Shown: one piece after another, positions 1 through 64,000 of the stretch
How the letters are laid out: every line of letters starts with the position of its first letter
Numbering within the stretch: the stretch's first letter is position 1
From: Ectocarpus siliculosus
Taxonomy: Eukaryota > Sar > Phaeophyceae > Ectocarpales > Ectocarpaceae
DNA: 64,000 nucleotides
Assembly (NCBI GenBank): GCA_000310025.1
Contig: FN649751.1
Span: 2,269,402-2,333,401, forward strand
Direction of reading: 5' to 3'
Notes under the pieces: model-generated
What the model was told of the DNA's origin: nothing
The model's database searches: none
What the model saw: the letters and a program-made list of their open reading frames with translations, nothing else
Program-made: the position numbers and the translations under genes

Positions 1-2649
1 GGTTTGGGGGGGGGGGGGTAGAGGGGTGTCCCCACGCCGGTCCTGGGCAGCGAGTGAGACACTTGGCGGGGGGGGCTTCACAGTTTTGGCGAAAGGATTA
101 GGAGGCATTTTTTTTTGTTGATGCAGTACACACGCATTCAATATTGTACGGAGAAAGTACAGCGAGTTTGTTGCTCTTGCATCTTAACCACACGGCGCCG
201 GAAATCGCCAAGAGATTTACAAGTGTGTCGTTGGCATCGCCAAAAGCGCTGATGCGTACGAGACAGTGGCCTTGGAGGTAGGGTTGGGGTAAAGGTTACT
301 CTCTGGTCTTTGCTACAAAGGTGCGGACAACGACAGTTTGGAAATCGTGCGGTGGGTGGGGACAAGATGGAGCACCAAAGATTGTTGGTTGGTGTCTGAC
401 TCGCGATGCCGAAAGGGCGGGGGGGGGGGGGGTTACGACGTGGTGATTTAGCCTTTCATATCGCCATCCATGGGTATGGCGAAGGTCGTGTTGCCTCTTA
501 CGCTTCCGATTGGATGTGCGCCATATGCGCCATAGATGTGGGCCGAGAATTCACCATGACCTTGCTTCCGGTTGCTTTGCTTCACCCGCCGATGAGCCGA
601 CTCATTGTTATGTTAATGCCCTCTCTCAAGAGTTGAATGTGGGACTGACCAAAGCCTCTTGTCCCGGCTGGTGGTCCCACACAATTATTCTCAGTAACAG
701 TTAGCCCGGCCTTGCAACCTGGTCAGCCCGAGTTCTCTCAACCTGTCTATACAGCTCAGCTCTGGGTGTGGTTGGCGCGCAAGCGGAACAGGTTCTCGTG
801 GGGATGAGACACGCGTTCGTGTTGGTCCCCATCTGTTGTGGCCCAACTCTACACGCCTTTCGGTGTGTGCATAGATGTTTATCGTATCAGCGGGGGATAC
901 ACAGCGTTCATATTTTCTGTTTGTACAAACCCAAGAAAAACGGCAAACTTCCAAAGGCGGCGCTGTGGTGGACCTCGTCGAAACCAACCTTGGTCAAACC
1001 ATTGGTAACACCAGTGCTGAGCTAAGGTTTGATTAATTTCGTCCACACTCGTTTTTGGTGGAGGGGGCACCATTTTCTGTCCTGGCGCCCACAATCCATT
1101 CCGCCACTTCGCAGGGACAATACCCCCTCGCCCTCCTTCAGAACCGTTTGAGTTTCAACTTCAAAAACACCGAAAGGAGCGGTCGACATCGACCGTGTTT
1201 CTGTCAAAATATCGCTTGACACATGAAGGTACAACTGTGCACAAGTGTGTATACTTGGCGTTCCGGCCCTTGTTTGCGCCTTGGGTCTGTCTCCCACCAA
1301 AATCCCGATCGATAGGAATCCCTGTACAAGAAAGAAAGGCCGCCCCAACTCCACAAAACAAGCTCCGCAAGACGGATCCACGCCGTCCAAGGCCACCCGG
1401 GAGCAAACCATGCCCCCTGAGCTTCCGATTTCGGTGCTCGTTTCTTCGGTGTCGTTTTTCTCTCTCTCGGTTCGCTAGATTCTTCGAATAACACCGGTGC
1501 ACGCAACAGCTATTTGAAAAATCAAAGCACTCACTGCTGATGAATCCGCATCGGTACCGAAGACGCCGTCAAACTTTTCATCTCTACTCGTAGCAGTGCA
1601 CCAAAGAGCAGACGCGTATTGTAAAACCTCGTGGACGTCTACAACGATGCCCACAGCGACCGGCACAAGCGAAGCTACGCGTTCACACACGGAAGCACCT
1701 CTACAACACGGAACCAAACACGTTCCTACCTTCTTCATGCACAGCGGTACACGGCACGTCACCACAACTACAAATATCAAAACATGCACACAGTCGAACG
1801 AACCCGGCTCAGGGAAGGGGGATTGCTCGACACAAATTTCGAGTCCTGGCGCGGTGCCCACGCCGTGCGCGTCCACAGGAGAGTTGTCGCTAGCACATCG
1901 TCGCACATGCTGCTGCGGAAGCCCCGTGCTCCTACAAACGTACTGGGTCCTACTCACGAAGGTCTTGACCACAACAAGGCCGAGGCCACAGTACAGTTCA
2001 ACTGCGCGTACGGAAAAGCGGTGAAACAAGTGGACGGGAAGGTTGAATTTTAAACCATGGCACACAAAAAATGTCGTGGAATTGGCGAATAAAGAGAACC
2101 AGGCGCCGCCGATCCGCGTCAGCTAGGTACATCCGGCTTTCCGCCACGTTCCCCTGTAAAACACGCTCAGGTCGCCTTGCCCGAGGCAAAAAAAAAAAAC
2201 GAGCGACACACAGCCTTTAGGCCGCCTCTCGTATCCGGACGACGACATCAAAGCACGTCACAATCCGCGCAAGCAAAGCAAGGGGGCTCGTTCCACCGCA
2301 ACGGGACCTCCCCGTATCTGCGGGTTGTGCATCCTCGACTACACGGCCCTCTAATGGTACTACTCTCTCCCGCATCGACGTGGTGCATGGAAACGAACAA
2401 CACCCAAGGGGGGAGATGATGTACCACATCACACTCGGAGCAAACGACAGAAAAGGCGGTACTCTCACCCTTGACAAAAAAAATAAAAATGAAGTACATG
2501 CTGGAAACAAGCAAGGCAAGGAGGGAGATGTGCCGCATCACACTCGGGACAGTAAGGCGGTGCTCTCACCCTTTACAAGAACATTCCGCCCCCCTCCGAC
2601 TGGGTCTGCACGGATGTCATCCGCCCCCCTCCCTTGCGAAGCGTTCTCC
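1..2649. other. Downstream flank of the CRAL-TRIO gene; no gene recognised
   Basis: I see no conserved protein here on either strand. The stretch lies just 3' of the minus-strand CRAL-TRIO stop codon, so part of it is probably its 3' UTR. It holds poly-G runs (around 7-18 and 419-431). A minus-strand open frame at 1475-2065 (196 codons) has no domain, no compositional bias of the neighbouring genes and no splice-supported partner, so I do not call it. Confidence 0.5.
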
Positions 2650-3565
2650 CTAGCGTCCGAGGGCCCAGCCGCCCAAAAACCGTGCCGATTGAAAGGCGTG
2701 TACCCCCTCGGCCCATGCCTGAGCCGGAACCACGGCTTCCATGACACCCACGGTAAACCCGGCTACGCCTAGGGCGGCCGTGAGGGTCGCGCCCGCGACG
2801 GTCCCGGCTACCGTCGCGACCAGGCGCACGCCAGGGATGGAGTCCACGACGCACTCAAGGTCTCCACGGCGGTCTTCTTCTTCTTCTTCTCTCCCCATCC
2901 GTCCTCGGTCGGCGGTGTCACTGCCGTCGCGTTTGTCGTGTCGTTTTCGGACTATGACCACGTGGGAGGAGGAGGGGGAAGAGGAGGAGGACGAGGAGGT
3001 GGCCCATGGGTCATCGCTCGCTGGCAATTCCACCATGCTTGCCGCCGCCTGAGCTCCCAGATGCACTGCGGAGTCGTAGGGATTGCTCGGGGCGCCCCCG
3101 CTCAACACCGGCCTGTGCGATGGTGCCCCGCCGCGCCTGCTGTTCTTGTTTGCGCCGTTATCATCTTCGTTTGTCACACCGCTCCCACCAACTTCCTTTG
3201 GTACGTCCTTCGGCACAACGTTACCGCCTTCCCCCCACCTCTTTGCTGATCTATTGGTATCGCCACGACCACCACCGCCGCCACCACCACCGGCTCTGTC
3301 GACCCCATTGCTCTCGGAGGACCCGCCGCCGCCACCGCCAAAATCACGCTCGAATACAACGGGGCCGCCGCCGCCGGCCTGGTCGCCCTCGAGACTACAG
3401 CCGTCGGAGGAGCTACTCCGGCGCTCGAGCGTGCAGCTGGCGCCATCACCGCCCAGGGAGAAGCGCCGCAACAGAGCGGACATCGATCTCGCGGTCACGT
3501 TCCCTTCGCATTCAACGGGTACTGTCGCTTCGCCCTCCCGTTCTTCTTGCATCCCTGAGTGACAA

Positions 3566-3601
<36 letters not shown>

Positions 3602-6600
3602 CCTACCCTCGCCGGAGTGTCTCGCCCAAGCGCGCGGTGAAAGGCCGGGAGCAAAGGGGTGTCCGCTAGGTGCGGGGCGGTGCCGCCGTAGTCCAACGGC
3701 AGGACGGCGGGGTCGACCGCTTCCGCCAATGCTGCCTTCCACTCCTTCTCCTCGCCGAAAATGTGGACGGTGGCCTGTACGAAGGTGTAGAACAGGGAGG
3801 GGGTGCAGGAGGGCGAACTTGTTCAGATCCTGGGGGGGGGGGGGGCAGAGCTGCGCCAGAAAAGAGCCACCGGCGGTGCACCTACATCTCAACATTGTTT
3901 CAATACACACGGCCCTCGCGCGTCCGTGTGTGGTCACGAGTTAGAGTGACTACAACAGTAGTGGGCCAACCGGGGCCATTAAGAAAAAAACCAACAGCCT
4001 CGAACAGAAGACAGGTGCACGCCCACAACAGAGCTACGAGCCACGCCGTGCACCCAAAGATATTGAAGCGGCCGGGTTAGAAAAGAACAGTCGTGCCTGG
4101 CCTCTCACAAGAAACCGAAAAATGCAAAGTGCCTGGTAGGGTTCGGAAGTGTCACAGAACTCACACAAGCATCGGGTACGGGTAGATATACTCGGAAAAA
4201 TACCCCCGGTACACTCCTTTACCTTCCCTACAGTACACACCTTGGAATAGAGAAAAGTGGGCACGGCGTGAGATTGTTGGTTGTTGTATGACTCATCGAG
4301 GAGGGTGGGTGCTCTACCGTTCGCGACGGGCAATGGTACAGCCGAAGTCCGAAAAGCAATCGTAGGATAGATGTTTGTCGAGAGACTACTTGGGAGAGGG
4401 TCGACACGGCAACGGCCCGAGATAGGGCGATTGACTGTGAACTTTTTCCAAACACGGCTACAGCTGCACAAGAAGTTCAACAAAACGAAGGTGGAATTGA
4501 CCAACAACAAACGGGACGACGGCTGGACGGCCGTGATACTTTCATTCGGCCAAGACCGCCAGAATACAAAAGCCCCAAAAGTGACCAAAGAGCTGCATGC
4601 AGCAGAGAGGGAACAAAGGCGCGCGGCGGCGGGGACGCTTTGGTGTTATCACGTCTATGTACCACCTGGGTGGCCAAGAAGCCGCGGATGCCCTGCCAAA
4701 CGAGTCCGAACAAGGGCGGGGTGTTGATGACGAAGATTACGCCGCCGCGGCCTGGGTAGTGCTTGCGGTCCATCTCCGAGAGTTCTCGCAAGAGCCTACT
4801 TGTGAACAACAGTCCCCGATGACGGACGGACGGACGGACGGACGGGTGCTCATGTTTTAGCATGCCTTAGCTGTTAGACCATTGACCACGCGTCCTCGAG
4901 AGGACGGAGCAGGTGGAGGGGGTTGGGGTTGAAGAGCAACGAACCACAAAAAGGAGAACATACTCGAGTGGGGTGCATGGGACCTGCCACACGCATGGGG
5001 ATCAAAGGGACGAGCGGTGGAAAGTGACATGGGCAAATACAACCGTTCACACACCTTGTCTGCAGAGGCCAAGCCACCAAAGGAAATTCAGTGTCTGGAC
5101 GTGCGGAAAACAATACACGAACAGTAGACCATACCCCCCCCACAACAAGCTCCCACGGAGCGGCAGGGGGTGAACTTGGGGGGGGGGGGGGGCTGCGTAG
5201 TAGAGAAGCTGGGCTCGCCTGCATATTTTGCGGAGATTTCCCCTGCCGATTAAGCACGTCTCACCAGAGAAAATCTCGGTTGACCTGACCCATGGACATC
5301 CCCTTGAAGTCCATGACTACAGCGTCTGCGGCGCAACGCGAACGGAAAAATGCCGATCCGAGAAAGGGGAGCGCCGTGTGGAAACAAAGAAACAATGGGG
5401 GGAGCCGAGCGTGACTGATCACGAGGAACGAAAGCGCCTTGGCGTACCAGCACCACGGCAGTAAGGCTATCCTTACTCCGGGCCGGCATGGTGTTCCTAT
5501 TGTGGCGGATCTCAAGCGTAACTATTATAGCTAGCCACCATTTCTACGGCGGCAGGATTACGGACGTAGAGTTTGCTGTCGTGTGGTCCGGCTTGTGATC
5601 GTTGAACAACGTACCGCTACGCGAAGCAACTGACATCGTACATCGTAATGGCAGGTGGGGGGCTGAAAACAAGCTTGGGTAGCATTGCCACTGCACAAAC
5701 AAGGAACTACACGTCTTTCGTAAAACACAATCACGTGCAAAACATGGACAAAGCACGCTTCAAGGTATAGATTAATTGCTGCAAGGGCTGACAACACCCG
5801 CCTCTTCCGGGCATTACTTGCTGCCGGCTGCGCGATGCAGCATGGGTCTTTAACAATCAGAAAAAAGTCCAAATACTAGAATCAATACAGCGGTCCACGT
5901 GGTGTTTCAAACAAAATGCCAAGACAGAAGGCTAGGACGGTAATCGCTTACGACTCTGTTATTTTCTCGATATCAAGAGGCTGTGTGCGCAGCACCGAAC
6001 GTATTGCAGGGTGTTTGTACGTGTGTACGTATGATTTTCCCGTCCTCTGACTGTGTGCTTCTCTCACAAGTTTCGACGAGGTAGCCCGTTCGCGCGGAGG
6101 TTCGCCGCAAAAGATCGGCGTTGTTCTCCTGCTCCCAGGCGTGGTAGCGAAGAAGCCCGGGAAGCGTGGTAAACTCTTGGAGCTTGGAGGTGTCGAAGTT
6201 CCCGTACTGTGCGAGTGATTTTTTTCCCGAAAATCAGAGGGAGGGGCAACGAGGAGAGAAGTAGGTGCCGAGCGCGGAGGGTAAGGAACAACACGACGAG
6301 GGGGGGGGGGGGACAAACGCGGGGGTATTGCGTGCGACAGAGAAGAGGGGGTGGGGGGTGAGGACAGCCCTCGACAGAGATAAGAGAGAGTTAGGCGGGA
6401 GCACAAAGAGAAGGCCAAAAAAAAATTACAAAAGAGCTACAACGCAAGATGCACAGAGAAGCTGACGCAGCAAAGAAGACGAGATAGAAAGATCCGAACG
6501 ACAGGACAACTCCCTCCGAAAGAGGTAGCAAACACAAACCAACTCGCATGGCACACGCGTGTTGCATCAGGGGCACGCGTGTGGAGTTTGTCGCATTCAA

Positions 6601-9296
6601 GGTTCTGGTGTGCCTGTAGCACCGAGCATTCTCTCTGAACAGCACCGAATAGCCAACACCACAGATGACACTCAGCACGCCGTAGGCGTTAATATACAGC
6701 AGCAGTTGATGCCCACGAGTTTCCAGCAGCAAGCCGAGTCCATCAAACCAGGCCATCACCAGCAACAAGCGTCCTCCTTCACCACCACCACCCCCTCCAC
6801 CACCTGCATAGCTTCACCTTCTGGACGAGAATGGGCCGTCCGACACGGTCTGTTCCAATGGTATAGTGAGGATAGTGCGTCCGGCAAAGCTCCTCAAACG
6901 CTTCCGCGCTAGCGCACCCGCTGACCTCCCACGGCTCTCGGCGTGCGTTGCTCGCGACGCCAGTTTCGACCCTCCACGACAGGCTGGCCTCAAGCTGTGG
7001 AATTTTGTTGTTGTTGTTGTTGTTGTTGTTGGTGGTGGTGTTGGTATTGTCACTTGTTGTTGACGGTTTTGGAATATATACGTCTCTCACTTTTTGGTGT
7101 TTACGTGTGGGAGAGGGTAACATGTTCGTGTCGGAGAGATTTGGTGGTAAAAAAACGACACCCGTTTTCTTGAGGCGGCAAAGAAGAGCGGAGAAACGTG
7201 GGACAGAGGATGAGGTAGGTGGGACACGGTGTTGTACTGGATTGCATGGGTGCTTGCGTGGCTATTACACAGGTTATTCTACATTTCATGTTTATTATAC
7301 TGTAGGAGAATGAACCCGAAAGACAACCAATACCCGTGGACGGGATCCAGCAGGTGGGTCCAAGAAAAAACAGGGCGGGGGGGGGTAGACGATAGACAAA
7401 AATCATAGGAAAATCCCAGAAAGAAACATACACACATGTGTACAGTTGTCAAAGTCTACAGTAGTAGATCGCCTGGCCAACCAAAACTGCAAGATGGGCC
7501 AGACTTTGCACGGAAGAAGATACACAGCCGTTCAGGAGTAAATCACAGCCCGCCGACAAATAAGAAGCCCTTGCAAACGCACCTGCGCCCGTGTCAACTC
7601 CACGTCCCAGGCATTGTGGCGGAGAAAACGCAGCAGCACCAGGTCTTCTTCCTCCGGAGGACAGCTGGCCGCCAGCGTCAACCCCACGTCCCCGAGGAGC
7701 GGCGATAGATTCACGGACTCGCGCGTTAACCACTGCCGCAGTCCGCCAAGGGCGGCCTGAAGACATTGCAACAGCACAAATGGTACATAAGAGTGTGGTC
7801 GCGGAAGGAAGAGCGTTTTGGGAGTGCAACACACTGCGCAAGGTGTGCTATATCCCGCGCAAGTTGGCGAGGGTGTGTGACAAAGGCATCTAGACAGAGG
7901 GGTCTGGGTGGGGGGGCGGGGGGCGGGGGGTTGCAGACGAGTTTTCGAGCAGCAGCCGAGTACGGGACTCCTCTTGGTTTCGCCGACGATAACATTTAGA
8001 CAGAGCGAGAGCCCTATCCCCAGCCCTTGTTAAGCGCGAAATATGCAGTATTGGATGCTTTTTATTGCCGTGTACACGTGCGTGCGCTCTGGTGCGTCTT
8101 TTGAGAATAGCGACGAGTTGTTGATCTGCAGAATCCTTGTGGGTGTGTTGTATTCGTAAACCCTAAGTGAGATGCCCTTGGAGTCCTTGTAGCAGCTGTA
8201 ATGCTTGATGTTAGATGCTAGTTATCACTCACACCCGGTGGGGGGAAATAGCAGAGAGTCCCACACGACAGTTGACGTGGATGCTTCGTACAGTCATTCT
8301 CTGGTCGTTCTACTGTACCCAACGCATACCTATGTGCAGGGCACCTGAAACAGCCGTCATCTCGTCTACAGATCCGATTACGTACGCACTCACACGAACA
8401 TGTTAGGAAAAATAAATACACACACAAAAAAGACGACCCGTTCGAGATATACCCACATTTGAACGGGATTATGTTGTGTGTTGTCTAGAAGGTCAGACAC
8501 AGCAGCAATCTTTGTCACAAACCCCACAGAAGGGTGTAGATTTCCAGTGTCGCCGTTTACATGTATTTGCATGCAACAACGATGGTGAATACAGAAAAAG
8601 TAGACCACTGTAACAGTTGTACGAAGTACATGTAGTATCAAAGAACAAGCGTTATCGCCTTTTGTCTTGTCTCTGCATAGTATCCGGCCGTAGGCCGCCC
8701 GCACGACGGACGGAAACAACGTGGCGCGTCACACACACACCGCCTCATGTATTGTCTTTTCCTTGTTCCAGCTATGATGTGTTTCTTGGTACAAAGAGGC
8801 CAGACAACAGCCGGCATTGACATGCACGCGCAGAGATGAACACAGGTGATATCAGGAAATACACACAACAATCACTGAAAGGCTACACTGCTGTACTACA
8901 CTGCTGTACCGCAGCAGATCGTGGTACGTGATCTTGTTGTATTTGGGATACTGCGGTGCGATCACACGCACACATAAAGAGTACCTCGTGGGAAGAAGAC
9001 AGCCTTCTCGCGTAATCAATCATCTCTGCGCAGGCAGCCCCTGGGTGATACGGCGGCACCATTCTCCTGTTGCCACTGTCTGCACCATCGCTGCTGCTGC
9101 AAGGCACAGGATGGTGGCGGATCAGCGTGCCGCGGGCGAGCCTTCGCGGCGCTGGCTCTACCCAACAAGAAGATCCCAGCGACGAGCCATCTTCGCCGCA
9201 ATCAGGATCACCTTCGAGCGAGATTGTGTCGGGAGACTTGGCGTGACGCTTCCTGGCACCCCGTTGGCGTAAGATACGACGTCGATGAGCACCCAT
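2650..9296 (-). CDS. CRAL-TRIO (Sec14-like) domain lipid-binding protein, 7 coding exons
   Basis: Sec14/CRAL-TRIO proteins bind and exchange phosphoinositides or other small lipids between membranes. Exons in transcript order: 9296-8985, 7756-7583, 6994-6818, 6206-6068, 5325-5265, 4795-4666, 3774-2650; they sum to 2,118 nt (705 aa) with matching phases. Residues about 115-190 carry the CRAL-TRIO N helix bundle (LLRFLRHNAWDVE). The lipid pocket follows: GRPILVQKYGNFD, then VVMDFKGMS, then RKHYPGRGGVIFVINTP, closing with VHIFG and LPLDYGG (about residue 358). The 320-residue tail is Gly/Ser-rich with a poly-Ala run from a GCC repeat (3570-3602) and ends in an Ala/Val-rich hydrophobic stretch that might touch membrane. 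The start is the ATG at 9296; this first exon has no homology support, only an in-phase donor (CACGAG|GTACTC), so the N-terminus is less sure. The lipid ligand cannot be read from sequence. Confidence 0.88.
3570..3602. repeat. GCC/CCG trinucleotide microsatellite (poly-Ala)
   Basis: About 11 CCG units lie within the last CRAL-TRIO exon and encode an alanine run on the minus strand. A likely length-polymorphic site. Confidence 0.9.
4831..4852. repeat. GACG tetranucleotide microsatellite
   Basis: About five tandem GACG units in the intron between CRAL-TRIO exons 5 and 6. Confidence 0.8.
4860..4915. repeat. Dispersed ~55 bp repeat, copy 1
   Basis: The core GTTAGACCATTGACC with flanking CATGCC and GACGGAGCA recurs at 11538-11597 in the same order. 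The two copies are otherwise diverged. Function unknown; a decayed short element is the simplest reading. Confidence 0.5.
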
Positions 9297-10724
9297 CACC
9301 AGCTATCTATGTGAGACAGACAGACAGACCGAGCGAGGAGAGCAACGTGTTGCCACAGCACACAGAGAGGTGGTGGGGTTGCAGGTTGGTGGGTGACGCG
9401 GTCACAAGTCACAAGGGCGGGGGCACCGATGTATTGTAACCCCCCCTGCCTTGTAAATATCTTGGTTGTTGTCCCCCTCCTGTCGAGTTTCGAGTTTCCT
9501 GCCGCCTCTCGCCAAAACCAAACCACGCAGGGCGCTGGGGTGCCGCGAGGCGGAATCGCGCAGCTTGCTCCACCTGGATCGCGTACGACGGGCTTGGGGA
9601 TTCCTTCGGTACAATTCTACGTCCCGAGAGCGCAGCACCACCATCGCGATCTTGTGAGTACAGAATTGAGATTTTTTGTGATTTGACATGAAAGGAGAGA
9701 GCCCACCCTACAGCAGTAGACCCACCCGCGGATCGTTCGTTTACCCTCGGAGAGCCAGCTCGCATTTGCGTGCTACCGCCTTCCTGCTATCATCTATTCC
9801 CGGCACACCCTGCCAACCAAGCCTTGGCAGACCTCCCTTTTGTAGTTCAAGCCTACGCGTACAGCAGTCTATCTTCCCGCGGTCTCAGGTTTCGGTTTGG
9901 TTTTTTACCACAGATAGATCTGGCTCTCTCTCTCCTTTGGGTTCGCTCACTCACGCGCGACTCGAAACGATCCACCTCTCTCTCTTCTATATCCTGGCGC
10001 AGGTAGGCGGCAAGGAAACGATCCATCGCCCGAGGGACCTTGAGCGGGTAGTTGCCATTTCACGACAGTTCTGAAAATTCGGACAAATACGGTTTTAATT
10101 TGAAGTGATATCTCTTTCTGGATGGATCGCGGAGGTCGTCGATTGGACCAGTGTAGCTCTCCCCGGCCTTTCTCTCTCTGCTTGGTATTCTAGGCACATT
10201 GATTTCTTCGCTGCAGCAAAAACGGTGAACCCACTTTAGGCCTCCTGTTCTTTATTTAATCTTCGAGAAGTACTGCTATACATCGATGAAGAATATCCCA
10301 CGCCTGCTTGTTGCTTGTACGCTCCACAGCAGCACCAGCAGCAGTAGGTACCACACTCAAACAGCTACGGATTTAGAAGACCGCACGAGCACCCAGCTAC
10401 GCAAGGCCAGTCGGGAAGTGTTGTGCAAGCAAGAAACCATACTTGTCGCACAGAGCAGCGGTTGGGATTTTGTCTCGCCAGACATACCAGGTACTGCTGT
10501 CCTGCTGGAGGACCGAGCTACTACATACTGCTGTGGTAGCTCTTTGAAGGGTATGCCCCTTCGAGATCGGTAGGACATAGGTGATGTGAGTAGGTTTGCT
10601 CCATGGTGATCTCGATCTGTAGGACATGGGTGATCTATCTATGTATTTGCCCGATGTGATCTGTAGAACACAGACAGGTGATCGTATAGATGGGTTGTGG
10701 TTCCCCGAGGTGAGCCGTACGACA

Positions 10725-11502
10725 TACCGTAGACGACACAAGATAGCACACCTACATGAAATCACCCCCCCCACAGAATACGATACCCCGGTGATAATTT
10801 TGGGCGTTTCTGACAAACCATCGATTTATCACCCGGGCTACATAAGATAACACGCCCCTTGAGGTTACGCCGCATACATTCACGCGGCGCCTTCTTCTAT
10901 CACCGAGGTGATACAGCATCTGCCCCGTGGGGATCGCACACACACAATATCTGCGTGCGGGGAAGCACCCCGCATGGAGACCTCCGACAACATGAACGTG
11001 CAGGGAGAGCAGAATGCCGCCGCAAGTATCTCCGCTTCTTCCACAACTGCTTCGACGGCAGCAGTACAAGCGTCTCAGATAACCTCGTTCTTTCAACGGG
11101 AGCACACTTCTACTACACAAGCGGCTCCTGCTTCTGCTCGTCCTCCTGCTGCTGCTGATCACAACAGCAGCAGCTGGCACAGCAACAGGAGCCAACATGA
11201 CAACCACCGCATCGCCTCACCAGCAGCAGCAGCCACACCCCTTTCGAGTGTGCGGCAGCAGCAGTTCGACTCTACAAGCAGTGTTATCACACACCCTCAT
11301 TATCACCCCCCAAACATACCCTGTGGGTGTTCGGACGTTCTATCACACCTCCTGGTTTATCACACCCCCTTAGGGGCCGCTGCGAGCTGCACTTTATCAC
11401 CCAGGCTGCAAAAGATACCACCCCCCCGACAGGATACCGCACCGGGTGATATTAATTGTAATGCCGAAATGCTATCACCGGGGTGTGGTGTTGTCTACGG
11501 TA
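10725..11502. mobile_element. TIR DNA element, ~778 bp member of the TACCGT family
   Basis: The left end reads TACCGTAGACGACACAAGAT. The right end read on the opposite strand is TACCGTAGACAACAC, giving a 15 bp terminal inverted repeat with one mismatch. The left arm also resembles the ends of the MITE-like copies at 46784 and 52751. The interior is full of short TATCAC(A)CCCC motifs and has an open plus-strand stretch (about 10973-11290) rich in Ala/Ser/Thr/Gln. No transposase is recognisable and no clear target duplication was found, so it is non-autonomous or decayed. Confidence 0.55.
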
Positions 11503-11537
11503 GGTGGGCGGAGGTGGGGGTGTACTCATAGTCGTGC

Positions 11538-11597
11538 ATGCCGTAGTCGTTAGACCATTGACCTCGCATCCCTACGAAGCCGGGACGGAGCACGCCG
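11538..11597. repeat. Dispersed ~55 bp repeat, copy 2
   Basis: Shares CATGCC, GTTAGACCATTGACC and GACGGAGCA, in order, with 4860-4915. Confidence 0.5.
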
Positions 11598-12870
11598 GGT
11601 TCTCACCGGACCAGGCTCTCACATCACCAAGCGCGAAGCGCCGTGAGGTATTCGGCGAGTCGCATGAAGGGTGCGCTGTATCCTGCTAAGGGTGTTCGGC
11701 ATCTTGTGCTTACTTCCTTGCGTACGGATGACAGCTGCGTATGACTTAATTTACTTTCTGGTGCTTTCACTTCCAGAGACAGTTATAAGCATTGTGTAAC
11801 TGCCTCGAGGGTGCTTGACCATTTGAACTCAACGTGGTGCGATTCTCCCCTTTGCGCGGAGTGAGGGTTCTCGACCCCGCACAACATAATGTACTCGACC
11901 ACCATTATGGTTACCGCTAGAAAATAACCCAAAGGCAAAAAAAAAGCGATAACCTGGTTGCCGAGCTCACGAAGTGATCGGCTTGTTTCACAACATCGCT
12001 GCCAAGCGACGAAAACCCAACCCCGACGACAAACACCGGGGGGGGCATATGTGGGTCTGGGGTGAGCTATACCAAATCCGTCGTTGTGCACATTTTGGTC
12101 TTCTTAGATCGATATCACCGGGTGTGCCATTCTTTGGTGAGGATGGCTTTGGTGACCTTACTTGTTCGGTGACCTTATTTGATCTGAGAGTATTTTATGT
12201 TCACCGGGTGTGGATTTCTTCTGTGTGGGTGGTGATATCTTTATCTTTGTGGATGTGTTGTCTTGTGTGATACAATATTCAGTACATGGCAAAGAATGAA
12301 CTGAGTAAACGTCAACAAAAAGAGTACATGTGGTGGCAACAACAAGTACGCTGTCCGGCTGTGGTCTTTGAATTGTTCTTCTCCCGTAGTACTTATGTCA
12401 AAGCTACCAGCACTCCCTACACTTTTCCTGTGCAAGACAGCCTGGTTCGTATTGCCACCGCGTTGCTGTTTTTTTTGTATTGGCTATATTGCAAACTGAA
12501 CACGAAACCGCGCGTATTTACCATGAGATTAATACGTCACTGTTAAGTCGGCCCAGCAGATGAGAATTTTCCCTTGGGAGACCCACAACTGCCTGCAACT
12601 GTGGTGACAGGGAACAGCGGGGCCTTTTCGTTGTGGTCCTGACGCTCGTCGTTGAAGACAGTATTAATTGTCTTCTCTCTTCGAAGAATCCATCTTTGAT
12701 CCCAAATCCTGATTTTGTTCAATTTAATATGGCCAGCAATAGCCGCAGTTTCAGCCGCTGACTGCGCTTTTGTTTAATCCATTCCTCGCGCTTCCACCGC
12801 CGTACCTCAGGAGACCAAGCTCTGTGTCTACGTGGCCGAAACGCCTGGAGGGCCGCCAGGTTATCTCACC

Positions 12871-15800
12871 ATGGCCTCCTTGCGCGGCAGAAAGGCAGCG
12901 GCACCAATAGCAGCAGAAACCGAGGCTACAACATCACTGCCAGCAACGGAGACCGATCCAAACTCTCCGGGGGCCGGACAGGATCCACAAGCGGAGCATC
13001 AACGGAAGCAGCAGTGTCAGCGGCGCCTTTCGACGTCTCTCTCCCGTTCCCGTTCCCCTTCTTCGAACCCGCGCCGTCTCTCAGCCCCGCATTCGACTGT
13101 TGCCACGGAAGAGGGCAACGGGTACGACCTCTCAACTCCTCCCTCCTCCCCTGACTCCTCGGGCAGCAACAGGTGCGGCCGGTCATCTAGTGCTGCCAGC
13201 GCCGCAAGCACAAGTGGCGGCGCAACCTCGCACGAGATCCGCGGTCGAGTCCGCGGCCGCCGCCATTGTTCCTCCTCTTCGGCCGCCGCCAAGGATAGCA
13301 GTGTTGGTGTCGATGGTAGCAATGGGGCGACAAGGCAAAATAGTGTGGATGTGAAAGTTGACGCAGATATCCTTTCGGTACGCGGCGGGGTCGACTTCGC
13401 GGTGGAGGCTATCGGTCCCCTCGTGCGGTGGACGATCAAAACCAACGCCGGACAGCAGCAGCAGCAGCGCCAAGAGCAGCAAGAGGGAAGCAGCGGTCGG
13501 GGACAAGACCAAACCGAGGTGGACGGACGCAGCGCGAACAGTGCGGTCTGCGACAACACCGACCAAAACAAGACTGACAAAAAGTTTTACTTGCTCTTCA
13601 TCCCGGACGGCACCGACGACCCCCCCTTGATGAGGCAGATCTTAACGCGCGACGGCGGTAGCTACGAAGAGACCTTTGACCGACCGGGGTGCTGTAGGTT
13701 CGTTGTGGGCTCTGGCCCGATGACGATGGGACGCGTGGTCGTGTCCGGAGGGGGTGGAGAAGCGATGGCGTTTGATGATGATATCATCGACAACGACCCT
13801 ACTGCTGCTGGTTCTTGCGAGGTCCGTACGCAACCCGGGAAACGCGGGAGGGAAAGCTACACGGTACGTACAACTCCGTTTTACAATCGTCGTTCATAAT
13901 GTAAAGGTAACCAGCAAGCTCCAAGTTGTAATTAATGTATCGATACCGAAAAAAATATAACGTTGTGGAAAGTGTCGAGGGTCAGTCGCGTTGTTCGTGT
14001 TTCGACAATGGAGGGTTGCGTTGGGGTCTATCACTTCTCCGTCGACGGCGGGTATGCTTTCCTGGTGTGGTGGTTGGGGTTCAGCTTGCATGGTGGCGAT
14101 CGACCTACGCTCTAAGCATCCTTCTAACCAAAATCAACTTTGTGTAAACAGGCGAGGGGCCACAGGGACGATGCCTCGGGGTCGTCGGCTCCTACTACTC
14201 GAGTCCAGCAAGGAAATCACATGCAGCAGCTGCAGCAGCACGAAGACAGGGAAGACTTGGCCGTAGACGGGTTGAACCATGGTCACCCCGGTGAATCACA
14301 ACGTCCTATCGAAGGTGAGGCGGCGGCGTCTGCGCCACCGTCGCAGTTCGTGGCACCCTGTCGGGGCGCAGAAGCGGCAATAGAGCTGGCGGAGCACCTC
14401 GACGAGACACCCGTGCAAGGGGAAGTCGCAGCAGGGCCCCCTACGCCGTTGTCGGTTCCCCTGGTCCCGCAGGGCTATCCGTCGTTAGCGGTATCAACCG
14501 ACTGTGGTGGTGATGCTGGCGTCTGTGGTGATGAGACGGTGACGGTTTCGGCACGTGTTGACGGGCGAAATCGGTCGTCGCTCGCCTCTCCGAGTCCGAT
14601 CGTGCCTCCGTCATCTTTCGACACGGAGAGCGGCGAGCAGACGCCGCGGCGACGAAACCAAGAAGAGTCCATCGCCAGTGCGAATGCTGGCGGGTCTCCG
14701 GAAGAACCCTGTGAAGGAAGAGAAAGTCCCCTCCAGCCCTTTGTCCATGTGGGCGAGGGTGGGCCTACGGCCGCGTCCGACGCAGAAGGTGAAGCTGAAA
14801 TTGAGGTGATGGAAGTGATCGAGGAAGTGGGGAAGAAGAAACAGAGCGAGAGAGGCGAACACCCCGAAAATGAGGACAGCAAGCGCGATGGTGGTGACGT
14901 GTCAGGCTCTGGGGATCCCTGCTGTGCCGGCGGCGACGTGGACCAGGGGGCTTGGGATGATGCCCTTGACATCGGCTCAGGCAGCAACGAGGCAGGCGAA
15001 ATTTTGACGCTGGGCACAGATATACCGGCCGCATCTGCCGTCTCGGGCGGTTGCAAGAGGGGAGACGAGTCGGCCGAGACAGCTTCTCGTTCGGCGGATA
15101 CAACGGAGCCCGATACGTCATCGCGGGGAAAAGGAACACCTGTGACCAAGGTGGAAGAACCGCATCCGGAGGCAACAGCAGCAGCAGCAGCAGCAGCGAC
15201 GGTGGTGATCGGCAAAGACACCTCGAAAGGCCTGAGGTCTGCTCTCCTGTCTCCCGACCTATTGTCCCCAGCCTCTGAGCCGTCGAAGTGCCCGGAGCTG
15301 GTGCTCGCACGCTGCAGTGGTGGCGGCATCGGCGACTACCGTGACGTTGACTCAGACGACGATCCCGACGGTGATCTTAGCGACAACAGCCGCATCGATA
15401 GCGACGATGGGACTGCATCGACGAGTAGGAGTGTGAGGGGAGGAGCGTCCGAGGAGGCCCGACCGAGCTCACTGGTGGCGCTGTCCTCGGAGCCTCCAAC
15501 TTCATCGCTTGCCGCTACAGACGGGTTTGGCAGCGGCGGGGGCGGCGTTAGTGGCGGTGGCGGCGGCGAGTCTCCGTGTCTTGCCGGGGTGGTTCTGAAG
15601 GCAGAGGCCCCGCAGGTTTCGTCTTCTCTCCAAATCGAGCCCGTTACGACGAGGAGCCGTAGGATGGAATTGTCACCGGTGGACAATACGTTGACGCGGC
15701 GCGACTGGCCAGATGGAATGAGTCCGTTGACGTCTCCAGCGGTAGAGCGAGAACCGAGCAGAGACGACCGAGCTGCATTTGCCTGCTCGGATGATAACGC

Positions 15801-18800
15801 TGCTGCTGTGGTTTCGTCCTGCACAGTTGATACCAGTCATGCGACGGAGGGAGGACGACAGGTGGACATGATCGCGGTTGTTGGAGGTGAGGCAGAGAGG
15901 TCTTGGTTGGTTTTTGAAGCACAATGCGAGTTGGGTCTAAGCAGTATCGTCGTCTACGGCGTGGCCCAACTGGACACTTACAGCGGAATATCACCCGTGT
16001 GCCTTTTGTCGAGAACAGGCACGGTGACGAGTCTGAATGATAAACGTAAGAAAAGCGCACGATACTCCATGCTTACTGTGTGTACGGTTGCGATGAAGGA
16101 TACATGTTGACCAAGTTGAACGCATCGCCTAGAGAAACAAGGTAGCACCCTTCCATACAACCAGCTGCTGCGCACAACACGAGGGGTATCGCTACAGGTT
16201 AGACCTTACGTTGACCATCGTTGGTCGAGATAAGAGCGCGGGCCATGAACGAGAAACACCCTTTGGGCACCGGGCGTTGTACGTTTGTTCATGTGTTCAG
16301 ATTCACCCTTTGCTCGGGCACGAAGCCGCATTTGAGAGTTGCCGTACCCAACCAACAACAGACGGCCGGGGATACTGAGAGAGGGACCTCTGCGTGCGCG
16401 TGTGTGACAAGTGATTTATGCAATATATATATATATATATCCCTGCACCCTAGAATGAAACGAACATTATGTTGTCACTTGAACGTTACGGAATAGCGGC
16501 AAAGAAAGCAGTTTTCCGGCTTGGAAGGGGGCGCCACGGGTTGGGTTCCAAGTGTGTTCGTGGTGCTCTGTTTTCAACGAACTTCCGAGGCGTTCACTTC
16601 ATCACGTGCCACTTCTGTTCAATAATTTTTTAGTATGTTCCCGCTGGGTCAAACGCAACGCTTTTGCACACCCGGCGGCTCTCGTGTGAAACAAAAATGT
16701 ACTATTTCAAATCCTCCGAGACCCTGCCCAGACGCCGCGAAGTACTTCCGTCGATATATGTGAAAAACATTCTGCATCAAGAACCAGATCTCTGGTAACG
16801 GACGTGTTGCGCGTGAAGAAGAAAAAGCGAATATGTTCCATTTTCCGCCCCCAACTGCCCGCAAACTGTGATTGCGTATTAGATACCACAGTCGAGAAAT
16901 ATTGGTCGCAATCGATTCGTCACGAAGCCTCACGAGTATCGCAGCAGTGTCGGTGATATTGTGCTTGTGATCAACTTGTGTACATCTGTGTTGGGCTTGA
17001 ACAATAGCTCGCGAGGACCCACTAGTGCCGCAACTTAGCTTTTCAGGCAAGACAAGCAAAAGTCAGGCCTCGCGCCGCACTGACGACCCTTCTGATGGTG
17101 TGGTACAAGCATTCAATTTTTGGGATGGAACGACTGCAAAACCAATACCTTGCGAATGAACCTACACAAACAGGAGTCGACGATGGGGAGAAGGAGGAGG
17201 ACCTGGATCCACGCTCGGTCGTGAAAGGAGCACCCGCGGCGGTAGCGACGGCCTCGCTCGGGGCAGATGACAATGACCAATCGGCCAAGAGGGCGGGAGA
17301 CGAGATGCGCGTATCCGAGGGCGAGAACGACTACGTCACGGCGCCGCAAACTGTTTCGCCTCCAGGGCCAACAAGCAAGGACACGGGAGATGGTGAACCG
17401 AGGGCAGATGCCAGCAACGATACGCTGCCCTCCAGTTTCGGCCACGAGGCGACGAAGGGCAAGACTGGCACCGGCCAGGAGTCTCCTCCCCACGAGGATT
17501 CCTCCTGCTTGCGGCAGGTTTCTTCATCAAATGCCGGTACTTGCCCGGACAGCAGTGACGGCGGAGGTCAGCTCTGTGGATCGGAGGCTCCCAAGGCGAG
17601 CGCGAGTGAAACACATGGTACTTGCTCGAGCGGCAAATCGTGCGACGACGACGATGTTGGTGCGGTGACCGTAATCAGAATGGTCGGTGACGACCCCACC
17701 CAAGAATCCTTCATTCCTGAGACAGCCAAGGTTCGTGTCGGGGCCAGGGTGCATTGGGTGCTTAGCGGCGGTGCTGGCTCTGTGTCTGAGACCTTTCACG
17801 TGCGAAACGGGTGTCCGATTATTAAAAATGGGTGGGTGACGGAGTGCTCGTTTTCGCTCAGCGCCTCACAGCCCCGGTTCACCCACACTTTCCAGCAGGC
17901 GGGGACGTTCGTCGTGTCGAGCACCACCCTCCCATCCGAAGACGACAGGAAGAGGGGCGAGATCGTCGTGGAAAACACAAGCACCCAGAGCCATAGTGAT
18001 TCAGACAGCTTCGAATCCGCCGACAACGCCACCTCCACCCTTCCCGATGACGACTTCCACGATGTGGCCATCCTTGCTGATACTGCCGCGAGGCACGGCG
18101 GGGCAGGAAACCCCGTAATGGACCGTCTCGCTCCCTCCATGGTGGGGGGCTCCCGAACCTCGGCGGCTTTGTTGGATGCTCACTCCGAAGCAGAGACCAG
18201 CGGCGACGAGAAACATGATTTAGACGGAAGAGGGGGCGGCGGCAAGAGCGACAGCTACCACAGCCTGGATAACACGGACTTAGACGACACCAGGGCCACC
18301 CACCCCTGTGGGGTGAGTGTAGTGGAGTCTGGACGATCTGACGGCAGTGAGTGGGCTGGTAACGCGCCAGAAGCCAGTTCTTCAAAGACCAAGAAGAAGA
18401 AATCGAAAAAGAAGAAGAAAAGGGGTGCAGGCGGTGACGCTGGAGGCAGCGCCGACGGTAGTGGCGGGGGCGAAAAAGGGGGCGTCGATGGAGGTACAGG
18501 TGGAACCGGGGGCAAGGGCTTGAGCGTGCGCCGCGTTTGTGGGTTCGACGCATCGAAGGTTGAAGGGGGCATCGAGGATGACCCGGCGCTTTTGATCAAC
18601 GAGCTTGAGTTCTTGTCTCGGTACCCCGATCGCGTGGCGGGTATGAGGGGGGGGGGCTTGAAGTCGCAGGGCAAGACGCTCATCGTGGGGGGGCAGGGCT
18701 TCACGCCTTCGAAGCCTATGGTGGTGCAAGCGGGGGCTGCCGTGTTCATCAAGGCGGCTAGCGTTTGGCCCTACGGCGGCGGCGGACAGGAGCGAGTGCT

Positions 18801-21800
18801 GTCGATCGGTCTGCACGTTGTTCGCACAACGAAGGTTGGTGTTTTAGAAAAGTTGCGATGATCGCCAGCTCGTTCCAGTTGAAGCAAGGAAATATGCGAA
18901 TCAAGGATAGGTTAGGCGTTGTTAAGCACATTTCTCACAACACCGGCGCGTGCGTGCTCTTGCTGCGGTGGGACAAATCTCCATGGGTGACGGTGCTGAC
19001 GAATAAGATCCGTTCGTATCGCGTGCAGCGTCTCGGAAAGCACGTGAAAGATGCATTGCGGCGCGTTGTTCACCAGCTTGGCAATAGTCGTGCATTGACG
19101 CAACCATTAGGCCGCATCGTCTTTGAAGATGTAGACTACGCCGATGCAACCATTAATCCGTGACAACCGGCACGTGACCTGTACGATTGTGGTCGTGTTT
19201 TCTCGGTTTTTTGCCTGTTCGCCGTTCGTTTCCCATCAAAGCTTGTTCCAAGTAGGATTCTGGCCGGGCGTCTTAAGTGTCACCCGCCTCAACACGACGT
19301 ACACCCCTTTTCGCTGCAGGGTTTTCTTACCGTGCTATGACTCATCGCCCCCTACTTGTCCGTCTTTTTTCTTCTCCGCGCCAACCAACCTCGCCCCGTC
19401 CACTACGGCCAGACACAGCACTCCCCTGACAGACACGCTAGGCAAATCCCGGTCAAGAGGACGAATGATTCTGGAGGGCCTCTTGTGGCCGTGCTGCAGA
19501 AACCCGGGGTGTACACTCTGGTCGACAACCATTCTAGCAAACGGCTGAAGGTTACGGTGACCGAACGCCCCGAGGAGCCGCTGCAATTACATTCTTCTGC
19601 AGCGGCGAGGCTCCACCCGCCGGTGCCTGGGAAAGGAGAAAAAGACGGGCGATCGAGGCCGAGCAGCACACAGAACGCCGAACGTTCCAATAGCGCGGAG
19701 GCCAACAACACAGGGGGGGGTGAGGTCCTCTCGTCGTATCCCCGCTCAAAGAAGAAGAACAAGGGCAAGGAGAAGTCGGGTGCCGTTCCCGCTGCCACTA
19801 CTTCCACCGCCGCCACGCTTGCGGGCAATGCCGCATCCGCGTCAACAACGGAATCGCTGATCCACGCAGAGGCAGATGAGGCTATCTCCGTGGCGGAAGT
19901 CGCCCGCGGCGCCGGGGCGTCCGCCGGTGTGCCGACAGCACTATCGCCGCTACCGCTGTTGCCGCCGATACGGGTCAAGCAGGGAGGCGATGGCCTGAGC
20001 CTGGACGAGCTCGCCGAGCACTCCGCGCTGCACGGTGTGCATGTGGTGAACGTGTCCCACCGGAGAGGGTTCGAGCCGGCAGCGCTGGAGGTCGGTTTCA
20101 CCCCCGGGCTCGGTGCCTGCGTCATGTGCGACCTTGATTCGCAGCAGCGAGTGACGCGGGAGGTCGTGTGCAGGCGCCTCGTCGGCAGAGAAGGAAGAAG
20201 CAGCACCGCCAAGGAGGTGGGGTCTCGAAGTGTGGTGGGAGGGTTGGGGGACGTTTCCAACGGACATGGCGCCATCGGGGGCGATGAGGGCGCCAACGAC
20301 GATGCGGAGGAGGACGAGGACGATCCCAACGTCAAGTCAGCTCGCCTCGGCCCTGGAATCTTGAACAAGTGCTACTTCATGCTTGGGCGCTACGGGGATT
20401 ATAGGATTTCCTACCTGGGCGACGCAAGCAGAGGGGTTTCCGTCGTAGTGAGGCTGCCGCTGTCGTCTGGCGAAGGCGGAGGCTCTGAAGACGTGGTGAG
20501 GGCGTCGACAAGCGAGTTAGAGGTTTCTCGAGAGGGCGACGCAAGGTCGTTGTCGTCAGACGGAGTAGATGCTTCTGAAGAGAGTGGACGTTGCGACTCT
20601 GCGGCAGCTGCGTCGTCGGACGAGGAGAACTCAGCTGTCTTGTCTGGTCCGGCCGCAACTGCGACGGAAAGCGACGAGCCACAGGTTGGGTGTGCTACTG
20701 ATGCGTCTTCCTCGAGGCCAACCGAGGGCGGGCACGAGTTAGAGAACAGCTCGGCTGCAGCGGGTGCGGCGGCGGGTGGTGGGTTCTCTTTGGGGTCTGC
20801 GCCGGTAGACTGGGATAACGGCCAGGGCGGTTTCGTGCACCAGAGAGCTCAAATGAAGAAAAAGTCTCGGCGGCTCAAGCGCAACACGGCCGCAGCTGCC
20901 CTTGCCGTGGCTTCGGCGCAGGAAGCGGACAGAAAGGAGACTGCAGCGGCGGCTGCGGAGCCACGCCGTGGAGCGGTGGGCGAATTGACCGGTGGGGACC
21001 AAGCTGCCGCGGCATCGGCGATTCCCCGAGACACTGGTACCTCCAGCGTATCTCGAGCTTCGATTCACCTGCGTCGGGACCAGAGCGCATGCGCGACAGC
21101 CAGTTCCCAGGGGGCGACGGGGGATGGTGATGACGTTATGCTGATGGGTTCGTCTCTCAACAGGGTCAGGGCGCCGACAAGCGCTTCGCGGGGTGTTGGT
21201 ATATCTGTGAATGCTGCTGACGCGGAGACTGATGGCTCGGAGGCTGCTGCTGCCTCGGCCGCATCTGCGATCACCGACAAGCCGACTTCTTTCGGGAATC
21301 CTGACGTTGCGCCCGGGGATATCGAATCAACATCGCCGAGACCAGCTCAGATGGGAGCATGCAAGACGCGCAAAAAGTCCGACAGCAGGAATCTCGACTC
21401 TATCGATAGAGGTGCCTCATCGGTGACCCCAGCGCCGACACCGCCACCACCGCCGCGGCACCAGCAGCAGCACCAAGGTCCCCAGCGCACAGTGGAGGTT
21501 GGAAAGCAGAAGAAAGGCAAGCTGGAGCGCGGGGACTTGAGCGGTAAGACCTCGGGCGACGCTGCACCGAGGGCACTAGCGCCTCCAGTCCTAGCAGCAG
21601 CTGGTGCCGGAGAGGAGGAGAAACATAAACCACAAGCCGCCTCAGGTCGTACGGGTGCTACACGGGCGGCGGTGGCATCTGGTTGGGGGCATTCTAGTAT
21701 GGGCGCTTGGCGGAGCGACGCAAAGGGCGCCGCCGCTCATTCACAACAGTATTCAGGGAGCCTACCTCGAGCTAGTGCGCTCGACAGTGGGTGGTCCCGA

Positions 21801-24023
21801 ACGAACCAGTCCCGCGGAACGAGCGTGTCCGGGCGTTGGGGCAACCCTCCAGCCACGGTGTTTGCCCAACCTCGTCCGCCGCAGAGGATACTACAGGGGC
21901 GTGGTGGGGAAGGGGAGCGGACCGCGTCGTTTGGGCCACGGGCGGATGATCCAGCCACGGGCGGTGGCTCAGTCGGCGGGCCTGTTTCCGCCCGACCGAG
22001 TACGATCGTGGTCGACAGCGAGGAGCAGGAGCTGGCCGGTGTCGGCGGCGAGAACCTGCCAGCTTGCGGTGGACCTGAATCGACAGAGACTCCCGCGGTG
22101 TTGCCGCCCGCTGGAGCAACGACGACGACGGCGGCGGGAAGGGTCCCCCCTGGGCGCGTATCGAGCCGCACGGACACCTGTCGCTCTCGCCCTTTTGTCT
22201 CCAAAGACGACTGTCCCTCTTTCTCGCCAAAAGGACGTTCTACCGCTGACAGGTGTCGTGGTGCTCCGGCGACCAGTGGAGCACGAGTGGCAGTGGACAA
22301 AGCGGGTCTGCCCCGGCCTCAATCGGTGCTTGGTCAGGCAGCGGCAACAGGCGTCCAGTCTGTCGGGAGCGGAAACGGTGGCGGTGGGAAGATCAATGTA
22401 GGTGCCAACGAATCGGCTTGTTCTTCTCTGAGCACGGACGTGGTGGAGGGTCGTCGCTCTTGGGCAGACGTTTCGGCCTCTAACCCGTCAGACGTAGCGT
22501 CCGTAGGGTCGACATCGTCTACCAGAGCCTCTAACTTCGGGGCCGCCAGCACCAATACGTTGAATAAAAAGCAGAAAAAGAAGGCCAAGGCGGCCGAGCG
22601 CAAGGCGGCCAAGCGGAAAGCCGCGGCGGCAGCAAAGAGTGGAGCGGCAGCGGCGTCCCTGGCGGAGGAGTCGACGCTGAAGCCCTCCGCAAAACTGCAG
22701 GCTTCTCCTCCAGCGGAGTCCGACCGTTTTTCCACCAAGCAACGCCATCCTGTGGCAGTTACTCCCGAGACGGTTGCTGCCGGATCGCACGTGGATGTGC
22801 ACGAGGCGGGTGCGGGAAGCGGCAGTGGCGGTGGCAGTGGCGGTGGCAGTGGCAGTGGCGGCGGCGGCGGCGGCGGCGTAGCCGAGGCTACCATGGCAGC
22901 CTCCCCTAGCACCTCGTTCAGGAACCGAGCCCCGCTCGAGAATGTCACCGCGGGCAACGTATACAGCGCGACAGGCCCTACTTCTTTGTCTTCGTCGGAC
23001 GAGGGTGGCGTCGCACGCGTATCCTCGATGCCGGGGTTGGCCTCCGGTGGATGGACGCACGCAGCAAGAGAGGGTCGAGGAGGCGCGGAAGAGAAGGGGA
23101 CTGGTGGTGCCGGTGCTCCCAATCCTGCGGGACACGCGGCCGGCGATGATGGCGACGGTGCTGGTGCGGGCCGAGTGTTTGGCGAAGGGCCTGACCGCCC
23201 GCCGCCGTCTGAGCTGGCCATCACGGTCACAGAAGAATCCTCACCGGCGATGGTTGAAGCCACGTCCGTGCCTGTTGCTGCTGCGCCGCTGCAAGCGCAA
23301 GCCCTTCAGTGGCTGCCACCTGGGTTCGGCGGCGATCGCCTCTGTGATGAAGCACGTCCTTCCGCCGCAAACGTACCAGAAGGCACAACGAACCGTACAT
23401 CTTGCACCCCGACCGGAGCGCCGCCCGGTTTCGACGGCGACCACCTTCGTGATGAAGCGCATCCTTTGGCGGCAACCGCCGCAGGAGGCGGAATGAAATC
23501 TGCTACTCGCCCCCCCACCGGAGCGAGTACGACCCCCACTGATATTTCGGAGGCGGCCGCGGCTGCAGCGGGGACCCTGGCCACGGCAGCACTGGCGAGC
23601 AACCCGACCGGCGGCCGGGCACAGAACTCCGCGAAGCAGGGCGGCGGTGGAGGTTTCGGTAACTGTTCTACGAAGATTTCTTTGGAGGAGCGGTCGCGGC
23701 GGAACCGCGCGCTGAGTGCAGGTGCTTCCCCTTTCTTTCCGGCGAGATACGGGCACCGTGGTCGGCGGGGCTATCGGACGGTCCAGCAGGCGAAGCCTGC
23801 GCAATTTCCGGAAGAGAGCCGGCTGCCGGGTGGGGGGTACTTCGTCGAGGAGGGCCCAGACGACACCCTCCCGCCGCCCTCGGCGTTCGAGATGCAGGAA
23901 GCCGCCCACATGATGAAGGTGTACAACGACATGATGGAGCGGCTGCGCACAACAGGCATGGACGAGACGCTTCCCAACGGGTTTACACCCCGGATTTACG
24001 ACTTCACAGAAGGCGGTTGTTGA
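12871..24023 (+). CDS. Giant protein with four degenerate cupredoxin-like domains and a C-terminal PAM2-like motif
   Basis: I recognise no named family. Model: 12871-13863, 14152-15886, 17174-18834, 19458-24023 (about 2,984 aa); phases agree, but the junctions into exon 3 and into exon 4 are the least certain. The ATG at 12871 has an ACCATGG context. Cupredoxin-like strand patterns lie at nt ~13340-13790 (VRWTI ... YEETFDRPGCCRFVVGS), ~17660-17990 (VRVGARVHWVLSG ... FTHTFQQAGTFVVSS), ~18670-18834 continued from 19458 (MVVQAGAAVFIKA ... LQKPGVYTLVDNHSS) and ~20030-20460 (FMLGRYGDYRISYLG). The usual His/Cys/His/Met copper ligands are mostly missing, so copper electron transfer is unlikely. Linkers are acidic/Ser-rich or Lys-rich (18385-18423, 20850-20885, 22560-22640). 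LSAGASPFFP (23712-23741) fits the PAM2 pattern LxxxAxxFxP, which binds the MLLE domain of poly(A)-binding protein. A cytoplasmic mRNA-associated scaffold is my inference. Confidence 0.7.
16423..16440. repeat. TA dinucleotide microsatellite
   Basis: About nine TA units in the intron between exons 2 and 3 of the cupredoxin-like gene. Confidence 0.9.
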
Positions 24024-26319
24024 TCGAAATCAAACGAGTGCGTGGCGTGGTTTTGGCTGTTCTTGGTGGTGAGTTGGGTTTGTTCGCTTGCGATCATTGG
24101 TGCATTTGTTTGTGGCCCGTCCTTGGCAATGAGCGGCGTGCTGTTTACAACATTTGTCTCTGCTTGTTGGATGCCGATAGCCACCGACAGTGAACAGGTT
24201 GTCTGGTTATGTTTCCAGGAAGGCCGAGGTGTTACCTATGATCAAAGACCAGAGAAAGCAGCAAGGATTGGTGGTGTTTGGAAGAATCACAACAAGTCCG
24301 GGTGGGCGTGTGGATCATGGCATCGCTGGCGTCTGTGGGCAATGAGGAGCGGGAAGACTGTCTGCAAGGTTATGAATATGTCGTGTGATTTCGAGACAAA
24401 GGGCCGAGTTTTCCGGGGGAAACGTCTCTTTCCAAGGCAAAGGGCTTCACAGCTTCTCTTGGTTTCTTTGTTCTGCGTAATTTTATTAGTGTTCCGTGTT
24501 TTTGGTTGGATGGGAAGAATGAGTTGTTCTTGTGGTGTTTTCTTTTGCCTGTGTCCTATTTGGTGTTTCTCGGGACTCGAGGGGTTGGTGTCGGGTATCA
24601 GGGTGCCTCGCACCGCTTGAAGGCCAGCGTGAGGTAGCATCCATGTCACCTGCTTTCGGGAACTTGGTTCTACGGCAGGAGTCTGCTGTCTGCCTTGGCT
24701 TCACGCGTTCCGGGTTTGTCAAAGATATTGCAGTATGTGTCATTTGCGTACCTCTCCCGCTCTCCGTCTTTCTCTCTCGCGCTCTGCTTTATTCAGACGC
24801 AACTGACGGTTTGTGTGGGGTTGCTTCAGGTCCCTGCGTTTTATCTTTCGCGTTGCGTTTACAATCATCCCGGATACCGTTTAGTAGCACTTCAGCTTTT
24901 TCCCGCACTTCCTACTGCTCTGTGCGATTGTTGCGCTACAAGATTGTTGTCACGTGTTGTGAGGCGGGCAAGCAAGAAGAGGTGGGTCTGTTGAACTGGA
25001 TGTACGTTTGACGGCGAGGGTTTGGACCTGGACGGCACCTAACATCCCACAGCAAGAGATGAACCATCCGTTGTGGTATGTCGCGGTTTGTTCTTGGAGG
25101 AGAGCAGTGCAAGATAAGGGAGCCAAATATGTCTTGTGGGTGCCCGCGGGAGAATTTACTTTAGAGGGAGGAGGCTGGTGAGAGATTTTCGTGAGGTCTA
25201 CTGTTGGGCGTGGTGAGAGTAGATGGGAAACTTCACGGGCGAAGATGAAGGGCGATTTGGTATCGTAAATTAACTAGGAGTCGTGCGAGTTTAGGTATAC
25301 ACAATTATCGTAGTTCTGGCTGGCGTACACAACAAACACGTGTGTCGACAGTGCTTGGTGGTTTTGAAGGAGGGGAAGAGAACATTAGGTGTGCGTGGGT
25401 GGAGCTGCACGGAGTGAAATAGCACCTTGCCGCTGCCCGATTCTGCACTTGTAGGTGGTGCTCACCACCAGTGGTTGGGGAGCGAGGAGCGAAGGAAAGG
25501 GGGGGCGGTACATGTCAGGAAAGGTGGCGTTTTTTTTGCAAGGGGGTCGAGCTAGCGCTGGCATCAGAGCTCTTCAGTGTGCGTGCATGCGTCCTTTGGC
25601 AAATAGAGCAGTAGAGCAACCGTAGGGAGTAATTTTTGTCTTCTCTACGCTTGGGTGTGCGTTGGTGTGATGTCTCAACCAGTCTGGGCCGCGAGAGGAG
25701 GAAGGAATACATGATATGTGTGATGGTGAACGTGCTGAATATAAACGTTTTGTGCGATCTGGTGTGGTCTAGGGCTTTCAGGATACTGCCGGATCGAAGT
25801 GTATCCTTAACTCTTTCATGTACTCCGAACCCAACCACAAGACGTCTTTATTGGTCCTCGTGACATGAGTTTGCCTACTGCTTGCGGTCGATATCGCCTC
25901 GAGGTGGGCTTTGCCACAAGCAAATCCTGGCACCACAAAGGCTCGTGTGTGGACACATGACACACGTTGCCCCCGAGACCTCCTGCAACAACAGCGGCTT
26001 GTTGATCTCAGTGTTGATGAACGTCACAGTTCGTACGCTCACAAATGGGACGGCCGCCAAAATACATACCGCTGGGAGACACAGTGGACCTTCCACAGAC
26101 CGTGCGCGCATCTAAGATACATATCTCCCGTCATACACCCACTACCCTACTCAGTCGATCAACTCCTGCTGAATACTACTGCACTCTTGTGTCCTTTTCG
26201 GCCCCCATGATGACATCCAGCCGAGTCATCATCCGACAAAAAGGATCAAATGGGTGTGTAACTTCACATTGGTCACCATTCACCATTTACGACCACCAAA
26301 TATCTCGCCCCAACCACCT
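24024..26319. other. Tail-to-tail intergenic region
   Basis: Lies between the 3' ends of the cupredoxin-like gene (+) and the TMEM260-like gene (-). It should hold both 3' UTRs. T-rich on the plus strand between about 24030 and 25000. I see no coding or structured element. Confidence 0.5.
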
Positions 26320-29300
26320 TCACCCCATGTCGTGGCCTGCATTTCGGGCTGTTGCTGCCTGCCCACCGACACCGAACCGGCCAACCAGCTGCTGGTAAAT
26401 GTCGCGAACGGTGTCGTACTGGTTGTCGAAGGGGGCCTTCTCGTGCTCGAGAAACTCTTTCCACATGACCATGAACCGCGTTGAGGCTTCGTTCCTCCAG
26501 TCTCCGACAGCCCGGCTGCTGCTGCTGCTGCTGCTGCTGCTTCTGATGTGGTGATTCTTGCTCCTTGCCAGCCCACCAGTCTGCTCGGCCTCCAACGATG
26601 CCGCGGCGGTAGTAGAGAAGATAGTTCTCGAATCCCCTCCCTCTCCCGTTCTTCCTCCGCCGGCATAATTGCCGAAGCCACTCTGTCCTCCATATAGTGC
26701 TGGACACTCACCGTCGGTCTTGTCATGGCCACTGTTTGATGTGTATATTTTCTGCGGCTGCCGTTGGTCATGACGGGAGATGGCACCTGCGGCGATAGTC
26801 TCGGTCTTCCAAGGCAACAGGGGGGTTGCCCCTAGCGGATCGGGGGGAGTAATCAACACGTCCTCGTCGCCCCCCTGGCGCTCGACGCTCTGTTGCCGGG
26901 AAAGTCTGACAAGGTTAAGGTATGCGAGACCCGCGTTCTTTAAAACCGAGGCCTGCGGAGGCCTGTTTTGGATTTGTCGATGACACCGGTGTGGGGCAAG
27001 CGGGAGATGGGGAGAAGGTCAAAACTGAGCTGTAATGGTGGCGTGCCGGGTCGGACACGGCGGAACACACGCCGATAGAGCTTGACCGGAAACTGCGAAG
27101 CTTCCCGAACTTTACACGCATACTCTGAGTGTCATGGTTCCAGCTACGTACCCATACGTGGTAGGGCACTAGCGCCCCCCCGCTCACGAACTCACACACG
27201 CAGTTAAGAAGCCGACGTTGATTTTTCTACTTGAATTAACGCGAAGATATCCAACGAAATAAGACAAAAAGGCAAGGGACAAAACAAAAACAAGCACGCC
27301 CCACCCACATTCCGTTGTAGCTCCGCAGCACCGCTTCTAGGTACAGAACGGCTGTGACCATCATATCCCGCTCGAACGGGCCCCGCTCCTCATCTGGCAC
27401 CGCCAGAGCTCGCTCCAGGCCGTACGCGGCCGTCTCCGCGGCCGCGTCGTACACAATGATTCTCAGGGTGCTCTCCCACCACTCCGGCCCGTATTTGTCC
27501 CGCGGGGGCAGCGACAGGCTCCCGTCCTCGCTACCATCGTTGTTTTCGGTAGTGCTGGCAGCTGTGGCACGGCGGCTGCCTCCAAAGCGGCGGCGGTCTA
27601 CCAGCGTAGCAATCAAGCCCCAGACCCCGTTGCTGTTGCTACCGTAAGTGTCTCCGACGGTTGCGACCACCCGAAATTCTGCCGCCACTGTCGCCCAGGC
27701 CTTGGAGGAGTGGCAAACCCACAGTGCCGTCGGAAGCGGCGCCGAGTTGTGGCGGCGTACCACCCTCCTCGCCAGCCCCACGGGAACGAAGTCGTATGCG
27801 GTGTCCATGGATGGCTCGGGAAAGTTGGGCCTCCCTACCATGAAAATATTGCCCGAGGCGCGGTCGAAATTTGCGTCGAGAAACTCGAGCAAGGTGAAAC
27901 CGCCGCCGCCACTAGCTTTGTCATGGGTGGAACCGGCGGCCGCGTATCTTTCGCCGGGAAAAATTATCTGTGTGTACGAAAGAAACGAGCGTACGAATAC
28001 CAAAAAAGAATCATGCACAAGTGCTAAGTTTCGGGAGTCCCAAACTCGCACTGATGCAACTTTAAGAGTAGAGATGATACCCGACGGCCGAAGAGACGCG
28101 TCGTTTTCAAAACCCGAAGAACATGCCGTACGCGTGACTAGCGCGCTGGGTACGGCAGCCCCAAATACACAGCGAATGCCGATGTCCGTAGAACAACGGG
28201 GAGCCGGGGGGAGGACACCGCTTTCGTGTACCTCGTTCGCTGAATCATTCACCTGAGGATATAGGTCCCTCTTCACGTCCCACCACAGGAAGGTCATCAT
28301 AGCCATGTTTAAGAGACTGACGTCTTGTCGGAACCCCTCGCAAACCTGCATGTACCTCGTGGATGTCCACTTCAATCCACAAAGCGAGTCCATTACGCAG
28401 GCGCGCGTTGGAAACAAAGTAAACAACGCAAGCGAACTCATCAATGCCCTCCCACGAGAGTCCGATGCGTCTCTTGAGTGACTTCTTACGGCCAACGAAA
28501 GCAGGGAAAAATCCTGGCGTGCTGTATCTGACTCAGCTAGCAAGATACCATTCCTGCATCAGAAGAAGGGAGTCCACCGTGCTCAGCGATACGAACCCTG
28601 CTAGATTCGATAGAAAATCCACACGCCTCGGTGGCTCAGGTGACTTAAGCCCCAAAGAAACATTAGAGTTTTACGGCCCGGCAGTGCAGACCGTCGTGGT
28701 GGCCAGTGCCACACTCTGCTATGGACGCTCCTACTCCTTTTAAGTCAATCCGCGAAGCAGGTGAGTCACCATCGCTTTACCGTACGATGTCCTTTCCCTC
28801 ACCATCTGGTCGTTGTTGATGAGAAATATCGACCTCGGCGGCAGTGGGCCGAGCACCGCCCTCGCGTAGCTGCTGAAGTGGGTGGCGCCCCTCTGGTCCC
28901 CCGCCGCGTAGCCCCTGGCTAGCTGTTCACGAACAAGCCCGATGCACGCCATGGTCGCCAACATAGTTCCGATTCCTTGGCCCAACCACCGTCTGTTGGC
29001 AGTGAGCAGCGCGTAACGGCTTGTTTGTTGGTGGCATACTTTGACGTGTTGCGTTTAAAAGCAAGCGAAGATAGTAATGAAATAATGTGCGGAGTACACG
29101 TAACGCCGTGCCCATCTGTCGGCCCATGCTGTAGGTTCACGGGTTCATGGAGTATACGAATAAATGCGACGAGACAGAAAGCAGGCAATGAAGAGACACC
29201 GGGCACACAAAACAGCCGTCAGATGAAACATGACCGTCCAACACCCCATATGTTTCGCTCCCGCAACTCTCTGTATTCAGCCTGTGATGAACATTCGCAA

Positions 29301-31831
29301 GTACTGCTTCGTCTTCATACATCATCACGTAGACTCTGGCTGACCTGACGAGATCGAACGTCTGGTACATGCCGACTCCGCAGAAAACGAACACCACGAT
29401 GTTGGGCTGCATCCAGAAGCGAGCGTGGACTCCGAACAGGAGTGGGTCATCGAGTGGCATATTCGACAACCAGTGGAACACGACCAAGTACAAGACTAGG
29501 GCCGCCAACAGTGCTGCCGGGGCGCTGAATCCCGTGTCGTCCCACGATGCCAGGACCCCAACTACGGTAGAACACGATGTCACCTTCCTCGACACTGGTG
29601 AGTCATTGTGTTTGGCCGTATTCTGCTGCTGCTTCTCCTTGCTGCCCGTCGAATTCCAGGTTGACCCTGTTGAACTCCCTCGCTCTGTCTCGTCTTTAGA
29701 TCTCGTACCCGCTGTCGATGCGGGACGTGGTGACGCCGCGCAACTAGTCTTCTTCGAGCGACGACGGATGCCCTTCTTTGTCCTGGACGATAGTGACGAC
29801 GCCAGCTCACTGCAGACCGTGCGGCTACCGGACGACGGTGCCACTAGAGCTCCAGAGAAAAACTCCACCATGAGACCCTTCGAAGACGTCGTCCCTGCTA
29901 CAATGTCAATACGCATTTCCCCCTCTCCTTCGCGTCCTCTTTCTCTCGACGGTATGAACACTAAGAGAGACAGCACCCCGAGCACGGCCAGAGCCGGAAC
30001 CACCCCGCCGAGTCCCTGCACTGACGACAGGTCGTCAAACCAACTCAAAAGGCGCTCTGCGCAGTCTCGGCCAAGGCCCTTGCCGCTACTGCCCCCGGCC
30101 TTGCCAGAGTAAAGCCGCAGAGATCCGTAATCGCCACGACGAATATGATGCAGAAAGCCACTCCACGTGGTAACGTTGCCCCACGATCCGCGCTTGGGTG
30201 CGCGCTTCGCGGCCAAGGGCAGAAAAGCGTACGGTGCAAGGCCGAGCAGAAACACGGCAGCAAGTAACGTAGTCTCTAAGGAGAGGCGGCGCCAAGGGTG
30301 CAGCTGCCGCTTCTGTTGCGGGTGCCCCTGTTGCTGTCGTTGTTGATGCGTGGTGTGGTATTGGCGGCAGCGCGAGGTGACGAGCTGGAGCATGACCCAG
30401 GCAGCCAGCGGGGCTACATACAACACCGCAGTGTGCTGGTTGCTGAGGGCGAGCCCGCTCACGAGCGCTCCTCCTGTGGCGGTGGCAAGCTCCCGGTGAA
30501 GCGAAAATTGCACAACAAGCGAGCACAGGAGTGAGAGAAGGAAGTTGTTGAGCGCGAAGACCTCAGCAGTGACGGAGTACTGCCAGGTCAGCGGGGAGAA
30601 CGCCATAAGTAACGCCGCACACCCTGACGCGAGCTCCCGCAGCAGTACTGTTGTTGCACCATCCCCACTCTTTCGCCACCACAACCGATCGCGGAGGCAC
30701 GTACTGACGCACTCGAAGAAGGTACTTTTCGATACAGTTTCTCCTACCGCCTGCTGCTGCTGCTGCTGCTGCTGCTGACGGTCATCAGTGCTTTCACCAT
30801 ATCTCCACCCCCAACGTGGGCGAAGCAGCAAAAGCGTTGTCTGCGCTGTGAATAGGACGGCAAGAGCCCCCATCATCGAAGCAGTTGCATTCGCGTACCA
30901 CGCGGGCGACGCTCCCCCGTCTGCCTCCGTGCCCGAGCTTAAGCCTACATATTCCAACAGAACCGGAAGACCGCGGGTGGTCATGTGGTTCAGGAGCGTG
31001 AACAGCGGGTAGCCTGGGGGATGAGCTGTGCCGAGGTGGCAGGACTCGGCCACCAGCTCGCCGGCATCGCCGCCAGGTATTCCGGGAGCAACCGTCGCCA
31101 GGTATACCCCAAAGGCACATGTACCGACCAGGAGTCCTGTTTACGTAAGAGGACCATGCGCACGGCGGTAGTGCATTTAGGGACCGTTTAGATCGGCTGT
31201 GGCGGCGTGTGCTTGTTTGGAGGACCAAGATACTCTTGGTGCCCATGGCCAAGGAAAATGGGGCCGAAAATGGCATGCGGACGAACTTCTATTGTTGCAA
31301 CACGAAACACTCCAGTACACGAACATTATATTAGGATATCAAATGAAAACAATTTCATTTGCCACCGCACGCCGTTGTGTGATTTGGTGTGGTGCACAAA
31401 GCATGACTGTCTCTGCAGATGACGTAGACGGGTAGATTGCACACACCTGCTGGAAAGATCGTTGTGGATCTGACGTGCGCTTCGGCTTGCTGCGGCAAAA
31501 GGGCCTGCGGTTGATTTCTTGGAGGCATGGTATCCGGTCAAGATGATAGAGCGAGGGAGAAGTCAAGTGTGCCAAGGCGTAGCTGAAGTTAGCGAGACGC
31601 TCTGGCAAAGATCGACCGCCGACCCACAAGACCGCTTCCTCTGAAAAAAAAAAATCGACAGGTTTCCAGTTCGTCCGGAGGCGGATTGGTTCTCCCCGGC
31701 TCCTCCTGACTCCTGCCTCCTGCCTGCTCCTGTGTTGGGCCTTGCTCTAGGCTGTGAGCTGTGATTGCATCGAGCGTGGCAGGTGGAGATACAAGAACCT
31801 TCGACTTTCCCTCACCTTCTCTCGCAGGCAT
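26320..31831 (-). CDS. TMEM260: TMEM260-like (DUF2723) polytopic protein O-mannosyltransferase
   Basis: Animal TMEM260 is an ER GT-C enzyme that O-mannosylates IPT domains; the algal substrate is unknown. Exons: 31831-31816 (only 16 nt), 31136-29345, 28992-28803, 28369-28253, 27967-27305, 26937-26320; total 3,396 nt, 1,131 aa, phases consistent. The N-terminal helix leads into [14 protein letters not shown] and [11 protein letters not shown], the signature of the family, with acidic D29 and E32 in the catalytic loop region. Several membrane segments follow. [18 protein letters not shown] and, in the lumenal part, [17 protein letters not shown] and IIFPGERY are also diagnostic. The C-terminal region ([27 protein letters not shown]) ends at the TGA at 26320. 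Inserts absent from a typical member include a Gln run (30756-30779) and a basic Ser/Lys-rich loop around 29590-29830. The tiny first exon is inferred from donor, phase and position only. Confidence 0.92.
26516..26544. repeat. CTG/CAG repeat coding for poly-Ser in TMEM260-like
   Basis: A run of CTG on the plus strand gives a serine run in the last exon of the minus-strand gene, next to the conserved C-terminal helices. Confidence 0.85.
30756..30779. repeat. CTG/CAG repeat coding for poly-Gln in TMEM260-like
   Basis: About eight CTG units on the plus strand, read as a Gln run between two predicted membrane segments of the minus-strand protein. Confidence 0.85.
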
Positions 31832-31883
31832 TCCCTACTGAATAGGGTTGGCCGGAGTCGTATCAATAGCCCCGGGCGTGCTC
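31832..31883. promoter_or_regulatory. Very compact divergent start region of TMEM260-like and HDHD3-like genes
   Basis: The inferred ATG of TMEM260-like (31831, -) and the first in-frame ATG of HDHD3-like (31884, +) are 52 bp apart. If the later ATG at 31980 is used for HDHD3, the distance is 148 bp. Either way the two 5' UTRs must overlap or be very short. No TATA-like motif was identified. Confidence 0.4.
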
Positions 31884-34800
31884 ATGCTGGGTTCTCGCCT
31901 AGCGTTCGCGTCTGCAGCTGTGAAATGGTCCCATCTGCCCGTTAGCACCCCGCCGCCTTCAACCAGGCGACTTCTGACCATGCGCGCAGGCCCGGACGTG
32001 CTATGTCTAGATTGCACGGGCACCATCATGCGGATAAAGGGCTCGATGCCAAGGTGCGTGACAGCGCTATCCACATGAATCCCGCATGAATTTGCTCGCC
32101 GATCCCCGAACCAACTTTCAAAATGTCACATTTTCCGTCTCCGTCTTCCGAACCCCCCCGTATCTGTTCCAACGTTCCAACAGTTCTTCCTGTAATAATG
32201 CGCAACGTGCTGTCTTGTGTATATGTACGACAGTGGAGTACAGCTGTACTACAACATCGCTCACTGTCTTGAATTAATTATCCGTGTGTACTACAAAGAC
32301 TACAGCTGTACAGTAGTGGTCCCGGTATGCCGGTCAAATAATGCCGGTCGCCCGGTATAATGCCGGTGAAATCGGCTGGACCGCACGAACCCGGTACTGC
32401 CGGTAAGGCGTAAGGCATACAGGCACTATACAGTAGAGGCACTATAATGCCGGTTCGGGGGTCCTCTGGTCCGTGAATAATGCCGGTTCTCAAGAATAAC
32501 CTTTGCTCACGTACGCAGCGCACACATAACACACACACACCATTTCGGGCCTACCAGCTGTATCCCTATGCTCCGCGCAATCAGTAGGGCACACCATGCC
32601 TTGTGCTGGGTGCAGGATGCGCACGATGCCAGACTCCACGCCAAAACCCTCTGACGATGTTCATACATGCCTAACCCTAACCCTATGCCAGCCCGACAGG
32701 CAGACATGAGGGGCTTCCTTGACAGTGTAGTATCTGATGGAAAAGGTTGCCGCAGATCAATGTTGCGTAGGCTAAACTTTGTTTAGCACCAGTACTGTAC
32801 GGTGCGCGGTGATGTTGTTGCTTCAGCAGGTAGGGGTTCTGTCCCAACAATGGTGTTTGTGTCGGACCTGATACCACCACACCTACGTGGAACATCAGTA
32901 CATACAGTCCGATGTTTTTTATCTGGGTTCTCCAATGTCATATTCTGGCTGGGGGGCGCATGTAACGTAGGCGGGACCAGTTCGAAAAATACATCGGTGC
33001 ACTCAGATGTTTTGTACTCCAGAGTATGCATATGTTGCTTAAAATGTACTTAGGGTGTTCAGATGTTCTTGGTTTCTTTGTTTCTTATTTTTTCGATGTT
33101 TGCGTTACGATATATCTTGTGCATACGTGTGCTTTCCGAGTCAAGGGAGGACATCGGGTCAGAAGGACAACTTGAGGTGTACGTCAGGAAGAGTTTGTGC
33201 ACAGACGCTGCTGTGCATACCACAAAAGAGAGCAGCAGACCCACAGATACATTTGAGGTACGGCCCATCGATGCGCGCGCCTCTGAATGATGCTCGGCCG
33301 CGGCATGCTTACCAAACCTCCTCACACGGCATCCACTTTCTTCCCCATCTCGTGATGCGTGTGTATGTACACTATGCTGGCGTATGATCACGTTTTCGTG
33401 CTGAATAACTCGATTATTTCCTGGATAGTGCCGGAACCGGCACTCTTCAGGCCGGGTTTATATAATGCCGGTGGCCTGCTTTGATGCCGGTGAACTCGAC
33501 TGGACCGCACTGGTGAACTCGGCTGGACCGCACCGGCATGATACCGGGACCAGTACTGTAGTCTAAAAGGCGTATCACACATGTACTGCGTTTTTCTGTT
33601 GAGCGGTGCTGGCGTTTGTGTTTCGTTTTGCGATGTCTTGAGTATTTTTTTTCCCGCCCACTTACCGTTGGTTGCATTAGATACCACAGCCGTGTGACAA
33701 CATTTTTGGGGTACCAAAGGTACCATGGTATTCTGTAGGGGGTGTGATATCTTATGCCACCCGTGTGATAAGGCACTCACAGCACCCCGTCTACAGGGGG
33801 TGTGATCGCAATGGGGTGTGATGACGTCGCCCGAATGATGAAGCGCTCTCACATGACCCGGCCTACAGGGGGTGTGACAATGATGGCGTGTGATTACGTC
33901 GCTCGTGTGATGAAGTGCGCTCAAAGCAGGAACCCGGGTACAGGGTGTGATGAAAGGGATAAAACAGGGTTAGCTGCAGATCATGTTGTGCGGGCCTCAG
34001 CAGCACATATGGTGTCGCGCACGGCTGCTGAGGGAGTCGTCTCAGCAGGGGCACACGTTTCCCCACGGCGGGGCTTTCAGCGCGGTTGTTAACTGCACCG
34101 CCTTCCATGGTATTGTCGGCCTCCATAGCGTTTGCGCGCAGGTCGCTTCGCTTGTGTTCTTGTGATCACGTGTTGTCACGCGCAGGTCGCTACGCTTGTG
34201 TGCTTGTGATCACGTGTTGTCACGTTGTCGCACCATGTGACAAGCGGGGGCCCCGTCGATAGTGTGCGGCTCAACCTTGGGGGAGGGTATCTTACGTATG
34301 TCACCGTGTGATAAAAATGACGTCTTTTTCAGGGCTAAATACACTAGCACACGTGTGTGCTATTGTGTGATTTTCCGAAGGGTGCGTATGTTATGTACGT
34401 GTGATATCTTGTGCAACCTACGTTAGTATAGGGTGATGGCGTGCTTCGAAGTCTACCCCATGCCCGGCCGGCTCGCTTCCCCTCAGTCAAACCTTCTTTC
34501 AAAGACAGTTTGCCGGGACATCAACCTTGCGGTTTCGGCCGGCTCATTTCTCCTCGGTCGCGCTACGTGTATCAACACACAACAATTCACCTACCATTTG
34601 CGCACTGCCGCTCTTTCTGCATTCCTGCCCCCAGCACACATGTAGGGTGTGCTACTAACAGAAGTATAGGCTTGGGGTTCGGGTCCCATTTCCTTTTCCA
34701 TGTTTCGGCGACTGACCCGCAGCAAAGCTCACGCGCCTCATCTCTAACGTGCTACCCCCGGTGCCGTGGCAGGCTCTACCTGGGCGTCCTGGAAGACCGC

Positions 34801-36734
34801 CTGGGCGTCTCGGAGGGCGGGCTTCCCGACAAGGTTTCCGAACAGGACCTCTTAGATTCCTTCCGGGCGTCGCTCAAGCGGAGGTCGAAGGAGCTGCCGT
34901 GCTTCGGCACGGGGGTCATGTCCTCCGAGGACTGGTGGGCGGAGGTCGTGATGGCGACATTTCGAGGGGCTGGGGTCTCGGACGAGACCCTCGGGATCAG
35001 CCAGGAAGGGGGCCGAGGTGGCGGCGGCGGCGGCGGCGGCGCTAGAGGCGGTCGTGTATTTGATGACGTCTTCGATCGGCTGTTTCACGATGTGTTCACC
35101 AGCACGACCGCGTGGGAGCTTGTGCCGGTGCGTTTCTGGGCCTTAAGTTTTATTTTGTGCGTGCATTCATTGGCTTGAAAGGGGGGAGGCGGAGGTCACG
35201 GGGTGGGAACTGTGAGAGGATGGGTGAGGGTTTGGCTGGCGATGTAAAAACGTTAGTGTCTTTGTACATTTCGAGTGCCCTGGAGAGATAGAGCAGCGGG
35301 TTGGCTCGGGCAGGCAAGCGATTCGTTCGCAAGAGGCGTTAAACCAAACACCGAAAAAAAGAAAAAAGCTTCGCGGCGTGCTGTTGCATTTTTCACGACG
35401 CACCTGAACCTTCCGGCCCTGGCAGAATTCAGCGTAAACTTGTTTTCATGGTCCCCCTGGTTGCCTCTCACTGCTATTGCTCTTGAGTGCACGAGAACGT
35501 ACACTACGATGTCTGCCGTTAATGAGTGTGACACCCTCTTCTTTTTCTTTTCTTTTTTTCATTTTTCATGATGTTCTTCGTGGGGTCTTGACGAGCAGGG
35601 AGCGGAAGAGGTGCTGGAGGATCTTCGCGCTTGGGTTGGGGAAGATGGAGGACCGCGGGCACTTGGCGCGGTGCGTACGTAACGCAGTTTCCGTTACTTA
35701 CTCTCAGACTTTCGCACGAAGAACTGACGGAAACGTCTACATGACCTCAGACCGAGCGTTTGGTTTTCTTTTTACCATGCGTTGGATTGAGACGTGCGGA
35801 TTGCATGATCGCGACACCTTGGGTGTGCTTGGAGGCCAGAAACGGTGTTTCCATGGAAAGTGATAGTTAACGACAAGCAAGGTTGGGCCACCTGGGCAAC
35901 ACATTTCCCGTCATTTGGACAAAGTATCATGACATTTTGGTGCATATGCATTTGTCGTGTTTGCTTCTTCCTCGGGCTAAGCTGCCGCTTTCGAATTGTT
36001 TTCCCTCGTTAGAACACAAACGTCTGTAAGCAAGCCCGCTAGCCGCGGTACAAGTCTCGGCAATTCGACTATTGTCCGTGTGCACATCTCCTGAAGTTGC
36101 TTGCTCACCCCGGCCCTTCTCCCTCTCTCGGTCCGCTGCCAAATAGGTGTCAAACTTTGACGAGCGCCTCCACCCGCTCCTTAAAAATCTCGGCGTGTAT
36201 GACTCCTTCGACTTCGTGCTCACATCGAGGTACAAAGCACTTCCTCGCAACGATAGCGCGTTTTCAACACCCCGGTTGTTTCGGTGTGTGTTGTTTCATC
36301 AGGGTTGTTTGTGGCTGTTGAATGGACACCGTGCACGACTTCGTTGTGGGTATTTGGCGTTGCGTCTCGCTCGGTGCGCACTAACGTTCGCGCTGCATGC
36401 GATTTGCAGTCATTATGCCAAAGAAACGCAAAATGCCTTGTGTCTACAAATGTTTTCGCTCAGGGAGTGTGGCTCGGAGAAACCCGAACCGCACATGTTC
36501 CTTGAAGCTCTCAAGCGGGCGGGATCGAGCGGCGGCGGGGACGGTGACGGGAGAGGGGTGATCGTTGGCGATACCTTCAGGACCGATGTGCTGGGCGCGA
36601 GATCGGTTGGCTGGGACGCTGTGCTCATCACGAGGGGGAAAGACCCAGCTACCGAGGAAGAGCAAGATACTAAGCATTACGCCCGCGTCAATGACCTGAG
36701 AGGCGTACCCGCCGCACTGGGCAGGGGACGATGA
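31884..36734 (+). CDS. HDHD3: HDHD3-like haloacid dehalogenase (HAD) superfamily hydrolase
   Basis: HAD hydrolases usually remove phosphate via an aspartyl-phosphate intermediate. Exons: 31884-32053, 34773-35127, 35599-35670, 36147-36229, 36464-36734; 951 nt, 316 aa (284 aa if the ATG at 31980 is used; the extra N-terminus could be an organelle leader). Motif I is LDCTGTIMRIKGS: the nucleophile Asp (residue 43) is present, but the usual second Asp is Thr. HDHD3 and cyanobacterial relatives also deviate here (DVKDT, DAVGT). The cap region contains SSEDWWAEVVMATFRGAGV, matching the HDHD3 WW signature. Motif II is VSNFDERL, motif III the Lys in SEKPEPHMFLEAL, motif IV VGDTFRTDVLGA. A Gly run (about 35020-35045) is inserted in the cap. 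Intron 1 is 2.7 kb because of transposon insertions. Substrate unknown; with motif I altered, phosphatase activity should not be assumed. Confidence 0.9.
32298..33563. mobile_element. Non-autonomous TIR DNA element (~1.27 kb) in HDHD3-like intron 1
   Basis: The left end (GACTACAG, then GTGGTCCCGGTATGCCGGT) is mirrored at the right end (read from the other strand GACTACAGTACTGG, then TCCCGGTAT). Both subterminal regions carry repeated TGCCGGT boxes and the phrase CGGCTGGACCGCAC in opposite orientation, as in transposons with clustered transposase-binding sites. No transposase frame and no clear target duplication were found. Confidence 0.6.
33663..34425. mobile_element. TIR DNA element, ~763 bp member of the TACCGT family
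   Basis: Left end TACCGTTGGTTGCATTAGAT; right end on the opposite strand TAACGTAGGTTGCACAAGAT. The interior is dense in GTGTGAT(A) motifs like those at 10725-11502, in the opposite orientation. Size matches that copy. It sits 100 bp from the 1.27 kb element in the same intron. No coding capacity recognised. Confidence 0.5.
34135..34224. repeat. Two-copy ~45 bp tandem duplication
   Basis: The phrase GCGCAGGTCGCT, then CGCTTGTG, then CTTGTGATCACGTGTTGTCA occurs twice head to tail, with only a few mismatches, inside the 763 bp TIR element. Confidence 0.8.
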
Positions 36735-38815
36735 CGACGTGTATTTTGATGGGGCCGGTTTTTTTAGAGGGTCTTGGTTTTGTAGGGACAGTGCGCGGTG
36801 GGGGGTGGCTGGCGGTTGGTTGTGGTGGTGCTGAGAGATACAATGTGTGTTGTTTCGGATGCTTTGAAGAGCCGAACGACATGTGCTTTGTTGGTGTGAT
36901 TTAATAATGTATGTCTATAAATAGCCTTACGAGAGCAGTCATATTTAGAAGTTTTGTTTGTGAAAAGCGACGGCACTAATGAAACTCTGGCTAGGCATTA
37001 ATTATGAAAATCTCCACCCACGTATCGCCCCGGCGTTCTGGTTTGTTTGTTGTGGTAGATATCATGGATCTCTTCTTGCAAGGGCACTCGTACAAGACCT
37101 CACGTACATGTCCTCGGAAACCATATCCAGGCAACCTAGGGCAAATGAAAAAGGCGTCGGTACAAATTTAACTTGGCCTCCGCCTACTAGCAGATTCTAT
37201 TAGGCGCCTACTTGGCGTCCTGTATCAAGTCCAAGTAGTTGGGAAATGGTGCCGCGTTTTCCGTAGCCCAGAGAGAGGGAGAGATAGAGAGAGAGAGACA
37301 GCAGAGGTGCACGGCACTACGAAAGGCCTTTTGTTCCTCTTGTGTTGCTTCTGTACCAGCAACACAATAATACGACTGGCTTTGAAGATATTAACTGAGG
37401 CTCTTGAAAGAGAAGTGTTTGAACCGAGCCTGTGCCGTCGGATACCGAGACGTCAACATGTTAACAGCAGTTGCACGTCGATGAAGGTAAGGAAACCCAG
37501 CACAAATGACGTAAAGGTTTTTATCCCTCACTGCAGAGAGTATGCCTCGTCTCCATCTAAAAAGGGCGAAGACTTCGTACATTCAGGACTTGCAACGTGC
37601 GGTCACCAACATAGACTTGGAAAATGGCAACGTCATATTCATATGCTATATCATACGTACCATTATTGTAGAACGAACAGACCAATGTAGAAGAAAGAAT
37701 CGATGCAGACCAATAGTTTTCATGTTTTCTGTTTTCACGTTGCACAGAAAGACAAATGATGAGCAAAAACAATTTCATTCCCCGTTATTTTCAAAATGAC
37801 CTTTCACCCACAAGCGTGAATAACGATTCATGCTATTTTTCTTGTTTCATCCTACGGCGTTCGCTGTGGCAGGGCGCCCACGTCATCCGCCTGTGCACGA
37901 ATGAGAGAACGATTACATTGATGTGTTCCGAGGCAAAGGAATGGTCATCATCGTGCCTGTGTTAGGCAGGGACATAAAATATGATTGCGCGGGACAGGTG
38001 GTAGGGGTGTGCCCCGGACCTCTTGTTGGCAGGCTGGCTTGACATGTGGACACACAGCCATCCCGCCCTCGAGGGTGTCCGTTGTGTTCGTGGTTCGAGG
38101 CTGAGACGGCTGACCACCGACACAGCCACGCAGGAGGCACCATTCAAGCTCAACCTACTGAGGGCGTGTATGAATGGCTCCCTACTGAAAGACGGCCGAT
38201 GGGAAGATTCTCACGTCTGGGGGTACGGCAAAAACGTGCGTGAATTGGAGTTTCCGACTTCCGACTGAAAGTGGTCAGTACGTACGGACAGACGGACGGA
38301 CGATGGACAATTTTTTATCCTAAAGAGCCGGTGTATCCTCTGCAGAGTGTGTCGTTCTCTTGGATGGGTAGAGGAATGGATAAGGGCTTCATGTCGGTGG
38401 ATTTTCCTAGGATGCAGCAAAGAAAGGCTTGGATTTTGTATATACTGTAGCATGACATGTGGACGAGGGCGTCATAACACTGATATCTCGTAGAACGTAG
38501 GCAACCACGAGCACAAGATATACTGCCAGATCTATCAAGAAAATCGTGCTGGCGCCTCGGAGCAAACCCAACAACCGGAAGTCTGCTCGCCCGGGACATA
38601 TATTCCCCCACCATTGTCCTCACTATATCCGCACCAAGAACGATGGTCGCACCACGAACACGTGTGTTCATGTCGAAAACATCCGTATGTCGTATGGTTT
38701 CTTTCATTGCCGCCAGAGAAGAAGCACATTAGTGACAGGGAATTAAACAACTGTGTCGCCGTAAATCAAGTCAAACCACGCACGGACGTACACGTGAACC
38801 AATCTTAGGGTTAAT
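36735..38815. other. Tail-to-tail intergenic region
   Basis: Between the HDHD3-like stop (+) and the LRRC45-like stop (-). Holds both 3' UTRs, a GA-rich stretch near 37265-37300 and a short GACG-like repeat near 38285. I see no gene. Confidence 0.5.
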
Positions 38816-41800
38816 CTACTCTCCCCCGGCGAAGGCAAGGTCGCCGGTACCACTGCCGATCTGCCTCGCAGACGCGACGGCATCCCCCAGGGCCTGCCCT
38901 ACCGTGCTCTCCAGCAGGCGGAGGCTATGTAAGTGCACCTGCCTCAGGGCCGACACCCGCTCCTCGTTCTCCTTGGCGGTCTTCTCTGCAGCGCGGCACG
39001 CCGCTCGTGCCTCGGATAGCCGCCGCTCCATGTCTTTCAGCTCGGACCCGTGCTGTGCTTGTAACTGTTAACGTTCATCACGGTGTAAAAGGTATATAAC
39101 CACCGGATATTTTATGTCAGCCATCGTTGGTGGAATTTCGAGTACATCAGCTAGTGACAGATGGGCGTTGAACGAGTAACCATCGCCGAACAGAAAGTGC
39201 GTGTGATTTGTGCGCGGGGGGTCATTACGTGTTCGTGATCGAGGTTGGTGGTGAGCGAAGTGATATCCCTTAATGCACATATGCTTGAATAGCACTTTCC
39301 ATGCACTGTTGAAGATATCCATCATTGAGTGGTAACGTGAAAGGAGACATGCCTGTATAGAGGTGAGACCTGAGTGAAATATGGATGGCGAGAGTGGCGA
39401 AGAGGGCTTTACGAGTACGAAACAGAGCGGTAATGAATACGATCCTATTCTGAACTACCTCAAACAAGAACGTTACGAAAATAGTATGAGGAGCACCTTG
39501 CTCGTGTTGGAGGAATGAAGCTCGCTGGCCTGCCTCTTGTTCCTCTCCGCCTCCTCTAACCTCTGCCGCAACCCTTCCGTCACCCGTTGCTGCACGCCCA
39601 AATCTGCCTTTGTGATCATGAAGCACGGAAACCAACACGAAATCAATACAGGCAGCAACGAGAGCAACACAGAGTGCAAGGCGTCGTCAACGACAGCAGC
39701 AACAAGGACGACCCACTTCACCAGTGACGTCAACATCGATGTCAACGGCAGTGACGCAACGACAACAACGGCAGCAACATCATCAGCTATCACAACAGCA
39801 ACGACAACGAGATTGATACAAACAAGAACGGCGACATTAGCGACAAACAATAACAATACCCATTGCTCATATGCGCCCCAAGTACCTGTAGCTTGGACGC
39901 CTTTCCCTCACTGTTGCGCGCAGAGTTTCTCGACTTCTCCAGCTCTTCGCCCGCCGCCGCCAGCTCGCGCCCGAAGTCCCTCAGCTCTGCCGTCGACCGT
40001 AGGCGAAGGTCCTCCAGGGACGCCAGGTACTCGCGGGACTGAGCTTCTTTTGATTCCGTTATCTGCATGTGTAGCGCGAACAAACGCAAGGCACAATGCA
40101 AGCCAGTTAGTCCAACAACATGCAACACGGAGAGATGAATTACGGATAAAAGACGCTGCAATGGCGAACTACTTGCGGAGAGGCAGTATGAAGAAGGCAG
40201 GAGGAAGAGGAGTAGGAAGAAAAACGAGAGAACGTCGTCCTCTTGGGTGGCTGGGGGGTTATGGGGGCACGCAGGTGAGTGGTGGGCAAAGTAGTTATGT
40301 CAACGTGAGTGCTTGTTCGCCACTGCTGCTACGTCTGTGTAAATGGTTTATAGTCTATTAATAGTCTACCTACATAGTACACATAATAGGGTATCATCAC
40401 CTCTCAATAGAAAGACTTTTCGCCGCTTACAAGCGTCCTCATGGTGATACTTGCGGAGATGAGAAAGCACAGAGGAAGAGGGCGTTAATCCTCTGTTCGT
40501 TATTGCTTAGCTTGATTGCTTAGCTTGAATCATTTGACCAAGTAGTTTTTACATATGTAGTCCGACTTCTGATGATTCCCTGTGCATATAAAGTACGTTT
40601 TTCCATATTTTGGACCACCATCCTGTCATCGAGGCCAGCATCCACATCTAAGACAAGAAGAACACTTGCCAATGTGAGAGCGGGGAATGCGTATCGGAAT
40701 GGACACATTTCGACCGAAACCACGCAAGGGGTATGCTCAAACGGTCACTGAGAAACGCTCCGGTAATATTGTGATCTACGTGTCTCGCTGTACGAGCAAA
40801 CGTGTGCTCTGAGCGTGTGATGACACTTGTTCAGCCAATGCTGCGTGCAATACACACTAGGTGATGTCAAAGAGAAAACTGCGATCGTTCACAACACTCG
40901 TCTACTGCTGCAAGCTAACGATATTGACCATACCTTCTGGACAGCGTCGATTCTCTCGCGGAGTTCGGCAAGCTCAAGGTCGAACTGCTTCTGAGCCTCC
41001 ACCACGACCCTCTTTTCGTTCTGAGAGATTCTCTCCTCCACGGACACCTGAAAAATGATATTGTGAGGTTGCTTTTGCGGTGCAGGAAAGCGGATGTGCT
41101 GTGGTCCCATGCATTCTAAATGTCAGACTACGCTTTTTCCCCCAATGAAGGGGTGATAACTTGGATAGTGGGCATGAATACGGGCACTCTCTTCGTTTTT
41201 CGGGCAAAACAACCGTAGTCGTGGTGTGCAAGAAGGATTTCGTTGCTACTGGTGTTGTGCTTAGCTTGTACTATTGATGTTGTCGTCGCGTTTCAAAAGT
41301 ACCTTCCGGTACCTCCCTCTTATGTGCTGGCTGGTAAGAGGCGAGTTCCATCCGGGGTCACAAGCAAGCGTTGGCTGCAACGAAAAAAGGGGCAAGATTG
41401 TATCCACGCCAGTGGTTGGAAGGTGGAGGACGGCTGAGCAACGTACGATTACGCACCGACACAACCTACAACAATGCCTCCCGCGGGCCGTACCTGCAGG
41501 CGAGCGAGCTCCTTGCTGGCCGCTTGCCGCACCGCTTCCGCCCTCTGCCGCTCGTGTTCCGCCGCTCTCGCGCGCTCCTCAGCACTCTTCACCCGTGCGT
41601 CCCGGTCCGCTTGGGACGCTTCCACCCTTTCCTCGTACATCCGCCGCGTCTCCTCCAGCGCGGTCGCGCCGTCCCGGGTGGCCCTCGCCACCGCCGCCAC
41701 GGCCTCGTCGGCGCGCTCCGCCGTGAGACGCACCTCGGCCCGTGCCGTCTCGTGGAGAGCCGTGGCTTGCTCGGCCTCCGCTTTTGCACGCGTGGCCGCT

Positions 41801-44800
41801 CTTCGAGACGCGTCAATCTCGGTTGTCTTTCACGGTAGGGCGAGCGGTTCAGAGTCAGAGGGCGATAATTAGGAGTCGAGGGCGGACGCACAGAGAACTT
41901 GACCGTGGGTTTTTCTCCTGGTACACTCTGGGTTTTCATTATGATCGTTATTTAATAGTGAATTTGTGCTGTGTTGTAAGGAGAAGGCGACTGACTCACC
42001 ACAGCGCGCAACTCCTCCTTGAGACCGGCGACCTCGTCCTCAAACATATCGCGGACACGCTCCAGCTCGCCCTGAGTTACTCTCCGATCCTGTTTCAGCC
42101 AAAAGGCGATATGAAAATCGGTGCCGTCAAACTTTCCCTTAGGGTAGTTCAAACGGTCCTCCCAGAGTCTAACACCGAGACCTGTTCTGCACAACCTTTG
42201 GCAGGAAACACAGGGAGCGAGGCTGGGTCGACCGAGAAGCCGAGACCCGTACTTGCATGTTATATGCTGCAGTTGTAAACGGGGGCAAATGTAACAAACC
42301 GTTAGACCCACCCTTCACAGGTGGGATCAAACATATCTTTCGTTGAACCTGCGACAGAATGTTGTTCACAGGTGACCTATTGGGACAAAGACAACAGCCG
42401 GCGCACCAGCCCGCAACTAGAGATTTGGGTCGCTTCAGGTTGACCGCTGTGTGGTGCGCCGTCAATGGCGTGCACGCTGAGATAAGTATGTGTGTTTTCA
42501 CCTCGTTGGCGCTATCCAGGGCATCCTGCAACCTCTCCGTCTGCCGCGTCAGCTCTCTTCTGGTTTCCAGGAGCGTCTTTGAGAGAATGGGGATTTAATG
42601 GTTTTGGAAAACGTTATGGACAGGGGAAGAGGGGATGTGGGCGACGGGGGACGAGGAGTAGGTAAGCGGTAGGAGACAGGTCATAGAAAACGAAACTACA
42701 AACACGATAGAAAACGGCTATGTTTTTCGCACGGGCTATGCGACGACAATAAACGAACGCGGTGTCAGGACAAGCGAACACTACACCCAAGCGAAAACAA
42801 GAAATGCAACAGGAATTAGGCTCTGTATTTCGTCTCCTCTCCGTCGCTGCGTCAAGGAAACCAAGCGAAGAACAAGGTTACCTGCTTAGTCTTGTCTAAT
42901 TCCCCCTGTATCGCCTCCCGCCGTTCGCTCTCCCTCTCTAGTTTGTTTCCAAGGCTGCTTCCGCGAGATCTCTCATGTATGAGCTGCTCCTCTAGCTCGG
43001 CCATCTGTTTTGCCGAGGCCCCCATCTGCAGCACGGTACAAGACCAAGAGGGTAGCGTAGCAAGGTGGCGGTGCGGAACATCTCATGGCTGATGAGGCAA
43101 GACAGCCCACACAGAACAATCAGCAGACCTACCGAAAAACAACGAAATACCAAGGAAGGTGTTTGCAACAGTCGTTGCCACCTGTCTCTCGAAGTCGAGG
43201 CGGTGCCGGGCGGAATCCTGCTTGACCGTCACGAGGTCTTCCTTCCACTTTTGCTCTCTCTCCCGATCAAGACGTTTGTGCGACTGCCAAAGCAAGCCAG
43301 CGGGTGCGATCATGTTTTGGGGCCGCCAATTGTCATATCAATATCACTTGTGCGATCCGGGTAGTATTCTACACAGGGCAAGTGGGTGAATGGAAAAATG
43401 ATTTGATATTTTCTTTGTTTGCCGGTTCATGAGTAGGATAAGAAGAGCAGAATAAGACCTCATGTGCACCTACCCACCCACAACGATACGCTCATGACTT
43501 GGAGGGTTCAAGGGCGTTGCTTCGGGCTGCAATATCTGGTAGCTGTTGGTAGACTTGGTCTCCACATTACGGTAAAATATAGTTGTGCCAAATTGTTGCT
43601 GTGTTTTGAAGGAAGATCAGCCATCGCGAGGTTGATGATGATGACGACAGCCATCGCGAAGCCTACTGTAGACTATCTAGACTACACACAGACGGAAGAT
43701 GAGAAAGAAACCACCATCATCATCACCAACCAAGATTGAACGCCGATCAGTCGGCCGACAGGATCCATCCCCTTCGCCCTCCCGTGGAAATCTCTCTCTC
43801 TTCAGAGAAGTTGGCTACATTTCATCCATCAATTGTCCCAGGATCCCGGCCTTTCGACACTGGATGACGCTGTTTTTTTTTACCAATCAGTGAACTGCGT
43901 GCCATAAATGTTCACCCCTTACCTCCTCCTCTAAAGCTTGCCGGCGGAGTCGAGCCTCGAGCTGCTCCGCCTTACCTCGCGAAACGTGAAGGTCATCCCA
44001 CAGGGCTGTCTTCACTAAATTCCCTGAATCTCGATCGCTCAGTGCAGCTTGGATGCTCTCCTGAAGATGGTCGTCAATCTGACAGTGAGGCGTGGCGAAG
44101 ACAAACTCCCTCACGTCGGTGAGTTCGTCCACTATTGTTGTGTGTTCTACTACTTGGTAAGGTGGTAAGGTTACCGGGTCTAGCAGCGCTCGGAAGAGCA
44201 TTCAAATTTCTAAGCAGTATTCTTGGCTTGTTGCCAGGACTGGTGACACGTGCTCTTCAAGCACATACTGTCTTGAAATTAATTACCACCGTGAGAGGTG
44301 GCCGACGTGTACAATAGAAGATAGACACTCACACCCTTGAAAAGGCAAGCCTATCCTATATGGTATCGTTGTCGTTTCTATAATAGTTACCACGGTAGCT
44401 AAATAGCAGGAACCGGAGAGACGAGTGCAAGGAACGTCTTCGGGGCAGATGAAAGGACGCATTCACTTCTTTATGCCATTGACATCTTCATGCGTTTCGA
44501 GAAGTACATTCACCTACGTTGCGCTGTAATCATTCGAGCCTTAAATTTTCCTTCGAAAGGTGGCAAACCCACCTTATTTCCTGAAAGCTTGACAGAGGTC
44601 AGAGAGCTGTTTGTGTCGAGGCTGTCGCGTATCGCCCGCGCACCGTCGTTCCCCACTTCATTCCATCGCAAATCGAGGTCTGTCAGAGTATTATTTGCTC
44701 TCAAGGCCCTCGCCAGGCAACTAGCACCCTGAAACAAAGAAAAACCCAAGCGATAGCGCGGTCATTGACTCAATACTATCAGTGAGAGACACGCGTGTAC

Positions 44801-45651
44801 TCTGCCGTTAGCCCTACACACACAATCCCACAATTCGTGATGAGAGGTTGGATGCAGGTGATATGCTGTCAGGAATATACAGTAGAGGTGTTCTCAAATT
44901 TCAAATCTTGGACCTTCCGAATCCTGCAGCAGTCGAATCTTTGAAAACAACGAAAAAGTTAGGCTCGAACATGTAAGGGATCACGTTGCTCAACATGTCG
45001 TTCGTATGTTCACCCATAATTTGAAAGAAGAGCCTGTCTCACTGACACGCAAGTTCGCGATGACACTAGGGCGTGACTGTGACAAACTGATTGTACCTGG
45101 GCAGTGATGTGGTTGTTGCAGAGTACCAGAGCTGTTAAAGATCTATTGACCTCAAGCCCGTCGGCCAGGCGCTGGAGACCCTCATCACAGGTTCCGATGT
45201 TATTCCACTCCAAACTCAAGGACGCGATGGAACTGTTCACCTGCTCGTCATGCCGTGCAAGCGGGTGGGTGTTGACAAGCCACGGTACGTTTACGCAGTG
45301 AACTAATAATAGTCTACGGAACGGCAAATATCTTTGGTTGTGGGAAAAAGTGTCCTTGGAAGTGGATGGCAGACTGGAAAATGAAATCGCCCCAGCTATA
45401 CAAGTGTTGTCTATGGACCTCCACCTGCTGTGCATCACCTTTAGCATGTCCCCTAAGGCCGCCGCTCCATCAGCGCCAACGCAATTTCGGTCCAGAAGTA
45501 CACGCGTTTTGGAGCAGTTACTCGCCAACGCATCTGAGATTTGCCGAACAGCTTCATCTCCGACGAACTTATCAGCAAAGTTGGCGTCCGTCGATCCGTC
45601 GTTCAAAAGGCGATCAACCTCGTCGTCCGCTAATCTGACGGTGCTTGACAT
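38816..45651 (-). CDS. LRRC45: LRRC45-like leucine-rich repeat and coiled-coil centriole-linker protein
   Basis: LRRC45 joins the fibrous linker between centrioles and works at the basal body and cilium in animals. Exons: 45651-45439, 45240-45097, 44728-44573, 44078-43923, 43283-43182, 43025-42882, 42576-42502, 42089-42000, 41826-41494, 41047-40934, 40062-39886, 39607-39497, 39064-38816; total 687 aa, against 670 in human. Ribonuclease-inhibitor-type LRRs fill residues 1-180, with signatures LSLEWNNIGTCDEGL and LDLRWNEVGNDGARAI that align with human LEWNSLGT and LDLRWNNVG. From about residue 200 to 650 the sequence is charged heptad coiled coil (for example EIDASRRAATRAKAEAEQAT). All 12 introns are phase 0. 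Start ATG at 45651; TAG stop at 38816. Brown algal gametes and spores are flagellate, which fits a basal-body role. Confidence 0.92.
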
Positions 45652-46035
45652 GTTTCTCGCTTCCTCTCGGCTATGAGATGGAACGACGATTGACCCCTTG
45701 GCGTTGCTCCCTCAAACACTCTTGGAAGTCTAATACATATGACTAATGCTGTACTGTAGATACGCAGACACATGGATGGGGGCATACAGTTTTTTCTGAT
45801 GAACCTTGCAGCAGGATATCGACGATCGATGCTATCCGATATCTAAAATGGATGTCGCGATGTCCATGCGGGCATCGTCGGTTTCAAAAATGCCTCCAAC
45901 CAGTGGAAAACGCGTTCTACGAACAGCGGTAGATTACCTCACCTCGTGACAACAGCATGCAGACACTCAGACCCAAACTCCACAACGACAAGTCGAACAG
46001 CTGCAGCAGCGTCGCACACCACCTTGTTGGACTCC
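45652..46035. promoter_or_regulatory. Bidirectional promoter region, LRRC45-like / DUF1499
   Basis: 384 bp separate the divergent start codons of LRRC45-like (45651, -) and the DUF1499 gene (46036, +). Both promoters must lie here or overlap. No recognisable TATA box. Confidence 0.45.
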
Positions 46036-49000
46036 ATGATGCCCTATCGCCTGTTTGCCGCAGTGGTTTTGCTGTGGGCTAGTGATGGGCAGGTAGGCAC
46101 AGCGAACCATTGACTTTGGTGATGCGACGCGACTCATGATTTCTCACCCACTTGCAACTTGAAACGCGGGAGCACCCATGTCGTGCGACCAGTTCGTACA
46201 AAGCAGAATGGACCTCTAAGCTTGAGTAGAGGCGTCAGCTGTGTGAAATTCATGGTTCACCAGTCTTCGATCCCCCTGTTGACTTGGACGCGACGCTCCC
46301 TTATTCTGTTCGCCTTGTTGTTTACAGGCCCTGCTGTCTCCAAAAGTTCCGTTAGGAAGCACCAGCAGCGCTGCTTCCCCGCCGTCCTCGTTACCACCAA
46401 CGGAAGCACCAGAAAGAGGACACCCACTGGCGACCATGAAAGAAATAACAACACAGAAGAACCGGGTCAGAGCTAAGGACTGTGGAACGCGTAGCACTCT
46501 AGCCGCTGCAGGTCTCGCGTTGTCGTTGTTCATCTCAAACCCGGGCTCGTTAGCGGCGGATCCAGGCATGCCGGGAAGTGGCCTTGGGTGCACCACCAGT
46601 ACGAACCCGAGCTATAGCCTCGTCTCTTGCGATCGTACAGGGTTGGATCGAAATGGACGCTTGCTTGGATGCAGGTGGGTGGGGGGTTAGAGTGCCAGAC
46701 AGAGTGTTGGTGTATTGTATCGCTTTTCGCGGACGTGTGTTGGTGATGAACGCATGTGCGGGTGTGGTGACAACCGACCTTGATACCGTAGGCTACACAA
46801 GATACCACACACCCTGGGACCGATTTTCAAAGCTTGATTACTCCACCACGAAGAGGATGCATAATTGAAACGGTGCGTTTTCGGAAAGCTCTCGACGAGA
46901 TGGCGCTCCACCGCCGCCATTTTCGGCACTGCCACTGCTGTTTCTGCCCTCGGAGAAACCGATCTTTGAAAATCCGTCCAGGGGGTGGGTGTGATATCTT
47001 GTGTCAACCTACGGTATTGACTGATTTCGATGACGACCGAAAGAGCACTTGGTTCCAGCGATCACACACGAGATAGATGCATAAGACCAATTGGGAAGTG
47101 TTCTGCAGAGAAAAATGCCTTGGTCGCACAGAGCAGCCTTGTCTCTACGAGCATATCATGTAGCCAACCTCCACACACCTCTCAGATCAAGACAAAAAGT
47201 ATCCACTCTAACTTCAAGACGAACAGCCGACAACGGGTGCTCATTTGCTTGTAATAAACTATTGGTGTTCGATGCGAAATCGGTAGAGAAAATCAATCTT
47301 GGAGCGGCGACATGTGGATTGGCACGTTGGAACGCCCAGATCTATCTGTTGTTGGGGTCGTGCTGTCGAAAGCTCGAAGTGCGGGTCGTCCAAGGCAGCT
47401 AGTGGTGTACTGCTACACCACCCGCAGTTCGGTGGATTGGACCTTTGATGGCGCGTACAACAGTAGATCGTGAATGGTATGGACCCACATTTGCGGACTT
47501 CTGGCCTGTTGTGAGGATTAGCAATCCCTGAAGACCCTGATGAGCACGCACTTGCTGTTGTTTCCTTGCTATCTTTAGTAGTCTGACCAATAGGGGGTGG
47601 CGCCCCCTTGCAAGGGCCGTTAAAAAAGTGTTCCCTGACAGTTCCATCCTAAGGAGTTGCAGCTCCAGCCATAAGCTGTTCCATCTTTCCCTAGCCCTAC
47701 CGTTTAGATCCTGGTTGTTTGCTTCCCGAGGGCGACACAAGACTGGCCAATGTTATCACGGTTGTGTTGTATCTCAAATTTCGATAGTGCCGGTTTCCGC
47801 ACAAACTGCATTATAGTGTTCTCGCAGCACGTGATGTGCGAGGGCTTCTTTTCCCTCGCCGTGACTTTTCGCATTTGCGTTAGCATATGCGTGCTTTTAG
47901 GCTAGCGGTACCGCAGATCCTGCTGCTCTTACCCGCTGCTTTGGATCGCTATCTCCCTTGTTTTGTACCGAGTTGCTCGGTGTGTAGGGAGTATGTTTCT
48001 TACACAGGAGTCACATGTGTTCTTGTGCGGAATAAAACATTTACGGAAAATACAAGGCCTCCCTCCGAAGTGGGGTAAACAGAGCACAGCGGCAAAACGG
48101 GTGATGCAAGTACATGCAAAGAGAAGACGAGGAAAACAGCAGTTGTACACACACAAAAGTACTTCCAAACGGGGATTTGCGCCATTTTGGGGGGCTAGGC
48201 GAGCTTCTCCTTCGATATGAAGATCCTTCCGTAGGAGTCTGGCTGCAAGAACAACCCGCGAACAACTTGTTTGTTTCGCCCATATGCAGATCTCTTGAGG
48301 GCATCCGACCCTCGCACCACCTAGAGCTCACCCATATCGGCGCCTTTACACCTAAGCTCGCTGCACCAACCAGTGTCCTGATGATATTACGTAAAACGAG
48401 CCAGCGGTGGTGTCATATCGTTTTTGCCTCATCCTTGTAGGTTCACAAAAAAGAACATTGTCTAGATATTTTCTGGATTTTTCTTGGTTGAAACCCTGCA
48501 CGCCGCACGTCGTGTGTACCATGCATTAGTATGCATGCATGTATGCCGCGATGCCAACGTCGGCCCCAACCTGAGGCTCGGCGGTCTGCATACTCTGCAT
48601 CATCTCTGCTGACATCGCCATGTCTCAAAATCCGGTGGGAATAGGCACCGTTCTGGGGCATTTGGGCGTTCAGTAAAGCTCTGAATTGGGGATGAGGCGA
48701 GATTAGACAGCAGTGCACAACGTCTCTGGTCTCTGCCGTATGACAGAACTGAAAAAAAACAAGATGCAACTTTCAACAGGCAGATTCCTGGCCGGAAGAA
48801 TGACTTGAATTGCATCCTGTCGACAGAGGCCTTCCTCCGCCCTTATTTTCTGTCCCGAGAAGACAAATCGTCCGGTGTATTGTTCACGTTACAGCAGTAC
48901 TATGTGACCTGCTCTCTCTTCTGACGTTTTACGTGGCCATTCACCTTTTAGCATGTTTTGATGTACTGCTGTTGAGGTAAAGAAACAGGTGTCACCGCTT

Positions 49001-52000
49001 GTGGTTGCAGCTGTTCAGAGCGATCAGTAGTAGTGACGTCTTGCGGCGGACTGTTCAAACCGCTCTCTCGCGCGTATTGGAACATTTTTTTTGGGACCCA
49101 TCAGCACCATGATGCTTTGATCATCGCCTTGCTGAATGCACACTGGAAACACTACTGTGTAAGCTCTTCCCCTCTCGTGCCCCACCATCACTCCACAGTG
49201 GCTTTGACAGCTGTCGCGCCAACGCTCAGTTGTCGGCACCTGGTTCGCATGTGCGAACACATGTTTCAACAGCAGAAAAAACAGCTGTCACCGCTGACGT
49301 TTTTGTTTGAAGCTGACGTCTTCTGGCGGACTGTTCCGACACGACGGGCCCGAAAACCCAAAGAGATTCAATAAAAAGTCTCCTTTCAGCCCAGAGAAAG
49401 TTCTTGAGATTCTGGAGAAGTATTCATAAATCTGAACTTAGTTCTTATACATCACGCAGAAAGACTACTCGTTCGAGAAATAACCGTAGTCAGTCGAAAG
49501 GGATACTTCGTAACTCCTGAGAAGGCTTTTGTGGCGCGGAACGCATCCCCGGGGTATCCCGGGGTAAGCCAGTTCCCGCGACTTTATAGGCGTTCGATGA
49601 CCTGTCTGTCCACGGGCGCGGTACTGTACATGCCCCTGCGAAGGAAGCGTAGGAAAACCCTCGCTACCGGGTGCGAAAATGACCCGAAGCACCAAGAAAA
49701 ATGGAGTGTACATGCACATGTATATATTCAAGCCGGTCGGTCGCCCCGGTGGTCAAGTGGTAACTTCGAAACCGCTAGTGGCAAAGACGTGAGTTCGAAT
49801 CCCCATGGGGTGAATAGTCTATGTTACAAATTTGAGGGTGAAACCGAAAAAGCTGAAAAGTTCATGAGTACCAAAAACTTATCGTTAGCACCGTTGACGA
49901 GGGAAAAGGACGGCTGGACCCTTCTCGCGATGAAAAATAAATTCAGCACGCACAGCAGGAGGAATGTGGGGCACGACAATATAAAATGAAAAACAACAAA
50001 GAGCCCCGGTGTTTTCCGCCTCCTGTGTGACCCTGGATGGTTGTACTTCAGTAGTACTCTACATACCACTGAAACACGTGTACACGTCTCAAATGAATCG
50101 AAGACCCGATGCTTCACAACGCAGCAAGTCACTTCAAATCAAATCGACCTCACGGACACCTTCCTGTGCAAACCTTGCCGACATCTTCGAATGAAAAAAC
50201 AAAAGCTTAGCCCGCGACCCGCGAGGGTAGGGACGGAAGGAGTAGATATCGAGGACTTGGGGTCGAAACACACTAACGAGATTGTAGAGGAGGCAGTGAC
50301 GGCGTGTCATGCAACAACAGGAGGAAGCCTTGGGTTCTGAGCATCCAAGTTTGGCACAACGCTGTTGCCAAACTCGGATGCTCAGAACCCAGCGCTTTCT
50401 CCTCTGTAGCATGGCAGCGCTCATACCACATTGCCACAGCGGCTCGGTCTCTGCGTGCGCTTGCCATATGAGCGATGTCAAGCAATCAAGGAAAAAGCCC
50501 TAGGTTCTGAGCATGTGAGGTTGAGCGTGGTTGCCAAACTTACATGCTCAGAACCTAGGGGTTTTCTCCTTGACTGCTGACATCGGCCATACCGCAGTGC
50601 CACAGCAGTGACTCGGTCTCTTGTGTGCTTGCCCTCACCGCTCCCTCTACAAGTGTCTACTTGCGTGTTTCGACCGAAAGTCCTCCATTTCTATTCCTTC
50701 CTACCCTGCCCTGATGTGGAAGTCACTCAAAACGGCATCACGGACACCTTCCAGTGCAAACATTGTCAACATCTTCAAATCGAAAACCACGAGCTTAGCC
50801 TGCAACCCGACCTTTCAGCTCTCCAGAGGCAACTTTCATGCCCCGGGCTCAAAAGCGTTCGGGCAGTTCTCTATCACGATGGAATTGCGTAGGTAGAACG
50901 CATTGTGGGGGAGCAAAATGATGGAGTTGGACCTACGGCGACTAGTCGGCCTGAAAACTCGAAACTCTACCGGTACTATTAGCAACGGCGCAACAAGCTA
51001 TCCAGGAATACCTCCAGAAAAGATCACGACTTCACCTTCAAAAATATTTCCAAAACCAAGGCCTGGAAGCACACCAACCTCACCCAATAGTTCACAAGCA
51101 AAGAGCGCGTCACATCGCCCAGGGTGGGTGTGGCATAGAGCGCGTTGCGGGGGTGCAATATAGTTAGGTAGGAATCACCTAAAAGTTCCTCGAACTGCCT
51201 CTCGGTTTGTGATTCCATGTTCCACACACGCATCAAAATCCTATCGTGATTCTTCCATAGGGTCGCGTGTATGGGACTGTGCGCAGCGGGCTGTGTACAC
51301 AGGACCCAGACACGATGTCCTTGCGTTACGTGCTCGAGTTAACATCCTCACAAATTTACCCTGACACCATGTACACGCGCCTCAGTTCTTCGGAGAACTG
51401 CTTGAGCACCTCCGCCGTCAAAGTGCCGGGCAAGCTGGGCAGCCCGTGGGAGTACGCGATGCGGACCGACGACGCCGACACGGCGTTCGCTTCCCTGGTA
51501 CATGCGGTCGAGCGAACATCAGAGGCCACCATGAAGATCGTTGACCGAGAAGGGCACTACATCTTGGCAGAGTTTCCGTCGAAGGTGTACCATACGTAAT
51601 ATGATGGGCCTGCCTTCTGTACGGTCCTCTTGCTTTCTTTCGTGGTAGACAGAAACTGTTCCATCTTGTGCAACAACACTGCTGTAGTTCGAAGAGTGGT
51701 AATTACTACGAAGTACCGTGTAATTATAGGGATTTTTCGTTGACTACAGTAATGCGACTACTGTTCCGCGACTAAGGAATTCATTCCGTTTGCGATACTC
51801 AAGCCTTTTTTTTGTTTTTTGCGATGCAAACCAATTTACTTCAGGTGCCTCCTGGCAGCGTTGACTCAGTGGAGTTCTTGGTCAAGCCGGAAGATCAGAT
51901 TGTTCTCTATCGCTCGGTTAGCCGAGACACCTTGTTCCTTTACCCGCTTCAGCAGCCAGTGTCCGACCAGGGGAAGATCAAGGAGAGATTAGAAGGTACG

Positions 52001-52190
52001 TCGGGGTGATCGATGTAGAGAGATCGTTCGCTCGTTCACCAAAAACCAGTAGTTGTGGGAGAGATCACAGCACTTGGTGGTTCCGCTTTGCCGTTGATTA
52101 GGGCTAGAATGTTTGCGGTTATATCTTTTGATGAGGAACCCAAGTTTGACTTTGTCGATGTCGTTGGTGTATTTTTCCGCAGTCGAATGA
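46036..52190 (+). CDS. DUF1499 protein with tripartite thylakoid-lumen targeting leader
   Basis: Function of DUF1499 is unknown. Exons: 46036-46092, 46328-46674, 51386-51584, 51845-51995, 52183-52190; 762 nt, 253 aa, phases consistent. Exon 1 is a signal peptide (MMPYRLFAAVVLLWASDGQ) joined to a Ser/Pro-rich transit stretch (LLSPKVPLGSTSSAASPPSS). From residue 74 a second hydrophobic segment (RSTLAAAGLALSLFISNPGS) ends in an AxA-like site near residue 95. That is the ER, plastid, lumen order expected in a heterokont. It has no twin arginine, so Sec-type import is likelier than Tat. The mature part carries the DUF1499 signature: SSENCLSTSAVKVPG, YILAEFPSKV, VDSVEFLVKPEDQIVLYRS. The last coding exon is only 8 nt and ends soon after RSVSRDTLF and the KIKERLE helix, shorter than usual; that junction is the weakest. 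Intron 2 (46675-51385) is 4.7 kb and repeat-laden. Confidence 0.87.
46784..47016. mobile_element. MITE-like copy 1 of the TACCGT family
   Basis: Left end TACCGTAGGCTACACAAGAT; right end on the opposite strand TACCGTAGGTTGACACAAGA. TIRs run about 45 bp, into the shared GATTTTCAAAG phrase. Flanked on both sides by TTGA, a possible 4 bp target duplication (a TA duplication would also fit because the ends read TA...TA). Lies in DUF1499 intron 2. Confidence 0.75.
48973..49345. repeat. Pair of diverged direct repeats
   Basis: The order TGTCACCGCT, then TGACGTCTT, then GGCGGACTGTTC occurs at 48992-49054 and again at 49287-49340. Unknown origin. Confidence 0.4.
49742..49814 (+). repeat. tRNA-like segment, possible SINE head or tRNA pseudogene
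   Basis: It has an A-box-like TGGTCAAGTGGT and a B-box-like GAGTTCGAATCCC about 40 nt apart. The ends (CGCCCCG and TGGGGTG) can pair with G-U wobbles like an acceptor stem. The D, anticodon and T stems pair poorly and no normal anticodon loop can be drawn, so a working tRNA is unlikely. Confidence 0.4.
50141..50830. pseudogene. Mosaic of TPR-exon relics in direct and inverted orientation
   Basis: Plus strand 50320-50370 reads EEALGSEHPSLAQRCCQ. Minus strand about 50460-50362 reads RAAVAMWYERCHATEEKALG followed by SEHPSLATALCQ. Plus 50487-50543 reads KEKALGSEHVRLSVVAKL. These match the kinesin-light-chain-type TPR (YERAL..REKALGPEHP). The outer blocks also match each other: VFRPKVLHFYSF (+, about 50665) and VFRPQVLDIYSF (-, about 50265). 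A 70 bp block with CACGGACACCTTCC recurs in the same orientation (50153, 50742). All pieces are short and broken. Ectocarpus is known for NB-ARC-TPR genes whose TPR exons shuffle; these look like debris of that process inside DUF1499 intron 2. Confidence 0.65.
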
Positions 52191-52198
52191 AGTTATCT

Positions 52199-52285
52199 AG
52201 TCTTCATTAACAGTCTTCATTAACAGTAACCTCCCGTTCAACCTCTTCATTAATAGTAACCCTCCCCCTTCAACCCCGCCTCCCC
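52199..52285. repeat. Short tandem/direct repeats (CTTCATTAA units)
   Basis: TCTTCATTAACAGT is repeated head to tail, followed by a third, changed unit embedded in a repeated AACC...TCCC...TTCAACC context. Confidence 0.7.
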
Positions 52286-52750
52286 ACTCTCCGCTTGGAC
52301 GCGATCTATCCTGTTTTCGATTCCACGGCTTTGCGTATGCTCAGGTATCCGAAATGACCTCGGATGGAACATGTACACGTACCGCGGAGAGTAGGCGGGT
52401 AAGAACACCATATCGGACGAGTTGTGCACCTCAGAAAACGTTCAGTGTAGTACGCAAGGAGGGTTCCATGGACAGCTGTAGGCGACGGTGGTGCGACCTA
52501 CGGTGTGGAGGTTAGTACAGGAGCTTGGTGAGAAGCGTGTGGAGGGACTTGGTCTTTCCTGGCACATTATGCCACTTTGTTTTCGTGTAGAAGCGATCTA
52601 ATGTATGGGACTGCTTGCTCAAAGAGAAATGAGTTGGCGAAGGGAGTTGTTGTTGTCGTTGTCTTCACATGGACCCCGTTCCGGTCTCTCCTCAGCAGTA
52701 CCTTCTGACATCCGTACCAGTTCAACTGACGCGGGCGCGTTCCGTGGTTA

Positions 52751-52971
52751 TACCGTATATGACACAAGATAACACACCCCCTGGACCGATTTTCAAAGCT
52801 CGATTACTCCACGACGAAGAGGATGCATAAATGAAACAATACGTTTTCGAACAGCTCTCGACGAGACGGTCCCAACGCCGCCGTTTTCGGCGCTGTGACT
52901 CTTCCTGCTGTTGAGAAATCGAGCTTTGAAAATCGGCCAAGGGGGTGTGTTATCTTGTGTCATATACGGTA
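52751..52971. mobile_element. MITE-like copy 2 of the TACCGT family
   Basis: Left end TACCGTATATGACACAAGAT; right end on the opposite strand is near identical (TACCGTATATGACACAAGAT). The interior is clearly homologous to copy 1 along its length (GATTACTCCAC.ACGAAGAGG and CAGCTCTCGACGAGA). Confidence 0.78.
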
Positions 52972-53087
52972 GGTCAACTACCCAAAGAGGGTACACATCC
53001 AAACTCTAGACTAATAATCAGAAGTTCGACTGCTGACCTACAAATGACCATCTTACCAGCGCACAGCAAGTAACGCTGTGAAGGATG

Positions 53088-53290
53088 CACAAGATTACCG
53101 CATCTCCTGGACCAATTTTTGAAGCCCGATTAGTCCAAAACGTGAACGAAGAGGATGTCACAATCAAATGATAAATGTTCGGATAGACTCTCGAAGAGAG
53201 GGTGTGAATGCCGCCATTTCGGCACCGTCACAGCAGTTATTCCTAACCTAAAGAGAACGCATGTTCAGCAAGCTCTCAAAATCGGTAATC
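53088..53290. mobile_element. MITE-like copy 3, degenerate
   Basis: Keeps the internal phrases CACAAGATTACC, TGGACCAATTTTTGAAGC, ACGAAGAGGATG and a mirrored GCTCTCAAAATCGGT, but has lost clean TIR ends. Confidence 0.55.
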
Positions 53291-54144
53291 TGCAACATTA
53301 CAACATTGTCCTCCAGTCCTCCAATGGTGTTGGCAACGCCAACTCCGTTCGAACAAGAACCTCGTGGAGTGGAGATTGATGAAAATAACCCCCGTTCACC
53401 TGCTCCCAACTTCTTCGCCTCTCCTGTCTCGTCTCTCCCGGGATTTATTGGATCGACGAAGTACAAAGCCGAGCCGCCGGTATGCCACGTCCAGCGCAAA
53501 GTGTGCATGTATGCATGTAAATCTACCCAGATCTCGGCTCTGTCTGCTGTCCGTACTCCGAGGTCAGGTGCCGTGCAACACAACGAGCTGGGACCGTCTT
53601 CCGCCAACTATCCAGCATCCAAGGAGTGATCGATCTCTGTTGACTTGAGTGCTGTCATTCTCAACGTTAGTGGGGAGCTCTGGCTTGGTGATGTGCACCG
53701 CCGTGCCCTGAACGCGCGCAGTTTTCCTCTACGCTCGCAAAACATGATGAGAACGCCGTGACTGCCTGAGTACAAACCCCGAAACTACTTCACATCCTCT
53801 CCGTACACAGTACAGTCTACCGTGCTTCGCGCTTCTGTTATAGCCACATCGCCTTGGGGGGGCTATGAGCGCACGGGAACGAGTCGTACTCAGCTTGCTC
53901 ACGGGGGCCACATGTAAGCGGAGAGCCGAAACGAGAAGCGTCGATATATGTAAGCAGTTCGTGTACGGGTACCCCTCACCCCAAACGGCAACACGGCATG
54001 TTGCCCACCACGAACAAGTTTTTACTGATGCAACGGCACATTTCTCTGCACTGCTGTGGACCAGAGCGTTGAATCTTCTCTGGCGGATATCTGATGACAA
54101 TAACTGCGGTGCAGCATGCACACATACGGCAATATTTGGACGTA

Positions 54145-54345
54145 TTGTGTAGGTTGCATAAGATACCACACCCCCTAGAAAGTTTGTCAAGCTTGATTAC
54201 TCTGCAGTTGTGGTGCCGAAATGGTGGCATTCGATCCATCTCGTCGAGATTTTTCCGAAAAGGTATCATCTTGTGTTGGCATCATAATTGTCGTGGAGTA
54301 ATCGAGCCTTGAAAATCCATCCAGGGGTGTGGTACATACTCCTAG
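54145..54345. mobile_element. MITE-like copy 4, inverted and degenerate
   Basis: Ends carry ATAAGATACCACACCCC and its mirror GGGGTGTGGTA. The interior matches copies 1 and 2 in reverse (CTCGTCGAGATTTTTCCGAA and GTGGAGTAATCGAGC). Confidence 0.6.
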
Positions 54346-56036
54346 AAGTGTAGATGCCAGACCCCTTCGGACGCTGGCTCTATTCCTATACTCTATCCAA
54401 ACCAACATAAAGCAACCTTCCCGCCGTGTTGCTATCAGTAGAGGACACCATGAAGAGGCGTTGTGTGGTTTGACACGTTCAGGTTTGGTGCTGGAGCTGA
54501 AATATCGAAGGCCGTACTGTAGTAGAGGCCTTCAATCTACGCAAAATTCTAGACCAAATTGGACTACACCCATTGCGACACCCCGTGTCTTGTAGTGCTT
54601 GTGCTCGCCGCCACGGACCGTAAACCCCTGAACGGCGGATCTTCAGCAGTAGCTAGTGGCACCAGCTACTGCGGAAAACCCGCAGTTCACGAGATTGGCG
54701 TCATCGGCGGCGACCACAAGCAGAAAAAGATACTGGGTGTCCATGGGGTGTCGGTTAATTTGCGGAGATTTGCGGAGATTGTAGGCCGCTACTTATAACC
54801 CTAGATATTACCACCCAAGAAGAAGATTTGAGCACACCCATACACACCCCGCTGCTATAGAGTGTCCTCTAGTGATACCAGTACTCAGGTGCAGTTAGAA
54901 TGCTAAACCGACCTTATTTGAGCGCCTACCGTTTTCGCTCTTTTGACTTGAATTTACGATAGTGTGATCTTTTATCTTGATTTCAAAGGGGGCGTGTGAA
55001 GGTAGACTCATTGTATATATGTTTTGAGCAGCATCTCTGCCGCCCCGTGCGAGAATGAACGATTTCTGTTTTACGCGATGCCTTTCGACTGGTCTTGTGT
55101 GCCTCGTGTGCATTTTCTGGTGCTATTGCGGTTTGTTTCAAAATCAGGCCCCGTGAACTGCAACTTATGCAAAACACACAAGCAATCAACCAGGGAGCAT
55201 TCGTGGGCGCTCCGATCCCTGCCTGGTCAAACCCTCTATCTGGTGTGCCGGCGTGGCCAGTGTCGCTGCCGGCTACCCATATTTTCAAACAAGCGGATGC
55301 ACGTGCATGCTTAGGAACTTTACGCATACCGCAGTTGCGCAGATTGGAACCTTGCGAGCACTATGCATGTACGTTGGTTGGCGACTACGGAGAGGTTGCA
55401 TGCAAAATGTGTACCCAGATCAGTCCACCAAGTTCTATGAGAGGCTTCTGTAGCAGTACAAAGCATGTGGTACGCGTGTTGGAGTATTGCGTGCTGCGCT
55501 TTGCAGATCAGACATATCGCGGTTTTATGCGCGGGCTGTCAGCTTGTGCAGGCACAAACAGCACGCCCGTCTGTTTTTTGCTACCGTTGAAACTGGGGGC
55601 TTCGGTCTACAAGACACATTTTGCCAACAAGTTCAGCTTCGCTCGTAATTACCGACCCACACACCCACAGCAGTAGGAGTACGCGCGATTTTGCTGCATA
55701 TGTCATTCCTCACGAGCCTTTCAACTCACCATTTTGGACATCCCCCCGCTCATTCGAACGTATCACACCGCTATCACGATCCACCCACATGCTGTTCTGT
55801 CGTATGTAGTAACGACATGCGCGGGCATCTGGTGGGTAAGGAAAAACGACCCGGCGATACTCCTTCCGCAAGTGTACCGCGAAGAATACAGGAAGACGGT
55901 TGCCGCTCGCAAGGAACAAAGGTAGGAGTGCATCGGCTTTCTTCTTGTCTAAAAGGTACACGAGTTGAGTGGACAGGGAATGGATGGATGGGTGACCTTT
56001 TAGTAGCGCACAAAGACAAATAATGAGAGCAGAGTT

Positions 56037-56044
<8 letters not shown>

Positions 56045-56096
<52 letters not shown>
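56045..56096. repeat. (AG)26 microsatellite
   Basis: About 52 bp of uninterrupted AG dinucleotides in intergenic DNA. Confidence 0.97.
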
Positions 56097-56100
<4 letters not shown>

Positions 56101-56881
56101 GGAGGGGGGAAGGGAGAGACAGTTTTGGTGTGTTTTGAGGTCCAATAGATCTACTGAACCGGAGGCACGCCCGATTTGGCTACTTGAATCAAGCTGTGGC
56201 CCAGCATCTTGATATACATTTTGCTGCCGAGGACTGCGTTTTCTGTTGGATAGTGCTATGCTGAATTTAGCTCAACGCTTCTTCCCTGCTCGTACCTCTC
56301 CCACCCCGTATCCCGCGCATATCCCCTCCTCTTTGTACCCCTCTCATCCTCTGCGTGTCCCGCTCTGCCCCCTCATACCAACCAAACTTCCTGCAAACTT
56401 CGAACGCCCGTTTGCAGACAAACGGAGCGGGCATTTGCAGAACAACAATTTTTTTCTGATGAGCAATCTAAAATCGACGAGGAGCAGCAACGGCCGCAGC
56501 AACGTCGACGACGATGATGGCGTGACAGCTAGTGGAACTTTTGGTGCTACTCTAGACGTCACAAGCCACGACTCTTCGGCATACATCCGCGTATCCAAGA
56601 TCTAAGGCGTCGTGCGTCAGAGGTTTGCGTATGGGTTGCCGTAAGCCTCAGTTGTGCAGGAGTAATGCGCCATCGAATACGATGGAGACGTAGCTGTACG
56701 CCTGAGCCAGAAAGGACGACAAAGATAGATGGCTGAGACGGCTTCATCATGCCCATGAGCAGTGGCAGCATGTGGCAGCGCCGCGGAGCCTGTGTTGCCT
56801 TTTTGGAAGGATTGCACACCCTGTACAAATACAAATAACAAATACAAATAATAGTTGCGGGTATTTGTCCAGGGCAGTATT

Positions 56882-57235
56882 TGCCTCCAGACAAATATTT
56901 GCGCAGGTTCTCAGGAGAGTATTTGCCTGCAGGCAAATATTTGTGCAGGTTCTCAGGAGAGTATTTGCCTGCAGACAAATATTTGCGTAGGTTCTCAAGA
57001 AAGTATTTGCCTGCAGGCAAATATTTGCGCAGGTTCTCAAGAAAGCATTTGCCTGCAGGGAAATATTTGCGCAGGTTCTCAAGGAAGTATTTGCCTGCAG
57101 GCAAACATTTGTGCAGGTTCTCAAGGAAGTATTTGCCTGCAGGCAAATATTTGTGCAGGTTCTCAAGAAAGTATTTGCCTCTAGACAAATATTTACGCAG
57201 GTTCTCAAGAAAGTATTTGCCTGCAGACAAATGTA
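56882..57235. repeat. 42 bp tandem array A, 8 units
   Basis: Units start at AGGTTCTC, at 56905, 56947, 56989 and every 42 bp to about 57199. Each carries the palindrome TATTTGCCTGCAGGCAAATA or a near variant. Confidence 0.93.
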
Positions 57236-57654
57236 TTTGCGCATGCGGAGATATTGACCTCTTCGGCCTACAAGTAAGTACGTATGCACAAATGAGACCG
57301 TTGAGCCCGGTGTATTTGCAGCCGCAAATAAATATCAATTGGTGTTTTTGGGCCCTTGATTTTTCTTGTTTTTTGCCACAGGAGTTGACTCATCATCCAA
57401 CGATACGGAATGAGTGAGATGGTGGAGGGGTTGTGGCGTCGGCGAGTGTGGCCGTGCGTGGCTGTTGTAGATTGATCCTGTTTTTTTCCACCCCGATCAA
57501 CGGATATTTCAGATGCCCGCTTCAGCGATGGGCTTCTGTATTTCCGAGACCAATCTCCCATCGCATGCATGACATGCGGCTAGTCTCTCCCTCAGACTCT
57601 CCCCGCAGTACCAGCTGTTTTTTTCAAAATATTTGTCAGGACAAATACAATAAT

Positions 57655-58075
57655 ATTTGCGCAGGTTCTCGATAAAGTATTTGCCTACAGACAAATATTT
57701 GCGCAGGTTCTCAGGAGAGTATTTGCCTACAGACAAATATTTGCGCAGGTTCTCAGGAGAGTATTTGCCTGCAGGCAAATATTTGTGCAGGTTCTCAGGA
57801 GAGTATTTGCCTACAGGCAAATATTTGTGCAGGTTCTCAAGAGAGTATTTGCCTCTAGACAAATATTTGCGCAGGTTCTCCAGAAAGTATTTGCCTGCAG
57901 ACAAATATTTGCGCAGGTTCTCAAGAAAGTATTTGCCTACAGACAAGTATTTGCGCAGGTTCTCAAGAAAGCATTTGCCTGAAGGCAAATATTTGCGCAG
58001 GTTCTCAAGAAAGTATTTGCCTACAGGCAAATATTTGTGCAGGTTCTCAAGAAAGTATTTGCCTGCCAGACAAAT
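57655..58075. repeat. 42 bp tandem array B, 10 units
   Basis: The same unit in the same orientation as array A, with AGGTTCTC at 57663 and every 42 bp to 58041. Variants within the palindrome centre (GCAGGC, ACAGAC, CTAGAC) recur in both arrays. Confidence 0.93.
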
Positions 58076-58103
58076 ACCAAATACTGTATTTGTACAGGGT
58101 GTG

Positions 58104-58761
58104 AAGGATTGCGATTGGACCCACGGCTGTGCGCTCAAATCGCCAACAAGTTTGTTTTCGTGCGACCGGACGTGAAGTTCAGCACATGACTTTGCATAGC
58201 TGAGAAAAATCCAAAGCCCATGCGAGAAATGAGGGGAGCCCGGACGACCCCTCTGACGTGTGTACTCTGCTCGGGCAAGCTAACCATGAGACACGCGTTG
58301 AACCTCCGCCCTGTGTATCACGAGTGCGGTCGGCAACTCTCTAACCCACAAGCGTTTCCTTTTTCACATTTTCCCGAGACACACGATGGCAGCGTAGGTT
58401 CCTTGAAACTTGGCAATTTCTGACACGACCCCGTCAACGTTTTGGTAGATCCAAGGTTTTAACAGTGTACCATTGTTTTTTGTCTGGGAGAAAATTCCGC
58501 GCTATCGTCGCGTTACTTGGCCGACCACCGTCGGATACACCCTAGAGCAACGGTACCTGCTGGCCCTGATAGCGCATAGTTCGAACTGATGGGCACTACT
58601 GTGTCGAAAACAAGTCGTCGAACTATCGAGCAGTGGACCACCCGTGGGAGTTCAGATGGACTGTTTTCCTCCAACGTCTTGCACACAACGCTCGAGACTC
58701 GAGACCATATCCTGAAAATGGACCAAATCCACCGCAGTGCGAACACGGCTGTGTGCCACTC
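58104..58761. other. Short intergenic gap
   Basis: From the hAT-like element to the stop codon of the IQ/WW gene. Begins with the right target duplication (58104-58111). Probably 3' UTR of the minus-strand gene. No other feature seen. Confidence 0.5.
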
Positions 58762-61700
58762 TCACAGGCTTGCCATTATTATCTTCTCCGACAAGAGACC
58801 CCGTGCCCTAGCCGCACGCCATGCGCACTGAATATCCACGGCGGCAGTGGTAATATGTTCGGCGCACAAGCTATGCCACGGCATCCGTTCTACAACTGCA
58901 TGTTCTCCGTCCGTCGCCACGTTCTCGCCGACGCGATCACCAACGTGTTCATCTTCGCCACCCCCACCCGCCACTCCTGCCAAAGAGCTGCAGATTCCAT
59001 CATCGCTATCGACATGGGACAAAGAAAAGCCTCTTTTCCTTCGTCCGCCAAAGCCGAACCCGAAAGGCTTAGTCCACTGGCTACAATTTGTTTCGCGGCA
59101 GACATAAAACGGGTGTTGGTACTCCTCGTCAAAGTACTCGACGAATCGGGCGTTAACCGCAGCGATTGTTTGCGACCGTTCGAGACGAGATCGTACGACA
59201 GCCTGTAGTTTGACGACGGCCCTGAGAAGCACAGACTCTTGCTCTCCGACCTCGTCTGCGGTTTCTGCTTCCGCCTGAGTCCACCACAATTCTTCTTTTC
59301 TCGGCAGCATTGGTGTGCCATCCTCGTCGTATACCGCCTGCCCCCCTTCTGCCCTAGCTCCCAGCCCCTGCTCGTTCGAAAGTGCCGCAGAGGAGCAACG
59401 CCTCCTTGGAGAAGACAATGGTTGGTCATCACTCCCCCGTGCCGAAGAAGAGTACAAACTAGCGTGCGTAGAAGTAATACCGTCTTCGTTGTCACCGATA
59501 GCCGTGGCACGTTTGGGCGCTTCTTCATGTTCTGCTATCCTTGTATTCTTCATTCCAGGTTGTCTTGATTTAAGCCCTCTATTTCTACGTCGTTCCCGCC
59601 ATCGCGCAACGCAACCGCGCACTAGAGTCTGCATTCGGATGGCAGCGGCATCCTCCAGCGCAAAGCGTCTCGTCAGCCTAGCCCTCGCGGTGAGCGAGGC
59701 CGCTTGCAGGGTCTGAGCGACCTCTAGTTGCTCGGCCAGCTGTTCGATATGGGCGGACAACGAAGAAGAGGAACAAGACAAGCTTGCTGTGCTAGTAGAA
59801 TCATGCTGGCGCTTCTCGAAACTATTAGAGACTTCCGGCGCTTTGTTCGCATCACCTCCACCCAACTTGTTCCCGAGTGAATGCTTGACTATTATTGCAT
59901 CCCGACTTTGCTGAACGGAATCCTCCGCGGTAGCACTTGAAGAGTCGGTGGCGGCGGCGGCCAACAGCTCCAGCTGAAACAGACGCTCATTTGCACAGGA
60001 AGTGGCGCTCTGAGCCGCTCGCACAGCCGACTCGGCTTTAGCGAGGCATTCTTCGCGAGGCGGATTGTTGCCCTCGTTGAGGAGGCGTGATAGCTCCGCC
60101 GCTCGGTTACTGGCGGACCGAACAGCGGCTTTCGCAGACGCAACGCTGATGAACGTTCTACTCCTGCTGTTATTGTGATTGTTGCAAGCTTGTTTCAAGG
60201 AAGGGTCGCCGCCGCGGGAATCGGCCTCCGTCGCTGCACCTTCGCCGTTGTCGGGAGCTTTCCGAGAGGGCTTGTCTTCGTCTGGGAGGGTGGTAGGACC
60301 AGTGGTCATGGCGGCGGCACCTGTCATAGCAGTTCCGCCGTGAATGGGAGCACCCCCCTTGTGCCCTGCTTTCCCTCGCTCTCGCCAAAAGGCCGCCATG
60401 GTTCCCTCTCCAGGCGCGGCAACGTCGATACCAACACCTACATCAACACGGCTACCATCACCTAGAGTACTACTCCCGCCACTACCAGGGCTGCATCCTC
60501 CAGCACCCCAGAACCACCCACTCGGTTGTGCTGCTCCAGTCCCCGAAGCCTCGCCCTTGCTGTTTCCAAGGTCATGGTGCACGCATCCTCTTGCCTTCGC
60601 CTCGGGTGGGACGACACCAGTGTTGTTGCGAAAGTTTGGGTTTGTTTGGGCTGAGGTACCGTTGGGGACGACAGGAAAATTCGACGGTCTGTACAGCTCG
60701 TCGTGCTCACGGATTGTTGCGAGGAACACATCGGTAGCACTCTCTGTTGCGATGCCTGAAGCTCTAGCTGACGACGCTGATGGTTTCTCGGCGGTCGTTG
60801 GTGGTGCCGACGATGACTTTCTTGGTGTAGAGCTCAGAGGCCACTTTTTTACAAGTGCGCGCCCAGCATGTACGATCTGGCGAAGGTCAGCTTCAACCTT
60901 GGCGGCGGCCGCTTGGTGTGTAGTTCTGTTGCATCGCTGCAGGTCTTGAAGCAAGCTCTCTTGCGTGTCCGACTTCTTCTGCCACTTTCAAGTTGTGTCG
61001 TGTCCGGTTTGGGGAGGACAGAAGCGTGTCATGGCCGGATAAAATGTACGGGGTGTCAAACAGTGAACACGGCGGTTGATCTTCGTCCGTTTCTCTGCCA
61101 TGGTGTTTTTTACTACAAGTACAATCCTACGCTAGAACTCCCCGAATGAAATTTGCGCGGAACAACCCGCCTAAAATGTGTAGCACTCAAGACTGCAGGG
61201 CACACCGCTAATTGTGAACGATAACTGGCGGCAAAAACTTCGTGAGCATTGAAAAAGAGCAACCGGTTGCCCTCGCCCACAAGAAAAGAAATGAACACTA
61301 ACAAGTCTATCTACGCAGATGGTGCAAGTGTACATCGTGCCGAGCAAAGACAGACAAACTTCCAACATGATACAAGATACTGTACGTAGGCCACTTACTT
61401 AGTCAGGCAAAGGAGTGTACCTACTGCTGTAGTACGGTGAGATACAGCAGCACTACTGTGTACAAACAGTACATACATCTAGGTAGTAGTCTACTGCCGT
61501 GTTGCCACGCCCGCCAGAGAGGAGAGAAAAAAATTGTAGTACGCCCTGACAATTGATGTGGTACTTACTTGCTGGAGCTGACGGCGAATATCCTCAGATG
61601 ATTGCCGTCTCCGCCGTAAGGATGTTGTACCCTCTCTACGTGTCTTCGACTCTACGGTTGCTGTTCCCCGCTCCTTTCCGGTACCTCTGTACATACAGAG

Positions 61701-61820
61701 CGACGCGGATAGGGTCAGAGAAGAACGCCGCGAGGGGCGAGCAGCGCCGCAATGTCTGCAGTACAAACAGCCCTTTTCTAGCCAGCAAGCACAGTCGGAA
61801 CACACTTCGGTTATCGCCAT
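58762..61820 (-). CDS. Zinc-ribbon, IQ-motif and degenerate WW-domain protein
   Basis: No named orthologue recognised. Exons: 61820-61569 and 60978-58762 (822 aa), with a strong donor (CAGCAA|GTAAGT) and both phases 0. The N-terminus has CxxC pairs (VCSDCACW and CLYCRHCGAARP, residues 7-27), as in a zinc ribbon. The middle is low-complexity Gly/Ala/Ser with a probable helical segment (SAKAAVRSASNRAAELSRL). Three IQ motifs fit calmodulin-type light chains: about residue 533 (MQTLVRGCVARWRERRR), about 675 (LQAVVRSRLER) and about 800 (IQCAWRAARARG). Between the second and third, YFDEEYQHPFYVCRETNCSQ followed by WTKP resembles a WW domain that has lost its first Trp. Likely role: calcium/calmodulin-responsive adaptor in the cytoplasm or flagellum (inference). 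Convergent with the DUF1499 gene. Confidence 0.78.
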
Positions 61821-63247
61821 GCGTCTCGCGCACGAGAGGGAGAGAGAAAGAGATATATCATCACTGCTCTCGGATCAGTACATGAGCTGAAACGGTGCGT
61901 ACCTGCACTGTGCCCGCTAGCCAATCAAATCGCTGCTGCTGCCGTTGATTACGCCGCATCTGTTCCGTGGCGATGTGGCGATGTGGCGATGGGCGATGGG
62001 TAACAGCGTAACAGCTCAGTGAGATGTGTGTCGTTACTTCTGCTATCATCATGTAGCTTTGGCGATATTGTTCGCAGTGTCATCAATCCCGTGGATTCTC
62101 CAAGAAAATCGTCCGTCATACATTTTGTGCACATGATTTGAACGTCACCCTCCAAAGGAGGGGACAAAGAGTTTTGGTGGCGCTTCCTCTCTCTCCCTCT
62201 GTTTCGCTCTGCGCAGGGTGTGTGCTCGCGTCAGACACACACACACACCCGTCGGAGAAAGAAAGTAAATCGGCAGGATCAGCACCAGCAGGAGTCCGAA
62301 CCCGTTCTTTCGCTAGGTCTAAGTTGAATCTACAGCATACCGGTCCTACTACTGTATCGCATGTCTTGGATACCGATAAAAAATAAAGAGCACATGCGAG
62401 TATCTGAGGAAGAACAATGAACAGAGTATCGCGATACTCGATTCTCGATACATGTCCAAACGCGTCGAACAATCAAAGACGAACACACTGGATATTTCCA
62501 TACGGCGTACGATGCGCAACCAGAAGTTATGCAGATCCCGATGCGTCTCTCGCTCTTCGGACCCACACAAACAGAGAGACTCGCCCACAGAATACAAGAC
62601 GCGCGCGCTCGGACGTGGCAGATTCGGCGAACAGATCGGGGTGCGTCGAACGCACTTTTCACTACTGCTGTCTGTGATCGACTACCCTCAAGACAAAGCA
62701 GTACTCGGCTGATACGGCAGAAGTTATAGCATCCCCCCATCATCGCTGTTTCTGTGCTACATACAAATGTTGTTGAAACATGCAGTCTAGTTCCGGTTGA
62801 CAGAGTTCCAGGATATCGTACGAAAAAACACATCGCATTCGAGATGTTATTTTTAGGTATCCCAGACCAATTCCGAGTAACAATCTTTCACGCCTATTCA
62901 CACTTTGCACACCAACAGTAACACTTGTTGCACGGCTGCCCATACTGCTGTCTCTGTCTCTTCCAGCTGATGGATGAATCCCATCTAAAACTTGTGCCGT
63001 ATGGGGCAAACCAGCACACAGCACAACACCCCATGAGGCAACAACAACCCATTTACACTATTGTATACAACAAACTAGCGTAGAAGAGCGCCATGCTAGA
63101 AATCACATCCATTCATCCCGCGTCAACATTTGTATAAGGACACAAGGACTCACCCCAAGTCTTTCCTGAAACAGAGACCCGGCGGCGAAGGCGCAACAAA
63201 AACGAAGCGACCAGACGAGTACGCCCCCTCTTTGGCCCGATACTAAA
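61821..63247. other. Promoter/intergenic region upstream of the zinc-ribbon/IQ gene
   Basis: Lies between two minus-strand genes. It contains a 16 bp perfect palindrome GAGTATCGCGATACTC (62424-62439), and a GATGTGGC-type short repeat near 61971-61998. I see no conserved coding sequence. Confidence 0.5.
62424..62439. repeat. 16 bp perfect palindrome
   Basis: GAGTATCGCGATACTC, centred on TCGCGA. Could be a protein-binding site or chance. Confidence 0.6.
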
Positions 63248-63760
63248 TCAGCCCAACCTTCCCCCCAACGCTTCCCGCGGCCGCCAACCGCGACCCCCAG
63301 GATTATCAGCCTCTTCCGATCGCAATTCCCCCCGATCCCGACCTCCGCCGTCGTCCTCTACTCCGTCGTCGCCCCCGCCGTCGCCGCCGTCGCCGCCGCC
63401 GCCGCCAACAAACTCATAGTCTTCTTCCATCCCTCCTCCTGGCAAGGCTGTCCCCGCCTCGGTTGCCGGCGGCGGTGGGGGCGTAGCCGCGGCGGTCGTG
63501 AAACCCAACCCCAACCCTAGCCTGCTCCTCATGCCCGCTGTTTTCCGGCGGCGGTACCCATCAGATGCCTGTGCTGATGCCTTTGCTGATGCCCGATCCC
63601 TGCTACCGGACGCGCCCCCTCTCGAGCCGAGGCGATGAAACCCGGCACTCTTTGGCTCGGGAGGATCCCGCGGCATTGGCAGCGGGACGTCCACCATTGG
63701 GGAGGAACTGCTTTGAGGAATTAGGACCGTCGCGCGGAACGTTCGGCCACGCAGAGGTGA
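63248..63760 (-). CDS. Terminal exon of an unidentified gene that extends beyond the right edge
   Basis: Open minus-strand reading ending at the TGA at 63248, with the Arg/Ser/Gly-rich, coding-like composition seen in the other genes here. Visible features: MVDVPLPMPRDPPEPK, then an Arg/Lys-rich part, a Pro run, GGGMEEDYEFVGGGG and a Gly/Asp-rich tail. The 5' limit is uncertain; acceptor-like sites lie near 63714-63780. No domain is recognised, so no function is proposed. It is the only neighbour pair in the window on the same strand. Confidence 0.35.
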   Translation of the reverse strand, partial: SPLRGRTFRATVLIPQSSSSPMVDVPLPMPRDPPEPKSAGFHRLGSRGGASGSRDRASAKASAQASDGYRRRKTAGMRSRLGLGLGFTTAAATPPPPPATEAGTALPGGGMEEDYEFVGGGGGDGGDGGGDDGVEDDGGGRDRGELRSEEADNPGGRGWRPREALGGRLG

Positions 63761-64000
63761 AAGAAGCACGGCACGGAGGCAGGCACGCAGGTGGGTAGGG
63801 TCGCACACAAAGATCCATTTCACACTCGAAACGCACACAAAGGTACCAACCCAAGAGGATTTGCTACATCGCTGCGTCAACCGCGAAGAAACGGTGCACG
63901 GACGCGAACCCAAAATAAACGAAACGGCGGGGCCTCTTTCTTCTTGATGTAACGGTTGGATGTTCTGCAACACTTGGGGAGGGGTCGAGCAATGCGATGC

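Follow-up and report, generated by a model that had tools for sequence, protein, structure and literature searches.

Gene Structure and General Properties

The region studied lies in a window of 64,000 nucleotides (the whole stretch of Ectocarpus siliculosus DNA that was analyzed), in which the open-frame listing contains four stop-free frames on the + strand, at the place given by the initial annotation. A gene of four + strand exons joined into one chain of about 2,999 amino acids is plausible (Table 1): when spliced computationally, the exons join in phase and give 2,999 codons followed by a single terminal stop. The protein first proposed had ~2,980 amino acids; its assignment to a single gene is a sequence-based model. 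The three donors read ACG/GTACGT, GAG/GTGAGG and AAG/GTTGGT, and the acceptors at 14152 and 17174 both read AACAG/G. Exon 4 may begin at 19413 or at 19458, both in frame; the acceptors 14152, 17174 and 19458 were picked by eye and fall below the pyrimidine filter, which lists 19413. The GC content, taken as the mean of the three codon positions, is 61-64% in the exons and 46-53% in the introns. Intron 2 has a length of 1,287 bases, and the frame of exon 3 continues without a stop as far upstream as 17026, with ATGs preceding the acceptor. A frame of 133 codons starts at the end of exon 3 and spans much of intron 3; it was considered as an additional exon and left out, with no second genome copy and no Pfam family reported for it.

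The protein has no strongly hydrophobic segment, the top hydropathy over 19 residues being 1.3, and matches no Pfam or NCBIfam family above cut-off. The best explanation of these sequence features is a large, mostly disordered, soluble protein from an intron-containing eukaryotic gene.

Table 1. Exons, domains and motifs of the predicted protein, in positions of the window.
Feature	Position	Strand	Remark or basis
Exon 1	12871..13863	+	First in-frame ATG to donor ACG/GTACGT; carries D1
D1, candidate degenerate cupredoxin with Gln-rich insert	13345..13758	+	Hairpin around GGSYEETFDRPGCCRFV alone matches
Exon 2	14152..15886	+	Low-complexity, acidic, Ser/Gly-rich; phase 0 with exon 1, phase 1 with exon 3
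Exon 3	17174..18834	+	Carries D2, Lys-rich tract and first half of D3
D2, cupredoxin-like domain without copper ligands	17656..17988	+	Profile, PDB, plasmid and phage-alignment comparisons
Lys-rich tract KKKKSKKKKK	18391..18420	+	Composition/motif scan
D3, first half (GFTPSKPMVVQAGAAVFIKA)	18670..18834	+	D3 spliced to 19458
Exon 4	19413..24023	+	D3 (second half), D4, extended low-complexity tail and stop codon
D3, second half (LQKPGVYTLVDNHSSKRLKVTV)	19458..19575	+	D3 spliced to 19458
Further Lys-rich tracts	19746-19775, 20856-20885, 22566-22625	+	Composition/motif scan
D4, candidate fourth domain with acidic insert	20022..20465	+	Pattern only
Trp cluster, four within 52 residues with Gly/Ser flanks (SGWGHSSMGAW...SGW...GRWGN)	21678..21845	+	Attained by 2.0% of 5,000 whole-protein shuffles
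PPGF motif 1 (LPPGFGGDR)	23316..23327	+	Motif scan
PPGF motif 2 (APPGFDGDH)	23421..23432	+	Motif scan
PAM2-like motif RALSAGASPFFPA	23706..23744	+	Block shuffles of the protein predict 0.018 occurrences

Cupredoxin-like Domains

The four candidate domains were scored with profiles built from 14 cupredoxins (13 loci and a fragment of plastocyanin 1iuz), which were drawn from plasmids and phages because 1iuz, used as a query, found no match in the prokaryote contigs. Two loci (L010 and L011) were excluded to avoid circularity, D2 itself having found them. The scores were compared with those of shuffles, which preserve composition and not the periodicity of the strands and are therefore no test of fold, and with those of 740 decoy frames from elsewhere in the window. 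For each domain, only one of the four profiles gave a winning score.

D2 is cupredoxin-like in sequence beyond chance. With the haloarchaeal cupredoxin profile it scores 15.0 bits, a value equalled by none of 10,000 shuffles and none of the 740 other frames, and the linker windows of this protein stayed at or below 0.6 bits (57 windows, of which 52 were scored). The alignment spans nearly the whole domain, including the strands FIPETAKVRVGARVHWV. The other profiles gave ordinary scores, with 1,280 of 10,000 shuffles as high for plastocyanin and 247 of 10,000 for pseudoazurin. The sole PDB match of D2 at E≤10 is the plastocyanin 1pcs (E 0.92, over 10-87), and the whole of exon 3 used as a query found no plastocyanin. 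A tblastn search of 72,556 plasmid records gave three matches (E 3, 4 and 9), two of which sit in proteins matching PF00127 with E-values of 1.7e-14 and 6.3e-15. Over its full length D2 can also be aligned with phage plastocyanins (17-28% identity); it retains their core residues I6, M8, F18, P20, G28, V31, F65, F78, G82, P92, G100, I102 and V104, and carries the cupredoxin core pattern FxP...VxxGxxVxW/F ... F...GxY/F ... GxIxV, which is present in part in D3.

In the same alignment the columns of the copper ligands H, C, H and M are occupied in D2 by T, S, S and K, so that the initial claim of mostly missing blue-copper ligands holds for this domain; D1 and D3 were judged by eye. A His stands two residues off the first ligand column of D2, where a slip of the alignment could leave one ligand.

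Structure prediction was also performed on D2. The AlphaFold model of the domain alone was discarded (pLDDT 34). A second model, for which 24 phage plastocyanins served as the alignment and which thus presupposes the cupredoxin answer, reached a pLDDT of 70.9 and a pTM of 0.64, and the best 50 of its 1,664 PDB matches are, by title, cupredoxins or cupredoxin-domain enzymes. Because plastocyanins were its input, this model indicates only compatibility with the cupredoxin fold. The sole Pfam match of D2 is PKD (PF00801; E 0.0044), which scores 17.4 bits, below the cut-off of 23.5, and covers 24 residues (profile positions 41-62 of 80). A PKD profile was considered as a rival yardstick and abandoned, since PKD occurred in two of eight plasmids, once in each, which was not enough to build it. 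Pfam gave no cupredoxin model up to E 10 for the exon frames and D2, in a search whose filters drop most matches above E 0.1, and neither PF00127 nor PF13473 was found in the genome by exon-wise profile search.

D3, scored mainly with the 19458 acceptor, is suggestive of a cupredoxin. The better of its two PDB matches is plastocyanin 1iuz (E 0.089, over 7-90), and only one of 10,000 shuffles scored as high with the plastocyanin profile. It is graded as suggestive, not as supported, because one of the 740 unrelated frames, on the - strand, equals this score with 7.7 bits. With the all-cupredoxin profile two of the 740 frames were as high, and the haloarchaeal and pseudoazurin profiles gave ordinary scores (1,756 and 1,024 of 10,000 shuffles, respectively). 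Using the acceptor at 19413, D3 scored 3.6 bits with the all-cupredoxin profile, a value reached by 17 of 2,000 shuffles. The cupredoxin match of D3 does not extend beyond the region of the hairpin.

D1 and D4 were scored uncut and with their inserts cut by our choice, the cut versions scoring better. D1 is a candidate cupredoxin through its 21-residue C-terminal hairpin, the only part that matches: with the haloarchaeal profile it gave 8.3 bits when trimmed, a score that none of 10,000 shuffles matched, and 7.1 untrimmed (5 of 10,000), and no window frame of the 740 was as high, against two with the all-cupredoxin profile. It was ordinary with the plastocyanin (678 of 10,000) and pseudoazurin (4,871 of 10,000) profiles. 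The score of D4 was reached by 157 of 10,000 shuffles when trimmed, by 487 untrimmed, and by eight of the 740 frames, and D4 taken alone is not convincing as a cupredoxin. Neither D1 nor D4 found a match in the PDB. A joint profile of D1-D4 matched eight PDB chains at E≤10 (best E 0.07), seven of them plastocyanin, amicyanin or blue-copper proteins; across the cupredoxin matches, the PDB E-values range from 0.07 to 1. D1, D2 and D4 were also aligned jointly as input for folding, and this alignment was rejected as misaligned.

Together, the sequence comparisons support descent of D2, and perhaps of D3, from plastocyanin/azurin-type cupredoxins with loss of the copper site. The four copper-less cupredoxin-like domains originally described on a disordered protein are therefore retained unequally: D2 is supported, D3 is suggestive, D1 is limited to its hairpin and D4 is unconvincing alone.

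Relatives in the Genome and in Other Collections

Two weak genome matches of D2 (C44 and C141; E 0.39 and 1.0) each contain a stop, and the C44 frame is chance-like; a weak match of D4 (C9; E 0.06) lay in a frame that also looked like chance. Besides itself, D1 weakly matched seven places in the genome (E 0.024 to 4.3), six of them containing stops, and the C-terminal 125 residues matched only themselves. No relatives of D1, D2, D4 or the C-terminus were found in the viral contigs, and none of D2 in the prokaryote contigs.

C-Terminal Motifs and the mRNA Machinery

The last 250 residues contain two kinds of short motifs known from proteins of mRNA metabolism, a PAM2-like motif and two PPGF motifs, which were missing from the initial annotation. 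The PAM2 pattern used for the search occurs twice in the 57,131 residues of the window frames, the second time near 49,600 on the + strand, and the core L[NS]xxAxxFxP, framed after the sequence was seen, occurs once. Compared with the consensus LNxxAxEFxP (PMC7356810), the motif has S in place of the conserved N and P in place of E. For PPG followed by a hydrophobic residue, 0.32 occurrences are expected in the protein. The Trp cluster lies upstream; over the whole protein, GW/WG dipeptides show no clear enrichment (six versus 4.4 expected, P 0.26).

The genome encodes domains of the kinds that bind such motifs: a single MLLE domain, which is divided between two exons and adjoins a frame that is PABP-like by eye, and one GYF match over profile positions 1-29 of 45 (GWYYLDPQNRIQGPF), presumably of SMY2 type. 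A single Piwi locus was also found, with six exon matches on C2.

Comparison with Known Systems

The most familiar cupredoxins are small copper proteins that carry electrons, or form part of extracellular or multicopper proteins. D2 preserves the pattern of strands of the PF00127 cupredoxins and many residues of their core, but its four ligand columns are altered, no Pfam cupredoxin model fires, and it is embedded in a long disordered eukaryotic protein. FtsP/SufI also combines several cupredoxin domains that are not known to bind copper (here D2 is supported and the others are weaker), but its domains are bacterial, periplasmic and compact, without disordered linkers. The cupredoxin domain of ephrins is not known to hold copper either. 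In PMC6485061, the receptor-binding domain of ephrins is a cupredoxin domain turned binding module, the function that we propose here; unlike ephrins, which are attached to the membrane and act outside the cell, the present protein has no strongly hydrophobic segment.

Among mRNA-associated proteins, TNRC6/GW182 carries on one chain a GW-rich region, a PPG-hydrophobic GYF motif and a PAM2 motif (PMC5467174). The present chain has a PAM2-like variant and two PPGF motifs as candidate counterparts, but its Trp cluster is small; Pfam reported neither a UBA nor an RRM up to E 10 in the frames of the four exons, and a cupredoxin-like domain is present instead. The plant proteins SMG7 and URT1 share the PPGF motif, which according to PMC5657617 and PMC7910438 is bound by a GYF protein with ties to P-bodies and decapping, but no EST1, TPR or nucleotidyltransferase domain was reported by Pfam in the four exon frames of the present protein. 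No long disordered protein with copper-less cupredoxin-like domains was met in our literature searches, and the undescribed family first suggested stays a candidate.

Proposed Function and Alternative Explanations

Our best guess, a tentative one, is that the protein is an mRNA-linked scaffold in which dead cupredoxins serve as binding modules; an intracellular location would fit both the missing hydrophobic segment and the mRNA-type short motifs. Through the loss of copper the domains may have ceased to carry electrons and become simple sandwiches for binding, in the manner of ephrins. In the C-terminal tail, the PAM2-like motif might bind poly(A)-binding protein and the pair of PPGF motifs a GIGYF-type protein; the Lys-rich tracts may contact RNA or anionic partners. 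The scaffold would thereby bring a cupredoxin-bound partner to polyadenylated mRNA and to the repression machinery.

It is also quite possible that the cupredoxin ancestry of D2 is real and that the protein is a lineage-specific disordered scaffold, structural or signalling and unrelated to mRNA, in which the PAM2-like and PPGF motifs arose by chance among 3,000 low-complexity residues. In block shuffles a PAM2-type match appears in 1.8% of cases and two PPG-hydrophobic motifs in 3.7%, both motifs having been chosen post hoc, and the window frames contain, besides the second PAM2-pattern match, seven PPG[FILMV]; the gathering of both kinds of motifs within the last 250 residues and the presence of MLLE and GYF domains in the genome speak against chance. 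An origin of the beta domains from a different sandwich of Greek-key or immunoglobulin-like type, PKD for instance, with a cupredoxin likeness limited to the hairpin THTFQQAGTF, is unlikely: the sub-threshold PKD match and the confinement of the D1 and D3 matches to the hairpin region are in its favor, but D2 aligns over nearly its full length with the haloarchaeal profile and over 10-87 with plastocyanin, and the PDB matches listed include plastocyanins and no PKD entry. It is rather improbable that exons 1-2 and 3-4 belong to two genes, or that the model is wrong elsewhere and no single four-domain chain exists, as the open frames upstream of exon 3 and across intron 3, two pyrimidine-poor acceptors and the long intron 2 would allow, since the phases agree at all three splice junctions and the composition of 17026-17173 reads as non-coding.

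Within the preferred reading of an mRNA-linked scaffold, a bolder version, which we consider improbable, would make the protein an independently evolved counterpart of TNRC6/GW182, that is, a giant mRNP scaffold on which the targets recognized by cupredoxin domains lacking copper, up to four in number, are linked to PABP through PAM2, to a GIGYF-type repressor through both PPGF motifs and perhaps to Argonaute through the Trp cluster; this would be an intracellular use of the cupredoxin fold not met in the literature searched. If the scaffold reading is true, a worn-out cupredoxin beside motifs of the mRNA machinery would represent a new setting for the fold, and this soluble, disordered eukaryotic protein would be a candidate post-transcriptional regulator.

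Gene Model and Predicted Chain

The four stop-free frames found by the open-frame scan were joined in phase into a predicted coding sequence of 9,000 bases with 2,999 residues and a single terminal stop (about 2,980 aa in the initial annotation). Donors were taken from the splice-site listing, acceptors 14152 and 17174 (both with weak pyrimidine tracts) were picked by eye and by phase, and the final acceptor is either 19413 or 19458, the frame being kept with both. G, A and S are abundant in the predicted chain and aromatic residues scarce. No membrane span was seen in it since its 19-residue hydropathy peaks at only 1.3, in D1.

The 133-codon open frame, which spans the 3' end of exon 3 and part of intron 3, has a low second-position GC (0.40), no second copy in the genome search and no Pfam family. 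The two DUF357-matching frames are possibly coiled or repetitive sequence.

Coordinates of the predicted features (window positions)
Feature	Position	Strand	Basis
Stop-free frame holding exon 1	12778-13899	+	open-frame scan
Stop-free frame holding exon 2	14128-16110	+	open-frame scan
Stop-free frame holding exon 3	17026-18861	+	open-frame scan
Stop-free frame holding exon 4	19341-24023	+	open-frame scan
D1, candidate domain	13345-13758	+	
D2, candidate domain	17656-17988	+	
D3, candidate domain	18670-18834 and 19458-19575	+	
D4, candidate domain	20022-20465	+	
Open frame, 133 codons	18762-19163	+	
Trp cluster	21678-21845		
Diverged tandem repeat, ~35 residues, PPGFxGDxLxDEAxPxAA	23313-23444	+	by eye
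Open frame, 667 aa	29140-31140	-	TMEM260-like O-mannosyl-transferase, PF11028, E 3.9e-21
Two frames	56562-57389 and 57512-58279	-	DUF357, sub-threshold, E 1.8e-5 and 4.1e-5
Frame, 741 aa	58765-60987	-	IQ calmodulin-binding motif, borderline, E 0.0004

Evidence for Cupredoxin-like Domains

The four candidate domains were scored with profiles built from 14 cupredoxins (three groups and an all-cupredoxin profile) against 10,000 shuffles per domain and against decoys, for which 740 frame windows were taken elsewhere in the window, on either strand.

Profile scores, with shuffles (per 10,000) and decoys (per 740) reaching them; values in brackets are for D1 and D4 with their inserts retained
Domain	Best profile	Bits	Shuffles, best	Shuffles, all-cupredoxin	Decoys, best	Decoys, all-cupredoxin
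D1	haloarchaeal	8.3 (7.1)	0 (5)	14 (70)	0	2
D2	haloarchaeal	15.0	0	1	0	0
D3	plastocyanin	7.7	1	30	1	2
D4	haloarchaeal	1.1 (0.3)	157 (487)	308 (763)	8	30

With non-winning profiles, every domain scored as ordinary or near-ordinary relative to shuffles, and the linker windows of the predicted protein (52 of 57 scored) reached at most 0.6 bits with the haloarchaeal profile. The profile alignment was full-length only in D2, covering 21 residues in D1 and 34 in D3. From these scores and alignments, the claim of four cupredoxin-like domains holds for D2 as a sequence-based prediction, while D3 would be suggestive, D1 possible and D4 open.

No cupredoxin family was returned by Pfam for the exon frames, nor by Pfam and NCBIfam for the single domains. 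Against solved structures, D2 matched only plastocyanin 1pcs (E 0.92), the better of two D3 matches was plastocyanin 1iuz (E 0.089), D1 and D4 matched nothing, and whole exon 3 gave two low-complexity matches and no plastocyanin. A joint D1-D4 profile found eight chains at E<=10, seven of them cupredoxins. Among plasmids, D2 had three matches (E 3, 4 and 9), two within PF00127 proteins and one annotated as acyl-CoA dehydrogenase. The E-values are weak one by one, and it is their mutual agreement that carries weight.

In the genome that carries the window (189 Mb, 492 contigs; eukaryotic, judging by its size and introns), D1, D2, D4 and the C-terminus showed no clear second copy beyond weak matches, including some to D1 and D2. 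Their relatives were not found in viral contigs, nor those of D2 in prokaryote contigs.

Copper Site and Fold of D2

Aligned with 24 phage plastocyanins, D2 retains numerous hydrophobic and glycine core positions; at the positions of the four copper ligands it carries T, S, S and K. By eye, D3 has a single His, within VDNHSS. The proposed loss of copper ligands is borne out for D2 in this alignment. Folded alone by AlphaFold, D2 reached a pLDDT of 34. When the 24 plastocyanins were supplied as its alignment, the pLDDT was 70.9 (pTM 0.64), and all 50 matches listed of 1,664 in the PDB were, by title, cupredoxins or cupredoxin-domain enzymes, 1pcs first. Because that alignment was made up of chosen plastocyanins, the model shows compatibility with a cupredoxin fold and is no proof of it. 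A PKD fold for D2 is improbable. PKD matches 24 residues (E 0.0044, score below the family cut-off). The hairpin FTHTFQQAGTF is compatible with both folds; the N-terminal half of the domain agrees with a cupredoxin.

C-Terminal Motifs and Candidate Partners

The final 250 residues of the predicted chain contain LPPGFGGDR, APPGFDGDH and RALSAGASPFFPA. A broader PAM2 pattern, which we assumed for the motif scan, occurs twice and its core once in the 57,131 residues of window frames. Compared with the consensus LNxxAxEFxP (PMC7356810), RALSAGASPFFPA retains L, A, F and P, with N replaced by S and E by P. The GYF domain of plant EXA1/PSIG1 reads PPGF (PMC5657617, PMC7910438) and GIGYF2 binds PPGL of TNRC6 (PMC5467174). 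Both PPGF motifs lie inside the tandem repeat. The Trp cluster is matched by 2.0% of shuffles, and the GW/WG count of the chain is ordinary relative to shuffles. The genome holds one MLLE domain, split over two exons and adjoining a frame that looks PABP-like by eye, a single, partial GYF match, which lies within a Gln-rich frame, and one Piwi locus.

The initial observation was partly right, and the tail motifs make it somewhat more interesting than first claimed. Tentatively, and with the odds somewhat against it, the protein may be an mRNA-linked scaffold in which dead cupredoxins would serve as binding modules and the tail motifs would recruit PABP and a GIGYF-type protein.
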